Assembly: GCA_027604705.1 (NCBI GenBank)
Contig: JADHYV010000035.1
Span: 124,001 to 188,000, forward strand
Direction: 5' to 3'
DNA: 64,000 bases
Origin: Allomyces arbusculus
Lineage: Eukaryota; Blastocladiomycota; Blastocladiomycetes; Blastocladiales; Blastocladiaceae
Shown: positions 1-64,000 of the stretch, piece by piece
Layout: every line of letters begins with the position of its first letter
Position numbering within the stretch: position 1 is the first letter of the stretch
Translations under genes and position numbers: made by a program
Notes under the pieces: generated by a model
Told to the model about the DNA's origin: nothing
The model's database searches: none
Seen by the model: only the letters and a program-made list of their open reading frames with translations

Positions 1-1661
1 CAAACCGCGGGAACGATGCAACTGCGTCGGTGCCGTCATCGGCGACCGTGCAGCAGGACGCGGCACATGACGCTGAGTTGGGCCATCGCACGTTGCGTAA
101 GCGCGCCAAGACGATTTCCACGGGGCCCACGGCCGCTGCTGGGAGTGCGAGTACCGGTCACTTGCCGGCGGTCGGGCCGGGCCCAATGCTCCCGCCGCAC
201 ATGGTTGTTGGCACTGACCCGGCCACGGACGACGCCGCGGCCGCGGCCGAACGACAGCAGAGGCGCAAGTCGAGTATTGCCGATCTCACGGCGGCGACGC
301 AGAACCGCGTGCGGAAAGTGAGCAGTTACGAGACCATGGCCGCAGCGGCCGCAGCGGCCGCGTCGGACCCGTCCGCGCAACAACAGCAGGGCCAGCAGGT
401 CCCCCCGCATCCGTACGCGGTCTCGACGTCGGGCGGGTCGCTCATGGGCGGCAGCCAGTCGACGGGCAGTTTGCTTCAAAGCAACGTGCCTGTGCATGGG
501 GCGGGTGGCGAGACGCTCGGGATCCCGATCCTGCGCAAGGGACGGTCGCAGTCGATTTCGGTGGGCGTCGGCGGGGTCGGGATTGGGCCCGGGTCGTCGG
601 CGACGATCATGTCGGCTGCGGCCGGGTGGCCGTACTGGCCCCCGCCACCACCGCCGGCGCACATGCACGCGCAGGATCTGGCCATGGCGACGCCCGGGAC
701 CTACCCAGGGCTCGGCGAGTTCGACCAGCAGCGGTACGCGGCCTACGTGCAGCAGCAGCAACAGCAACAGCAGCAACAACAGATCCAGCAACAGCAGCAT
801 CTTCAACAGCAACAAGCTGCCGGGGTTCCTTCATTGCCGCCACGCGGGTCCGGGTATTACGGCACGTCGTACCAGCACAATTCGTCGATGATGCACCACA
901 TGGCTGCGGCCGCAGTCGCGAACCAGCGCACAATGCAGGGCTTTGGCACCGGCGGCGCGCCGCCACCTGCCGGTTACGGCTCGACGCGCGGCGCATACTA
1001 CTCGGGCCCGAGCACCTCGATGCCGCCCGGTGGGCCGATCCTGCCAACGTGGAACCCGACCAATAGCCGTGTGATTCCGGCGCACCTCGAGTACACGGGC
1101 GGTGCCACGACCGATGACGAAGAGTGGCGCGACATCGAGGAGGGTTACATGGGCGCATCGCCCGGACCCGACACGCCCGCGGGCACACCATCGACGGCAC
1201 CGCTCACGGGCCCGGTGCAGCATGGCATGGTAGTGCCCGGCGGGTTCCCGTCGTCGACGAGCTCGCTTGGGTCGCCCGCAACCTCGGCAGCGTCGGCATC
1301 GGCCGCCCGACGCGCGTCGCTCGCGGCTGCGGCTGTGGCTGCCGCCGCGTCGGGCGCGCTTTTGCCCCCGCCGCAGGGGATTTCGCCGAGTATGCTGGCC
1401 GCAGCGGCGACGCCCGGCACGTTCCACCACGCGCACCATCAGCAGCCGTATCCCGACCAGGTGGTCGGGATGTCGATCCCGGGGTCGTTTGGGCCCAGTG
1501 GTGGTATGAGTGGCACCGGTGGCACGGCACCGCGGTTTCATATGGCGCCGCAGCAGTCGCCGCTTCGCACGACGCTCGGCGACGAGTCGGCTGCGGCTGG
1601 GAGCAGCAGCGAGCTGTCGACGATTCAGGAGCAGCCGCTGTCGACGTCGCTGCCCAAGTAG
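1..1661 (+). CDS. 3' part of a low-complexity polyQ/polyA protein, function unknown
   Basis: The reading frame is open from the window edge (first full codon at 3) to a TAG ending at 1661, so the gene starts upstream and at least 552 codons are present. No ATG near the left edge is in this frame. The protein is Ala, Gln, Pro, Ser and Gly rich: an Ala run near 335-362, Gln runs at about 750-830, and many Ser/Gly/Pro stretches. Two basic Ser-containing patches, RRKSS and RKGRSQS, resemble kinase or 14-3-3 sites, which is only a suggestion. No catalytic or binding domain can be recognised. Strong GC3 bias and absence of stops over 1.6 kb support real coding. It converges on SNF5. It could be the disordered tail of a regulator such as a kinase or transcription factor whose domain lies outside the window. 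Confidence 0.75.
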   Translation, partial: NRGNDATASVPSSATVQQDAAHDAELGHRTLRKRAKTISTGPTAAAGSASTGHLPAVGPGPMLPPHMVVGTDPATDDAAAAAERQQRRKSSIADLTAATQNRVRKVSSYETMAAAAAAAASDPSAQQQQGQQVPPHPYAVSTSGGSLMGGSQSTGSLLQSNVPVHGAGGETLGIPILRKGRSQSISVGVGGVGIGPGSSATIMSAAAGWPYWPPPPPPAHMHAQDLAMATPGTYPGLGEFDQQRYAAYVQQQQQQQQQQQIQQQQHLQQQQAAGVPSLPPRGSGYYGTSYQHNSSMMHHMAAAAVANQRTMQGFGTGGAPPPAGYGSTRGAYYSGPSTSMPPGGPILPTWNPTNSRVIPAHLEYTGGATTDDEEWRDIEEGYMGASPGPDTPAGTPSTAPLTGPVQHGMVVPGGFPSSTSSLGSPATSAASASAARRASLAAAAVAAAASGALLPPPQGISPSMLAAAATPGTFHHAHHQQPYPDQVVGMSIPGSFGPSGGMSGTGGTAPRFHMAPQQSPLRTTLGDESAAAGSSSELSTIQEQPLSTSLPK

Positions 1662-2247
1662 AGGGGCACCGGAGGATGAGGTGAGGGAGGTTGGAGAGAG
1701 GAAGGAGATTGCCATTCATTTGCCCAGTCTCAGCTGCACCATAGCACGGTACCTATTTGATGGTCGATTTTTCTTTTCTAATTCTTTTCTTGTGTCGAGT
1801 CACAATCGAAAGAGACTTGGCGAGTGGGTGGTGGATTGGCATCGCTGCTGTGTTGCAGGCTCAGTCAAGTTTTCTCTCCCAAACTGGCTGATTCTGAGAG
1901 GCTGGGCGGCCGACGAACGCGACCACCACTCACTTGAGCACAAAATCAGACGGCGGAGAGTTCGGATCGAATCGTTCCGGGATCAGAATCCAACGGATGA
2001 TGAGTATATACAGTCATTGGTCGTTGCTGTTGGCCGAGGCATGTGTGTGTGTCATTTTTGCTGGCAATTTCCTCAACATCTTGTTCGAAGCACACACGAC
2101 CAAACCAACAGTAGTGCAACTGTCCCTCCAGTCCGCTGCCACGGAATTTGCTTTCGCATGTCCCAGAAAACAGAGGATAAATTATGAATCGCAAACGCCT
2201 AAGAACAGGTGAAACCAAAAACACAAAGCCCAGCTTTGGCCTTCGAT
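1662..2247. other. Convergent intergenic region
   Basis: This 586 bp lies between the stop codons of the partial gene on the left and SNF5 on the right, so it should hold both 3' untranslated regions. It is T-rich just after the first stop (1750-1800) and has a short GT run near 2042-2050. No conserved protein frame or RNA gene was seen. Confidence 0.6.
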
Positions 2248-5200
2248 CTAGTAATCGCTCTCGCTCGAGCTATCGTCATCGCTCATGGCCGCAGCGCGGC
2301 TCGCCGCGTTGTTTCCGTAATGGTAAGTCGGCTGCGACTGCGGCCGCGGTTGCGGCTGTGGCTGCTGCCCGTTCGACCGCCGACTATCATGCCCAACGTC
2401 AGGCGATGGCCACGCCTCGCTGCGACCGCGCTGCTGGTGCAAACCCGGCGCCGGAATTGCCGGCTTCGGCGGGAGCGTATGGTGTGCAGGGAGAGCAGCA
2501 GCAGCAGCCGGCGGCGACGAGGGTGACCCGAGCCCGCGAATCCGGATAATCGGCGCGCGCTGCGGCTGCGGCGGCGCCGACGTGACGGGCGGCGGTGGGG
2601 GCGACGGCGACGGCGTGATTTCGCCCTCTTCAGCATCTGAATGTGCGTCGGCCTCGTCGTGATCCAGGTCGTCGAGATCGTCGAGGTCATCGAGGTCCGC
2701 GTCCATTTGGTCGTCGATCGCCATGGATGACGGCAAGCCATTGGTCTCGGCGTCAGCATCGTCGTCTTCTTCCTCGTCGACAATCCGCCCACCACGCGCG
2801 CGCTTGGCCGGCCGCTGCTGCTGGTGCCGCCCCATGGCCGATCCGGGGCGACTCAATGGGCCCGGCGACGCACCGCCAGACTCGACTTCGGTCCGCGACC
2901 GTTTCCGCGACGCACTCCCATCAGCCGCAGTCGATGGGCTCGCCACGGGTACTGGGGTCATACCAAGAGCAGCAGCAGCAGCCATAGCGGCCTTGTGTTT
3001 CGCCGAGCTGCTCTTGCCGCGCCCGCGCTCGAGCGGTGGCGCGGCAGCCGCGGCCATGGCCACGCCCTCGGCAGCCTCAGGGTTGTCTCTGGCGAGCCGC
3101 TGTGCAACGTACGCGCGGTGCGTGCGGTTGCGCAGGTGCACCTCAAAGTTGGTCAGAGACAACCCTGGTCCGGCCGCGTACAACTTGGCGTTGTTCGGGT
3201 CGTGTGCGAGACAATCGGCACACTGAATCTTGAACGACGTGCCAGCGACGTGCACAAAGTAGAACTGGTCGTGCGCGTAGAGCGGCACCTTCTGCATTTC
3301 GGCCCGCCGCAAGAGCAGCCAGAGCGGCACGTCGGGCGAATCGCGCGGGTCGTGCGACGGCGGCGGGCCCGTGGGTGGTGCCATAGCCGCAGCCTTGGCG
3401 CTCGACCGGTGCGGCGACACACCACGGCCCATCATGGCCATTGGGTCGGCCGGCGGCATGGCGGCCATGAGCGCCGCGTTCTGAGCGAGAAGGGTGGGGG
3501 AGAACCGCGGCGTCGGGTGCCACGGCAGCGGGCGCCCACGGCCGTGGCTGACAAAGTAGAGACCGCACGGGTTGCACAGCGTCTTGTCGCCGAGCGGGCC
3601 GCGGCGCGCGACGGGCGTGCCATCAAATGGACACCCACAGTGCAGGCATGCCCAGGTGCCCGGCCTTGGCATATCAGCGCGCGGCACGCGCAGCCGGATC
3701 AGGCCGGGTACGTCATTGGGCACGTGCACGCTGTCGAGGAACCACTGGAACGGCGGCAGCGGGAGCCGGAGCCTAGCGGCGCATACGGGCGGAATGACAG
3801 CGTGCGACCGCTTGGTGCGGAGCGACTCTGGCTGGTGCAAGTCGACGATAGGAATGAGGTTGTGCACAATCGGGGCGACTGGGGCACTGGCGGCGGCCGC
3901 GGCCTGCGACCCACGCGCCATTTTCCGCGTCGTTCGCCGCTTGCGGCGTGCGTCACGGTCCGTGTCCTTGTCGAGCTTCTCAGCCTCCTCCTCGGTCATT
4001 TCTAAGAAGGCGGGCGTGAACGGCGAGTGGTGCGGGTGCACGTACTGGCGCCGGACATTCGACACGATGCCCTCGGTGTTGGCAGGTTCAGGTTGCGCGA
4101 CGAGCGGGACCAGGAACGCATTGGCCAATTCGGGGCTTATGTGGGCAATCGGCGAGCCGTCGAAGCCGTAGCCTGCGAGAGCGAGCGCCTTGACGTGCAG
4201 CTGCGCTTGCTCGCGGATGCAGTGGGCAACGGCCGTGCTACACGGAACAAAGTCAAACACGTGAGAAGGGAGGAAATCAAAGGAGAAGCAAGAATGACCA
4301 CACACCAGTACTCGCCATCCAGCCCAATCTCACGGCAGTACTGCGCGGCAAACCGCTCGGGCGAATTCCTCGGGCACGCCAAGTCCCACTCAAACTGGTC
4401 GACGAGCGCCGAGTTGCGCACCGTGACATGCAGCTTGACGACAAACCGCAAATCTTCCATGCCCTCGAGGGCGAGCCCGGCCACTCCACCAGGCCCCGGC
4501 GTGACTTGCTCGACTCGCTGGCTCTCATCCGCCGTGGCCGCGGGAAACACGAGCTCGTCCATGGTCTGGGCACCAGCGTCGGCCCCTCTCCTCTCCTCGT
4601 CCAAATTCAACATCTGCAACTGGCCCGCGACCTTGTCGGCGGCTGCCGTCGTAAGCGACCCCGCAGGCATGAGCGGGCGCCACGTGCGGTACTCGTTGAG
4701 CTGCGCGTGGATCGACTTGGCAATCACTTTCCTGGCCGCGGGCGGCAGCCGCAAATCGTCGACAAGACACTCGGCAAACTGCTCGGGCGTGACGAGCTGC
4801 TCGTGAATGTTCCACGTGAACACGTCGCGCACTTTGGTCCCGTCAAAGTCGAGGTCGAGCCGGATCGCGACGAGCTCCGTCGGCGCATCGGCCGCGCGTA
4901 GGTGCTGGTCGTCGGTGAAGTCGTAGTCCTTGAACTGATACCCGAGTGGCGGACCCGCGAGCGACGGGTGCTGCGGCGTCGGTGGCACGCCATCGACAGC
5001 ACTTGCTGCAGCGGCCACGGCCGTCGAGACGGCGCGCGCGCGCGCCTCGACCAACGGTCGACGCAAATGCGCCTTTTCCGACGGCAGCAGCACGCGAAGT
5101 GCGCGCCCGTGTCCGAGAACCGGTCCCGTGATCCCAATCTTGTTCTGCAGGTCGATGCCCTGCTGCGCAGCCTTGAGCGGCGAGTCAACACGTGTCGGGA

Positions 5201-6831
5201 GTAACGCGCGGTGCGGGAGCGGCGGCGCGCCAAGCCGCGACTGGTACTGGCGCAGCGACTCCTTTTCCACTTCGCCAAACGTGGCAATCTCTCTACGCAT
5301 CGACTCGAGCTGCTGGATGAGCCGGTTGCGGTTCTGCTCAATCCCGCGGTCCCACCGCCGGTCCTTGTTCACATAGTGCTTGAGCTGCGGCTGCGTTACG
5401 ACCGTCTTCCACTCGGGCGGGAACTGGTCGTACGGGAAGAGCGGTACCGGGCGCATCGGCGGCGTGCGAATCGGGCCGTTGGAGACAACTTCGATCTTGA
5501 TCGGCGGCGTGGAACCGATTCCAGGCGGCATCGCCGCGGTCGAAGGGGCCACTGCTGCGGTAGTGGTCTCGGGTACGACCTTTTTCTTGTGACTGCGCTT
5601 CTTTTTCGCGGGCGGCGTGGCCGTGGCGTCGCGCTTAATCTCCGACTTGACCGCCGACGACTCGTCCTCGACCGACATAGTCACACTCGGCGCTGGCCCT
5701 GGTGCCGCCATTTCGCTTGGTCCCGGCCCAGGCACCATACTCGGAGATCCGACAATAGGTCCAAACTGTCCCGTTGCAACCGGCGGCTGCGTGGGCGCGT
5801 CCTGCACAGTAATCGAGCGCATCATGGCCAACGGCGACGACGTATACTGCGACTGCTGCGGCTGTTGCGGTTGCGACATCGGCTGCGTGATCTGCTCGAA
5901 CTGCTGTTGCTGTTGCGGCTGCGGCGTCTGGTTGGCCACCGAGAGCGCGCGCATCATAGTCGGCGGTGTCGACCCGGGCACCGCAATCCCATTCTGCAGC
6001 ATCCCCATCCCCTGCGCGGGCATTTGCGGCGGCGACATGACCTGCTGCTGTTGTTGCTGCTGCTGCGCCGGATCCGTGCCCGGTTGGGGTGCGGGCCCAC
6101 GCTGCAGAAACAGTTGCTGCTGCGAGTCGAATGGCGGCGGGGGTGGCGGTGCCTGCTGTTGCTGCTGTTGCTGCTGCTGCCCCGTGGGCGGTGCAAACGG
6201 CACGGCCGCGCTCGGTTGCAACTGCGATTGCGGCTGCGGCTGCGGTTGCAGTTGTTGTGGCTGCTGCTGCTGAATCGAGTTCTGCCGCTGCTGCAAAACT
6301 TGGAGCAGCTCGTACTGGCGGCGCACAAACTGCGTCTGCATTTCCGGGGGCAACCGGCCGCTCGCAAGCGCTTGCCGGATCCTCTCGTACGCGAGTTGCA
6401 CCTGCTGCGTCGACATGGTGCTCGCCATGGCCGCGACCGAGACCGGCTGCTGCTGCTGCTGCTGCGGTTGCGGTTGCGACGGCGGTTGCTGCACGAGTCC
6501 TTGTGGCGGTGGCGCGGGCGTTGAGCTCGGTCCACGCATTGCCGGTGCCGGGGTCGCCACGGGCGGCGGCGCGGGGGTCGCCGACGCGTTGGGCGGCTGG
6601 ACCGAGTCGCGCCGCACGGCCGATTCGGCGCGTTCAGCCGGTTGGGCCGACATGTGTCGCGACGGCGGGGACTGCGGCGTGCTCGTGCCGACCGCGGCAG
6701 CCGCGGCGGCAAACTGCTGCTGCGCGAAATGTTGAAGAGCGGCCTGCTGCATGGCCGCGGCTTGCTGCTGCTGCTGCTGCTGTTGTTGTTGTTGAGCTTG
6801 CTGTTGAGCTTGCTGTTGCGCCGCGGCCTGC

Positions 6832-6864
<33 letters not shown>

Positions 6865-7078
6865 CTTTGCCGCTGCACGATCTGCTGCTGCTGGCGGAGC
6901 AGGGCCAGCTGCTGCGGCGTCAGCGACATGAGCCATTGCTGTTGCTGCTGCGGCGTGAGCTGCTGGAGGCCCGGAGGGCGCGGGATTCCAATCGGTAGTT
7001 GCGGTATGGCCTGCGCGGGTTGCTGAAGTGGCGGTTGCGGCGGTTGCTGCTGTTGTTGGGCGACTTGCTGCTGCAGGG

Positions 7079-7113
<35 letters not shown>

Positions 7114-7360
7114 ATCTGCTGCATCCTGAGCTGGTGCTGCAACTGCATTGCCGCCGCCGCGACCGCTTGGTTACTCGGCTGCTGCTGCCCTTGCACTTGC
7201 GCTTGCCCTTGCGGCTGCCCTTGCTGCCCGCCGCGCGCTAGAGCCGCCTGGTACAGAATCTGCTGCATCTGCAGCTGCTGCTGTGCGGCGCGCGCCGGAT
7301 CCGCGGCCGCCTGCACGGCCTGCGCCGCGGCGAACTGCTGCTTCTGTTGGAGCGCGGCAC

Positions 7361-7392
<32 letters not shown>

Positions 7393-7571
7393 TGCTGCTG
7401 GAACTGCAGCTGCTGCAGGTACTGGATCTGCTGTTGCTGCTGCTGGAGCGCAGCGAGCGCTGCGGCTGGGCCCGCCGCGGCCGAGACGGCGGGTGGCGAC
7501 GACCCTGGCGCGGCGGTTGCCGACGAGGACGGTGGTCCGGGTGGCGGGCCCGGCGGGTTCGGCGGGTTCAT
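2248..7571 (-). CDS. SNF5: SNF5-family SWI/SNF chromatin remodeller subunit with GATA-type finger
   Basis: Core subunit of the SWI/SNF (or RSC-type) remodelling complex, acting in the nucleus. Two exons: 7571-4306 and 4237-2248, with a 68 bp intron (GTGTGT...TAG), giving about 1751 residues. The N-terminal half is glutamine-rich with several Gln runs, as in yeast Snf5. The two SNF5 repeats lie near residues 880-1090: the first includes LDLDFDGTKVRDVFTWNIHE and the second LRFVVKLHVTVRN; the intron falls just after the second repeat. Around residues 1284-1315 is a GATA-like zinc finger, CLHC then CNPC separated by 20 residues, with RRGP and LCNPCGLYF, a feature known from filamentous fungal Snf5 proteins. 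The C-terminus is acidic and Ser/Asp rich. The start is the first ATG after the 2.3 kb divergent gap. Sfh1 is the alternative, but the polyQ head favours Snf5. Confidence 0.92.
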
Positions 7572-9844
7572 GATGGTGGGCAGGGCGGGGACGAGTCACT
7601 GGTAGACGAGCGAACACGCATCGACACCGACGCAGGATCGCGGATCGTGCCAACGTATTGCCGTGAAGCAAGGAGCAGCACCACCGAGCGAGCGAGAATA
7701 GCGGCGCGAGTACCACCAAACGACAGCGCGGAACGAGTTGATTGGCGGCAGCGGCGCGGCGCGATGTGGCCGGCAGCGACGACACACGAGATGAATCGAC
7801 CGCGCGACCAAACCATTTGTCGCGGATCCGAATGGCGTGCACGCACGCAAATACACACACACACACATACATATACACACATACACACCATCGCCGATGA
7901 GCGGGTGGGGCATGGTCCATGGTCGCAGTCACGACCATCAGGTCCGCCGGCGCGACGTGATTCCGACGGGGTGTCGACAAGGTGCGGCGGCGCGAGACGA
8001 GCGACGAAACGGTACGTAGACGACAAGGGAGAGACGGGGAAAAGAAGCAAGACAAGCGCATCGACAGTTAGTCTCAGCTCACCACACAAAACAACACGTT
8101 GGCATGCTCGCCCACGAGCGCGACGCAGGGGATCGGGGAGACATGAGCGGCGACGGGCGGCCATCCGGGGAGCCGCGGACCACCGTCATGGAAGGACACA
8201 CAGGGCACGCCATCGGGTACGTTATCGTTTTCAGGGCCGACCGAAACGCGCGCGCCGTCGAGGCCGGCGATGCGCCAAGGGGGGTCCGCCGACGGGCAGC
8301 ACAGCAGCAACGGAAAGGCAGGCGATCGCAGCGGGATGATGACGCACGTGCGGGCACCGCCAACCCACCGCTTGGCAGACTCCTCGAATGACACGGCGCA
8401 AACGGGGACACAGGGACGCGACCTGCGACCACCCCGTGGCGAAAGCGCGCGGCGCGTCAATGGGACTTCCAGAGCGATGCGATGCGATGCGTCCGCCACC
8501 CAAACGGCGTGCGCCCCGGGCGAACCACGCAGGAGCAATGCACCACCGGCAGGGCCGCTGCGTGAGGACACCGACGACGACCGACACAAGACAAGGGGCG
8601 CGCACGCAGGTGCGGGATCCCACGGCCTGCCTGGGCGGGCAAAGGGCGAACCGCCAAAACGCAACCCCATCAAATGCGCGCGCTTGGGCCTGCATCGTTC
8701 GTTCCGCATCGCCGTGCGGCGGCGCAATTGGGTAGATCGCTGGCTGCGGCGACCCGACCGGCGGTTTGAGATGCCCATGCGGCAAGTCGAGTCCCTCGTC
8801 CATCGGCTTCTCCTCCCTGCGACGGCACGCGGCGCGGGCACAGCACAGGACACACAAAATCGGCTGGGAATCCAACCAAAGGAGAGAGCGAGACACGAAC
8901 ACAAAATCGAGGACGCGAGGCGCGGCACAGCACGGTCGACGCGGCGTGCGGCACGCACGCGTGAGGACGCCAAAGGGAATGCGGCGCACGCACAAACTGC
9001 GCGGGGTGGGGGGACGCGCGCGCGGGCCGTGGTCGCGTGGGTTCTCGCGGGCGGGAAACTTGACTCGGGCTTGGAAAAAACTGGTTGCTTTTTTTTTTCG
9101 CGGGGCGAGCGCGCGGGGGCGCCTGCAACGTTACGCGAGCGGATGGCCTTGCGGTTGCTGCTGCTGTTGAATGCCTTTTGGACCGCTGCTGGCGATGGGT
9201 TCCGTTTGGTTTTTTTTCCTTTTCTTTCCCTCCTTCTCGGCGTTTGCTGCAGGGGCGGCTGCTGTGTGTTGTGTTGCGCGACGCCGACCCACGCGCTTCA
9301 AGTCGGCTCCCACCCCGGGCACCCCGTGCTGTTACCCGTTTGCTGGAGGCAGGGGCCGACGCTCGGTTTCTCAGATTTCCGCGGTGAAAAGCAGGCCGAG
9401 AACCGGGTTTCCTGGTGGCTTGCTCACCGCGCCCGCACGTGCCGTGCCAGCTCTGTCGGCTGCGTGTGTCGCTGACATCTCCGAAAGTGCCTCCCACGCC
9501 TCCCACGTCTCCCACGTCCTCCACCCGCCCACTCCACCTTTTGACCATCACCCACCATCAAAAAATGGCGCGCAACCACTGACAAATCGCGCACGATCAA
9601 TAAATACAAGAGCACCACGCAGCAACAACAACCCGAGGCCAGTACTGGCAGCAGCACCAGCAGCACCAGCTTCTCCACCTGCTTGCTCGCCCTTCCGTTC
9701 GACGGCAAGCCCGGCCAGCTGCAAGCTCGCGAGCTCACCCCACAAAACGCGTCGACACTGGGCGATGGTCCCTGCCGGCACCGCTGCCCCGCTGATCCCG
9801 TCACCGACAATTCCTTTCCGACCATCCAAGAAGACGCGTGCATC
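7572..9844. other. Long divergent intergenic region, SNF5/ATM1
   Basis: This 2.3 kb separates the starts of SNF5 (minus) and ATM1 (plus) and presumably holds both promoters and leaders. It contains a CA-rich microsatellite (about 7852-7888), a T run near 9089-9098 and a T-rich stretch at 9209-9230. Long frames cross it on both strands, but their translations are Arg/Ala/Pro-rich without domain-like order, as expected for random GC-rich DNA with few stops. No gene is called. Confidence 0.55.
7852..7888. repeat. CA/TA-rich microsatellite
   Basis: An imperfect run of AC dinucleotides with interspersed AT (acacacacacatacatatacacacat type) about 280 bp upstream of the SNF5 start codon. It is a simple repeat that could vary in length between strains. 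Confidence 0.85.
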
Positions 9845-12202
9845 ATGACCGCGCTTGCCGCCATGCTGCGTGCAACGCGTGCGCGACCCCTGGGTGCCGC
9901 TCGCGCCATGCATTTCCGGACCTCAAGTGCTCGCGTATTGCCCAGTACCTTGTCGTGCACGGCAACTTCTCAAGCATGGCGCTCGATCCCCGCGACCCCC
10001 GCTCCGCTGCGCTCCTTGCACGCGTCCGCTTTGCGCGCGTCTCCACCCAAGTCGGCCGCGGCACCGGCATCCACCAGCACGAGTACCACGACCGTGGCCG
10101 ACCAAGCAGCCGATACCGACCCGGTCACGCTGAAACCCGTCTCTGCGGCCACCGAGGGCGCCAACGACTGGGCGATCATGAAGAATCTCGCGCGGTACCT
10201 GTGGCCCAAAGACGATTTCGGCGTCAAGGCGCGCGTCGTTGTTGCCATGACACTTCTTGTCGCCGGCAAGGTACTCAACGTGCAGGTGCCCTACCTGTTC
10301 AAGGAAATCGTCGACAAGCTCACGGCCGCCGGTGTGAATGTCGACATGATGACCGTCGCCGGCACTGTGATTCTCGGGTACGGAGCGGCACGGATTGGCG
10401 CGAGCCTGTTCTCCGAACTGCGATCGGCTGTGTTCGGCGCCGTCGCGCAAAAGGCGATTCGGTCGGTCTCGCGCACGATTTTCGCACATTTACTACACCA
10501 AGACGCGGCGTTCCATGTGGCCCGGCAGACAGGCGCACTGACGCGTGCGATTGATCGTGGGACAAAAGGCATCGCTTTCGTGCTCAGTTCCATGGTCTTC
10601 CATGTGGTCCCGACGGTCCTGGAAATCGGACTCGTTTGCGGAATCTTGGCCACGTCGTTTGGCGGGCCCTATGCGCTCGTCACGGCCACGACCATGGTCG
10701 TGTATACCGGGTTTACGGTCGCGACGACCTCGTGGCGCACGAAGTTCCGGCGCGACATGAACGCGGCCGACAATGCCGCAGCGGCGCGTGCGGTCGACTC
10801 GTTGGTGAATATCGAGGCCGTCAAGTATTTTGGCAACGAGCAGCTCGAGACGCGCGAGTACGACAAATCGCTAGCCCAGTACGAGACGGCGGCCGTGCGC
10901 ACGACCACGTCGCTCGCGTTTTTGAATGCTGGGCAGGCGTCGATTTTCGCTATTGCGCTCACGGCCATGATGGGTATGGCTGCGCAGGGTGTCACCGCGG
11001 GGATCCTGACTGTCGGGGACTTGGTTATGATCAACGGGCTCGTGTTCCAACTGTCGATGCCGCTCAATTTCCTCGGGACCGTCTACCGCGAGCAGCGGCA
11101 GGCGTTGACGGACATGGACACCATGTTTGCACTGCAGACGATCGAGCCGTCCGTCAAGGACGCGCCGAACGCGCCACCGCTCAATTGGACCAAGGGCGAG
11201 ATTGCTTTTGACAATGTGCGGTTCGGGTACATGCCCGATCGCGACATTTTGCAGGGCCTGTCTTTCCGCATCCAGCCGGGCGAACGTGTCGGCTTTTGCG
11301 GCGGGTCCGGGTCCGGTAAATCGACGCTCGTCAAGCTGCTCTTCCGTCTGTACGACCCGGCGTCGGGTACCGTATCGATCGACGGCCAGCCGCTCGCGCA
11401 GGTGCAGGCCGCGTCGGTGCGCGACCGCATGTCGATTGTCCCGCAGGACACGGTTTTGTTCAACGCGTCGGTCGCGTACAATATCCGGTACGCACGGCCC
11501 GACGCGACCGACGCCGATATAGAGCGTGCCGCGCGCCGCGCGCAAATCCATGACCGGATCGTGACGGCCGATCCGGCCGGGTACGCGGCGCAGGTCGGGG
11601 ACCGTGGGGCCAAGTTGTCGGGCGGCGAACGGCAGCGGATCGCGCTGGCGCGTGCGATTTTGCGGTCACCCAAAGTGCTTGTCGTGGACGAGGGCACGTC
11701 CGCGCTCGATGCGCAGACCGAGGCGGCGCTGCTCAAGGCCGTGGAAGAGTACCTCGACCATGGCAGCGACGAGACCAAGACGACGGCGATTTTCATTGCA
11801 CACCGGTTGTCGACACTCACGCACTGTGACCGGATTTTTGTGCTCAAGGAGGGCCAGGTGGCCGAGGTTGGGTCGCACGATCAGTTGCTGGCGATTCCGA
11901 ATGGGTTGTACCGCGCCATGTGGATGGCACAGCAGGCCGGCGGGAACGCGTTGGCAGCGGACCAGGTGCGCGAGGCGGTGGTTGTGGACGAGGACGATGC
12001 CGCGACGGTAGTCGGCGACGAGAGCGCCGAGTCGCCGGTGCACAAGGTGGACGCCGATGTCGCAGAGGAGGCCGAGCTCGTGGATTTGGTGGGTGGTGAG
12101 TCGGACCCGGCACACAGTGCTGCAGCCAGCACCGAGCCGCGTGGTCAAAAGGAGGTGGAGAACGTTGAGGGCACAGACAAGGGCGCGCCCCCGTCGAATT
12201 GA
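9845..12202 (+). CDS. ATM1: Mitochondrial ABC transporter Atm1 (iron-sulphur precursor exporter)
   Basis: Inner-membrane half-transporter of the ABCB7/Atm1 family, which exports a glutathione-linked sulphur or iron-sulphur intermediate from mitochondria for cytosolic iron-sulphur protein assembly. Single exon, 785 residues, close to family size. The first ATG at 9845 opens an Arg/Ala-rich presequence without acidic residues, fitting mitochondrial import. The six-helix membrane domain spans roughly residues 130-420. The nucleotide-binding domain has Walker [10 protein letters not shown] (about 484-492), signature [16 protein letters not shown] (from about 591), Walker B with [12 protein letters not shown] (about 611-622; the family usually has DEATSALD) and an H-loop FIAHRLST near 650. 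The membrane part keeps Atm1-type stretches such as [11 protein letters not shown] and [10 protein letters not shown]. The acidic tail after residue 690 is longer than in yeast. Confidence 0.95.
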
Positions 12203-12830
12203 ACGAGATTGATTTGATGTTGATCGTGTACTATAGCGTCACTATTGCAAACGTAGAAATGGAAACAAATCGTCGCTGGTGGGGGTAGTCATTCAATTTC
12301 CTTTCATCTCATGGCATTTCCAACTGTCCTGTGGCACATCTGTCTTCTCCACCGGATCACTATTGCTCGCTTTCGTCGGATCATCTTCTTGAGTAGTTGC
12401 GCGTTCGTTGGCTTTGAAGGCATCAGAACACCCTGGACCAGGCACTGCAAACAATACAGAGCCAGCCTCTCAAATCCGAGCTTCGTCACGTCGCGCCCGC
12501 ATCAACATGGTCACTTGTAACAAGTCGTCCGTGGCCGGGCGTTGGGAGGTGCATGTAGTCGCCGGGAGTGCCAGCTAAGCAGCAACTACATATCAACGAC
12601 GGCCAGGGGCAGTGAGACCACCCGATCGTCTGTCGTGTTTGCCACGCGCATGCAGCGAGCGAGCTGGCCACCGGCCCTTTCTATCTTCTACAGAGAAGGA
12701 CTCGGGGGAGGAACTCCTGACAATCCTCGCCCTCAAAACGCGCTGCTCGTGCCGTGCCAACGCTCCACTCTCCTCAGCCTCACTTGCTGTCTCAACCACC
12801 CACTCACACCCACCCACCCACCTGTCCACC
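12203..12830. other. Intergenic region, ATM1 to first thioredoxin
   Basis: This 628 bp holds the ATM1 3' region and the promoter and leader of the first thioredoxin copy. The last 35 bp before the thioredoxin ATG are pyrimidine and CCCA-repeat rich, ending in CCACC just before ATG, a good initiation context. Nothing else was recognised. Confidence 0.5.
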
Positions 12831-13484
12831 ATGGCCACTCATGCCTGTTCTCTCGATGAGATCCAGGGGTCAATCGCGTCTGGTAGTGCCGTCGCTGTCT
12901 ACGTATGTTTGCATCCCCCCCCCCCCTACACGCTCCTCTCCTTGCCCAGCGCAGCGCGGGAGCTGGGCACGCTCTGCGCGGTTGCACCAAATCTTGCGCA
13001 CGAGAGCACGCGCGTAAACAGAGCCGTGTCAGCTAATTCCAGCTCATACGCATGCGTCGCTGACACTGCCCCATGCCTTTATGTTCACATTGATACATGA
13101 ACTGCACTTCGATACGCGACGCTCACGCTGTCCTCTCCGCTCACGTTCAATACCAGTTCAGGGCCGCATGGAGCGGTCCGTGCCGCGCCATGGAGCCTGT
13201 CTTTGACCATCTCGCGATGACAACGCCGGGTGTCAGGTTCCTGAATTGCGACATTGATAGCGTCCCTGTATGAACTCGTCCATCTCCGCGCTTCTGTCTT
13301 GCTCTGCCGCTTGCTCACTCGCCCGCTGACGCTGTCTCGATGTTCTTGATCTATCCAGGCCGCCGAACAGGAGTATGGCGTCCATGCCGTGCCTGTGTTC
13401 ATGTTTTTCAAGGGCGGCGTCAAGGTCAATGCGGTGACTGGTGGCGACGCAAATGCGGTTCGACAGGCCGTGTACGCTCTCTAA
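12831..13484 (+). CDS. Degenerate thioredoxin paralogue with SGPC active site
   Basis: Thioredoxin-fold protein of 102 residues in three exons: 12831-12902, 13157-13267 and 13359-13484, with introns of 254 and 91 bp. Intron positions and phases match the second copy exactly. The frame is intact from ATG to TAA. Three catalytic features of thioredoxin have changed. The active site reads W-S-G-P-C, so the nucleophilic first Cys is Ser. The buried Asp before the FW motif is Tyr (VAVY-F). The Trp of FWA is Arg (FRA). The cis-Pro segment is AVPVFMFFKGG in place of [11 protein letters not shown], so the cis-Pro is kept. It therefore should not act as an ordinary dithiol reductase. It may bind targets through the remaining Cys, have another role, or be an early pseudogene. 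Its intron 1 carries a 12-base C run. Confidence 0.85.
12915..12926 (+). repeat. C homopolymer (12) inside intron 1 of the first thioredoxin
   Basis: Twelve consecutive C on the sense strand, shortly after the GTATGT donor. The sister gene's intron 1 also has a C run, but near its 3' end. Confidence 0.9.
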
Positions 13485-14061
13485 GTTCGCGCGCCCACAC
13501 GTCATGCATGCACAGTAGCACCTTCTTGCTTGATTTGTTTTTTATGAATTGGGCGATACAATGAGACGGCTCTCTTTTGAGTAGCATTCATTCTGCCTCC
13601 TTGTCACGTTTGTGAAGCTTCATGGCCAAGGCTTGCAAGTGATTTTTTCTGATCGTCTACACGAAAGGTCATGTGGAGGTGTCAACCCAGGTTCACAACC
13701 CACGCGAGGTCAGACGAACGTGCCGCGTTGCGTCGCATCCACCTTTAAACGTCCTGTTTTTCTGGCAAGTTGTGGCCAGGTCGTCGGAGGGTTGGCGCGG
13801 CAAGGGCGGCGCGACCAGCACCGACACGCAATCAACGGTTGATGCACAACTGACGCGGTGGTGTGTATTCCACGTGGGCAGGGCGCGTTGTGGCTGTCCT
13901 TGCCTGCTTCAGCACCTTTGTTGCTGACTCGCACGCTTCCGTGCAGACCGAACCGACGTGGCACCCCCTCTCAAAACGCGCAGACCGATCCCCGCGCCGG
14001 CGCTTTCTCCCCAGCCCGCTCGTTTGCTGCTTCTCCCAACCTTCTCTCTAACTCATTCACC
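13485..14061. other. Intergenic region between the two thioredoxins
   Basis: This 577 bp holds the 3' region of copy 1 and the promoter of copy 2. No coding frame or RNA gene was recognised. The final 20 bp before the copy 2 ATG are pyrimidine-rich (CTTCTCTCTAACTC type). Confidence 0.5.
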
Positions 14062-14748
14062 ATGACCGTCGCTGTTGTCACGTCGCTCGCCCAGCTCAAG
14101 GAGACGATCGCCTCGGGCGCCGCTGTTGCCGTCGACGTACGTTTTCCTGCACGATCACGGCGAGGACCTGTCGCGCGCACGCACGCGACAGGGCTGCGCG
14201 CTCGTGAGCACATGGTGCTGCGTTCCTGCTTGCGCTGCAGCCGCGGCATGGAATGTCGCGCGCGGGCACGCGACACCTCGCGAGCTCGACGTGCTCTGGT
14301 CCAGCTCGCACGCGTGCCGCGCAACGCGTTAATCGTTGTTCCTCGCCACTCCTGATCCCCCCCCCCCCCCCTCCCCCTCCATGCACACACTCACCACCGG
14401 CAACCCCGGTCCGCCGTAGTTCTGGGCCACGTGGTGCGGTCCGTGCCGCGCCATCTCGCCCATCTTCGAGCGCCTCTCGGACGAGACCAAGGGCGTCACG
14501 TTCCTGAAGTGCGACGTGGATGAGCAGGCGGTACGTTTGTGCGCGCCCACTCCCCCACCCCATCTCCCTCGAACGCATTCCACTGACGCGCGCTCGCGTT
14601 TTCCATTGACGTTTCACAGGAGGTTGCGCAGGAGTTTGGCATCCGCGCCATGCCCACGTTCATGTTCTTCAAGGGCGGCGAGAAGGTCGAGGAGATTGTC
14701 GGCGCCAACCCGGCCAAGCTCCAGTCGGCCATTGCCGCGCTCGCCTAA
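14062..14748 (+). CDS. Thioredoxin
   Basis: Small cytosolic disulphide reductase, re-reduced by thioredoxin reductase and donating electrons to peroxiredoxins, ribonucleotide reductase and similar targets. 104 residues in three exons: 14062-14136, 14420-14530 and 14620-14748, with introns of 283 and 89 bp (GTACGT donors; TAG and CAG acceptors). The canonical features are all present: buried Asp at the end of exon 1 (VAVD), [11 protein letters not shown] at the start of exon 2, FLKCDVDEQ, and cis-Pro in [11 protein letters not shown]. The exon 1/2 junction splits the VD-FW motif. The length matches the family. It sits head-to-tail 577 bp after its degenerate paralogue, so the pair is a local duplication; this copy is probably the functional one. 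Confidence 0.95.
14357..14371 (+). repeat. C homopolymer (15) inside intron 1 of the second thioredoxin
   Basis: Fifteen consecutive C on the sense strand, about 50 bp upstream of the 3' splice site and followed by further CT-rich sequence that may serve as a polypyrimidine tract. Confidence 0.9.
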
Positions 14749-15142
14749 GGTGACGACGCTTGTGCGCGTGGGTGACACGACGCGGGCCGCCAGGCCGCTC
14801 GCGTCGTCTTTTTGTGAATAGTCGATAAAGATGAAACGTCTTTTTGCAAGCACGGCGGTTTCGGGTTGCCCCAGGAGCACGGGGCAGAGTCGGGCAACAC
14901 AGCGAGCGCACAAACGCGCAATCAACTCACACACCATCGACGCCATCAGAACTCGACTGAACGCCCTGCCCGACCCCCAGCGTGCCAGGGAAAGCGCGGC
15001 CAGCGAGAACACGACACAGGTCACGCCCAACCAACTGAAATCACATTGCGCGATCGACACGCTAAAAAAAATCAGCCCACGGATATCACACCAAAATTAC
15101 AATCAACTCCCCTCACCACCGCTCGCGGCGCTCTATACTCGT
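14749..15142. other. Convergent intergenic region
   Basis: This 394 bp lies between the thioredoxin stop (plus) and the permease stop (minus). An A-rich stretch occurs near 15062-15070. No further gene was seen. Confidence 0.5.
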
Positions 15143-16790
15143 TCACGCCGCCTTGGCGTGCCGCTCTGGCCACACAACGAGCGCAAAGTACGGCACGACC
15201 CCCGACACGACAAACGCGAGTCCAATCCCGGATGTCAGCCGCGACGTGTCGCTGTCGAAGAACGGGAAAATCAGCAGGAACAGTGACACGAGAAACACGG
15301 CGAGCGGGCCGAGTGCATTGACGTGCACGCCCTTGCGCGTTGGGTCGCGGCCAAAGAGGCCTTGCGGGCTGCGCAGCTTGACGAGGAACAGACCCAGGTT
15401 CGTGAGACCGTAGAAGAGCCAGAGGGGATACGAAACACCTACACGGATGAGCAGGGGCGTGAGACGTCTGGTCGCATTTTCGGTGGAGAAAAGAGGGGGA
15501 CCGGGAGGGAAACGTACTGTCCATGACCATCCAAAACGCGTCGCCAGAGAACATGAACATTTGCACCATCGTCATGAGAAAATTGAACGCGAGCGCGTTC
15601 ACGGGGGTCCCGAACCGACCGTTCAATGCCGCGAAAAATTTCGGGAACACGATCAGCCGCGACTCGCCCGTGGCCTGGCCGATACGACTTGCCGAGTAGG
15701 TCGTGATTTCGCAGCATGCGCAGACGACAAAGAAGATGAGCAGCGACACGACGATCCGGCCCGAGGGACCAAACAGGTTCTGGCCCCAGATCGCGGCGAC
15801 GCTGCTGCCGGCCGTCGACATGTCGGCGTACGGGACCACCACAAAGAAAGACAGGTTTGCGAGCAGGAAGAGAACGGCGACGGTCGTGATCCCCATGAAC
15901 GTCGCACGCTGGATGTTCCGCTCGGGGTTCTTGAGCTCGCCGAGCGACGAGGCCAGGTTCGCGAAACTGATGGCGAGATAACAAGCACAGTCAGCGTTTC
16001 TTGAAGACTTTGAGGAACACCAGCCCGGCGAGTACGGCGTACCCATCGTAGGACCACATGATCTTGAAAAAGGCCATGGCAAACGCGCCTGGGTGCGACT
16101 TCGTGCCCGCAAACAAGTGTTCGTTCGAAAAATTGTCGAGCGTGCGGCCTGGAATAATCCCGACCAGTGCCAAGATCCCCGACGCCGAGAACGCGAGCAA
16201 AAGCGTGACCGAGATCATGGTCACACCCGTGACAAACCGACCAGCAAGGTGGTTCGACGGCACGCACATGAGCGTGAGCAGCGCAACAATCCCGGCACCG
16301 AGCCGCTTGGCGTACCATTCGCCGCCGTCGCCGTCGTGTTCGGGGAACGTGTCCGGGAACGCTGTGACCAAGTAGGTGCCGGCAATCATGCCCAAACTCG
16401 CGCAGTAGCCCGGGTTGATCAGCGCGACGCGCGTCCAGGCGTACATGACAGCGAGCAGTCGGCGCGGGACTGGGTAGGCAAAGTCGAGGAACGGCGCGTC
16501 ACCGCCCGACACGGGCAGCCGCGAACCCCATTCGGCGTAGGCCATACTGGCCGTGAACGCGACCAAGGCGCCAATGATCCACATGATCAGTGCCGGGCCC
16601 GTTGCGCCGACGAGCTCGACGACTTTGGACGGGTTGGTAAAAATACCAGAACCGACCATGGCGCTATCAAAGCCAGTGGAGAACGGTCAACTGTCGTTGC
16701 GGGTGCGGGAAAAAAGAGATATCGGACTTGGTACGGACCCGGCAATGAGCGCCGCGCCTTGCAGCGCGTTGAGCTGGGGCGTCAACGCTG
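15143..16790 (-). CDS. LAT-family amino-acid permease (APC superfamily), 5' end unresolved
   Basis: Plasma-membrane amino-acid transporter of the L-type/Mup1-like group. The coding segments are: one ending near 16733; about 16659 and just upstream to 16019; 15966-15518; and 15438-15143. They are joined across introns at roughly 16667-16732, 15967-16018 (52 bp) and 15439-15517 (79 bp). The first helix carries MVGSGIFTNPS, the family GSGIF substrate-binding loop, preceded by LTPQLNALQGAALIAG. Helix 6 has WSYDGYAVLAG and is followed by the typical LGELKNPERNI. About twelve hydrophobic helices can be counted, ending in LVVWPERHAKAA. I could not find an ATG in frame with the first segment: a GRRQRRK-containing frame runs upstream from about 16790 without a start, so a further 5' exon is likely. 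Substrate cannot be told from sequence. Confidence 0.8.
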
Positions 16791-17955
16791 GCCCGCCTTG
16801 GATTTGGATGCTCGCGGCCTTGCCGCTAACCTGGCCCTTTCTACGCTGTCGGCGGCCATAGTGCGCTTGTGTTCGAATGAAGCCGAGAATCGAACGGTTG
16901 TGGGGAGCGGGATGATCGTGGTCGTTTGTCGACAGTGCGCACGAGTTGGACGCGAGAGCCGAAGAAAAAATCGAGAGCAGAAGCGCGCAAGAGATAGTGG
17001 ACGAGAGAGCCGACGGGCGCGCGGGGGACCGGCCGGTATAAGAACAGATCCGGTTCGCACGGATGCTGCTTGCGTTCCTTGGGGCTGTGGCGGCGGCGGA
17101 TCTGAGCGGGCCCGCGCGGCCGCCCGTAGCCAGCTCGTCCAGGCGAGAGAAGCATGACTCTTGCTGCTGACGTTGTGTGTGCTCTAAGTTAGCTTGCTGG
17201 TGGTCGCTTCATTTCATTCGCGGAGTGGAAGTGGCCCGGCCAGGGGCTTGGTGGTGGTTGTTCGATCTCCGGTTGCTTTTGGCGGTCGGTGAGTGGGCGT
17301 AAAAGTTGCCGTTAAGTTGGATGTGCCTGGCTTGTGGGGGCTGCCTATTCACGTCATGGGGTCCTGTGCAGAGGAACAACCAAGACCAGTTCGCGCATTT
17401 GGCGCTTGTTCGGGAAAACCCATGACCAAAGCCATTGCCACACAGGCTTGCCTCTCCCTGGCCTCCGAACGCCAAAATCAAGGGGTTGATCTGAAAATAC
17501 TTGATGCACTGAGAAGCCGAGGGCAACCTCCTGAGATTTCCACCCAAAAAGCTGTTTTGATTTTCACGTGACTATTGCCTGATCGCGTCGTGCGCTTGCA
17601 CTGCCTCTTTTCGTGACCACCCACGGCCACGACAAGCGATCACATTTCGACCGCGCCAATGATTCCTTAATACCATTGCCCATAGTCTGGCCTGCCACTA
17701 GCTGCACTTCGTTCCTTGGGAGCGCACCGATCCCGTGCTACCGCAACTGCTCGTTCAACCGCGCGTCCCGCCCACTCACGCCAGCCGCGTCACCAAGCGT
17801 CCCGCCCTGTTGCTGCGACCCACGAACCCCGAGTCGCGATCGGGTGCCTCCGCCACGCCCTTTGACGTGCTTGGACCCTCGGGCCGACCAGTGATCGACC
17901 GCCACCTCGTGATCCCACCTCACTCGTCACCACCGTCGACGTGACCGCTACCACC
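16791..17955. other. Divergent intergenic region, permease/GCK kinase
   Basis: This is about 1.16 kb between the permease (minus) and the CNH kinase (plus). It probably holds both promoters and an unlocated 5' exon of the permease (16800-17150). From 17150 to 17940 no coding signal was recognised. Confidence 0.45.
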
Positions 17956-20833
<2,878 letters not shown>

Positions 20834-21228
20834 CCGCGTCATTGGAGATGTGCGTGTCGAGCTGGAGCCGGTGTAGGGACTTGTCGTGGAGGCTGAGGAG
20901 TGGGAAATCGCGAGGGAGCGATGGGAGGTGGGAGGTGGGTCAAGGGGAGACTTGCGTGAACGTGGGTAAAATCATACTTTTGTGCTTGACGGTTGAACGC
21001 TGCCGGCACCAGGCAAGGTCAGCGACCAGTGGCTGCGTCCTGATGACGTGGATAAACAGCAACCTGATGTGGAACGAATGGTTTCTGAAACCACGGTCGT
21101 GCACATTTGTCGAGCGCAACGTATATCTGCTGGTTGCTTGGCTGATCAGTAGCTGGTATGCGCCATGCTTTCAGTTTGCTCGGCTCACGGCCAGCACGCC
21201 CTCATCCCTCTCCACGGCCCGCACCTGA
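20834..21228. other. Intergenic region downstream of the CNH kinase
   Basis: About 395 bp with no recognisable protein or RNA gene. It begins with G/A-rich sequence that is probably the kinase 3' untranslated region. Confidence 0.45.
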
Positions 21229-21438
21229 TTACTTCATATAGCATGGCTTTGTATTCCGCTCAAAATCTTTGACGAGGGCCCGATTGACGCCCCACCCATG
21301 CAAATCGACCGCGCCGACTTGTATGGCGACGACTTCGAGCCAGAGACCCAAAAGGACATTAACATTAGAATGGCAGCGGCGACGATTATTGAGGGGTTTA
21401 AATTTTGCTGGAGCGCTTTGGTCGAATTCATGAAATGA
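21229..21438 (+). pseudogene. Possible coding fragment, unidentified
   Basis: A 70-codon frame whose translation looks protein-like from about 21253: FDEGPIDAPPMQIDRADLY, then a mixed acidic/hydrophobic stretch ending in WSALVEFMK before TGA. The same frame after the stop continues with ILSVAILLASIREIREGL, and a separate frame near 21503-21596 reads DEHPFFMYHSRTQFGRVGQK. Codon use is less GC-biased than in the neighbours. I recognise no family. It may be the remnant of a decayed gene, or an unresolved multi-exon gene. Confidence 0.25.
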
Positions 21439-21590
21439 ATCCTCAGTGTTGCGATCTTGTTGGCGTCAATTCGTGAAATTCGTGAAGGACTTTGATGACA
21501 TTGAGTGCATTCCATGCATGTGTCAACGCTTGATGAGCACCCATTCTTTATGTATCACTCGCGAACGCAGTTCGGCCGGGTCGGCCAGAA

Positions 21591-22340
21591 GTGAGATTTG
21601 CCACGAGCTGCCGTCACAATGCTACGCGCCGCACTTGTAGTCTCACTTCCACAAAGCCCGTGGCGAACACATCGACGACGACGACCACTGACACCACGTT
21701 GACGGTGGCGATGACGAGCAAAACGACCTTGACTCTCCCCACCAGCACGACCACCAGCACCGTCTCGACCATGGCGACCTTCTCCACCACATTAAGCACC
21801 GTGCTGACCGTCCGCACCAGCACTCGCCAGACCGCACACATCACGCTGCGTCCCGCGCACACCAACTACGCGGCGTTGCCCGTGCACCCTGCCCATCTGG
21901 CGCACCCAATTTTTGCGCGTTCCCGCTCGGCCTGTGACCGTGACGCTCCCGATGCCGCACGCGACGCCCAGGTTCAAGGCGCTTGGCGCCACCGCGACTC
22001 CACTCGTTGTGGTCGGTTTGTGCCCGTCGCGCTGCCGCGTTTCACAGAGTTGCCAGTCGAGCGCCCGCCCGCCAAGAAACTCGTGCAGAACGATGCCGCT
22101 GCCGTTGCGTCAACGACCGAAACGAGCGTCGCGGCTGCTTCCGTGACGGCCGAGTCGGCGTCGTCTGGCATGGCGGCAACGATCGCGGCCGGCGCGCTCG
22201 TTGCGGCAGAGGTTCGTTCGGCGGTCGTTGTGCGGCAGCGCCGTTGTCGCCGCGACCTGGCGACGCGCGGCCAAACTGTGCGGGCTGATGACGATGAGAG
22301 TGGCCGTGTTCGCGACGAGTGTACCGCGCCGCTGGTCTAG
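21591..22340 (+). CDS. Hypothetical Thr/Ser-rich protein, boundaries uncertain
   Basis: A frame open for 250 codons without an ATG at its left end; the first in-frame ATG is near 21711. The first 65 codons encode a dense Thr/Ser tract (repeated TSTT, TLTV and STTTST patterns) of the kind found in O-glycosylated surface proteins. The last third (AKKLVQNDAAAVASTTETS and on to an Ala-rich segment, GMAATIAAGALVAAE, then a basic tail) could be a membrane segment with cytoplasmic end. The middle part is less convincing in this frame and reads better in another, so one or two introns may interrupt it. A short ATG frame at 21619 (LRAALVVSLPQS) could supply a signal peptide. No family was recognised. 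Confidence 0.3.
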   Translation: MRFATSCRHNATRRTCSLTSTKPVANTSTTTTTDTTLTVAMTSKTTLTLPTSTTTSTVSTMATFSTTLSTVLTVRTSTRQTAHITLRPAHTNYAALPVHPAHLAHPIFARSRSACDRDAPDAARDAQVQGAWRHRDSTRCGRFVPVALPRFTELPVERPPAKKLVQNDAAAVASTTETSVAAASVTAESASSGMAATIAAGALVAAEVRSAVVVRQRRCRRDLATRGQTVRADDDESGRVRDECTAPLV

Positions 22341-22948
22341 GCGAAATTACGCGGTGATCGTTCGTCTGATCCGGCGCGTGAATCACCCAGATGCGCGCGT
22401 TTGTTGTTTATTGGTTGAGTGATGTATTTCTGCTTTTCATTGCTCGTTTTGAACTCCTTGTGAGCGAGAAAACGTTCTCCACCTTGTATTTCCGGAAAAA
22501 TGTACACGCGATGTTGGCAATAGTTTGCGTAATGACACGCTACGTTGGCAATCGTTCGTGTCGGTTTTGCGTCCCCTGTTCTGTGGACACCCTCCAACGG
22601 ACCGCGGTGGCAAGCCTGGGCCGACGTGTTGCGCGTGCGTGTGGACCACATCGGCCTTGCCCACCAGCTCGACGGTCCCGCCAAAGCAGTAATGCCAAGT
22701 GCACGGAGGGAAGCTATGGCCGGGGGGGGGGGGGGGGGGGGCTCGCATGGGCATTCGGTTCGCAGACAATCTGACGGGAACAGCAGAATAGAAAGACATG
22801 CAATGTTGAGCTTCATTAATTGAGCAAATGCTTTTACTGGACATGCACCACGAATGCGCAAACACGAAAATCTTACAGACACAAATGCAAAGTCGGATGA
22901 CGGGGGCATCAAACACGAAATATGCAAACTACCGGAACTATACACCTC
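22341..22948. other. Convergent intergenic region with a long G run
   Basis: About 600 bp between the Thr-rich frame and the stop of the minus-strand membrane protein gene. It is AT-richer than the flanks and contains the 20-base G run at 22722-22741. No gene was recognised. Confidence 0.45.
22722..22741. repeat. G homopolymer (20)
   Basis: Twenty consecutive G on the plus strand in the 3' flank of the minus-strand membrane protein gene, so C on that gene's sense strand. It is the longest of several G/C homopolymers in the window. Confidence 0.95.
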
Positions 22949-24652
22949 TTAGTGCCGCTGCGTGCCTGTACCAAGTTGACTCGGCGGCGGCGTCGCCATG
23001 AGCGGCTCCGCGACCGTGCCGGAACCAGGATGCTGTTGCGTGGGTTCCGGCATAGTCGGGACCGCCGCCATCGTCGACAACATCGGAGACCCGCCCGTGA
23101 CCTGCGCCTGCTGCGCGTGGTACGACATGTACGACGCGGCGACTTCCGGCGCGACGGGGTTCCCAAACTGGTCGACGAACCCTTGCAGCGCGGCAGGTGC
23201 CGGTGCGCCTGTCGCCGTTGCAGCAGGCACGGCGAGCGGCACGGCAGCGACGGCCATGGCAGGGGTAGGTGGCGGTGCCGGGTGCATGGGCGGCGGCGGG
23301 GGCATCGCCGCGCGCGACGTGCCACGGTGCAAAGTACGGCCGATGGATCTGCCAATGGTCTTGAAGACGTTGGCGGTTTTGCGGGTGCGCGCGAGGGCGA
23401 GCACGCCGCCGATGGCGATGACGCCGGCAATGGACCCGACAACGATGGCGGTCACGGGCACTTTCGACTTGTTGGTGTCGCCGGTCGAGTCGTCGGGCGT
23501 GGTCGACTTCTTGACGTAGGTCTTGATGATCTGGTCGCATTGGTCAAGCAGCCCCTTGGGCAGCGACGGGCACTTGTCCTTGTTCAGGCACGCGCCGTAT
23601 TGCGTGTACCACCCGCACCGTTCATTGTCAGCCTCGATCGTGTCGCTAAACAGGTGGGGGGGGGGGGGGGGAGCGTTGGCTATCAGGTTCGGTACCAAAC
23701 GATAACAAGTTGGGATCCGGATGACAAGCGTACCCCGAGACACACGTCTGCAACGTCGACCGAAAGGGGTGCTCCCGGAGCTCCTTGACATAGAGCTGGC
23801 CCGTGGCATTGTACTCGGGCGCGATATCACAGTAAGTCGAGTTGTTGAGGTCACCCAAGATTGAATCGGCGCGCTGGTCGAGCGTCGAGGCGCAAATCTG
23901 CAGGCTGGCGTCGGACGAGCACGGGTCCCCTTTCGACTTGAAGAACGTGACCATGTCGACAAAAGCCCACGTATTAAAGTACTTTTGCCGGGGGGCGTTG
24001 CACTACATCGAAAGGGAGGCGCTCATTCATGGTTAGCGCCATTAAGAGCTCCTCCATCAGAATCCCAAGGAAAGCGTACGCCGGCCTGCTTCTGGTTGAA
24101 GAACGCGCCCTGCTTGGCAAACAGCGACCACGGCTCGTCGCCGAAGAGCGCGTTCAAGTCGGAGACGTTGCGCATCGACGTCGGGAAGGTTGACGCATCG
24201 TATTTCGACCCAAACCGGTCCTGGAAGTAGGGCCGCAGGTCGACGGGCAAGTAGGCGTTGGTCGTCATGTTGCTCCACGCCCAGACCTTTTGCAAGACCA
24301 GGCATTCTTGCGACTTGCCGGGCGGCACGCACCGCCCACCGGGCGTGCACGGGTCGGTCGGGGTCGGCGTTGCGGTTCCGGTCCGCGTCGCCGTCGGGGT
24401 GCCCGTTGCGGTGCCCGATGCTGATGCTGAGGCCGAGGCGGAGCCCGTCGGTTGCGCCGAAGAGGCAGCGGTGCCCGTCGCCAACGCAGAAGCACGACCT
24501 GCGCTCGTCGCGACTGGCGTGCCGACGACCTGCGGTGCTGCAGATGCGAGCGGGGCCAGAGACGCGGTGATGGCTATAAGCGCGAGAAACAGGGCCACGG
24601 CGAGCACTGATGCGCGCAGCGCCGGGCGGCGCGGCGACCGTGTGGTCGTCAT
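22949..24652 (-). CDS. Type I membrane protein with mucin-like linker, Cys-containing ectodomain and Pro-rich tail
   Basis: Three exons: 24652-24080, 24002-23707 and 23645-22949, about 521 residues, with introns of 77 and 61 bp. The N-terminus is a signal peptide (Arg-rich start, hydrophobic VLAVALFLALIAITA, cleavage near SAAPQ around residue 39). Residues 40-87 are an Ala/Ser/Thr linker that would be O-glycosylated. The ectodomain (about 88-345) has many Cys, for example CTPGGRCVPP, CNAPRQKYF, DPCSSDASLQIC and CGWYTQYGACLNKDKC, and N-glycosylation motifs. One membrane helix (VPVTAIVVGSIAGVIAIGGV, near 350-370) precedes a basic then Pro/Ala-rich cytoplasmic tail. The architecture resembles fungal wall-stress sensors or adhesins, but I do not recognise the family. 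The second intron holds a 16-base C run on the sense strand. Confidence 0.8.
23656..23671 (-). repeat. C homopolymer (16, sense strand) inside intron 2 of the membrane protein gene
   Basis: Sixteen G on the plus strand, hence C on the coding strand, ending 7 bp before the TAG acceptor. It probably is the polypyrimidine tract of this 61 bp intron. Confidence 0.9.
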
Positions 24653-25314
24653 GGCGGCTGGTATCGAGATAGCGAAGCGCAGCGCAGCGAGCGGGTGTCG
24701 ATGGCAAGAGCGGGAGCTGGTGCGCTGCGGCTGGGTGCTGGTGCTGGTCCGGTGCGCAGCTGTCGGTGGAGCGGAGAACGACCTCGGGAGGCGGCGGTTG
24801 GGACGCTCTGGTTGGAATACAGCACCAACCAGTGCCGGCAGTCTCAAACGTGGGTGTTTTTCTGGTCGAGTGCGGGGGCGCGTGCACTGCTCAAAGGCGA
24901 GAGTGAGAGCGTTGCGGGGGCGGCCAGTGGACGGTTTTCGTGGAGAGGGGTGGCAAATGTGGTTGGTTGAAGCGGGGGACGGTCCGGTGCGCTTCGCTTC
25001 GCCTCTCTTCACTTCTTGCTTTCTTGATTTTCCAAGAGGAAACTGGCCGGACAGGGAGGCAGGTGGTTGGCCAAGAAGCGGCCAAGTCATTACGCCACGC
25101 GCAGGCAGTTGCGCGGAACCGGCTTCTCCGCAGCGGCTGCGCCACGCGCCGCACGCCAAGCCGAAGCGCCCCGACCAAGAGCCGTGGCGCCCGCTGCAAC
25201 TGCCTGGCCGCCTCCGTTTCTACCCTCGGTCCCTGTGCGCACGCTCAACCTCCGCTTCAACCTGCCAAGTCGACCATATTACGCTGATATAGCATCCCTG
25301 CTGCTGCCGCGCCG

Positions 25315-25385
25315 AGAATATCCATCACGCGCCCTTGGCCTTGGCCGCCGTCTACGCTGCGGTTGCCTGCTCCTCCTTGCAAGCG
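25315..25385 (-). pseudogene. Degenerate copy of the PPR gene 3' end
   Basis: On the minus strand this reads KEEQATAA-stop-TAAKAKGA, lining up with the last residues of the PPR gene, EEEQAGTAWAVKPEGE, including the shared stop and the ATCCATCA sequence just beyond it. It has an internal stop and no intact upstream frame, so it is a fragment of a host-gene duplication about 1.6 kb away from its source. Confidence 0.5.
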
Positions 25386-25436
25386 CTGTCTTTGCGCTGC
25401 TCTCCACTCGCGCTTGCAACCACGCGGCCCACTAGC

Positions 25437-25490
25437 TCCAGTCCATTCTTGCTGCTTGTCGATGAGTGCAGCAGTCAGCAAGGGCCGGCG
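25437..25490 (-). pseudogene. Short fragment resembling the hexokinase C-terminus
   Basis: The minus strand encodes LLTAALIDKQQ, similar to the hexokinase end, ALIAALVDKQH. The DNA (ttgctgcttgtcgatgag) resembles both the hexokinase 3' end near 33035-33060 and another fragment near 30110-30160. It is short, so chance similarity is possible, but three related sites in 8 kb favour duplication. Confidence 0.3.
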
Positions 25491-25954
25491 CGCCCATATT
25501 TTCGAATCACCCCTCTTCTCTTGGGGCGGAAAGTGCGCAAAATTGTTTTTGATAAATTCGTGTCGCTGTGGCGCGGCTGAGGGCTGTTGCGCGCTGGTTG
25601 GTGTCAATGGTGTTCGAATAAAATGTCACATATTGGTGCCAATTTGTTGTGGCCGCTGACCGCAAAACCCACACGCGTAGAAGCCGATCGCAATTGATTC
25701 TCACGTTGACTTGACATCGACTGCATTTCATGCTGTACTTGCAAGTTTTGCTGGCACTCGTGAACGACCCACGCTGCACGCTGCATCTGCCCACCCTCAC
25801 CTCTTCCTTCTTAGGGACTCGCTGCAACAACTCGCCCAGCGTTGCCGCTCCGAGTCACAGCATCCGCCGTTGCTGCCATCATTAATGCTTCAACTCGCAC
25901 ACACTGCCACAGCTCAGTTCCTTGGCCTTGCCACAGACTATCCTCTACGGCTTT

Positions 25955-26380
25955 TCAGCCCTGGCAATAATGCTGCCAAGCCGACTCGCCGCTTTGGCAA
26001 GCGCAATATGTCTTGTTCGAGCGGCAAAGATTGTGCTGTCTGAGCGAGGAAGCCGGTGATGGTGGCGTGCAAAATCCACCTGCTACCAGTAGACTTCCCA
26101 CCGAGGGGTGCACAGACAGCCGTGAGGCAACGCTCTCTTTCCACAGTAGCGTGTGGCTCATGGCACCAGTCAAAAACACTGACTTTGGGGGCCCATACCT
26201 TGAAGCGCTCGCTTCTGTCGCCGGCATGGTGGTTGGGATCAGTTTTCCGTTTACGATTGGTGTGGTCGAAAAGGTCATCGCATTCGCATCAAAACTCGTG
26301 CTGATAATACCCTGGCCCAGACCCGAATTGTTCGCCCTGCAGCCCTGGAATTGCAAACCTACCGAGCCTGTGACCTCCAT
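25955..26380 (-). CDS. Hypothetical protein fragment, unidentified
   Basis: A 141-codon frame with an ATG at 26380 directly after a CAG, so that ATG might be an internal codon of an exon. The first 75 residues (MEVTGSVGLQFQGC, then Gly/Ser/Thr-rich beta-like sequence) look protein-like; the rest looks random. Base composition is less GC-rich than confirmed genes here. No family was recognised. It may be a remnant or a chance frame. Confidence 0.2.
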   Translation of the reverse strand: MEVTGSVGLQFQGCRANNSGLGQGIISTSFDANAMTFSTTPIVNGKLIPTTMPATEASASRYGPPKSVFLTGAMSHTLLWKESVASRLSVHPSVGSLLVAGGFCTPPSPASSLRQHNLCRSNKTYCACQSGESAWQHYCQG

Positions 26381-26484
26381 CTGTGAGGTCTGCGATAAGC
26401 AAATTACGAAGTAGTTTCGGCTTTCACTTCGTTAATCTCAAGGCATACGCTGATTACAGCATTGTACTGATGCTGTGCCATCAA

Positions 26485-26910
26485 TTACAATGTTTTCACA
26501 AACGACAACACGTCGCTGATATTTAGAGGCGCATCGTTGCAGTCGCTGAACCTCAGTCGAGTGCGTCCTTGAAGAGCGCTGGCGACGCCGCACTTCTTGA
26601 ACGGGTTCAAGATGACCAGGTCAACCAATGATTCTTCTGCATGACGGGTGATCTCACCCCGCAAGCAAAGCGGCCCTCTAGAAGGAACTCTCCTTATTCT
26701 GCTCCAGCAAGTATAAGTGCTCGCGTCCCACCTCGACGATAAGGACTGCGTACCGCATGGGTCGGCGCAAACGGTCATAAAGTAGAAGGCGTGGATACGC
26801 TGGCGTGCACGATAGAGCACATGGAGAATGCGAGCGAGGCACCATTCCTGGTCTTGATCGTCGCCGCGCAACACGAGCAAAACTGTATATATCCGTGCCG
26901 CCCCAAGCAT
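26485..26910 (-). CDS. Hypothetical frame downstream of the PPR gene, unidentified
   Basis: A 142-codon frame overlapping the expected 3' untranslated region of the PPR gene on the same strand. Parts read like protein (ITRHAEESLVDLVILNPFKK, then a C-terminal SDVLSFVKTL). A second frame at 26678-26941 gives RYAVLIVEVGREHLYLLEQ. Two half-convincing frames in succession suggest a decayed or multi-exon coding unit, or chance. No family was recognised. Confidence 0.2.
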   Translation of the reverse strand: MLGAARIYTVLLVLRGDDQDQEWCLARILHVLYRARQRIHAFYFMTVCADPCGTQSLSSRWDASTYTCWSRIRRVPSRGPLCLRGEITRHAEESLVDLVILNPFKKCGVASALQGRTRLRFSDCNDAPLNISDVLSFVKTL

Positions 26911-26913
26911 CCA

Positions 26914-28590
26914 TCACTCGCCCTCGGGCTTGACCGCCCACGCTGTCCCTGCTTGCTCTTCCTCGCCGGTGCCGTCCCCGCTAGCAGCAGCCCTACCCGC
27001 GGCCGTCACGCTCGGCGCCTCGCCCTTGACCACCTTCTCAAACCGCGCCATTGTGTACCCCTTGTTCCCCTGCGGCACGTACCCGCGCTTGATACACCAC
27101 TTCAAAAACGTACGCGCGCGATCCGCTTGCCCTGCAGCCAACAGCGCGTCGACGACCATAACCACCGCGTAATCGTGCAAGTACGGCGACCCCGGGATCG
27201 TTTCAAACAAGTGCTCCACGGCCTCGGGCCGCTCCCTATCCTTGGCCAAGTGCCGCACGAGCACGCCAAACGGCGCGTACTTGATCCTGACGCGGCCCGT
27301 CAACTCGTTACACCGCGTCGTGTACGCGTCGAGCACGACCCGCGCACTCGCCTCGTCCCCGGCACGTAAATGCGCGCCCATGACCGCCTCTACCGACATG
27401 CTGAACAACGGTTTCTGCGAACGCGCCATTTCCTGCCGAACAAACTGGTCGGCGCGGGCCAAGTGCGCGCGGGCCTTTTCGCGCGCCTCACTACGCCCCG
27501 TTTCCGTATACCGCGCCATTTCAAGATCAAAATCGAGCACGGCCATTTTCACGAGCACATGGTAGCACGACGCCGTCAACGGGACCGCGGGCCGGCGATC
27601 GAGTAAGTGCTGCATGGTCGTGCGCGCGCCGAGCCGGTCCCCGCGCCGCACGTAGAGCAGTGCCATGACCCCGTAGGCCTTGGCGAGCGCGTCGGGCGAT
27701 TCCTCGTTCCGGATAAACTCGTCGAACAGGGCTCGCGCGCGCGAGAGGCCGGCGGGTCCGTGGTCGCGCTCGGCCTCGCACTCCATCAAAATGCGGTTAT
27801 ACACGAACATGACGGGTTCACCGGCCGCGCGCCACTTGTCAGCCAGGGCAATCGCCTCGTTGTACCGCTTCGTCTTCTTGAGCACGTTTAGCACCGCAGC
27901 CTTGATGGGGCGCCGCACCTCGCCCAGTTCCGCGAGTTTCGCGTACATGTCGGCGACGACGTCAGGCACTTTACACTGCGCGGCGCGCACGAGCACGACC
28001 TCGACGGCGGGCGCCAGCGCCGATTCCTTGTCGGCACCCAGATCCTCGAGGTGCGTGACGAGCGCCGCCATGTGCGCCACGTCCGACCGCGTCGCTTGCC
28101 GCTGCCGCATCGTGTTGAGCAGCAGCATCACGTGCTCGACGGTGAGCGTCTCGCGCGCGTGCTTCACGAGCCACTGGTAGTCGGCCCACGCAGAAATAGA
28201 CCGGCGCGCACGGCAGTGGTGCGCCATGCGCGCGAGCCCTTCTTGTGGGGATGATGGCGGTTTGAGGAGGTTTGCGCCGCGGGATGGTCGCGATGACGTG
28301 CGCGGGCGCGGAAATGGGGTGGTGACGCGGTCGGACGGCGTGGGGTCGATTGCGGTCGGGTCAGATTCGGACGGGGCTGCCGCAGGCTCCGTGGTTGTTG
28401 GCTCGGGTTCTGCGGACGTGCTCACATGGTGATGCGCAGGTGCCATTTCGGTCGCGGCCGAGAACTTGCGGATGACGGGCTGAGTAACAATTGTGCTCGT
28501 GCTTGCGCTGGTGGCCACAACGTGCGGCACCGCGGCGGACGTGCGCATGGCCGCAGCAAGGCGCACGAGGGCACGAGACGGCAGGATCAT
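26914..28590 (-). CDS. Pentatricopeptide-repeat-like mitochondrial protein
   Basis: Single exon, 558 residues, starting at ATG 28590. The N-terminus is rich in Arg, Ala and Ser and poor in acid (SRALVRLAAAMRTSAAVPHV), fitting a mitochondrial presequence. A Pro/Thr/Glu-rich low-complexity stretch follows to about residue 105. The rest is predicted helical with repeated helix-turn-helix units of PPR/TPR type, for example YNRILMECEAERD, AKAYGVMALLYVRRGDRLGA and TASCYHVLVKMAVLDFDLEMA. Fungal PPR proteins of this type stabilise or translate mitochondrial transcripts; the specific target cannot be told. A Glu-rich tail ends the protein. A degenerate copy of its 3' end lies at 25315-25385. Confidence 0.75.
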   Translation of the reverse strand: MILPSRALVRLAAAMRTSAAVPHVVATSASTSTIVTQPVIRKFSAATEMAPAHHHVSTSAEPEPTTTEPAAAPSESDPTAIDPTPSDRVTTPFPRPRTSSRPSRGANLLKPPSSPQEGLARMAHHCRARRSISAWADYQWLVKHARETLTVEHVMLLLNTMRQRQATRSDVAHMAALVTHLEDLGADKESALAPAVEVVLVRAAQCKVPDVVADMYAKLAELGEVRRPIKAAVLNVLKKTKRYNEAIALADKWRAAGEPVMFVYNRILMECEAERDHGPAGLSRARALFDEFIRNEESPDALAKAYGVMALLYVRRGDRLGARTTMQHLLDRRPAVPLTASCYHVLVKMAVLDFDLEMARYTETGRSEAREKARAHLARADQFVRQEMARSQKPLFSMSVEAVMGAHLRAGDEASARVVLDAYTTRCNELTGRVRIKYAPFGVLVRHLAKDRERPEAVEHLFETIPGSPYLHDYAVVMVVDALLAAGQADRARTFLKWCIKRGYVPQGNKGYTMARFEKVVKGEAPSVTAAGRAAASGDGTGEEEQAGTAWAVKPEGE

Positions 28591-29738
28591 GTTGCTGGTG
28601 CTGGTCGGTCGGTCGGCTAGTCAGTGCAAGTTGTCGGTCGAGGCGCGTGGGATCTGTGCCGTTCGCTAGAGTGCAGGCAGTGCGTGGGCCGCAAAGGTCG
28701 TTCAAGACGGATATTCGGTCGCTGTTGATGTTGGTTTCGCAGGAGAGAGTGGAGTTTGCTTTGATCACGGCAGATCACGCTTGGAGTCTCCACACGCACG
28801 GAAGGGGACAACCTTGAGCTTGACTCGGTGCTGAAAATGTTCAAGTTGAACATTATTGATGGTAGGCACCGGCCTCGTTCTCAAAAAAAAGAAAGCCGCT
28901 TATCCAACCCATATTTAAGTACATAGCTACGAGCGCAGCACGGGCACGCTCCACCCATTTGAACGCGCGTGGAGAGTGGAACGACTGGGAAATGCCACGC
29001 ACGACTCACAATATTGATGGCCGACGCGATGCAACGCCAAGCGACATGCGCGCCAACAGCACAACAAAAGAGACAGAGGCTCCGCCGCCGCCGTCTTGGA
29101 CCTCCCACCCCGAAATCCGCCCTCCCGTCACCATGAACTCGCTCACGCCCTAATCGAACATTGATTAAGTCGGTACGCGTCCTGGATGTTGTACCTTGCT
29201 TGCCTCGCGGATCGCAGACACGAATTTCGACCTGTCCCGATGACCAGACCAGATCGTCATGCCCGCGCGTATGCAAATGCGGCTCGACACGTCCTTGTCG
29301 GCCGTCAACTCGGCGATGCGCCGGTTGTTGGGCGCGCTGGTCGTCAAAAAGAAGGCCACGGCCAACCACGCGCACACTTGGGCGACCACCAGCACGCGGC
29401 GAAAGTCGACCGCGAGACGGCAATCGATCTCAATAAAAGAATGGTGTTGTGACGGCGGACCCGTTCTGTGGAAGAACGAACGATGGCGGACAGCTGCCTG
29501 ACAGAGACTCAGTGGCTAGACCTGGTCCTCTGCCTTCACCTGACCGACCATCCTCTCAGTGCCCACAAGTCACACCGACTGCTCCCGAGGCGTTCCACGG
29601 TCATATGTTGCACCTGTTGCTATGAAATTACCTGGCACGATATATCATATGTCATTCTCATTCCAAAATCCCGAATGTCACTGGGGCCATAAGATTGATT
29701 CCATGCAAAGTGACAGATCATGATGGCGCGCTACGTCA
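28591..29738. other. Intergenic region upstream of the PPR gene
   Basis: The first few hundred bases should be the PPR promoter. Sequence near 29020-29060 (gcgatgcaacgcc...gcgcgccaac) resembles stretches near 31420-31450 and 32770-32815, each lying upstream of, or between, VAP or hexokinase copies. This suggests that flanks were duplicated with the genes. A possible coding fragment lies at 29165-29437. Confidence 0.4.
29165..29437 (-). pseudogene. Possible coding fragment with a hydrophobic segment
   Basis: A minus-strand frame, without a convincing ATG, reading IEIDCRLAVDFRRVLVVAQV, a hydrophobic stretch AWLAVAFFLTTS, then NNRRIAELTADKDVSSR and on to TAA at 29165. It is GC-rich and orderly enough to be a former or partial exon of a membrane protein. 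No family was recognised and no splice partners were found. Confidence 0.25.
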
Positions 29739-30011
29739 TTACTTCATTGCTTGAATGGCCTCCTGCACTCCCCTAAGACGCGTGACGACACGGTCAACGA
29801 CCACCGCCATCATGTCGCCCATGATGGAGGACGATAGTGGCAGGGGAAGAGTCTTCCATAGTTCCTGTGAAACGCGCCTGCGCTTAGCACGACTTTACAA
29901 CAATGAAAGCCGGCCAAACCCAACTGCCATTAGCTTGTCATCGTCGTTGAAAGCTACCTTCTTTCGGATATCACAGTCCACCGAGCTGAGGCCTGGCACG
30001 ACCAGCGCCAT
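29739..30011 (-). pseudogene. Possible broken small gene, unidentified
   Basis: From ATG at 30011 to TAA at 29739 the minus strand keeps one frame of 91 codons apart from a single internal TAA at codon 39. The first part reads MALVVPGLSSVDCDIRKKVA and ends GFGRLSLL. The part after the stop reads SRAKRRRVSQELWKTLPLPL and ends with a helical DRVVTRLRGVQEAIQAMK. A basic patch followed by an amphipathic helix is coherent, which is why it is recorded. I do not recognise it, and chance cannot be excluded. Confidence 0.2.
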
Positions 30012-30109
30012 GCAATCGGCCCTCTCTCATCGTAAGACAGTTCCAAAATTCACAGTTGCCGATCCGACTCCCCTGCACACGCGGTCGCGGCCGCAACCGC
30101 ACGCGCCCA

Positions 30110-30160
30110 TACTTGCTGCTTGCTGATGAGCGCGGCCAGCGCCTGCATGCCCATGGCCAC
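30110..30160 (-). pseudogene. Short fragment resembling the hexokinase C-terminus
   Basis: The minus strand encodes MQALAALISKQQ, comparable with the hexokinase end GAALIAALVDKQH at 33035. DNA similarity is highest in ttgctgcttg...gatgagcgcggccagcgcc. It lies just downstream (in gene orientation) of the frameshifted VAP copy, whereas the real hexokinase lies upstream of the other VAP copy. Confidence 0.3.
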
Positions 30161-30239
30161 TTTGGTGAGAATGAAAGTGCCGTTTCCCTTCGCCCATGGC
30201 CGCTTTGGTGAAATGAGAACTAGTGCCGTTTCCCTTTGC
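30151..30239. repeat. Two-copy tandem repeat, unit about 43 bp
   Basis: Two adjacent imperfect units, 30151-30192 and 30194-30239. Both begin ccatggcc, continue with ctttggtga and end gtgccgtttccctt. They differ by a few substitutions and a small insertion, so this is a recent local duplication. Confidence 0.85.
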
Positions 30240-30337
30240 TAGTTTGCACAGTCGACACTACTTTTGGCCTGATATTTCGACCCTGCTCTCTACCAAGTTG
30301 CATCAGCTGCTGTTGTCCCACACCTAAACGGGACACA

Positions 30338-31000
30338 TCATGCTTCGCTGACCTGCCCAATTATGGCGCCAACAAATGCTGCTCCCCACCCAGCGCCGTT
30401 GATATCCACGCTGAAGACCAAATTCGAAGTCTTGGTGGGGATGGCAGCGGTGATGGTGGAGTTTTCTGGATCAAGGAAGACGCAGCACAGCTTGTGAGAC
30501 GACACTTGAGCCTTGCGCTCCTTTTCAATAATGGACCACTGTTCGTGTGGACCTTAGGTGAGCCGCTCGCGCACGCGGTTCTGTTTGCACGAAATGGGCC
30601 TGTACTAAGTAGGTCAACAGCATGTCCAGCTCGGCCTGTAACAGTTTGATACTCTGCACGAGAAACTTGTCTTGGTATGGCAAGTCGGCTGTGATCAGCT
30701 GCAGGACGACTTCTGGCTTGATGGTCTCGCACGGACCAAGGACACCCGAGTTGATGCGCAGGCAATACTGCTTAAGTGCAGTCGTCTTGACTTTGAACGC
30801 GACCGTCGCGTCGTCGCGGTTCGGAAATGGTCAAGGTGGCCATGCACCTGTTGGATAATTGGCCTGGTCAAGTGGAGGAGCGCCTGGCAGGCGTCAAGGG
30901 CGGGCACATTGAATCGGAGCCACGTGAATCGCGCTTCGTGAGTAGTTATGGACGCACTCTGGAAGGATAGCTGGCTGGTGGGGTCGAGTTTGACGTTCAT
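30338..31000 (-). pseudogene. VAP/MSP-domain paralogue with a frameshift
   Basis: Duplicate of the VAP gene with the same exon layout: 31000-30958, 30863-30606 and 30538-30338, introns of 94 and 67 bp. Exon 1 encodes MNVKLDPTSQLSFQ. Exon 2 resembles the MSP domain (ATVAFKVKTTALKQYCLRIN, DKFLVQSIKLLQAELD) but carries one extra base after TTGACCATT relative to the other copies (plus strand near 30830, in ttcggaaatgg), and lacks about four residues of the WPLGYKCKDKF segment. Exon 3 is intact and reads WSIIEKERKAQV ... INGAGWGAAFVGAIIGQVSEA then TGA, sharing its tail with the 31.6-32.3 kb copy rather than with full-length VAP. It is probably a pseudogene, unless the extra base is a sequencing error. 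Confidence 0.7.
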
Positions 31001-31581
31001 TATTAGAGGCCGGGTGGGGGCTAGGGGTGGCAGTGTGATGGTGGGATGAGCTTCACTGGTGGTCCTCAGGACACGTATCAAGTGGTGGAGAGCAGCGAGC
31101 GCATCACCACGGTGCAGGTTGGCAGGAGGTTAGGCCATGAGTCCGTCATTGGGGTCTCTGTCGATGTTTTTGTTGCTGGCGATGGAGACTTCTGTGGTGG
31201 TGGTTAGGTGCGCATGCCGAGTCTTGGCACTGCCCCTGGCTGCCGTTTTCCAACACAATGAAAAACGACTGTCATCATGTTTGTCATCGTCAGTGACCAA
31301 TTGAAACTTTGGAAAAGATGTGTACGACACTTCAACCCAATCTCTTTGAACGCTTGGAGGAGATTGAACAACGAGGAATGACCACGAAACTCCAAGCATG
31401 AGCCGACATAATGATGATGATGGGCGATGTGACGCGGCGCGCCCCAGCCAGCGCCGCAACGAATGAGAAATATATACGTACATACAGCGCCCAACACCAC
31501 CCGGCCCTGACCTGGCTCGACCCTCGAGACGAACTCCGCTGCTGTGCCAGCACTTGGTCAACAATCGAAATCAGAGCCGTC
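31001..31581. other. Intergenic region between two VAP copies
   Basis: This 581 bp holds the promoter of the frameshifted copy and the 3' region of the next. ATGATGATG repeats occur near 31411-31421. The sequence around 31420-31450 resembles the flank near 32770-32815. No additional gene was seen. Confidence 0.4.
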
Positions 31582-32308
31582 TCAGCTGCTTTGGTCCTGC
31601 CCCGAGACGCGACTCGCCCCACGTCGCCTGACTAGCTGCCCGACCACACCCGCAAGTGCTGTTCCCCATCCCGTGCCACCAGGTTTCAAGCTGTCGGTCG
31701 AGGCCGAGGTCGCGCCGCGGACAGCAGTGAAGGTGGTGCAGTCCGCGGTGGGATCGTTTGGGTCGAGGAAGGCGCAGAACAACTTGTGATATTGCACTTG
31801 ATCTTTGCGGTATTTTTCGACGGCGGGCCACTGGTCGTGCAGACGGCCTTGAGTGAGCCACACGCCCGGTTAGCACGAAATCGGGACCGTACCAAGTACT
31901 CGAGCGGCAAGTCTAGCTCGGCCTGCAACAGCTCGATGCTCTGCACCAAGAACTTGTCTTTGCACTTGTACCCAAGCGGCCAGTCGGCTGTCGTCGGCTG
32001 CAGAATCACTTGCACCGTGATGGCCTCGTGCGGCCCAATGATGCCCGAGTTGGGACGCACGCAGTACTGCTTGGGCGCGGTCGTCTTGACCTTGAAGGCC
32101 ACGGTCGCGTTCTCGCGGTTGGTGATGGTCAACGTCGCCGTGCACCCATTGGTGAAGGGGCCTGTGACAGTCGAAGGGTTGGCAGAATGCACGGTGAGCG
32201 TTGGTGCTTGGCCGCGTCGGATCGGAGCCGCGTGAAACAAGCGCGCGTCGCGAGTGGCTACCCACGCTGGAAAGTCAGCTGGCTGGCAGGGTCAAGTTTG
32301 ACGCTCAT
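31582..32308 (-). CDS. Short MSP-domain protein (VAP paralogue without coiled coil or membrane anchor)
   Basis: Three exons: 32308-32266, 32161-31893 and 31830-31582, 186 residues, with introns of 104 and 62 bp at the same positions and phases as VAP. Exons 1 and 2 encode a full MSP domain: MSVKLDPASQLTFQ, RPFTNGCTATLTITN, KTTAPKQYCVRPNSG and KDKFLVQSIELLQ. The KTTAPKQYCVRPN stretch, which in VAP proteins forms the FFAT-binding face, is unchanged. Exon 3 begins like VAP (WPAVEKYRKDQVQYHKL) but then diverges to a short tail with KPGGTGWGTALAGVVGQLV, without the coiled coil and C-terminal anchor. It could bind FFAT proteins without tethering them to the ER. The frame is intact. The frameshifted neighbour shares this tail. 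Confidence 0.75.
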
Positions 32309-33034
32309 TTTTGGTGGGTCGGGTGGCAGAGCGATGCGATAAAGGCGCGTGCACCCACAGGGTCCTTAGAAGCGACTCATGTGTGGGAGAGCGGCGAGTG
32401 CGTTGGTGCGGCGCGGGTTGGCGGGCAGTTCGGTCGAGAGTTTGTCGTTGTCGTTGTCGTTGTCCTTGTCACGGCTGACTTGCTGATGCTGGCTATGGAG
32501 ACGTTGCAGGCAGCCCAGGGTCAACAGTCCGCAGTCGGCTCACCGCCGTGGCCAAACTGCCTGTGCGCTGTGCTTTGCTGCACCTCGGTGCACCTCCACA
32601 CAAATGAAATAACGAATGCCTTCAAATTCATCATTGTCGATGACCCACTTGATTCTCTAGAAAATTGCCCATTCAACCCAAATACTAGCCTGGCGAGCGC
32701 GACAAGAGCGCGCCCCACCCATCCGAAACGAAGAAAAACCAAAAGACCAACACCATTCACCCTGCCCCCATGATGGGCGACGCGACGCGACGCGGCACGC
32801 GCGCGCCAACGTCGCAAAAAAAAAAAAAAAAAAACGGACCAACATCAAAGCAACGACCATCCACTCGGCTCCGGGCCTGACTCGACCCTCCCGATGCGGC
32901 CGGCGGTCACACGGCCCTTGGTCAACTCAAAAAACACGAAACCAAATAGTCTTGGGCAGCCGTCCTTGCGCTGCCCTACCTCCTACCCTTGCTTGCGACC
33001 GCCCTCCTTGCTCCGGTCGCCTTGTCCTTCCACC
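32309..33034. other. Intergenic region, hexokinase 3' to short VAP copy
   Basis: This 726 bp holds the promoter of the short MSP gene and the hexokinase 3' region. It includes a 19-base A run at 32816-32834 and GTTGTC repeats near 32443-32465. Part of it (32640-32815) resembles sequence at 28900-29060. Confidence 0.4.
32816..32834. repeat. A homopolymer (19)
   Basis: Nineteen consecutive A on the plus strand between hexokinase and the short MSP gene. It has no adjacent retroposon-like body that I can recognise. Confidence 0.9.
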
Positions 33035-34474
33035 TTAGTGTTGCTTGTCGACAAGCGCGGCAATCAGCGCCGCGCCTGTACCGGACCCGTCGTGCGCCGT
33101 CTCGACCGAGACGAGCGCCGCCTTTTCCGGGCCCATCAGTTCGCGCAGCGCCGCGCGCAGCCGGTCTTGGAACCCGGGGTACTTGAGCCAGACCGACCCG
33201 TCGACGGCGACCACGACGGGCTTGGATTCCGGCACACCCATCTTTTCGAGGAGCGCGAAAATCCCAACCGCCGAGAGCCGCGCGGCACGCGTGCCAATCT
33301 GCTGCACGAGCGACTTGACGAGCTGGCGGTCCGTGAGCGTCGTCGAGGCGACCGCCAAGTGGTCTGCGAGGACTTGCCCGACGGCCGTCAACGCCGGGCT
33401 GGTATCGGCCTCGATCGTGCTCATGTAGGCGGTCTCAAACGCATACACGGTCTGCAGCGGCGTCGACAACTTCCCGCCAAACAGGGCGCCGGCCTCGACG
33501 AGGTGCACGAGCGCGCGGCGAGTGATTTCACCCAAGTACATGCCGGAAATCAGCTTTTCAAACACTTGCTGCTTGCCGTTATTCGACATGGCATCGAGTT
33601 CCCGGTCAAACTGGGTCAGCGGCAGAACTTTGCCCTCGGAATCGAATGCGCCCCACTCGGTATTGATCAGCATCGTGCCCGTCGGCGTTGGCGCGCCGCG
33701 GTACTTGGTCACTTGCGAGAGCTGCTCAATATACGCGGCGTTCGTGCCGGTGCCCAGGATACACCCCATGACGGTCGCGGGTGCCTTGTAGGCGTGCGCG
33801 ACGAGCGTGCCGACCGTGTCGTTGACGAGGGCCACAACGCGCACCTTGACGGCGCGCCGCGCAAGCGCGACTTGCAAGAGGTCGACAACGTCTTGCCCGA
33901 CAACGTCCGGGCAGTCGAACCCCTTTGCCCAATACATGAGCGCGCCGCGCGCCACCGACTCCTGCTTGACCGGGAACGAGAAGGTGAACCCCATGGTCAA
34001 CTCGCCCGTCGCGGAACTCGAAGCGACCGCCGACAAGTCGTGCGTGTGCACAAACTGCTCGACGGCGCCGGCAATGAAATCAAACAAGGCCGCGCCCGGA
34101 CCGACTTTCGCCGAGTCCGGGATCGTGAACTTGTCGGCGACGACATCAAACTGGCCCTTGCCCTTGAGCGTGACCGCACAGACGCGGAAGTTGGTCCCGC
34201 CCAGGTCAAGCGCGAGGTAAACGCCCGTCTCGTGGCTCGTCGGCATCGCGTACGCGTACGACGGGATCATGCGGATCGGCGCGCCCTCGGTCGACAGACC
34301 ACGAACAAACTCTGAGTACATGTGCGTCGCAATCAGGCGCATCTTGTCGCGCGGGATCTGGAATGACGCGAGCACATCCGAGTAGATCTTGTCGGCGTTG
34401 GTCGTGGGCAACGCCGGTTGCGCCACGGCAGCCGCGGTCGCGGCCGCGCCGGCGGCAGAGGAGGGGGACGCCAT
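33035..34474 (-). CDS. Hexokinase
   Basis: Phosphorylates glucose and other hexoses with ATP to hexose 6-phosphate, the entry step of glycolysis, in the cytosol. Single exon, 479 residues, the usual size of a fungal hexokinase. Motifs: phosphate-binding LDLGGTNFRV (89-98), sugar-binding MGFTFSFPV (161-169), catalytic Asp219 in VNDTVGTL, GTGTNAAYIE (241-250), INTEWGAF (270-277) and the adenosine motif GSGTGAALIAAL near the C-terminus. The Ala-rich N-terminus (residues 1-25) is an extension without clear function. The start is the only in-frame ATG before the conserved region. It is divergent from full-length VAP. Fragments like its 3' end occur at 25.4 and 30.1 kb. Whether it prefers glucose (glucokinase) cannot be told. 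Confidence 0.96.
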   Translation of the reverse strand: MASPSSAAGAAATAAAVAQPALPTTNADKIYSDVLASFQIPRDKMRLIATHMYSEFVRGLSTEGAPIRMIPSYAYAMPTSHETGVYLALDLGGTNFRVCAVTLKGKGQFDVVADKFTIPDSAKVGPGAALFDFIAGAVEQFVHTHDLSAVASSSATGELTMGFTFSFPVKQESVARGALMYWAKGFDCPDVVGQDVVDLLQVALARRAVKVRVVALVNDTVGTLVAHAYKAPATVMGCILGTGTNAAYIEQLSQVTKYRGAPTPTGTMLINTEWGAFDSEGKVLPLTQFDRELDAMSNNGKQQVFEKLISGMYLGEITRRALVHLVEAGALFGGKLSTPLQTVYAFETAYMSTIEADTSPALTAVGQVLADHLAVASTTLTDRQLVKSLVQQIGTRAARLSAVGIFALLEKMGVPESKPVVVAVDGSVWLKYPGFQDRLRAALRELMGPEKAALVSVETAHDGSGTGAALIAALVDKQH

Positions 34475-35938
34475 GGTGGTTACGGGTGGAGGTGGAGCGG
34501 GAACGGGTTATCGACGGCGCGATACGTGAATATCGGCGGGCGCGGCGATGGAGGAGATCGGGCGCAGCGCGCGCAACGACGAGACGAGGTTCGAGAGAGT
34601 GAGAGGAGGGGGAGAGAACGACGGCAACGCGTCGTTTTGACTTGAAGAAGAATGGGAGCGCGCGTGGGGTGTCGGGTCCCGGCGCCTACTTATGGCCACG
34701 ACAAGCTGCTTGACGCGGCGGATCACACAGGCAGCGCGAGAAGCGAGGCGTTGACGTCGGCAATGTCGTGCAAGAAGGCCCCACGCGTGGAGAAAAACCC
34801 AATGCGAGCGTGCGCGCACGGAGATGTTGCACCGAGGGAAATGGACGAGAACATGAGCGACACGGCCGGTCAGTTTGGTGTCGTGTTCGAAGACCAACTC
34901 AACGGCAACCTTGCCTGCACGGCTCGTCCTCCTTGACGCGGCGTGAGCTCATCCGGCGCGCGGACGCGCCGCGCCACACGGCGAGCGCGCGCCCCGCTTC
35001 ATGGAGGAGCGCGTCGGCGAGCGACGGTCGAGGACGAGGGCCATGCGACGCACATTTGGACGGTGACGGTGGGTGGCAGCGTGGGTGCTGGAAATTGCCG
35101 GCGGGGGACGCGTCGCAGGCGCCGGCGGGTGGGCAGCGGATACGCGTCGTGAGCCGCGCGATTGCAGGCGAGTGCCGTTGATATGGGGCGTGATAGCGCG
35201 GTGCGGCGGGCGAGAGGCGGCGGCGGGGGCGCACTGGCGGGGATGGAGGAGGTGGGTGGTGGTCGTGGTCGGCGTCGTGTCGGTTGGCTGCGTGTGTTGC
35301 AGCTGTGCTGGCGCGGGCGCGCCTCGGTGATGAACAGCGGCACCCTCGCAGGGCGGCCTGGTTTCCGACCTGGTTTGCGCTCTGCTTCTCGAAGGAACAG
35401 CGAGCTGCTTTGCCTCTGCCCCGGGCCGCGCACGTCACGCGCAGCGCGACCCGCCCGACCGCACCTGCACGTGCCCAGATCGGCCTCTGGCGCCCCCCGG
35501 GCGGACCGAAGCCACGGCCCAACCGCTCCGCTTGGCGCCGCGCCGCGTGTGCTCGGCGGCCGACCCTCCGCTCCAGGCCGCCGTCACCAACGATATCGTC
35601 AAGGACGAGCCCTCCGCTGCACCACCGGCCCAAGCGCCTGCCAACCTGCCGCACTCGCCTGCGCGGCCCGCCACCACGCGCTCCGCATCGCTGTGCCGAT
35701 CATCGCGTCGACTTCGGCCTTGCATCGTCACCGGAACCCAAGTGAAATACGAAGCCTGGCATTACCGGTGCCGCCCCCGTCGAGCCGCAGCGCCACAACC
35801 AGCAGACAACGGTCCACCGCGACGCACGCGCCGCTCTCCACCACCACCTGATCCGTGTTTCGGGACCCTTGCTCGCTGCACGCATCCATCGCATCGCGCC
35901 GCCACCCCGACTGACCTGTCCGTCAACGATCACCAACC
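34475..35938. other. Divergent intergenic region, hexokinase/VAP
   Basis: This 1.46 kb lies between two start codons and is very GC-rich. Several long frames occur on both strands (for example 34899-35654 minus), but their translations are Arg/Ala/Pro-rich without order and overlap each other, so they are taken as chance. It probably contains both promoters and leaders. Confidence 0.5.
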
Positions 35939-37146
35939 ATGAGCGTCGAACTCGAGCCCACAGGACAGCTGTCCTTCCAGCGTGCGTACTCTTTGCATGC
36001 GCGCATGAACGCGGTTGCGGCGCACCGATCCGACGTGCCCCCCCCCCCTCCCCTCCCCGCGGACCTTGTCCCTAACACCTCCCGCCCTTTGCCCCTGGCT
36101 CAGGCCCCTTCACCAACGGGTGCACGGCGACGTTGACCATCACCAACCGCGAGGACGCCACCGTGGCCTTCAAGGTCAAGACGACCGCGCCCAAGCAGTA
36201 CTGTGTGCGCCCCAACTCGGGCACCGTCGGCCCGCGCGAGGACATTAAGGTGCAAGTGATTTTGCAGCCGACGACGGCAGACTGGCCGCTCGGGTACAAG
36301 TGTAAAGACAAGTTTTTGGTGCAGAGTATCAAGCTGTTGCAGTCCGAGCTCGACTTGCCCCTCGCCGACTTGGTGCGCATCGCATTTCTATCATCCCGCG
36401 CACGCACGATGACGCAGCTTCGATGTTGACCCACCACCACGTAGTGGCCCGCCGCCGAAAAAGACCGCAAAGACCAACTGCAGGAACACAAGCTGCGGTG
36501 CGTCTACCTCGACCCGATCACCGACTCCTCCGCCACCTCTGCCCCCGCGCTCGCCGTCGACAATGACGCGCTCGACGCGTCCGGCAACGAGCCCAAGTCG
36601 GCGTCCGCCTCGGCTTACAACATGGACAGCGCCGCCGACCCGGTGGTCGTGCCCACCGCCGCTGCCGGATCCCGTGGCGTGCCAGTCGCACCCGCATCGG
36701 TCTCGATGCCGCCGTCGCCGTCTAAGAAACTCGCCGACGCCGAGCCGCTGCCGGCGTATAACCCGTTGCTGCCAGTACCGGCACCGGCAACGGTGATTCC
36801 GGTCCGTCATTTCCCCCCTTTCCTTCCTCCCTTTCGTCATCATCCCCGCAACCTGACCGGTCCAGTTATTTAGCTCCAGCAGCAACTGCGCACCGCCGAA
36901 TCGCGCATCCAATCGCTCGAGCAACAAGTCGCGCAACTCACCAACCAGCTCGCTGCCAAGACCGCGCAATTGCAGCAGCACGAAGTGACGCTGCGGCAGC
37001 GGTCCACAGCATCGACCAGTGGCGGCAGCGCGGCGGCCGCGACGCAGGTGATTACCAAGACGATTGTGAACCCTAACACCTATTCGCCGCAGCTCGTCAT
37101 GATCATTGCGATTCTGTCGCTGCTCGTTGGCGCGATCGTGTTCTAA
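35939..37146 (+). CDS. VAP-family ER membrane protein (MSP domain, coiled coil, tail anchor)
   Basis: ER-resident tether of the VAP/Scs2 family. Its MSP domain binds FFAT motifs of lipid-transfer proteins at membrane contact sites. Four exons: 35939-35981, 36104-36372, 36445-36801 and 36874-37146, 313 residues, with introns of 122, 72 and 72 bp. The MSP domain (1-104 and slightly beyond) includes RPFTNGCTATLTITN, KTTAPKQYCVRPNSG and KDKFLVQSIKLLQ. A Ser/Ala/Pro linker follows. Exon 4 gives a Gln-rich coiled coil (LQQQLRTAESRIQSLEQQVAQ) and a C-terminal membrane anchor, LVMIIAILSLLVGAIVF, ending at the stop as expected for a tail-anchored protein. It is the probable parent of the two partial copies at 30.3-32.3 kb. 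Intron 1 has a 9-base C run. Confidence 0.95.
36038..36046 (+). repeat. C homopolymer (9) in VAP intron 1
   Basis: Nine C on the sense strand followed by tccc and tcccc, within the 122 bp intron and upstream of its CAG acceptor. Confidence 0.8.
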
Positions 37147-37744
37147 GCCGACTGCTTGTGTTGATCTTGTTTTTTACCCTTCCCGTTCCATTGCTTTGTC
37201 TTGTGCTCTCCTCTCTGCACGCGTGGAACGGGAATCGCCGCCGTCGCGCGGCTCGCGGCGGTGGGTGGGCGACACTGGTGCGCGCCACGCGCCCGACGAA
37301 CGACGCTGACCGACCGACCGGACAGAATAAATGCGTGCCAAATGGGATGCTGGTCGCGTGCTCGACAGGCTTCCATGGCTTGCAACGGCTCTGATGACGG
37401 GCGCGTTCACATTGACCAACGCCTGGAAACCCTACGTATTGCATTACGACCATGATTTGGCGAGAAAACAAGGGGGAGAGAGAACAGAGGAAACTAGGGG
37501 GGTCACGGTCACCAGCAAGGGGCGGCGCGAGTGGGCGCGACGGGGACACAGGGCTCTAGTGGGCCGGGTGTCCACGACGTGGGGTGCTGAACGAGCGAGA
37601 AGGAGAGAACAACGAGGACCGGGAAGAAAGTCGACGACGGTCCGGCACAAACGAAGAGAGAAACTATGTCAAGATATTCACCAACCCAGGAAAACAACGG
37701 CAAAAACCAGCAAACGACCAAAAACTAAACCCGGCGAACCCGAC
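37147..37744. other. Convergent intergenic region, VAP/PRPP synthetase
   Basis: About 600 bp of two converging 3' regions. AATAAA at 37326-37331 could serve as a VAP polyadenylation signal. No gene was seen. Confidence 0.45.
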
Positions 37745-39134
37745 TTACTCGGGCGCGTGCGTGAACAGGTACGAGACCGACTCGCCGTTATGGGTGCGGC
37801 GAATCGCTTCCGCCAACGTGGCCGAAATATCAATCGTCGCCAACTTCGGGCACTTGACCTTCTTCTCGTCGTGCGGGATCGTGTTGGTCACGACCACTTG
37901 CGTCAGCGGCGAGTCGTTGATCGCCTGCAACGCCTTACCCGACAGGATCCCGTGCGTGACAATTGCGTAAACAGCCGAGGCACCGTGGTCCACGAGCGTC
38001 TTGGCGGCCAAGCACAAGGTGCCGCAGGTATCGGCCATGTCGTCGACGAGAATTGCCGCCTTGCCCTTAACGTCGCCGACCAAAACCATGCGCGACACTT
38101 CGTTGGCCTTTTTGCGTTCCTTGTGAATGATCGCAAAGTCGATCCCGAGGCGGTCGGCAATCGACGTCGCGCGCTTGGCGCCGCCGGCGTCAGGCGAGAC
38201 AATCACCGAATCCGTCGCCCAGTTGGGCACGTGGTCGCGAATGTACTTGAGGACCGAGGGTTCCGCGTACAAGTTATCCACGGGGATGTTGAAGAACCCC
38301 TGAATCTGGCTGGCGTGCAGGTCCATCGTGATCACATGGTCGGCGCCGGCGACGGTCAGCATGTTGGCGACCAACTTGGCGGAAATCGGCGCGCGCGACT
38401 TGTCCTTCTTGTCTTGCCGCGCGTACGGGAAACAGGGCATCACCGCCGTGATGCGGCGCGCCGAGGCCGTCTTGCAGGCGTTGATCATGATGAGCAGTTC
38501 CATCAGGTTGTCGTTGATCTCACCGCACCCGGATTGGACCAGGAACACGTCCTCGTCGCGGACCGACTCGCCAATCGTGACCGACGTCTCCTGGTTTGAG
38601 TACTTGGACACGACCACCTTGCCGAGGTCCAGACCGAGACGGCTACATGGCGGTTGCGTGAATAGGGTCAGTTCCGGCGGTTGGCGAGGCGAAGCTGCGC
38701 ACGTTTTCGCTGGCGGGGCGGGAACGGGCGACAAGGGCGAGACAATGGTTTCATGATCACGACAACATGGCAGCGGTCCGGCAGCAACTCGGCAGCAACT
38801 CGGTAGCGACCGTGCACCACTCCACCACCGCAAGGCCAGCGAGGAAAAAAGAGTCGCCATCATGCGCACGCTCGGAAATGGTCCCATGGTCCACCCGGTC
38901 ATGCAGTCCGGGCCGCTACCGCATCGAGACCCTGGACCCGCCTCGAGCTGGCCTCAGTCGCAGCTACCAATGCCCATGTCGCAAATCGTGTCCGCCCGCT
39001 GCCGTTCAACCCGGTCACTCGCTAGCTAAACGAGCATGCCCGCGTTCGGATGCGACCGAGACTTACCGGGCAATCAGGTAGGCCAAGTCCGGGTGAGCGT
39101 TGCCCGAAAAGATCTTGATCGAGTTGGTCGACAT
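37745..39134 (-). CDS. Ribose-phosphate pyrophosphokinase (PRPP synthetase)
   Basis: Makes 5-phosphoribosyl pyrophosphate from ribose 5-phosphate and ATP for purine, pyrimidine, NAD, histidine and tryptophan synthesis, in the cytosol. Two exons: 39134-39067 and 38642-37745, 321 residues, typical of the family. The 424 bp intron is the longest modelled here and uses a GTAAGT donor, uncommon in this window. Motifs: [13 protein letters not shown] (6-18), the ATP loop with [20 protein letters not shown] (93-112), [11 protein letters not shown] (130-140), the divalent and PRPP regions [11 protein letters not shown] (171-181) and [11 protein letters not shown] (222-232). It closely matches the human PRPS1/yeast Prs2-4 type and lacks the inserts of Prs1 and Prs5. 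All catalytic residues are present. Yeasts have several paralogues, so the symbol is left open. Confidence 0.96.
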
Positions 39135-39785
39135 CTTGAGATAGTTTTGCAGCGGCTCCGGGAACTTGCAGCAGCAATGGATGCACAAACGACGACAACA
39201 GCGGCGGCGGCGGTGATAACGACGGCGACGGCTCAACCGACCTCGATGGTGGCGAGAGAGAGTGGGTTGCAGCGCTGCGGTTCCTCTTGGGCCTGTCGGG
39301 CAGGGTTTGCTCGCTCGCCTCCATAATTCTGGTTTGATTTCATCATTGACGGGCTCAGGTTTTTGGAGCACGTCGTTCACGCGCGCCGTTGTTGCGAAAT
39401 TGTCGCTGGTTGCATGGATGGGCCCGCGTGGGCGCGCGGCTTGCCAAAAATGCATGCTCGAGCAGCCACGCGCACGTTTCGGCCGCGTTTTGGCCACGCT
39501 GTATTTTGAGTGTGATTGACGTGCTGAGCGGAACAGGCCTGGCAGGGAGACGCGCTGGAGTGGGTGCGGCACAATCACTTCCACCAACCTCACTCGCCGA
39601 CGTCGCGTCGCGCCGCGTCTGGTGCACAACCCGTACAGCGGCGCGACCTGCATGGCCCGCCCGGCCCTGCACTCAAAGTCAAAAGTCTATCATGACACAA
39701 ATGAAGTGGCGTGGAAACACCAAATGCCCCCTCCCTGCCTGCCCCGCCGACCCAAGTCTCCTCGCCCTGCCCTGCCCTGCCCGCG
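39135..39785. other. Intergenic region, PRPP synthetase 5' and channel 3'
   Basis: This 651 bp is the promoter and leader of PRPP synthetase plus the 3' region of the channel gene, both on the minus strand. A (CCGCCG)-like run lies near 39195-39215. Nothing else was recognised. Confidence 0.45.
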
Positions 39786-42451
39786 CTAGGCATCCGGGAC
39801 CCCCAAATACGCTCCACCCCCGCCGGTGGGACTCCCACTCCCACTTGCGGCCTCGTCGAGCGCCGACTCTGAGACAGGCGCGATCGTCGCCGCCGAGATA
39901 TGCGTGCGCGACCAGGCGTGGACGTGCAACGCCAAACTCGACGCGCCGGCAGGCTCTTCCATGATCATCGACGGCATCGCCGTCAGCGGATTGCCCACGA
40001 CCACGCCCGGCGCGTTCAGAGCTGGCGGTGCCGCTGCGCCCACCGCGCCTGACGGTGTCGCCACGGATGCCGACCCCGTGGCGCCGGACCCGGACCGCAC
40101 CATCCCATCCGGCCCTAACCCAGACAAACTTCCTGTCGCACTCCCTGCGCGCGACGATCCCGCCGACCCGCCCGTATGAGGCAAGCCGGCGGTGCGCATC
40201 ACGCCCGGGACGAGGAGCGCGGCGGCGGTGGTCGATGCGTCGGACGCGCGCCGACTCCGGCCGAGGGTGCCGACGTACCGCACGCCGTCCTCGACCGGCT
40301 TGATCCGTTCTTGGTGCGCGGTCATCGAGAACTTGGACCCGGCCACGGACTTGCGCCGCTTCTCGTGCTTAATCTGGTCCAAACGTTTTTGGTCGTCCTC
40401 GCCCATCACCAGGTACCCGAACGAGGGCCGCCGCGACGTCGGCGCCGTCGGGCTGGGCGACAGGCCGTCGGACGACCGGCCGGGGTGCAGCGGCGGCAGG
40501 TTCGACGCGGACGTGCCGCCGCCGCCGCCGCTGCCGCTATGGGCGTTGCCGTGCCGCGTCAGCGTGCCGAACGTGCCGGAGACGCCGCCAAAGTCCTCAA
40601 GGTCGAAGTCGGTCGACTGTTTCCGCTGGTTCCCGCGCTGCTGCTTTTGCCGCCGTTGCTGGTAAGTCGCGTAAGCCTCCTTGGTCGCGGCCAGGACTTT
40701 GGCAGCGTCCTCGGGGTAATTGTGACACGCGCGCCGGTAATCCTCATCGCACAGCACGTAGACGTCGCAGTTGCACACAGCTTTCGCCGAGGCTTCGCAC
40801 GTGTACCCGAGGATCAGCATGTACTCGCCTGCCCACCTCGGGGTCAGTCGCACGGCTAAATCGAGCGCATAAGAGAAGAGAGTGGGAACGTACCAAAGAA
40901 GCTGCCCTCGACCATCGAATGCATCGCCTCACCGCCGTCATTCAGCATGTCGACGCGCCCCTGCACAACAAAGAACATTTCCTTGCCAATCTCGCCACGG
41001 TGTACGACAAAAGTGTCGGCCGTGAAGAAATTGATGCGCATGGCAATAGACAGCATTCGGCGGAACCCCAGCGACGTGTCCTTGAACATCGGCACTTTGT
41101 CAAGAATATCCTCGTTGAGGGATAACGCGACTTCGGCGCGGAAATTGGTCGGCAGGTCGTTGAAGACATTGATCACGTCGATGCCCTTGTTGCGCTCCCA
41201 CGTGTACTCATACCTGTGACAAGGTCGAGTGAGTGGTGGTGGGGAAGACCAGAGGGAGGGAAAAGATGGGGTGGGAGGGCGTACCATCCGGTCACGCGCT
41301 TCTGCATGGCCTTATCCATGTTCTGGTCTAGCATGTACTGCTTGATCGCCTCGACCTTTTGCCGGTAACTCACACGGCGCGAGTCCAAGTTGGACAGCGA
41401 CGACGTGATCGTGCCCGACACGTACCCGTAGAGAAACACGCCCGTGATCATGCACACAATCGACCAGACGCGCTCGCGGTCGTTGGTAGCATGCACGTCA
41501 CCGTAGCCTGCCACCGCGTCGGGTCAGAAAGTCAACGCAACTCGTGCGAAGAATGAGCCTGTGTCCAATCACCAACGTACCCGTCGTCGTCATGGTCATG
41601 ACCGTCCAATAGAGCGCGTAGATGTACATCGACAGCCGATCGGCATACGTCGGCGACTGGTCCGGATCTGTCGCCCACGACGGGCTCACACAGGTATCCG
41701 CCTCGGGGCATGCGAGCACGTACCAAATGCATGTGCACCAGTGCGTGATGAGCGTGATATATATCGTAAACTTGTAGAGCTGGAAGACGGCCTGCGAATT
41801 GAGCCGTGTCTCTTCCTTGTGGAACCACCAGACGAGTTTGAGCGTGCGCAGCAATTTCGGTAACCGGCACAGTGCCAGGTAATAGAGTGCACGGTCCGGC
41901 TGCCCGATCCACCCGACGGCAATCAGGTCGACAGGCAAATTCGTGACGAGATCAAACGAAAACTCCCACGACCGCATGTAGTGCATGGCCATCTTGGCCG
42001 GGAAGATCACGTAGAACCCTTGCTCGAGGTAGCTCACGTGAAACTTGAGAAAGATATCAACCAGGTAGAGCAGGTCGATCAAGAGTTGGCCCACGAAGGA
42101 ACCGATATAGAGGTACCGGAACGCGACCATGAACGAGATCGACACGCCATTCGACACGGACACGAGCACCATGAACCAGTCCCACCACGTCAGGAACGGC
42201 TCGCCCGGTAACAGGTAGAACCGGTAGAGCTTGGTCCATATTTGCCGCCAGGTCGCGGACGCCACGCGCATTCGCCTCCTCACGGCAGCCACGGGGCCGC
42301 GCGCAGCGTCATAATCGGCCTCGCCGATCCCGTCAAGATGCTTGCCCGTGCCGGCGCCGGGGAAACGCACGTGCGTGCGCGGTAAGATATCGCTGGCAGT
42401 TGGCAGGCCCGTAAATTCGGCGTCGGTTCCTGGTCGTGGACGGCCAGGCAT
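39786..42451 (-). CDS. Cyclic-nucleotide-binding-domain potassium channel (CNG/HCN superfamily)
   Basis: Six-helix cation channel with cytoplasmic C-linker and cyclic-nucleotide-binding domain. Four exons: 42451-41581, 41507-41285, 41213-40894 and 40828-39786, 818 residues, introns 65-73 bp. S1 near 86-111, S2 118-146, S3 161-182, S4 187-210 with few basic residues (RLPKLLRTLKLVW), S5 223-248. The selectivity filter reads TTTGYGD (288-294), the potassium-channel signature, unlike the GET-type filter of animal CNG channels. S6 about 303-329; the C-linker follows; CNBD about 405-510. The phosphate-binding cassette starts FGEYM (471-475) but the usual Arg-Arg-Thr-Ala is replaced by EASAK (483-487). 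Ser/Pro-rich tail to the end. It resembles the potassium-selective CNG channel described in Blastocladiella emersonii, there linked to rhodopsin-guanylyl cyclase phototaxis. The frame is open upstream of ATG 42451, so an extra 5' exon is possible. Confidence 0.9.
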
Positions 42452-43506
42452 CGTGATGTGAGGATTGAGCACAGCGACGGAGCGGAGCGCAGCGGACGCA
42501 GCATGCAGTTCCTGCAGGGTAAGCGTGCGCACACGACGGCCCGAGGATGGCGGTACGGGACGGCAACAGCAGCACCAGGAAACGGCAAGGCGAGAACTTT
42601 TACACCGGCGTGGTGCAAGCCGCTAAGACGCTGGGACGGCGCAGCGTGCAGCGCAGAGTCGGTGTCCACCGGGTGGAGAAGCGTGCGATGTGTGCTGCGC
42701 GCAGGCGGGATGCGCAACTCAGGGCGGGGCGGCAGAGCAACGCAGGCAAAGGCCGGGCCGCGTTGTGCTCGACTCGACGAGCGGTGCGAACTGGGTAGGT
42801 ACAGGGGTCCGTGGCGCGGCGAGCGGGCCTTTGAAGGCGAGTGTTGGAGGCGTGATCCGAGGCGACGAGGTTACGCCGACTAGAGGTCGAAGGGGCGGCG
42901 AGATCGTCGATGCCGAAGCGATCAGAACTGGTGCCGCTGCGGGTCGAGCTCTTTCATGAGCAGAAGGGGTTGGTGGCGCATGCCTACCCTTGCAGCAGGC
43001 GCTTGATTGCTCGCAGATGCTTGCAGCGCGGGTCTTGAACCATGAAATGCGGGCTGGACAACCCGTCGTCGCGTTGTGCCGAACGGTGCGGTTGTGGATG
43101 ATCAGGGGTCGTGGTTGGAGTCGCCAGGGCCGGGGCCGGCGGCCGACGGCGGGCGTGAGCAGGCTCAGGAACGCAGATGCGGCAAGCTAGATGCGCGCCG
43201 CGGCCGAGATAAATAATTATCACGCAGCAGCGGCGTTGCCAGCTGGTCAGCCAGGTCAGCCAGGCCTGTGTTGCATTAGCGCGAGATCACGGCCGCATTG
43301 GGCGAGTGTGGGACACTGCGAGACGCTCTGATTGGTCAACAACGTGACCGTGCTTCGCGTCCCTGCCAATATCCGTCCGCCACTTCGCGTCGGCCCATCA
43401 ACCGCGACCGTGACGACGCTGCCGACGACGACGACGACGCGGAAAACATCAGCACACCAAGCAACAATCCCGTGCACCTGCTGCAAAACGACCGGCCCGC
43501 GCCACC
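42452..43506. other. Divergent intergenic region, channel/SEC10
   Basis: This 1.06 kb lies between the start codons of the channel and SEC10. The channel frame stays open to about 42532 without an ATG. No separate gene was recognised. A block of GAC/ACG repeats lies just upstream of SEC10 (about 43405-43445). Confidence 0.45.
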
Positions 43507-46379
43507 ATGAACAGCTCCGTGCCGCCAGGCTCGGCCGGCCAACCGCAACTGCAGCTCGCCACGTTTGCCGTAAGCATGCCTGCCAGCTGCACCATCACAT
43601 CCACTGCAGCCCGACGATCTTGTGTGAACTGAGCCAGCCAACCAATTCATTCATGACGCGCAGGACCCAAACTTCAACCTCAAAGCCCTCGTCGACTCGG
43701 TCACGTTCCGCCCACTCTCGCTCGTCGCGCTTCATGCCACCAAGCCCGACTCGCCCGTCGCCGGTGGCGGCAATACCGCCACGGCCCAGACAGCCTTCGA
43801 CGCGAGGCCCTTCATCAAGGTCATGGAGGCCGCGTCCGACGATCTCGTCAAGTTCCGCAAGCGCATCCAGCGCGAGATCGACGACCTCGAGGACGTGATG
43901 CTCGCCAGCGAGACGACCTACAAGCAGAAGCTCGCCGACATGAGCTCGGCATTCCGGGTCAGTTTTTGCTCTTGGCAGTTTCCCACCCGAGGGCTTGTCG
44001 TCGAAAGTGCGCCGTGTCTGACCGCCATTCCACTTCCCCTTTCTCCCCGGTCGGTCATCCAGTAGAAAGTCTACCAGTCGTTTGACACGCTCGAGGGCCG
44101 CGTCTCCGAAGTCGGCACGACTGCCGTGCGCATTGGCGAGCAGCTCGAGACCATCGATAAGCAGCGCGCGAAAGCCGCCGACACGTGCGAGCTGCTACAG
44201 TACTTTTTGGACCTGAACCGCGGTGTCACCGACCGACTCGAAGCGCTGCGACAGTCGGCCGACCAGAAAACCGCACCGACACCCTCCGCCTCGACTACGA
44301 CCGTCAATGCTGCCACCACCACGACGGCCGCCTCGTCGGCACCCACCGGCGCGATCCGCGTCGCCGTGCTTGCGCGGCGCCTGCAGCAAATCGTGCGCGA
44401 CACCGACATGCCCGGCACCGACACGGCGCGCGCGACTATCGACCAGTACTGCGAGCACCTCGAGACCGAAATGGTGCGCCAGTTCCAGGTCGCCGCAGAA
44501 AAGCACGATCTCGTGGGGATGCGCCATTGCGCGCAGGTCGTGACCGAATTCAATGGCGGTGAGAGCGTCATCAAGGCCTGGATCAACCAGCACCCAGTGT
44601 TCACGCCGCAGGCCTCAGGACCGCGTGCCGGTGCACGGATGCCGAGTAAACCCGACGGCGCGGATCCGGGGATGGCAAGGTTACTCGAGCAGATTCGCGC
44701 GACGATTTACCAAGACTGGGAGTTGGTCAGCAGTGTGTTTCCGGCGCCGATTAGTGTCCTGACGACGCTCATTCAGCGGTTTTTCCAGCAAGTGGTGCGC
44801 TAGGCTTCCGTTTCGAGCCGATTTGCTTTGCTCTTTTGCTCTCTGACCGACCACCCACGGCATCGCAGGTCCAACAATACCTCGACCAGCTCTTCAAGGA
44901 AGCCTCCGACGTCTCAGACGTCTTCTACCTGCGCGCCGTCGCCGCAAACTTCAACGCGGCCAAGACGCTCGTCAAGGACCTCAAGCACTTTGACGACACG
45001 GTCCTCAAGAAACCCGTCATTGCCAACGTTGTGGATCAATGTGTCGAGGAACTCTTCACGCTGCACAAGGCCACGACCGACCACGAGCGCAAGCACCTGC
45101 AAACGGTCATGGACACGACCTTCCAAGCGGCCATCACGTACTACGCCGGCCGCAAACAAGTCAAAAAGGGGATGTTTGGCCGGATTCAAAAAACCTCGAC
45201 CGGCGCGCTCGAGCATCTCTTGTCGATGGACCATCTCATGACGGTTCTCGCCGCCCACACGGCCAGTGTCGAGCGGTGCCTGCTCCTACACGCGCAGCCG
45301 CCGCCGGCCGTTGCCGAGATCTACACGGCGCTGGCCGCGACCGTCTACTCGTCGTACCTTGAGGCCGCGCTCGACGCGGTCTGGGACGAAGTGCAGCTCA
45401 TGGACGGCGCCAAGGCCGAGCCCGACCTGAAAGTGCTCGCGACCGTGCAGGCCGCCAACACGCTTGTGCAACTGATGCAAGTGCATTTCGAGCAACTCAT
45501 GGTGCCGGTCCTCGTCGCCGTGCCGTCGGTGCACAGGCAAGTCGTTGAGGAGAAGAACCGCCGGATTGATCGGCTCGAGGCGCGCATGGGCACGATTCTT
45601 GCACACTTGGTCACGGCCGCGACCGCGCACTCGCAGCTACTGCTGAGTAAGCAAAAGCGCGCCGATTTTCGAATTCGCGACGATAGTATGGACTTGGTCG
45701 CGCACCAGATCGCGTCGCCGACCTGCGTCGCCATGTGTGAGTTTTTGGGGCGATTGCTCGGGCACGTGCAGTCGTTCTTGGATGGTGCCAACGTCAAGGC
45801 GTTCTTGCTCGAGATTGGCGTGCAGGTGCATGCGCAGCTGCTTGAGCATTTCAAGAAATTTCCGGTGTCGACGACCGGCGCGCTCACATTGTCGCGGTAC
45901 GCTGTTTTCATCTTTCCTCGCAACATTTTCATGTTCCCTATGCCTCACCGTGAGACCTCTACACGGACAGCGACATCGCCAAGTACCAAGAAGCCATCAC
46001 CGCCTTCAAAGTTGACCAACTCGGCCCGCGGTTCGACTTACTGCGCGAAATCGGCAACCTGTTCCTCGTCCGGCCCGAGAACCTGTCATCGATTCTCGAC
46101 GAGGGTTTGTTGGCGTCGCTCGATAGCTCCCTGCTCGGAGCGTACCTGATCAACCGCGCCGATTATCGGTCGGCCAAGATCGACGCGATGCTGCGCCAGC
46201 GAATCGCGACGGAACAGCATGCTGCTGGCCGCGGACGGCGTGGGGGCGAAGATGAGGATGATGTGGGATCGAGCTTGACGAGTTTTGCCGCGTCGAGCGC
46301 GTATGATGCGGTCGGGAGCGGGCATGAGGGGTTGAGTCGCGGCGGGATTCAGGGGAGCGTGTTATCGCTGCGAGGATGA
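43507..46379 (+). CDS. SEC10: Exocyst complex component Sec10
   Basis: Subunit of the eight-part exocyst that tethers secretory vesicles to the plasma membrane before SNARE fusion. Five exons: 43507-43569, 43664-43957, 44066-44794, 44869-45896 and 45971-46379, 840 residues, introns 74-108 bp. The N-terminal coiled coil carries the family pattern: RKRIQREIDDLEDVMLASE, KVYQSFDTLEGRVSEVGTTA and VRIGEQLETIDKQRAKA, the last nearly diagnostic. The helical-rod body continues through exons 3 and 4 (LDQLFKEASDVSDVFYLRAV; ALEHLLSMDHLMTVL). Exon 5 holds IAKYQEAITAFKVDQL, FDLLREIGNLFLVRPENL and a Gly/Ser-rich tail. I chose the exon 5 acceptor at 45970 (GACAG) because it alone keeps the frame. Size is close to yeast Sec10. 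Confidence 0.92.
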
Positions 46380-47009
46380 AGGTGGGTGGGGAGGGAGGAG
46401 GTGCACGAAGGCGTGAAGAGATTTCGTTTTTTGGAACATGGCTGTTGCGCTTGCTGCAAGTGCGTTCTTCTTCACGCAGCACTCACGGGCCCGGCAGTAG
46501 CCACCACCGCGCCTTGTTGGGCGTGCACCTCGCGTGGCACGGCCAAATTTTCACCATCATTTTCAGAATCATGCCCTGACGAATGACTCACTCCTATTTC
46601 CTTCGCGCTGCTTCGCTGTTCTGACGTTACAGGCGGTTTTCCATCCAGGGTAACATGTGGCAGCCAGGGCTCGTTTCATGGTTTCGTCGGCGTCGGTGTC
46701 GACGTTTCAGTTTGCCACTTGTTTACACTTACTTGCTGGGACTCACTCGTCCTGTCTCATCCACCAGCCTGGAACCCGTTTCCGCTCTCTACCCTCGCTG
46801 TTCTTCACCTTGGACCGCCGACCGGAATAAAAGAACGCGGCGCCCGCAGGCGGCACAGCGACCTGATCAGGCACCTTTGACGAAAACCCGAAAACCCCGC
46901 AGTACTGACTCGTCTGCTCGCTCGAGTGGGCGCGCCTTCCCGAGTGCAACCTTTGCCGCCATACGCCACCAGCAAACTGTCGCTCGCGCTGCTCGCTTAA
47001 CTGCCGATT
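46380..47009. other. Intergenic region, SEC10 to first kelch-like gene
   Basis: This 630 bp holds the SEC10 3' region and the promoter of the next gene. No coding or RNA gene was recognised. It is more T-rich than the genes. Confidence 0.45.
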
Positions 47010-48845
47010 ATGTCCACCGCTGTGTTCCTGGCCCTGCTGCTACTCCTCACGACCGTCTCCAACGTCGCCGCCACCTCGTCCTCGTCGTCGCCGTTCGAGC
47101 ACCTCTCCCAGCCTGCGGCCGTCTACCTACCGGCCGAGCAAAAAGCGTACATTTTTGGCGGCAAAGGCGAGTTCAGCGACCTGCAATCCACCGTCTTCAT
47201 TTGGGACTTCAGCCAGCACTTTGCCGTCTACGACCATGGCAAGGCCGTGACCAAGTCGAAGCTCACGCTGCCCAAGGGCGATGCGCAGCTCGTGCCGTAC
47301 GCCGTGCAGAACGAGCCGGGCAAGTACGACGTGCACCTGCTCGCGGGAATGGCTGGCGGGAATCAGACGGCGCCGGTCAAGGCTTGGAAGGTGGTTGATT
47401 TGCTGCGGGCGGAGAAAGTCGAGGTCGTGGCAAATGATTTGAGCGGAGTGTTTGGACCGACGGTGGATGATCCGGCGACGTGTAATGGCGTCGTGCCCGT
47501 GGATCCCAAGGCCGTGGAGACGACGAATGGGACGGCAGCAGTAGACCCGATGCTGTATGTCTTTGGCGCGCCGCATTTTGGTGGCGACACGGTGAGCAAG
47601 CTGTACCAGTACAACGTCGCGGTATGGTCAGCTCGTTGTGGAATTTGCACAGCTTGATTAGGGGCTGATCGGTTCTTTTATCAAACAGAACGGCACCGCG
47701 GCCTTGATCACGCCAACCGCACGCAACTCGTCCACGTTCTCGTCGCGGCCTTCGTCAAGCGGGTCGACCCCCAACACCAACGTGCCCGATTACCGGTCGA
47801 GCGGCAATCTCGTCCGTTACGATGCCAACACCCTGCTGCTCGTGGGCGGGTTCGGCCAGCGCCGGTTCAGTTTCAACAATACCACCGACCGTCTCTCCGA
47901 CTTGTGGACGTTCGACATCCCGACCCGTACCTGGAACTCGGTACGCACACAGCTCCACACATCCTCCCCTCCCTTCTCCACCCGCTCACACTCTGCCCAT
48001 GTTCGCAGTTCTCCTACTCGATGAACGTCGACCGCTCGCTCGCGCAAACCGTCATCTACCCCACCTCCACACACCGGTTCGCGATCATTGTCGGCAACTC
48101 GCAGTACCTGATGGTCGAATATTTCGATCCCGCCAAGGGCACGTACCCAGTACGCGGCAAATTCATAAACCCGGACGACGGCCCATCGTTTGTTTCGCAG
48201 CCGACCGTGTTTCTCGTCGGCAACTATATCGTGCTCATGGACGCGCCTTTTATCAAACCGTTCCGTGGGGTTGCGATGATCGAAATTAAGCCGCAGACGG
48301 ACGGGTCGTTGATGTTCGAGTGGGCAAGCGTGTATCGGTCACCGACGGATAAGGCGCTGCCGCCGCCGGGCACGTCGTGGAAGACGGCGCGCGGTTCAAC
48401 ATTGAGTTCGTCCGGGTCGAGCAGTGGGGGTGCCAGGTCGAGCGGCGGGAGCAGTAGTAGCGATGATGACGATGATGATCTCGGGTCGGTGGCCGCGCAC
48501 GCGGCCAAGCGCGCTATCATCAAGAAGGTTGTGATCCCAGTCGCGATCGTCGCGGTCGTTGCCCTGTTTGGCGTGTGCTTTGGGCGAAAGAAGAAGGACG
48601 CCACCGCAGACGGTGACCTGGAGAAGGGTGGCGAGGGGGTGGCAGTACCGGCTGGCACGGAGGGCGCTCGTGCGGATGTCAAGGGGGTGGAGAAGACGGC
48701 CACGATGGTCACGGGCACAGGCGTCGCGGACGCGACTGCGGGTGCTCAAAACGGGACGGCTCTGACCGGCACGCCTGCCTTGCCACCTCCGAGCGCGACA
48801 CCAGCGGTTCAGGAGCCTGCGGCCGCGCGACGGCCGCAGGTCTAA
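47010..48845 (+). CDS. Kelch-like type I membrane protein, copy 1
   Basis: Three exons: 47010-47621, 47689-47940 and 48009-48845, 566 residues, introns 67 and 68 bp. A signal peptide (FLALLLLLTTVSNVAA, about 1-21) is followed by an extracellular domain with kelch-type strands: AAVYLPAEQKAYIFGG near 31-46, LLLVGGFG and DLWTFDIPTRTW in exon 2, and an NYIVLMDAPF / VAMIEIKPQTDGSLMFEW region in exon 3. A Ser/Gly-rich linker with an Asp run precedes a membrane helix (VVIPVAIVAVVALFGVCF, about 461-478) and a basic, then Gly/Ala/Thr-rich cytoplasmic tail. It probably folds as a beta-propeller outside the cell. No ligand is known to me. The gene at 49312 is a tandem paralogue with the same intron positions. 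Similar kelch-membrane proteins are numerous in early-diverging fungi. Confidence 0.85.
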
Positions 48846-49311
48846 ATGGGCAAGACCGGGTCGACCAGGACAGCGCGGCCATTTTGGTGTAGGTTGAGGT
48901 TGTGATCCAGAGAATAGATGATTCAGTGCAGAGTTGGATGTATTCCCTTGCCATGTTTCAGCAGAGCTTGGGACCAGTCTGGATCAGCCTGCGAAGGAGG
49001 CTGAAACAGTTTATGGGTGGCGAAAATGAGTCAAAACTGAGGCACTGGATTGGATGGGTGCGTGCAAATCGACAAGCTGCACACGTTCCTCGTTCAGCCT
49101 CCTCGGTGCGGATCTTGCACAGCTGGCAACCCTCCGAGTTGAATCTCCTCTCGTTCCCTCTCAAGTCTCATCATACCCCGCAGTCGGCCGCGTTGAGCCC
49201 ATTCGCGCTACGTCGCTCAATATTCGGCACGGCTCTCGCTCAAGGATCCGTAATTCGACTAAATTCGCACGACGCCGAGACTCCGACCCACGCAATTACA
49301 GCCGCATTACG
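48846..49311. other. Intergenic region between the kelch-like paralogues
   Basis: This 466 bp holds the 3' region of copy 1 and the promoter and leader of copy 2. It is AT-richer than the genes. Nothing further was recognised. Confidence 0.45.
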
Positions 49312-51025
49312 ATGGTCACGCCCACGTTGCCAAACACGGCATTCCTGGCTGCTGTGACCGTCATTTGGATCTTGGCCCTGCTAGCCAGCCCCGCCGCAGC
49401 TACCAACAACGAGACCTACCCGCTCACGTCGCTGACGGACACGAGCATCCTGTATCTGCCGACCGAGCAAAAGGCCTACATCTTTGGCGGTGTCGTGAGC
49501 CGTGCCGAGCGCGACGTGTGGATCCTCGACTTTACTAAGCACATTGACTTGAGCAACTATGCGCCTGCCGTCAAGCGCGCGCCCTTCCGACTGCCAATCC
49601 CAATGCGGCAGCCGATTCTGCACGCCGTGCAGCGCGGCAGTGGCAAGTACGAGGTCGGAATTCTTTCTGGGCTCGACGAATTTGACGGGAAATCGCTCAA
49701 CGTGTTTGCGTGGCGGATCCCAGACCTGTTCAATGCCTCAGATAGCGGTATGGTGGATGGGGTCCTGGCAGCCACGAGCGCGCCGTTGCCCGCAAACGTG
49801 ATTGCAATGCAGTCGCCGGCGTACTCGCACGTCGTCATGCCGCTCGCGGTGGGGAATGACAGTGCCAAGATGACGGCGCCGGCAACGTTCCTGTTGGGCA
49901 CGCCCGACAAGAAGACGATTGACGCGCATCTCGTGCGCTGGGATGGGGTATGCGCTCGTTGTTGGCTTGCTTCTTTACCTGGTTTGTTTTGCTCATGGCG
50001 GCGTTTGATTCGTACCCTAGTTGAATGTCACGAACGAACCGGCCAGCAACGACACGTCGGGCTCGACGCCCTACTACCCACGCTCGAGTGGCACGCTGCT
50101 CCAGATTGACAGCTCGACGTACGCGCTTGTCGGCGGGTACAAGGGCAACTTGACGGGTGATGACACCAAGATCAATCAGATTTACATGTTCTCGCAGGAC
50201 AAGAACGCCTGGAGCGTGGTTTGTTGCTCTCCTGCCTCCTCGCTGCTCCTCATTAACGCGATGTGCACCAAAATGACGCAAATTCACCCCTCTCGCCCAT
50301 AGTATCCGCATCCGTACGAAACCACCGGCGGCAAGACGGTCCTATACGAGTCGCCCGACCACAAAAGGTACCTGCTCACTCTTGGCTGGTACGACGACTT
50401 CCAGTACGTTGAGATCAGCTCCAACAGCAAGCCGCAGCGCGCGGTCATCAGCAACCCCAAGGAGGGCCCGTCGTCCAACACGTCCCCGCTCGTCGGCGCC
50501 CTGCCATTCATCGTCGACAACTACATTGTTCTGCTTGCGGGCAACCAGGCGGAGCCCTATAACGGTCTCGTCATGCTCGAGATCCAGCCGCAGAAGGACG
50601 GGTCGCTGGCGTTTGCATGGGCGAACGTCTTCAAGTCACCGACCGACTCGAGCATGCCGCCGACGCCTGCCAAATCATATTCAGCGATTTATTCGCAGCA
50701 GGAGAAGGATAATCCGTATAACGTGTCGACGTCGGGGCTGGGTGGAGATGATATGGAGACATACAAGGTGTTGCGCGTCCTTCGATGGATCGCGCTGCCT
50801 GTCTCGCTGATTGCCAGCTTTTACGCGGCGCAGCACTACCGCAAGAAACGTGCTGAAAAGCTCGCGGCAGCGGCGGTGGGGGCGGAGCTGGGCAATGCGC
50901 CAGCCGCGACGGCCAATGCTACCAACCCGGCCGTCGCTGGTGCGCCTGCCGCGACGACAGCCGTCCCAGTCGTTCCGGAAAAAGAGCGCGCAGGTCCTAT
51001 GCGCGACCTCGAAAAGGGTTTCTAG
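49312..51025 (+). CDS. Kelch-like type I membrane protein, copy 2
   Basis: Three exons: 49312-49947, 50021-50218 and 50303-51025, 518 residues, introns 73 and 84 bp. Exon structure parallels copy 1. The N-terminus is hydrophobic (AAVTVIWILALLASPAAA), a signal peptide to about residue 30. Shared landmarks with copy 1 are SILYLPTEQKAYIFGG, YALVGGYKG in exon 2, IVDNYIVLLAGN and VMLEIQPQKDGSLAFAW in exon 3, and SPTDSSMPP just before the linker. A weaker membrane helix (WIALPVSLIASFYAA, near 441-455) is followed by a basic tail and Ala-rich C-terminus. The two copies are clearly homologous but well diverged, so the duplication is not recent. Exon 2 is shorter than in copy 1, lacking its Ser-rich insert. 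Ligand and role are unknown. Confidence 0.85.
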
Positions 51026-52217
51026 ACGATTGCTTTTTTATTCATGTTCATGTTGCGACATAGACGGGACAACGGAGAGGGAGTGTCGTTCGCTTGCTGC
51101 TCTCAAGTGGAAAAGAAGTATACGTCGTGGTTGTTCGGAGGAGACGATCAAACTGGCCCCAGAGATTTCGTGTGTGGCCAAGTGGGCAATTGGCGCTGCA
51201 ACCCTCGAACGGGGGGGATGCATCGACAGTGCGCTTTCCTCGACATGCCCTGCAACCGTCAACTCGCGACTAACGCGATAGACGGGGAGACCACTGTTGA
51301 TGTCAACACACACGCGTAAACGTGCTGGAGAAGAACGAGAAGGCCGCGTTGCTTGAGTGGGACGAGTTCGTCCGTCGTTGGGAGGCAGAAACTGAGGGTG
51401 AACGAATTTTGTGCACTTTCCGCGTCTCGCCCTTGCTGTGTAACCAGCACTGGTGAGGTGTCTACCAACAAAGAGAAACGAGCAGAGGCAGGAACAGCCG
51501 CCCTCGAATTCAAAAGATATTCACATCCTACATCTGACGCGCGTCGATCTACATAGGGATTCATACTTGTGGGCAATCATCACGTCACCATGGCGCTCAT
51601 GAACCAACGCAAGAAGACGGCTGCCAAGGACGAAATCCTGCTCAGATCGTTCGAGAGCATGACAAGTAGCTCATGTGGCAGTTCCTGAAGAGCCTGCACG
51701 TTGCCTTCACCATGATTCCACCCAGGAACAGACTTGCGGCGTGCGTGACCGCATCAGCAGCTTTCACCACTGTGTGCTCCACTGGTTTGGCAAGAGGACG
51801 GCTAGCGGAAATGCGCGCTCTTGAATAACAGAGCCAACCCTTTGTTTTTTTTTTGCTGAAAAGCAGTTACATCTGTAAAGCATCCATTGTTATTGCACGG
51901 CTACCAGAACCATGAAGACACTAAACTCCGTGACAAAGGACAGCAGCGAATATGCGGCAAGCAGCCCCTGAATCGAGGGAGGAAAAAGAAATAGAGGATC
52001 AGATGTTGGCTCAACAGCGCACTTGGTTCAGGACTGATTGATTATCAGCGTACGCCTGGAAGTAATAACAACCGAGACTACTTCTTCGTGTTCGTATTTT
52101 TGCAGACCTGACAGACGTGGAAGGCAAGCTTGCACTCTGATTTCAAAATGAGATGGTGCGAGAAACCCAGAATGCATTTGAAAAAACATCACCACGCCTG
52201 GGACAACGAGTGCACCA
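51026..52217. other. Convergent intergenic region, kelch-like copy 2/helicase
   Basis: This 1.19 kb between converging stops is relatively AT-rich, with a T run at about 51848-51857. Frames are short and not protein-like. No RNA gene was recognised. Confidence 0.5.
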
Positions 52218-54701
52218 TCATGCCTCAACGCGCATGCTGTCCTCGTCCTCATCGTCGCCCTCGTCCTCATCGTCGCCCTCGTCCTCATCGTCACTCGCGA
52301 ACCGCACGTGCGTGTTGGCCGGACCCTTGACCTCTTCGGCCTCGCCATCGAGTAGCGCCTCGAGCGCCTCCTGCTCCTCGGACGGCCCCAAATCAACCAG
52401 CTCCTCCTCCTCCACGTGCTCCTCCTCCATCCCCTCAATCTCTGGTACCTCCTGGCCCTGCACAATCGCCAAGAGCCGCTGCAAATCGGTCAACTGCTCA
52501 CGCGACGCGGACACAGGGCACCGCTTCACAACCGCGCGCCAGTTCTCGCGCTTCTCCATCAATTCCTTGAAGTATCGCACCTCGTGCGACGCGAGCAGCG
52601 TGACCGCGGCGCCCGGGTGACCCGCACGCGCTGTGCGCCCAACGCGGTGCACGTACTGCGGCAAGTAGCCCGGCGGATCGTAATTGACGACTACGTCGAC
52701 TGCAGGCAAATCAATCCCGCGCGCCAGCAGGTCCGACGCGACTAGGACACGCACGATCGGAGACCCATCGGCCGCCGGCTGACGGAACTGCTTGAGCAGC
52801 GCCGATCGCTCGGCTTGCGGCAATTCGCGCGACATGTACGCGACGTGCACTCGCGGCTCGCCGGCGGCCAGGACGCGCGAGAGTCGGCGCGCAGCGTCGA
52901 CCGACTTGGTGAAAACGAGTACGCGGCGCACGGGGACGGCCGAGTTGCGTGCGGCAAGGACCGCGTCGAGCGGAGCCACGACGGCCTTGAGCAGCTTGAA
53001 GGCCATTTCCGTCTTGATATCGACAGCCCCGTTGGGATCAGCCGATCCGTCGTCGGCATGCAGTTTCTCGACGAGTTCGGCCGTCTTGGAGGCGCCGACA
53101 GCAGTTGATGCGAGCAATGCGCGGACCAGGTCGAGCATCGCGAGCGGCTTGTCGGCAGCGGTCGGCAGCGTCGCCATGACTTCGCGCAACGTCGTTGGGA
53201 ACACGTACTTGGCCGAACTGCCGGCCTGGTCGGCATTCGTCGCAGCGGCCGCGAGCATCGTCGGGTTAATGAGCTGCAGCATCGCAATCTTTTCAGGATT
53301 ACGCGTGAGGGTCGCCGAAAACAGCAGTTTCCGAGGCATGTGCGGGACGCGACGGCGATGGAACGCACGTGGTGCGCGCAGCAGCGGCGTGGCCGTGTGT
53401 ACGGCCGTCGGGAGCCGCACTCGGTCGTTTTTGTCGGCGCGGAAGTATTCGGCGAGGTGCATGACAGGGTCGTCGGCCGCGCGCATCGCAGCCATCGCAG
53501 GAGCGAGCCACTCGGTCGCGCCAGCGTTGAGGATGCGGTCAGCTTCGTCAATAATCAGGAACTGCAGGTGCTGCAGCGTGAAATTGGGCGTTGCCTGTAA
53601 ATGGTCGAGCAAGCGGCCGGGCGTCGCAATCAAGATGTCGATGTTTGAGTGACCACCCGGGAGCGTCGGCGTTGCCGGTGCGAGCGCCGCCTTCTTGTGA
53701 TCATGGTGCGTCAAGTACTTGGCCGTTGCCGCGACACCTGCGGGCACGGCACGATCAACAACTGTGGCCGAAATCAGCGTTTGCTCGTCAGCAAACGACC
53801 GCCCACCCGACCCGGCCTTGCCCCCAGCTACGGCTGCAATGCGCAATCCGCATGCGTTGGCAAACGGCGCGGCCGTGTCGTAAACTTGCCGGACGAGATC
53901 ACGCGTCGGGACGACAATCAGTGCACGGAGCCGCGGCACGGCGCGCCCATTGCCATCAGTTCCCTTGGCCAGAGCCTGGACGACAGGCAGCACATATGAC
54001 AGCGTCTTACCCGACCCGGTCGGCGCCGACACGAGTAGATCTGACCCGTTGCGCGCATCAAGGAGCCGCGGAACGACGCTGCGCTGAATCGAAAAGAGCG
54101 TGTAAATCCCCTGCTTGTGGCACTGGCGGATAATGCGCGGGTCGAGGTCGTACTGCTCGAGCCGGAACGCATGCGGCGCGGCCTCATCGGTGGTGGCCGC
54201 CGCCGCCGAAGCGAGATCGGCTTCCGAGTCTTGCGGCACGAGCGTCGGCTGTGCGAGCCACGAGGGCAGCGCGGCGCGCTTGAGCCGCTTCTGCTCCTCG
54301 CGCGTCAGCTCCGTGTCGTCGGCGAATTCGGGGAAGTACAGGTCGTACTTGGGCTCGAGTTTGGGCTCGTCTTGTGCTGTCAACACGGGCTGCTTGTCGC
54401 CGTCCACCTGATCAACGTCCATGGCCGCATTGGCGTTGGCGAGTGAATCCAGATCACTTGGTGCACCCTCGTCCTCGGCGACCTCGCCCATGACCACATC
54501 CACACTCTCCACTGCTGCCTTCTGCAGCACCACAGCGGCTACAAGCTCGGATACTGGTTCATTGGCCTGCGCATCGTCATTGTTCGGCGACACGTCGTTC
54601 TCGTCAGACCGGCTGCGCTTCTTGCTTGACCTGCTGCCGTCGCTGCTCTTGCGGCTGCTCTTCTTGTCCTTTTTGTTGCTCTTTTTGCTTGCACTCGCCA
54701 T
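52218..54701 (-). CDS. DEAD-box RNA helicase of the DDX51/Dbp6 type
   Basis: ATP-dependent RNA helicase expected to act in the nucleolus in early 60S ribosomal subunit assembly. Single exon, 827 residues, longer than yeast Dbp6 (629) because of extra acidic and low-complexity parts. Start chosen at ATG 54701 (MASASKKSNKKDKKSS), whose Lys/Ser-rich head suits nuclear localisation. Motifs: YTLFSIQRSVVPRLL (Q region), I APTGSGKT (about 223-230), Ia VVPTRDL, Ib ATPGRLLDHL, II IIDEADRIL (about 383), III LLFSATLTRNPEKI (about 459), IV VLVFTKSVDAARRL, V ASDLLARGIDLP, VI HRVGRTARAG (about 687). SATLTRNPEKI and the inserts between motifs I and II are characteristic of DDX51/Dbp6. An acidic EEE/DED tail ends the protein. 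Confidence 0.92.
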   Translation of the reverse strand: MASASKKSNKKDKKSSRKSSDGSRSSKKRSRSDENDVSPNNDDAQANEPVSELVAAVVLQKAAVESVDVVMGEVAEDEGAPSDLDSLANANAAMDVDQVDGDKQPVLTAQDEPKLEPKYDLYFPEFADDTELTREEQKRLKRAALPSWLAQPTLVPQDSEADLASAAAATTDEAAPHAFRLEQYDLDPRIIRQCHKQGIYTLFSIQRSVVPRLLDARNGSDLLVSAPTGSGKTLSYVLPVVQALAKGTDGNGRAVPRLRALIVVPTRDLVRQVYDTAAPFANACGLRIAAVAGGKAGSGGRSFADEQTLISATVVDRAVPAGVAATAKYLTHHDHKKAALAPATPTLPGGHSNIDILIATPGRLLDHLQATPNFTLQHLQFLIIDEADRILNAGATEWLAPAMAAMRAADDPVMHLAEYFRADKNDRVRLPTAVHTATPLLRAPRAFHRRRVPHMPRKLLFSATLTRNPEKIAMLQLINPTMLAAAATNADQAGSSAKYVFPTTLREVMATLPTAADKPLAMLDLVRALLASTAVGASKTAELVEKLHADDGSADPNGAVDIKTEMAFKLLKAVVAPLDAVLAARNSAVPVRRVLVFTKSVDAARRLSRVLAAGEPRVHVAYMSRELPQAERSALLKQFRQPAADGSPIVRVLVASDLLARGIDLPAVDVVVNYDPPGYLPQYVHRVGRTARAGHPGAAVTLLASHEVRYFKELMEKRENWRAVVKRCPVSASREQLTDLQRLLAIVQGQEVPEIEGMEEEHVEEEELVDLGPSEEQEALEALLDGEAEEVKGPANTHVRFASDDEDEGDDEDEGDDEDEDSMRVEA

Positions 54702-55046
54702 GTTCGGGATACAGACACGGCCAACGCGATCACCGCGCGAGACGCGACGGAGAGAAAAATGCGTTATGGTCACGTGTGGGCGTGTTGAGCCGTTGCTGCC
54801 TGCTCCATTGCTTGTCCACGTCAGTGTTTTTTTAAGTCAAAAACCTTTGTCGCTGGCTTCGGCGAAGCCCACAACGGCAGCGATGGTAGCTTGATCTGAC
54901 GCTAATCGCTTCACAGACTGGCCGACGTGGTTGTCCGTGAATACTGGGATCGTGCCATCTGCAAGCCTGCGAACGGGCTCCATCAAGATTATCGTTTGTT
55001 AATTATCCGCTCAACATTTTCCATTGCCCCACTAATGTAAATTCCG
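54702..55046. other. Intergenic region, helicase 5' to F-box gene 3'
   Basis: This 345 bp contains the helicase promoter and the F-box gene's 3' region. A T run lies at about 54827-54833. Nothing else was seen. Confidence 0.45.
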
Positions 55047-57826
55047 TCATTCGTCCTCATGATCCAACCCCACCTCGCACAGCAAGACGGACATTTCCCG
55101 CATCCCGACACGAGGCCCAAGCGGCGGAAACTTTCGCACGCAACTGCCAGCCGGCCGCGCGATGACGCCACGTCTCCGAGATCCCAGTGCTGCGACTGGC
55201 GCGCGCACAACCACGCTCTGCTCGCTCTCCATGATACGCCGCCACGGTTCATGCCCCTCGGTGCGCTCCAACTGGTCCACGATTGACACGGGCACAGGTC
55301 CAATCTTTGGCGGTTTGACGACAGGGTGCGGCGCCCGCGATCTCGAATAAGTGCACAGCTCGACAATTGACCCGCGCATCGGTCCAAGACTGCGCACGAT
55401 GACCAGTCCGTGCGCCGTCGGCGCAACGTGCAAGACGGTCCCCGGCGCGTGGACTCGGCGGCGCGTCGCGCCGCTCCACGGCTCTGGGCGCCAAGCGCGG
55501 CGCAGTGGATCGAGAATCCACTCGTCGTTGAGCGCCTCGTGCTGCGCAACGTCCGGGTGCTTGGGCAGCATGAGCACGCGACGCCACGGGCATTCTTCCT
55601 CCTCCTCGGCGTCCGACCCGGCAAACGGCGTCGGTGGCACGACCGTTCCGAGGTCGCGCCAGGGCGGGTTCTCCACCGTGTTTCGGATTCGGTACGAGGT
55701 CGCGGGCGGCAAGTCGGTGCGAGCAACAATACGCATCGCGGCCGTATCGATGACCTCGATCCGCGCGCCGTAGGCCGTGGCAACGTCGTGTGTGTCGTGC
55801 GAAGCGAAATGAAGCTCGGCTGAGAGCGCGGGCCGGGAAATTGCAACGAGTCGGTCGCGGCGTGTCCAGTGCAGATCGACGATCTGGTACCACGATTGCC
55901 GCACGCGCGGCAGCGTCGCGCGAATTCGGAGCGGGGCAGGACGCAACAGAACGGAGCATGCCGTCAAGGCTTCGGCGCTTGGCGGGGTACCCGGCGTCAA
56001 CTGAGCACAGACGTACTCGGCCTCGGGCGGGCGGAGGTCGTACTGCGCCGTGAGGTCGTGGTTCACGCCACATATCTGAGCTACATGTCGCGCGACAATC
56101 TCGGCATGGTTGGAAGCGCGGTGGTGGAACGCACGGAGCAGCGGTTCGCGCATCAGGACTGACACGGCCATGAACATCTTGCGCGTGATTTGCGTCAGCA
56201 CGGCCGCAAAGTCGGGCGCCATGGCCGTGCCCGGGTTGAGCCCGGAATCGTCGCGCGCGAATTGAAGCCGCGGGCAACACACACCGTCGAGCGGCATGCC
56301 AACGAGGATGCGGCCGAAAAGACGCCACGACGTGTAGCTGCAGCACGGACCGTGCGTCGCAAACGACTCGTTCAGCTCAGGCCCACGCTGTTCCGTCGGG
56401 TTTTCAGGAATGATACCATACGGCTGCCACGCGGTGAGCACGGGCGATGCCGTGGAGACGTCAAATGTCACAACCACGAGGCGGTGGCCGCGTGTGCGAT
56501 TTTCGCCCTGCTCGTGGATCACGACCTTGAGAAGTTGACGGCGCACGGAATACGTCGCTGCCGCGCTCGCCCATGCGTCCGGGTCCGAGACCGGGACGGG
56601 ATGCGCGTCCGGGTCAATAACAGCATGCGTCAACCCGTGCTCGTAGGGAACCCACACCGCGCACACGGCCTTGACCCCAACCTCGGCCGCGTTAAGCAGC
56701 AGACAGCGATCCGGCTCGACATGCGGCATCTGGATGTCGCGCAAGTCATACATGGCCATGATACATGGCGTTGCCATGTGATCCGGGTTGTCGCCGCTGC
56801 GCCAAGGCACACCAGGGTTCCGCGCAAAGTCTACGATCCACTTGAGGGGAGCCTGGTACAAGACAACGAGCCAATCGTCGCAGCACGACATGTCAAGGAT
56901 TCGGAGCCGTTTCGGGTGAGCGACGCAGATCCTCGCGTCACACCCTGAGAGAGGATAGAGGTGGATGTGCGTCGCGGTTCGCGTAAACGTCCATTTCGTG
57001 GCCGTCACACCTGCAGCCTTGAAGAGCGAATCTTGCGCGGCAACCACATTGCCGCGGTTGTTCGTTTGCTCTGCGGGTGCAGGACCACTTGAGAACAAAA
57101 TCGCAGCTTGGGCCGGTGGACTGGTAGATGGCGCAGAGAGCGAAATGGGCTGCGCATGGAGGAAGGATCGGGTTTGCTGAGCGCGCAGCTGGCCCGCTAT
57201 AAATGCAGCTCGTGAATGGTGAGCCACGGTTTTGACCGGGAATCTCGCAGAATAGACATCAACGTACTCAAACGTGGCTCAAAAGTAATGCACTTGTCTG
57301 TGACGGTCACGATCGAATGTTGACCGTTGGGCACGTCAAGAAAATGTGGGCACCACGCGACAACGTCCTCGACCGGCGCGTATTTGCGCGCAATATGCAC
57401 CTTGCCCAGCTCCATCTCCTGCTCGTCGTTGGTCTTGAGCTTTCCACCGGACGTTGCGAGACGCTTGCCGAGTTGCTTGAGCTTGTACCAGTCGCGCGAG
57501 TCCCGGACCGCGCTCACGAGCGCGAGGCGGCGGTACTCGTCCCAGCTCATGGGCCCATCCACGAGCGGCGGCTCACGGTACCGCAAGCCGTGCACTTTGC
57601 GATAGACAGCGGGCCAGAGTCGTGCCGCATCCAAGACCATGATGGTAGCACGCCAAGAGCGACACACGTGGCTCGCGCGCAACAGGTCGACCGGGTCATT
57701 CAGCTGGTCGAAAATGTGACCGAGAACATTGGTGACGTCGAGGGCGCGGTGCCGCGACCTGGTCCGTGCGGTACGAGCTTCATCATGCTGTTCCCTTGCT
57801 GCTTGTGCTCGAAGAAGTGCAGACAT
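55047..57826 (-). CDS. Large F-box protein
   Basis: Likely substrate receptor of an SCF ubiquitin ligase. Two exons: 57826-57268 and 57196-55047, joined by a 71 bp intron (GTACGT...TATAG), 902 residues. The F-box is near residues 28-70: ALDVTNVLGHIFDQLNDPVD followed by LLRASHVCRSWRATI, with the usual Leu/Pro and Cys-Arg-x-Trp positions. The remainder looks like a beta-rich propeller domain with recurring strands (RLRILDMSCCDDWLVVLYQA; HRLVVVTFDVSTASPVLTAW; RIEVIDTAAMRIVARTDLP; HGLVIVRSLGPMRGSIVELC), but clear WD40 motifs are missing. ATG 57826 is the first in frame; the frame extends a few codons upstream without another ATG. I joined the two long frames because the F-box exon otherwise ends abruptly and the GTACGT donor keeps phase. 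The target is unknown. Confidence 0.78.
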
Positions 57827-58298
57827 GTTGCTGCGTGCTGGCAAACAGCTTGGAGCCGGTTTTTTGGAGGTTCGGCGGTGGAGAACATGCAGCTGATAAC
57901 ATCGAAGATGTGCAGGCGCCGTCCTAGTTTATACCTGCATATCTGCAGATTTCGTTGCTTGTCTTTTGGTGTCGCTTGTGGAATGAATACCTCGAGCGGT
58001 CATGAGTCGTTTGTCGACCCAGGTACTTCAGCTCTCCACGGAGTCATGCAAGGCGCGGCGCCAGTCATTTGCCAAACTGGCGGGAACAGGAAGCTATAAC
58101 GCGACGCCGTTTCGCTGTGCAAATTTGCCGTCTTGATTGGCGCTCCTAACGGACGCCAGATCAACGGGCGTACGTTTGGCTGGCCCGTCTGTCAATCGAC
58201 AGGCCTGCATTCACCACTTTGGCAGCAGGGAGCAAGCGGTAGTCTCCTACTCATGACGGCAAACACAAGTCGACTCCAACGTTTCATTGGGTTCGCGT
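57827..58298. other. Intergenic region, F-box 5' and Rogdi-like 3'
   Basis: This 472 bp holds the F-box promoter and the 3' region of the next minus-strand gene. It is comparatively AT-rich. No gene was recognised. Confidence 0.45.
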
Positions 58299-59874
58299 TT
58301 ACTCAGCCATGGCCAGCCCCGCAAACGCCATCAAATGACTGCTCAACCGGGCGAGCAGCGCGCTCGCCTGGTGCAGTTTGCTATACATTTGCCCAACCGC
58401 CGCCCACGGGACCTCAACAATCATATCGCTCAGCACGTCGAACCAGCGGTCGCCAAGCATGCTACACGCGCAATTCCAAGTAAATTTCAAGACATCGACC
58501 CGCCTGAGAATCAGCCATCGGTGGGCAACGTACAGCGACACGCGCTCGTTCCCCGCACCCGGCGACGGCGCCCCGACGGTCGCCATGGACCGCACCGACG
58601 TCGATAATTTCATGGCCGACCGCGACGGACTGAGCGCCGCCACGCTCCCCGTGCTCGGCGACGATGCGACGGTCGTTGCGCCGGCGTGCCGCGTGGGCTG
58701 CGGCGTCACGCTGCGCGCACTCGGTGGCGGGCTTGCTGCCGAGGTCACGGCACTACCCGTCGAGCTCGCACGCACGTGGTGGATCCCTTGCTTAAGCGCC
58801 GTCGTCAGCTTGTTCGTCGGCGTCCCGATAAAGCTGCCGCTCGAGCTCACATGCAGGCTCGACAAACTGCCGGCCGGAGCCAGCTGGAAGACGGTCAAGA
58901 CGAGGCCCGCGGGCGCGACGGCGAGGCCGACAGCAAGATCGTCAGCGAGCTGCTGCACTTGCATAGACGGCGCCGAGAGCGGTGCGGCATGGGATGCGGC
59001 GGGTGCGGGGGTCGCGGCCGTCGACAGCGCGGCGTGAATCGACCGCTGCAGGTTGTGGAGGAGCTGATCGGGTGGACGAGAATGATGGTCAGTAGTACTG
59101 GCGGGTCGTTGATGCGCGTGTGCCAAAAAGGACGCACCGTCTCGATGATATGGTGGTGGAACGGCTGCAGCGTCGACCGAAGCATCGTCAGCGCCGCAAC
59201 CGTGTGGTGGTGCGTGTCCATGAGCGAATGCACGGTCAGCGGGTCGACTCGCCACTTGACCATGCTGCGTGACGGGAACTTGACGGCCAATTCCTGATCA
59301 CAAACAGACCGTCGACTCATATGTGTGTCGTCCTTCAGACATGGGGGCATCACGGAGGTCGTACCGACTCGACGATAGTGTAGCCGTGGAAAGTAAGTTG
59401 TCCGTGCACGCCCGCCGAGTCGCTACATCGAGCGCATTCCGACACGAGTCAGGCTTCCTTTTCCCGACGCTCTTCGCGCTCCTGTCGTGTTCACGCAACA
59501 CATGAACGGACCCGAAATCGGTCGCAATCGGCAGCGTCGCCAACGACCCAGCGGAAATGGCCGACGCGGGCGAGATACAATCGAGCGCGTCTTGCAGCAA
59601 TACGGCCACGTCGGCAAGGAGCTCCGGGACGACACTTGTCAAATACCAGCCGAGTTCACGACGCTACGCGCCAAAAGTCCCATAGCCGCAATCGTGCATG
59701 GAACTCCCCGGTTTAGTGAAGGGAAACGGTCATGGGCGGCAAGAATGCAAGAAAGCGCGTGCTGACCATGGCCTGATCCTCACGCGCCCAGTCGGCCGTG
59801 TCGAGCGGATCCTTGGCCACTGGGCCACGGACAGAGCTCAACGTTGCTGATTTTGGTAACGCAGCGGCCGTCAT
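58299..59874 (-). CDS. Rogdi / RAVE-subunit Rav2-like protein
   Basis: Probable partner of Rav1 in the RAVE complex, which reassembles V-ATPase. Five exons modelled: 59874-59767, 59663-59512, 59422-59365 (58 nt), 59293-59138 and 59063-58299, 412 residues, introns 71-103 bp, all phases consistent. Rogdi-like landmarks in order: ELGWYLTSVVPELLADVAVL (animal Rogdi has an E-x-x-W leucine-rich helix here), the mini-exon VHGQLTFHGYTIVES followed by ELAVKFP, comparable with VKGVLTLQG...VNLKMP, then DLAVGLAVAPAGLVLTVFQL comparable with the Rogdi segment ending LCLTVYQL, and a C-terminal helix pair. A Ser/Pro-rich insert lies in the last exon. Family assignment is by remembered motif order, not by alignment. 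Exon 1 (MTAAALPKSATLSS) is the least certain. Confidence 0.68.
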
Positions 59875-60852
59875 GGTTGAGTAGTTGAAACACACTGGTA
59901 GATCGACGTCGTTGTTCTCTGGTCGCAACGGGTCCGCGTCCCTGAGTGTTACGCTTGGGTCCAACTTGCAGCTTGTCGGTTTGGAACGGGGAGCAAGCCC
60001 ACTGACGTCAATTATTGAAGACCAGAGCACTTTGCGGGAAGTCGGACAGGGCCGGTGCAGCTCTATGGTGAGCTGGACTATGTTTAATGAATTGCAGAGC
60101 GGCTCACGACATCGAGACGATCCCGCCAAAACTTTTGTCAGAGCCCTTCTGTTCACGTCTCGCTTTGTCTCGCGGTAGCCATCTGCTGACGGTCGACAGC
60201 TGGCCTTGGGCGCATCGTCAAGTGCCTGGAACGGATTCTCAATGTTCTCAGACTATCAATGAAGTTGTGACATTAAGGCAGGGGACGAGATTAAGATTAG
60301 TGCCGTCGGCCACATTGCATTGCGAGTGCCACAGCAGTCATTGATGGAAGAGAGACGACTGGTATGGTGGTTTGAAAGTGGGCATTTTCTAGTGCTCGTC
60401 GCGATTGCGTGCGGCAACAACTGATCAAGTTGCCAGCGGACCAATCTATCAGCCATCGCCTCGAATTCACCAACGCCAGTTCATCCACGAGCGGCGGCAA
60501 GTTTGCGCTGATAGATCTATTATACTCTCCACCATTTTTCATACCCTCAAGAGCACGGGAAGCGGAGGCGCACCGCTGGCTATGACCAGACGAGCATCAA
60601 ATCGTGTGTAGCGGCTGGGAGCTCATCCGTCCAATCGATCCGGTCAGGGACTTTGCATGTCAAGTCGCTCCACGCCCGCTCTACGACGTTAAGTCCATGG
60701 CTTCACAGGGCCAAGCTTCGATTAAAGTCTGAGGGCGCCGACTTGGCTCACACATCGGCATGTCGACACGAAAAATAACTCAAAAACAACAATCTCATGC
60801 TACTGATAACTCCCAGCCGTGTGCTAACCCAGCTCATCGCGGCTCAAACCCA
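59875..60852. other. Intergenic region, Rogdi-like 5' and IKS1 3'
   Basis: This 978 bp, AT-richer than average, holds the Rogdi-like promoter and the IKS1 3' region. Short frames on both strands are not protein-like. Nothing was recognised. Confidence 0.5.
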
Positions 60853-63626
60853 TCACCATCCCCACACTGCACTCATGGGCCCCAGCGCGGCGAGCGCCGC
60901 GACATGCACAACGACACCAACGACCACGGGCCACCACGCCGTCGTCTCCGTCTCCGTCTCCGTCTCTGCCGGCTGCATGGCCGGGAAATCAAACGCGACC
61001 ATGCCGGCACACGTCACGGCAATCGCGGTCGTCGTCACCTCGCTCGGGACCATCGCGACCGAGGCCAGTTTCAGGACTAGCAGCGTGCGCACCCAGTCGA
61101 GCCGCGTACGCTGCACGACGATCCACTGGTGCCCAGGTGGTGCCGGCGGGAGCGCCGATGCGGGTACGACGGGGATGGGAACACTGGGCACGGGGGCCGG
61201 GTCCGTCAGAACGAGCGCGCGGTCGGACCCTTCGTCCATGTCCATGGCCTCGGATTCCGGTGGTGCCGTCGCAGTAGCCGTGCTCGCCGACTCCGTTACG
61301 TCCACGTCCATGTGCTCCTCCGCCTCGCTCGCGGCCCCGCTCTCACTCGCCGCGGTCGTCGTCGAGTCTGGCGGCGGCACCAACTCGCGCTGCAGCCGCT
61401 CGAGCGCGCGCACCGCCTCGGCTGCGGTCATCCGATTCGCCGGATCCTTGGCAAGACACGCGACGATCCAGTCGCGAATCGGCGCTGGCACGCGCGGCGT
61501 CGGTCCGCACGGGAATATCCCGCGCGTCACATCAAACGCACAAATCTCGGTGCGCAGTCGGTCCACGTCTTCGAGCTGCGAGTACGGCAGTTGCGCGCCG
61601 TACGCGCAATAGTATCCGAGAAGACCGAGCGAGTAGACGTCGGCCTTGGGCGAGTAAGGGCGCGTGAACCGGCCGGTCGCGTCGGCGCGCAGCATTTCAG
61701 GTGCGGTGAAGTCGATCGTGCCCGTGTGGCCCGTGCGTCGGCGCAGGGCTTCGGCGGAGAGGAGCTCACATTCGCCAAAGTCAGAAATAAGGACAGTTGG
61801 GCTTGTGAGGAGAGCGAGCAAAGGTCAGATCTCTGGTCGTCTGGTGCGCGACTCGGTGGGGGAATTATGGTACGCACACTTCGCCCCCGCCCTCCCACGA
61901 TAGCAAAATGTTCGGCGGCTTGACGTCGCGGTGCACGATAGAGTGCCGGTGCAAGTGCTCGAGCCCGCGAGCGATCCCCAGCAGCATATCGAGCATCGCC
62001 GCCGTACCCAGCAGCCGCACCACCTTCCCGGCCTGATCTACAGCCAGTTCACCTTCGGGCCCTACACTCGTCCATGCATCGGGCAGTTTGGGCAGCGCTG
62101 CGAGCGCCTTGGCTTGCCGCCGGCGCCGCAACGCCTGTGCACGGGGTGACATGAACCCTTCGTCGTCCTCACCAGTCAGTGGCGGAGGCGGCGGCATTCC
62201 GGGCAGGGCCACGTTCTCCGGGAACAGGTACTCTTCGAGATTCCCGCCACGCGCACACTCCATCAGAATGAAGAGCGTCGGGATTGGTGGGCCGAAGGCC
62301 GAGTGTCGCGCGGTCTCGAGCCACGCGTGCTTGTAGGCGATGATATTGGGGTGCCGCAACCGCTCGAGCAGCGTGACTTCCCGCAGCATGCGCGAGAGCC
62401 ATGGGTGGTTGTTGCCGACGGCGACTTTCTTAATGGCGTACTCACTATAAGATGAAGCACACTGTTGGTGATAAGTGGAAAAGGAGCGGGCAGCCATCGA
62501 CTGAAATGAGGATCGTACCCGAGCGGAATATCGTCGAGAACGTGACGGCACAAAAAGACGGAACCGCGCGCACCGCGACCGAGTTTCTTCTCCTCGACAA
62601 AAAAACGCTCGTAGTAGCCCTGGTTGAACGATGCAGCGTTGACTGCGTCGTCGACGGCGCCGGTACTCAGCGTTCTTGCGCGCGAGGCCGTCGAGGGGGT
62701 CACGGGTGGAGGCGGTGGGATCGTAGCCGAAGTAGGGCTCGATGGTTGCGACGGCGACGGGTACTGCGTGCTGGTGAGGTGAAGAAAGGGGCATGATTAA
62801 CACGCAAGCAAAATCGCCACAATGCGAAACCACCAAACATACTGCGAGCTCGCCAGGAGCCGGAAGTAGTTGCGGTCGAGAAATGTGGGCTGCGACTGTG
62901 CCGTTGTCGACACAATCCACGGCGAGGACGACGACGTCCCGTCGGAATTGGCAGAATCGCCTGTGCGGCGATCGGCACCGTCCTGGCTCGAAGGCAAGAC
63001 GGTCCCGAACGGTCGATGGCACGTCGGGCAGCAAAAGGAATCGTTCGAGTCCCAGCTGCGCAGTGGTGGCAGCACGGCATGAGTCGGAGCGGGCGTTTGC
63101 AGCGCAAGCGCGTGGTTGTCGGCGTTGTAGAGCACGACTTGGCGCGACGCGTCGTTGCGGCTGGGTCGGCACAAGTCGTCAGTTCTGCACGGTGGAGAGG
63201 ATGCGCAACCGCAATCGATACGTACAGAATGATGTGCCAGTTGGCGTGGTCTGCCGCGTGGTCCGCACTCGATTGATCTGTGCTCGGTAACCCCGGCAGT
63301 GCGCGCGGCGGTGGCAGGACGTGAGGTGGGCCTGCAACGTGGTGGAGCATGACGGGGCCGACACGGGTCGGGCGCGGGCGGGTAGCGGGGATCATTTGGT
63401 AGTTGCTGAACGGGCCCAGCGCGGGTGCTGGTGGCTCCTCGTCTGCCAAAGTGTCCTCGCCAGCGCCGTCGGTGGTGGTCGTGGTCAAGTTGTCGCTCGT
63501 CATGTTCAAGTCGTCGTCGTCGTCGAGGTCGGGTTCTTCCGGCGTGCCACTGGTCGTGCTTGCGCCTTCTGCGGGTAGTTGCGCGGGTAGTTGGTGCGGC
63601 CCGCCATGGCTTTGCGTGCCGCTCAT
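60853..63626 (-). CDS. IKS1: Iks1-family protein kinase with C-terminal membrane segments
   Basis: Fungal serine/threonine kinase of the Iks1 family; its cellular role is poorly known. Five exons: 63626-63226, 63160-62843, 62770-62519, 62444-61878 and 61801-60853, 828 residues, introns 65-76 bp. The N-terminal module has VVLYNADNHALAL and a zinc-knuckle-like CCPTCHRPF, then DRNYFRLL, as in Iks1. The kinase domain starts with FNQGYYERFFVEEKKLGRGA, RGSVFLC and EYAIKKVAVGNNHPWLSRML, which strongly mark the family. The catalytic loop is HRDVKPPN (about 494), then ISDFGECELL; APE is present (TAPEMLR). After the kinase comes an acidic Ala/Ser linker and two hydrophobic segments near the C-terminus (TLLVLKLASVAMVPSEVTTT; WWPVVVGVVVHVAALAALG), so it is probably membrane-anchored. 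Start at ATG 63626 (SGTQSHGG); the frame is open upstream without clear coding. Confidence 0.9.
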
Positions 63627-64000
63627 ATCGCTTGTAGTCAATGGGAGAGCAGTGACAGCCGCTGGTGCCGCTGATGCCGCTGGAAGAGTTGGAAACGGGC
63701 AACGTGGCGCAGCCGGCCGAGCAAGACGCGTCGGTTGGAAATCGCGTGTTGCACGTGGCGAGAGCTGCGAGATGCTGGCAACCATCGGCACAATCGCGTC
63801 GAGCACCAAGCTGTGTCGTCGCCATGGCGATGGCGATTGCGTGCGCGCGGACTTGAAAAAAAACGCTCGTGCACGTCGAAGTGAAAATGTGGCTCTGACC
63901 GACCATCTGGGCAGCGCTCCTCTCTCAGTGCTGCTCATGGAGCACAGCCACCACAGACAACACTGTTGACGACCGCTGCCACGTCAAGGAGGCGCATGGT
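63627..64000. other. 5' flank of IKS1 to window end
   Basis: The remaining 374 bp is presumably the IKS1 promoter and leader. A short A run lies at about 63858-63864. No coding signal of another gene was recognised before the window ends. Confidence 0.45.

Follow-up and report, generated by a model that had tools for sequence, protein, structure and literature searches.

A tandem thioredoxin pair in Allomyces arbusculus with an intact copy that has lost the attacking cysteine and the buried aspartate

A thioredoxin that has no attacking cysteine cannot complete the reduction of a disulfide. Redox-dead thioredoxin domains are already a known kind of protein, and an atlas of the fold class lists the loss of the N-terminal cysteine (cxxC) as an active-site type, with peroxiredoxin 5 as its example (PMC2757866). 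CnoX of Escherichia coli, which has an SxxC site, shows no oxidoreductase activity and becomes a holdase, protecting its clients via mixed disulfides through a cysteine outside the motif (PMC6282202). For Bacillus subtilis TrxA, it is reported that the resolving cysteine of the C29S mutant still forms mixed disulfides, less efficiently and in less stable form, and that the protein without its attacking cysteine is about 17% dimer (PMC2896474). In Caenorhabditis elegans, the TRX-1 allele C38S, with a WSGPC site, no longer shows the NO OFF response, while the ON response is normal and pathogen avoidance is kept, both depending on another cysteine (PMC6066330). Judged by title, the one “monothiol thioredoxin” in the literature searched is an engineered human derivative. 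In the literature searched, whose coverage is partial, no natural stand-alone SGPC thioredoxin was found, the one relevant WSGPC match being the engineered worm allele, and no title named a paper on the thioredoxins of Blastocladiomycota.

Here we analyze two thioredoxin genes lying head to tail on the plus strand of a window of the Allomyces arbusculus genome, referred to as copy 1 and copy 2. The reading towards which we lean, with slightly more confidence than doubt, is that copy 1 is a reductase-dead thioredoxin which is expressed, acts through binding and has been kept by selection after a tandem duplication.

The thioredoxin locus and its duplication

The window is a stretch of 64,000 nucleotides (contig C35, positions 124001-188000) from an assembly of 25.9 Mb in 197 contigs. 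A sequence-only reading had placed two thioredoxin genes at 12831..14748, and our gene models confirm them (Table 1), with 12831 being the A of the copy 1 ATG and 14748 the final base of the copy 2 stop codon. Copy 1 encodes 102 residues in three exons separated by introns of 254 and 91 nt, and copy 2 encodes 104 residues in three exons separated by introns of 283 and 89 nt. Each of these introns has GT-AG ends, is in phase 0 and lies at a matching codon in the two copies. The intact 102-residue frame, splice sites and cis-Pro that had been claimed for copy 1 were borne out by the gene model; stops, frameshifts and other pseudogene lesions, including lost introns, are absent, and the start context, CCACCATGG, was graded good. 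Using positions 12300-14900 as the query, a DNA search of the assembly returned only the region itself, as did a search with the upstream positions 12203-12830.

Both copies match the Pfam Thioredoxin family (PF00085), copy 1 with an E-value of 3.5e-16 and copy 2 with 7.3e-29. The 59.5 bits of copy 1 against a gathering score of 23.5 place it in the family, which is also its only Pfam match. Against TIGR01068, the NCBIfam thioredoxin equivalog with a cut-off of 96.8 bits, copy 2 scores 110.2 and copy 1 only 57.4; the WSGPC site of copy 1 lacks the CxxC dithiol of a functional equivalog.

Table 1. Features of the tandem thioredoxin locus, in window coordinates
Feature	Position	Strand	Remarks
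Promoter word CTCAAAACGCGC of copy 1	12732..12743	+	99 bases before the copy 1 ATG
Copy 1 exon 1	12831..12902	+	last codon Tyr24 (12900-12902), replacing the buried Asp
Copy 1 intron 1	12903..13156	+	GTATGT...CAG, phase 0
Copy 1 exon 2	13157..13267	+	WSGPC; Ser30 13172-13174; kept resolving Cys33 13181-13183
Copy 1 intron 2	13268..13358	+	GTATGA...CAG, phase 0
Copy 1 exon 3	13359..13484	+	cis-Pro73 (AVPVF), stop
Copy 1 3' block common to copy 2	13539..13579	+	local alignment
Promoter word CTCAAAACGCGC of copy 2	13970..13981	+	92 bases before the copy 2 ATG
Copy 2 exon 1	14062..14136	+	last codon is buried Asp25
Copy 2 exon 2	14420..14530	+	WCGPC; Cys31 14435-14437, Cys34 14444-14446
Copy 2 exon 3	14620..14748	+	cis-Pro (AMPTF), stop
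Copy 2 3' block	14809..14846	+	matches 13539-13579

Inspected by eye, the translation of the upstream neighbor (9845-12202, plus strand) resembles an ABC half-transporter of the mitochondrial Atm1/ABCB7 type, and the downstream neighbor (15143-16686, minus strand) resembles an amino-acid permease with introns. Other Trx-fold genes of the assembly, also read by eye, include a PDI-family domain at C49:73645-73842 with WSKQS at the active site, i.e. another Trx-fold domain of this genome without its cysteines, both being lost; a similar gene on contig C29 that has CGHC; and a thioredoxin at C1:793642-793797 that carries a hydrophobic stretch at its C terminus and may be tail-anchored.

The two copies are identical at 48 of 102 aligned residues (47%) and differ at 54. 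A tree of 11 rows places them as sisters (support 90/96), with branch lengths of 1.49 for copy 1 and 0 for copy 2. As none of the eight inner branches reached the star support level of the tool, the shared introns bear much of the duplication argument. Intron positions and phases together with the sister placement thus support the earlier suggestion that the genes are local duplicates. Beyond the locus, copy 1 scores highest against a canonical thioredoxin of contig C19; this gene has intron 1 in common with copy 1 and is without intron 2. By eye, a thioredoxin on contig C1 also has an intron close to the second position. When the differences were simply counted against five outgroup rows, 25 fell to copy 1 and 8 to copy 2, with 21 left unassigned, which points to copy 1 as the faster copy, though copy 2 also changed. 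An origin of copy 1 from the Trx domain of Grx3 was supported neither by the tree, which took in one Grx3 row on a long branch, nor by identities in the same alignment of 27% to the genome's own Grx3 Trx versus 46% to copy 2. In prokaryotic and viral contig collections, a search that detects close relatives only gave 87 prokaryotic and 12 viral pattern matches to copy 1, none of which was confirmed as a relative.

Flanking blocks are shared as well. We compared the best local alignment of each segment with those of 300 shuffles. The 200-base promoters of the two copies gave an alignment reached by 2/300 shuffles; the 12-mer CTCAAAACGCGC within them occurs seven times in the 25.9 Mb genome, twice at this locus, compared with 10 occurrences of the reversed control word. 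The 3' block, possibly a poly(A)-signal region, aligned with a score of 27 (0/300 shuffles, best shuffle 26). Exons 2 and 3 were each reached by 0/300 shuffles, and exon 1 aligns weakly as DNA, with 7/300 shuffles as good. Intron 2 is not alignable between the copies (115/300 shuffles score as high), and the alignment of intron 1 (1/300) arises solely through poly-C runs at different places. These runs lie at 12915-12926 in copy 1 (12 C) and 14357-14371 in copy 2 (15 C), i.e. near the donor in the former and in the downstream part of the intron in the latter, so their position is not shared. Gene conversion of the active-site tract was suggested by identity at 8/8 degenerate codons of conserved residues in codons 23-35, yet was rejected, as a longer run of 10 exists elsewhere (codons 50-71) and is itself not unusual (permutation p = 0.149, 20,000 shuffles).

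Residues changed in copy 1

The active-site region of copy 1 reads VAVY/FRAAWSGPCRA, where the slash marks the position of intron 1. Compared with copy 2, the nucleophilic Cys is replaced by Ser, the buried Asp by Tyr and the Trp of the FWA motif by Arg, each through a single nucleotide (TGC/AGC, GAC/TAC and TGG/AGG), and the cis-Pro is kept. An assembly or sequencing error could have made SGPC from CGPC, as the change from TGC to AGC is of one base only; however, the change sits among the 54 of 102 aligned residues that differ, and the region is found once in the assembly, making such an error scarcely credible.

To place these substitutions among conserved residues, we used nine canonical thioredoxins, five from the Allomyces arbusculus genome and four from PDB alignments, in which 25 positions are shared by all rows or by all but one. 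Of these near-invariant positions, 16 are kept in copy 1 and nine are lost: Asp to Tyr, Cys to Ser, Ile to Met, Lys to Asn, Val to Ile, Glu to Ser, Ala to Glu and, flanking the cis-Pro, Met to Val before it and Thr to Val after it. With a smaller panel of six canonical rows, the count is 10 of 25. The Trp of FWA (W28) falls outside the nine losses because its position is not conserved: only 2/9 canonical thioredoxins have Trp there, the rest having Phe, Tyr or Thr. By this alignment, the change to Arg removes no conserved catalytic residue. Of the three substitutions that had been pointed out as catalytic losses, those of Cys and Asp are present in the codons AGC and TAC, and that of Trp is real as a change but not as a catalytic one. 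The further suggestion that exactly the redox residues were lost does not hold, as the redox residues are among nine changed near-invariant positions. Retained in copy 1 are the Trp, Gly, Pro and Cys of the active-site loop, the cis-Pro and the late groove Gly.

Selection and decay

The main rival to selective retention is that copy 1 is a young or slowly dying pseudogene, which lost its function fairly recently, with the Cys change as cause or later event, and whose frame is still unbroken. The fast protein branch of copy 1 (1.49 versus 0) and the nine changes at 25 near-invariant positions would both agree with this. Composition also fits it: the third-position GC of copy 1 is 0.66, compared with 0.90 in copy 2, 0.81 in the C19 thioredoxin and 0.78 in the neighboring ABC-transporter gene, and is shifted toward the GC of the introns (0.56-0.69). 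This low value is compatible with weaker expression or relaxed constraint.

Pairwise dN and dS between copies 1 and 2 were 0.43 and 0.76 by NG86, 0.43 and 0.95 by LWL85, and 0.45 and 1.78 by maximum likelihood; the resulting omega estimates are rough, since dS approaches saturation, at values from 0.76 to 1.78 depending on the method. Codon models were then fitted on a three-gene tree (copy 1, copy 2 and the C19 thioredoxin) under three base-composition settings. With synonymous sites near saturation, omega on the copy 1 branch was 0.18 using pooled frequencies, 0.24 using each gene's own frequencies and 0.50 using a mutational GC of 0.58, and on the other branches 0.19, 0.17 and 0.21 in the same order. 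An omega of 1 on the copy 1 branch was rejected in the first two settings (p = 0.009 and 0.002) and was not rejected in the third (p = 0.086), the last result being in favor of the pseudogene. A separate codon-model run gave a difference of 3.57 log units between the neutral and the free model, in line with setting A.

How long a frame may survive by chance was assessed by simulating decay with substitutions alone and no indels. Start, stop and frame survived 20 neutral substitutions in 44% of runs and 40 in 21%, in favor of the pseudogene. After 100 and 120 substitutions, the intact fraction fell to 4.0% and 2.0% of 2000 runs each, with 18.7% and 15.4% of runs free of premature stops alone; frameshifts would be expected to lower the survival of the frame further. 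A copy 1 branch that was neutral throughout would require about 1.0-1.2 substitutions per codon, which is far above 20-40 in all. Copy 1 is also without any stop, frameshift or splice loss, and its promoter and 3' blocks are retained while intron 2 has turned unalignable. Neutral decay ever since the duplication therefore appears disfavored on these comparisons, and we judge the pseudogene, perhaps one that died recently following a long period of function, a serious but rather unlikely alternative. The view that copy 1 changed its function instead of decaying at random is accordingly upheld in part: an omega below 1, the frame and the flanking blocks speak for it, but neutrality is rejected in only two of the three settings.

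Possible binding role and described counterparts

Under the reading that copy 1 is retained by selection, a canonical thioredoxin gene would have been duplicated in tandem along with its promoter and 3' region, and copy 2 would have remained a working thioredoxin. Copy 1 would have lost the attacking cysteine (C to S) and residues linked to the active site, namely the Asp (now Tyr), the Lys (now Asn) and the Met and Thr that flank the cis-Pro on its two sides; it would also have changed elsewhere, while keeping the Trp and Gly-Pro-Cys of the loop, the cis-Pro and the larger part of the substrate groove. Given that the loop residues, the cis-Pro and the late groove Gly are kept, copy 1 most likely serves to bind partners without reducing them. 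Its product may dock on the partners or clients of thioredoxin without reducing them, acting as an adaptor, a holdase or a competitive brake on copy 2, and its Cys33 would at most form slow mixed disulfides.

Alternatively, copy 1 may be a residual monothiol redox protein, in which Cys33, perhaps with Cys55 or Cys6, forms mixed disulfides, transnitrosylates or is glutathionylated. The Gly-Pro-Cys is kept with codons identical to those of copy 2, and the resolving cysteine of B. subtilis C29S can act as a nucleophile; the reactions of C29S are reported as weaker and less stable, and the resolving position as buried (PMC2896474). Cysteines outside the motif have roles of their own in CnoX and C. 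elegans TRX-1, and copy 1 has Cys6 and Cys55. However, Cys55 lies two residues off the CnoX cysteine in the alignment, and it is present in copy 2 as well and is thus no new adaptation of copy 1. We regard the monothiol alternative as improbable.

The loss pattern of copy 1 was compared with those of other nucleophile-less Trx domains. The genome's own Grx3 (contig C11, Trx-Grx-Grx) has WAPQC in its Trx domain, with Asn at the Asp position; the Asp and Cys positions are His and Ala in human Grx3, Tyr and Ala in yeast Grx3, and Tyr and Ser in E. coli CnoX. Tyr, Ser and Cys are found in 80/80 enteric CnoX loci, these being the best 80 of 276 relatives and one lineage. The buried Asp is thus lost in 5/5 nucleophile-less rows, which represent three lineages as three rows are Grx3, and in 0/9 canonical rows. 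This suggests that losing the attacking Cys releases the Asp to change. The Asp loss in copy 1 thus probably followed from that of the Cys instead of arising independently, and the two come closer to a single event with its aftermath. The nine losses of copy 1 overlap those of the genome's Grx3 and of yeast Grx3 at 8/9 positions (hypergeometric p = 0.017 each), and those of human Grx3 at 7/9 (p = 0.18) and CnoX at 6/9 (p = 0.25), the latter two not significant; all four tests are uncorrected, and the positions were selected with the data already in view.

If copy 1 is indeed kept by selection, the locus would be a paired natural experiment, with an active thioredoxin and its reductase-dead twin under related promoters, and the binding and redox functions of thioredoxin would be separable in a living fungus-like organism. 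The joint loss of the first Cys and the buried Asp, often to Tyr, may also serve as a signature for non-catalytic thioredoxins in genomes.

Among known systems, canonical eukaryotic thioredoxins (copy 2, Malassezia 2j23, yeast Trx1/2) share with copy 1 the family, the length, the cis-Pro and the Trp before the active site; unlike them, copy 1 is without the attacking Cys and the buried Asp and scores below the NCBIfam cut-off. The Trx-like domain of Grx3/Grx4 (PICOT) has, like copy 1, lost the attacking Cys (to Ala in Grx3) and the buried Asp (to Asn, His or Tyr in Grx3), has Val before the cis-Pro, and keeps the resolving Cys and the cis-Pro. It is, however, fused to glutaredoxin domains, whereas copy 1 is a stand-alone single domain that ends after the Trx fold and carries no CGFS glutaredoxin domain. 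Copy 1 also differs from the Grx3 Trx domains in retaining Gly-Pro in the loop and in grouping with copy 2, its sister in the 11-row tree with one Grx3 row, and not with Grx3. E. coli CnoX (YbbN) resembles copy 1, without defining a class for it, in the Tyr at the buried Asp position and in the SxxC active site, but it is bacterial, its active Cys lies elsewhere, and it carries a C-terminal TPR domain whose chlorination yields the holdase; no TPR domain follows the Trx domain in the 102 residues of copy 1. The engineered B. subtilis TrxA C29S and C. elegans TRX-1 C38S have likewise lost the attacking Cys and kept the resolving one, but they are laboratory point mutants in which the rest of the site is unchanged, unlike copy 1. 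These comparisons raise the speculative and, in our view, doubtful proposal of a repeatable route after loss of the nucleophile, by which three lineages (copy 1, Grx3 and CnoX) would also have lost the buried Asp, with Tyr in each at least once, and become binding modules. The separation-of-function mutants with WSGPC made in the laboratory would then have a natural, stand-alone counterpart in copy 1, either a holdase or a brake in competition with copy 2 for clients.
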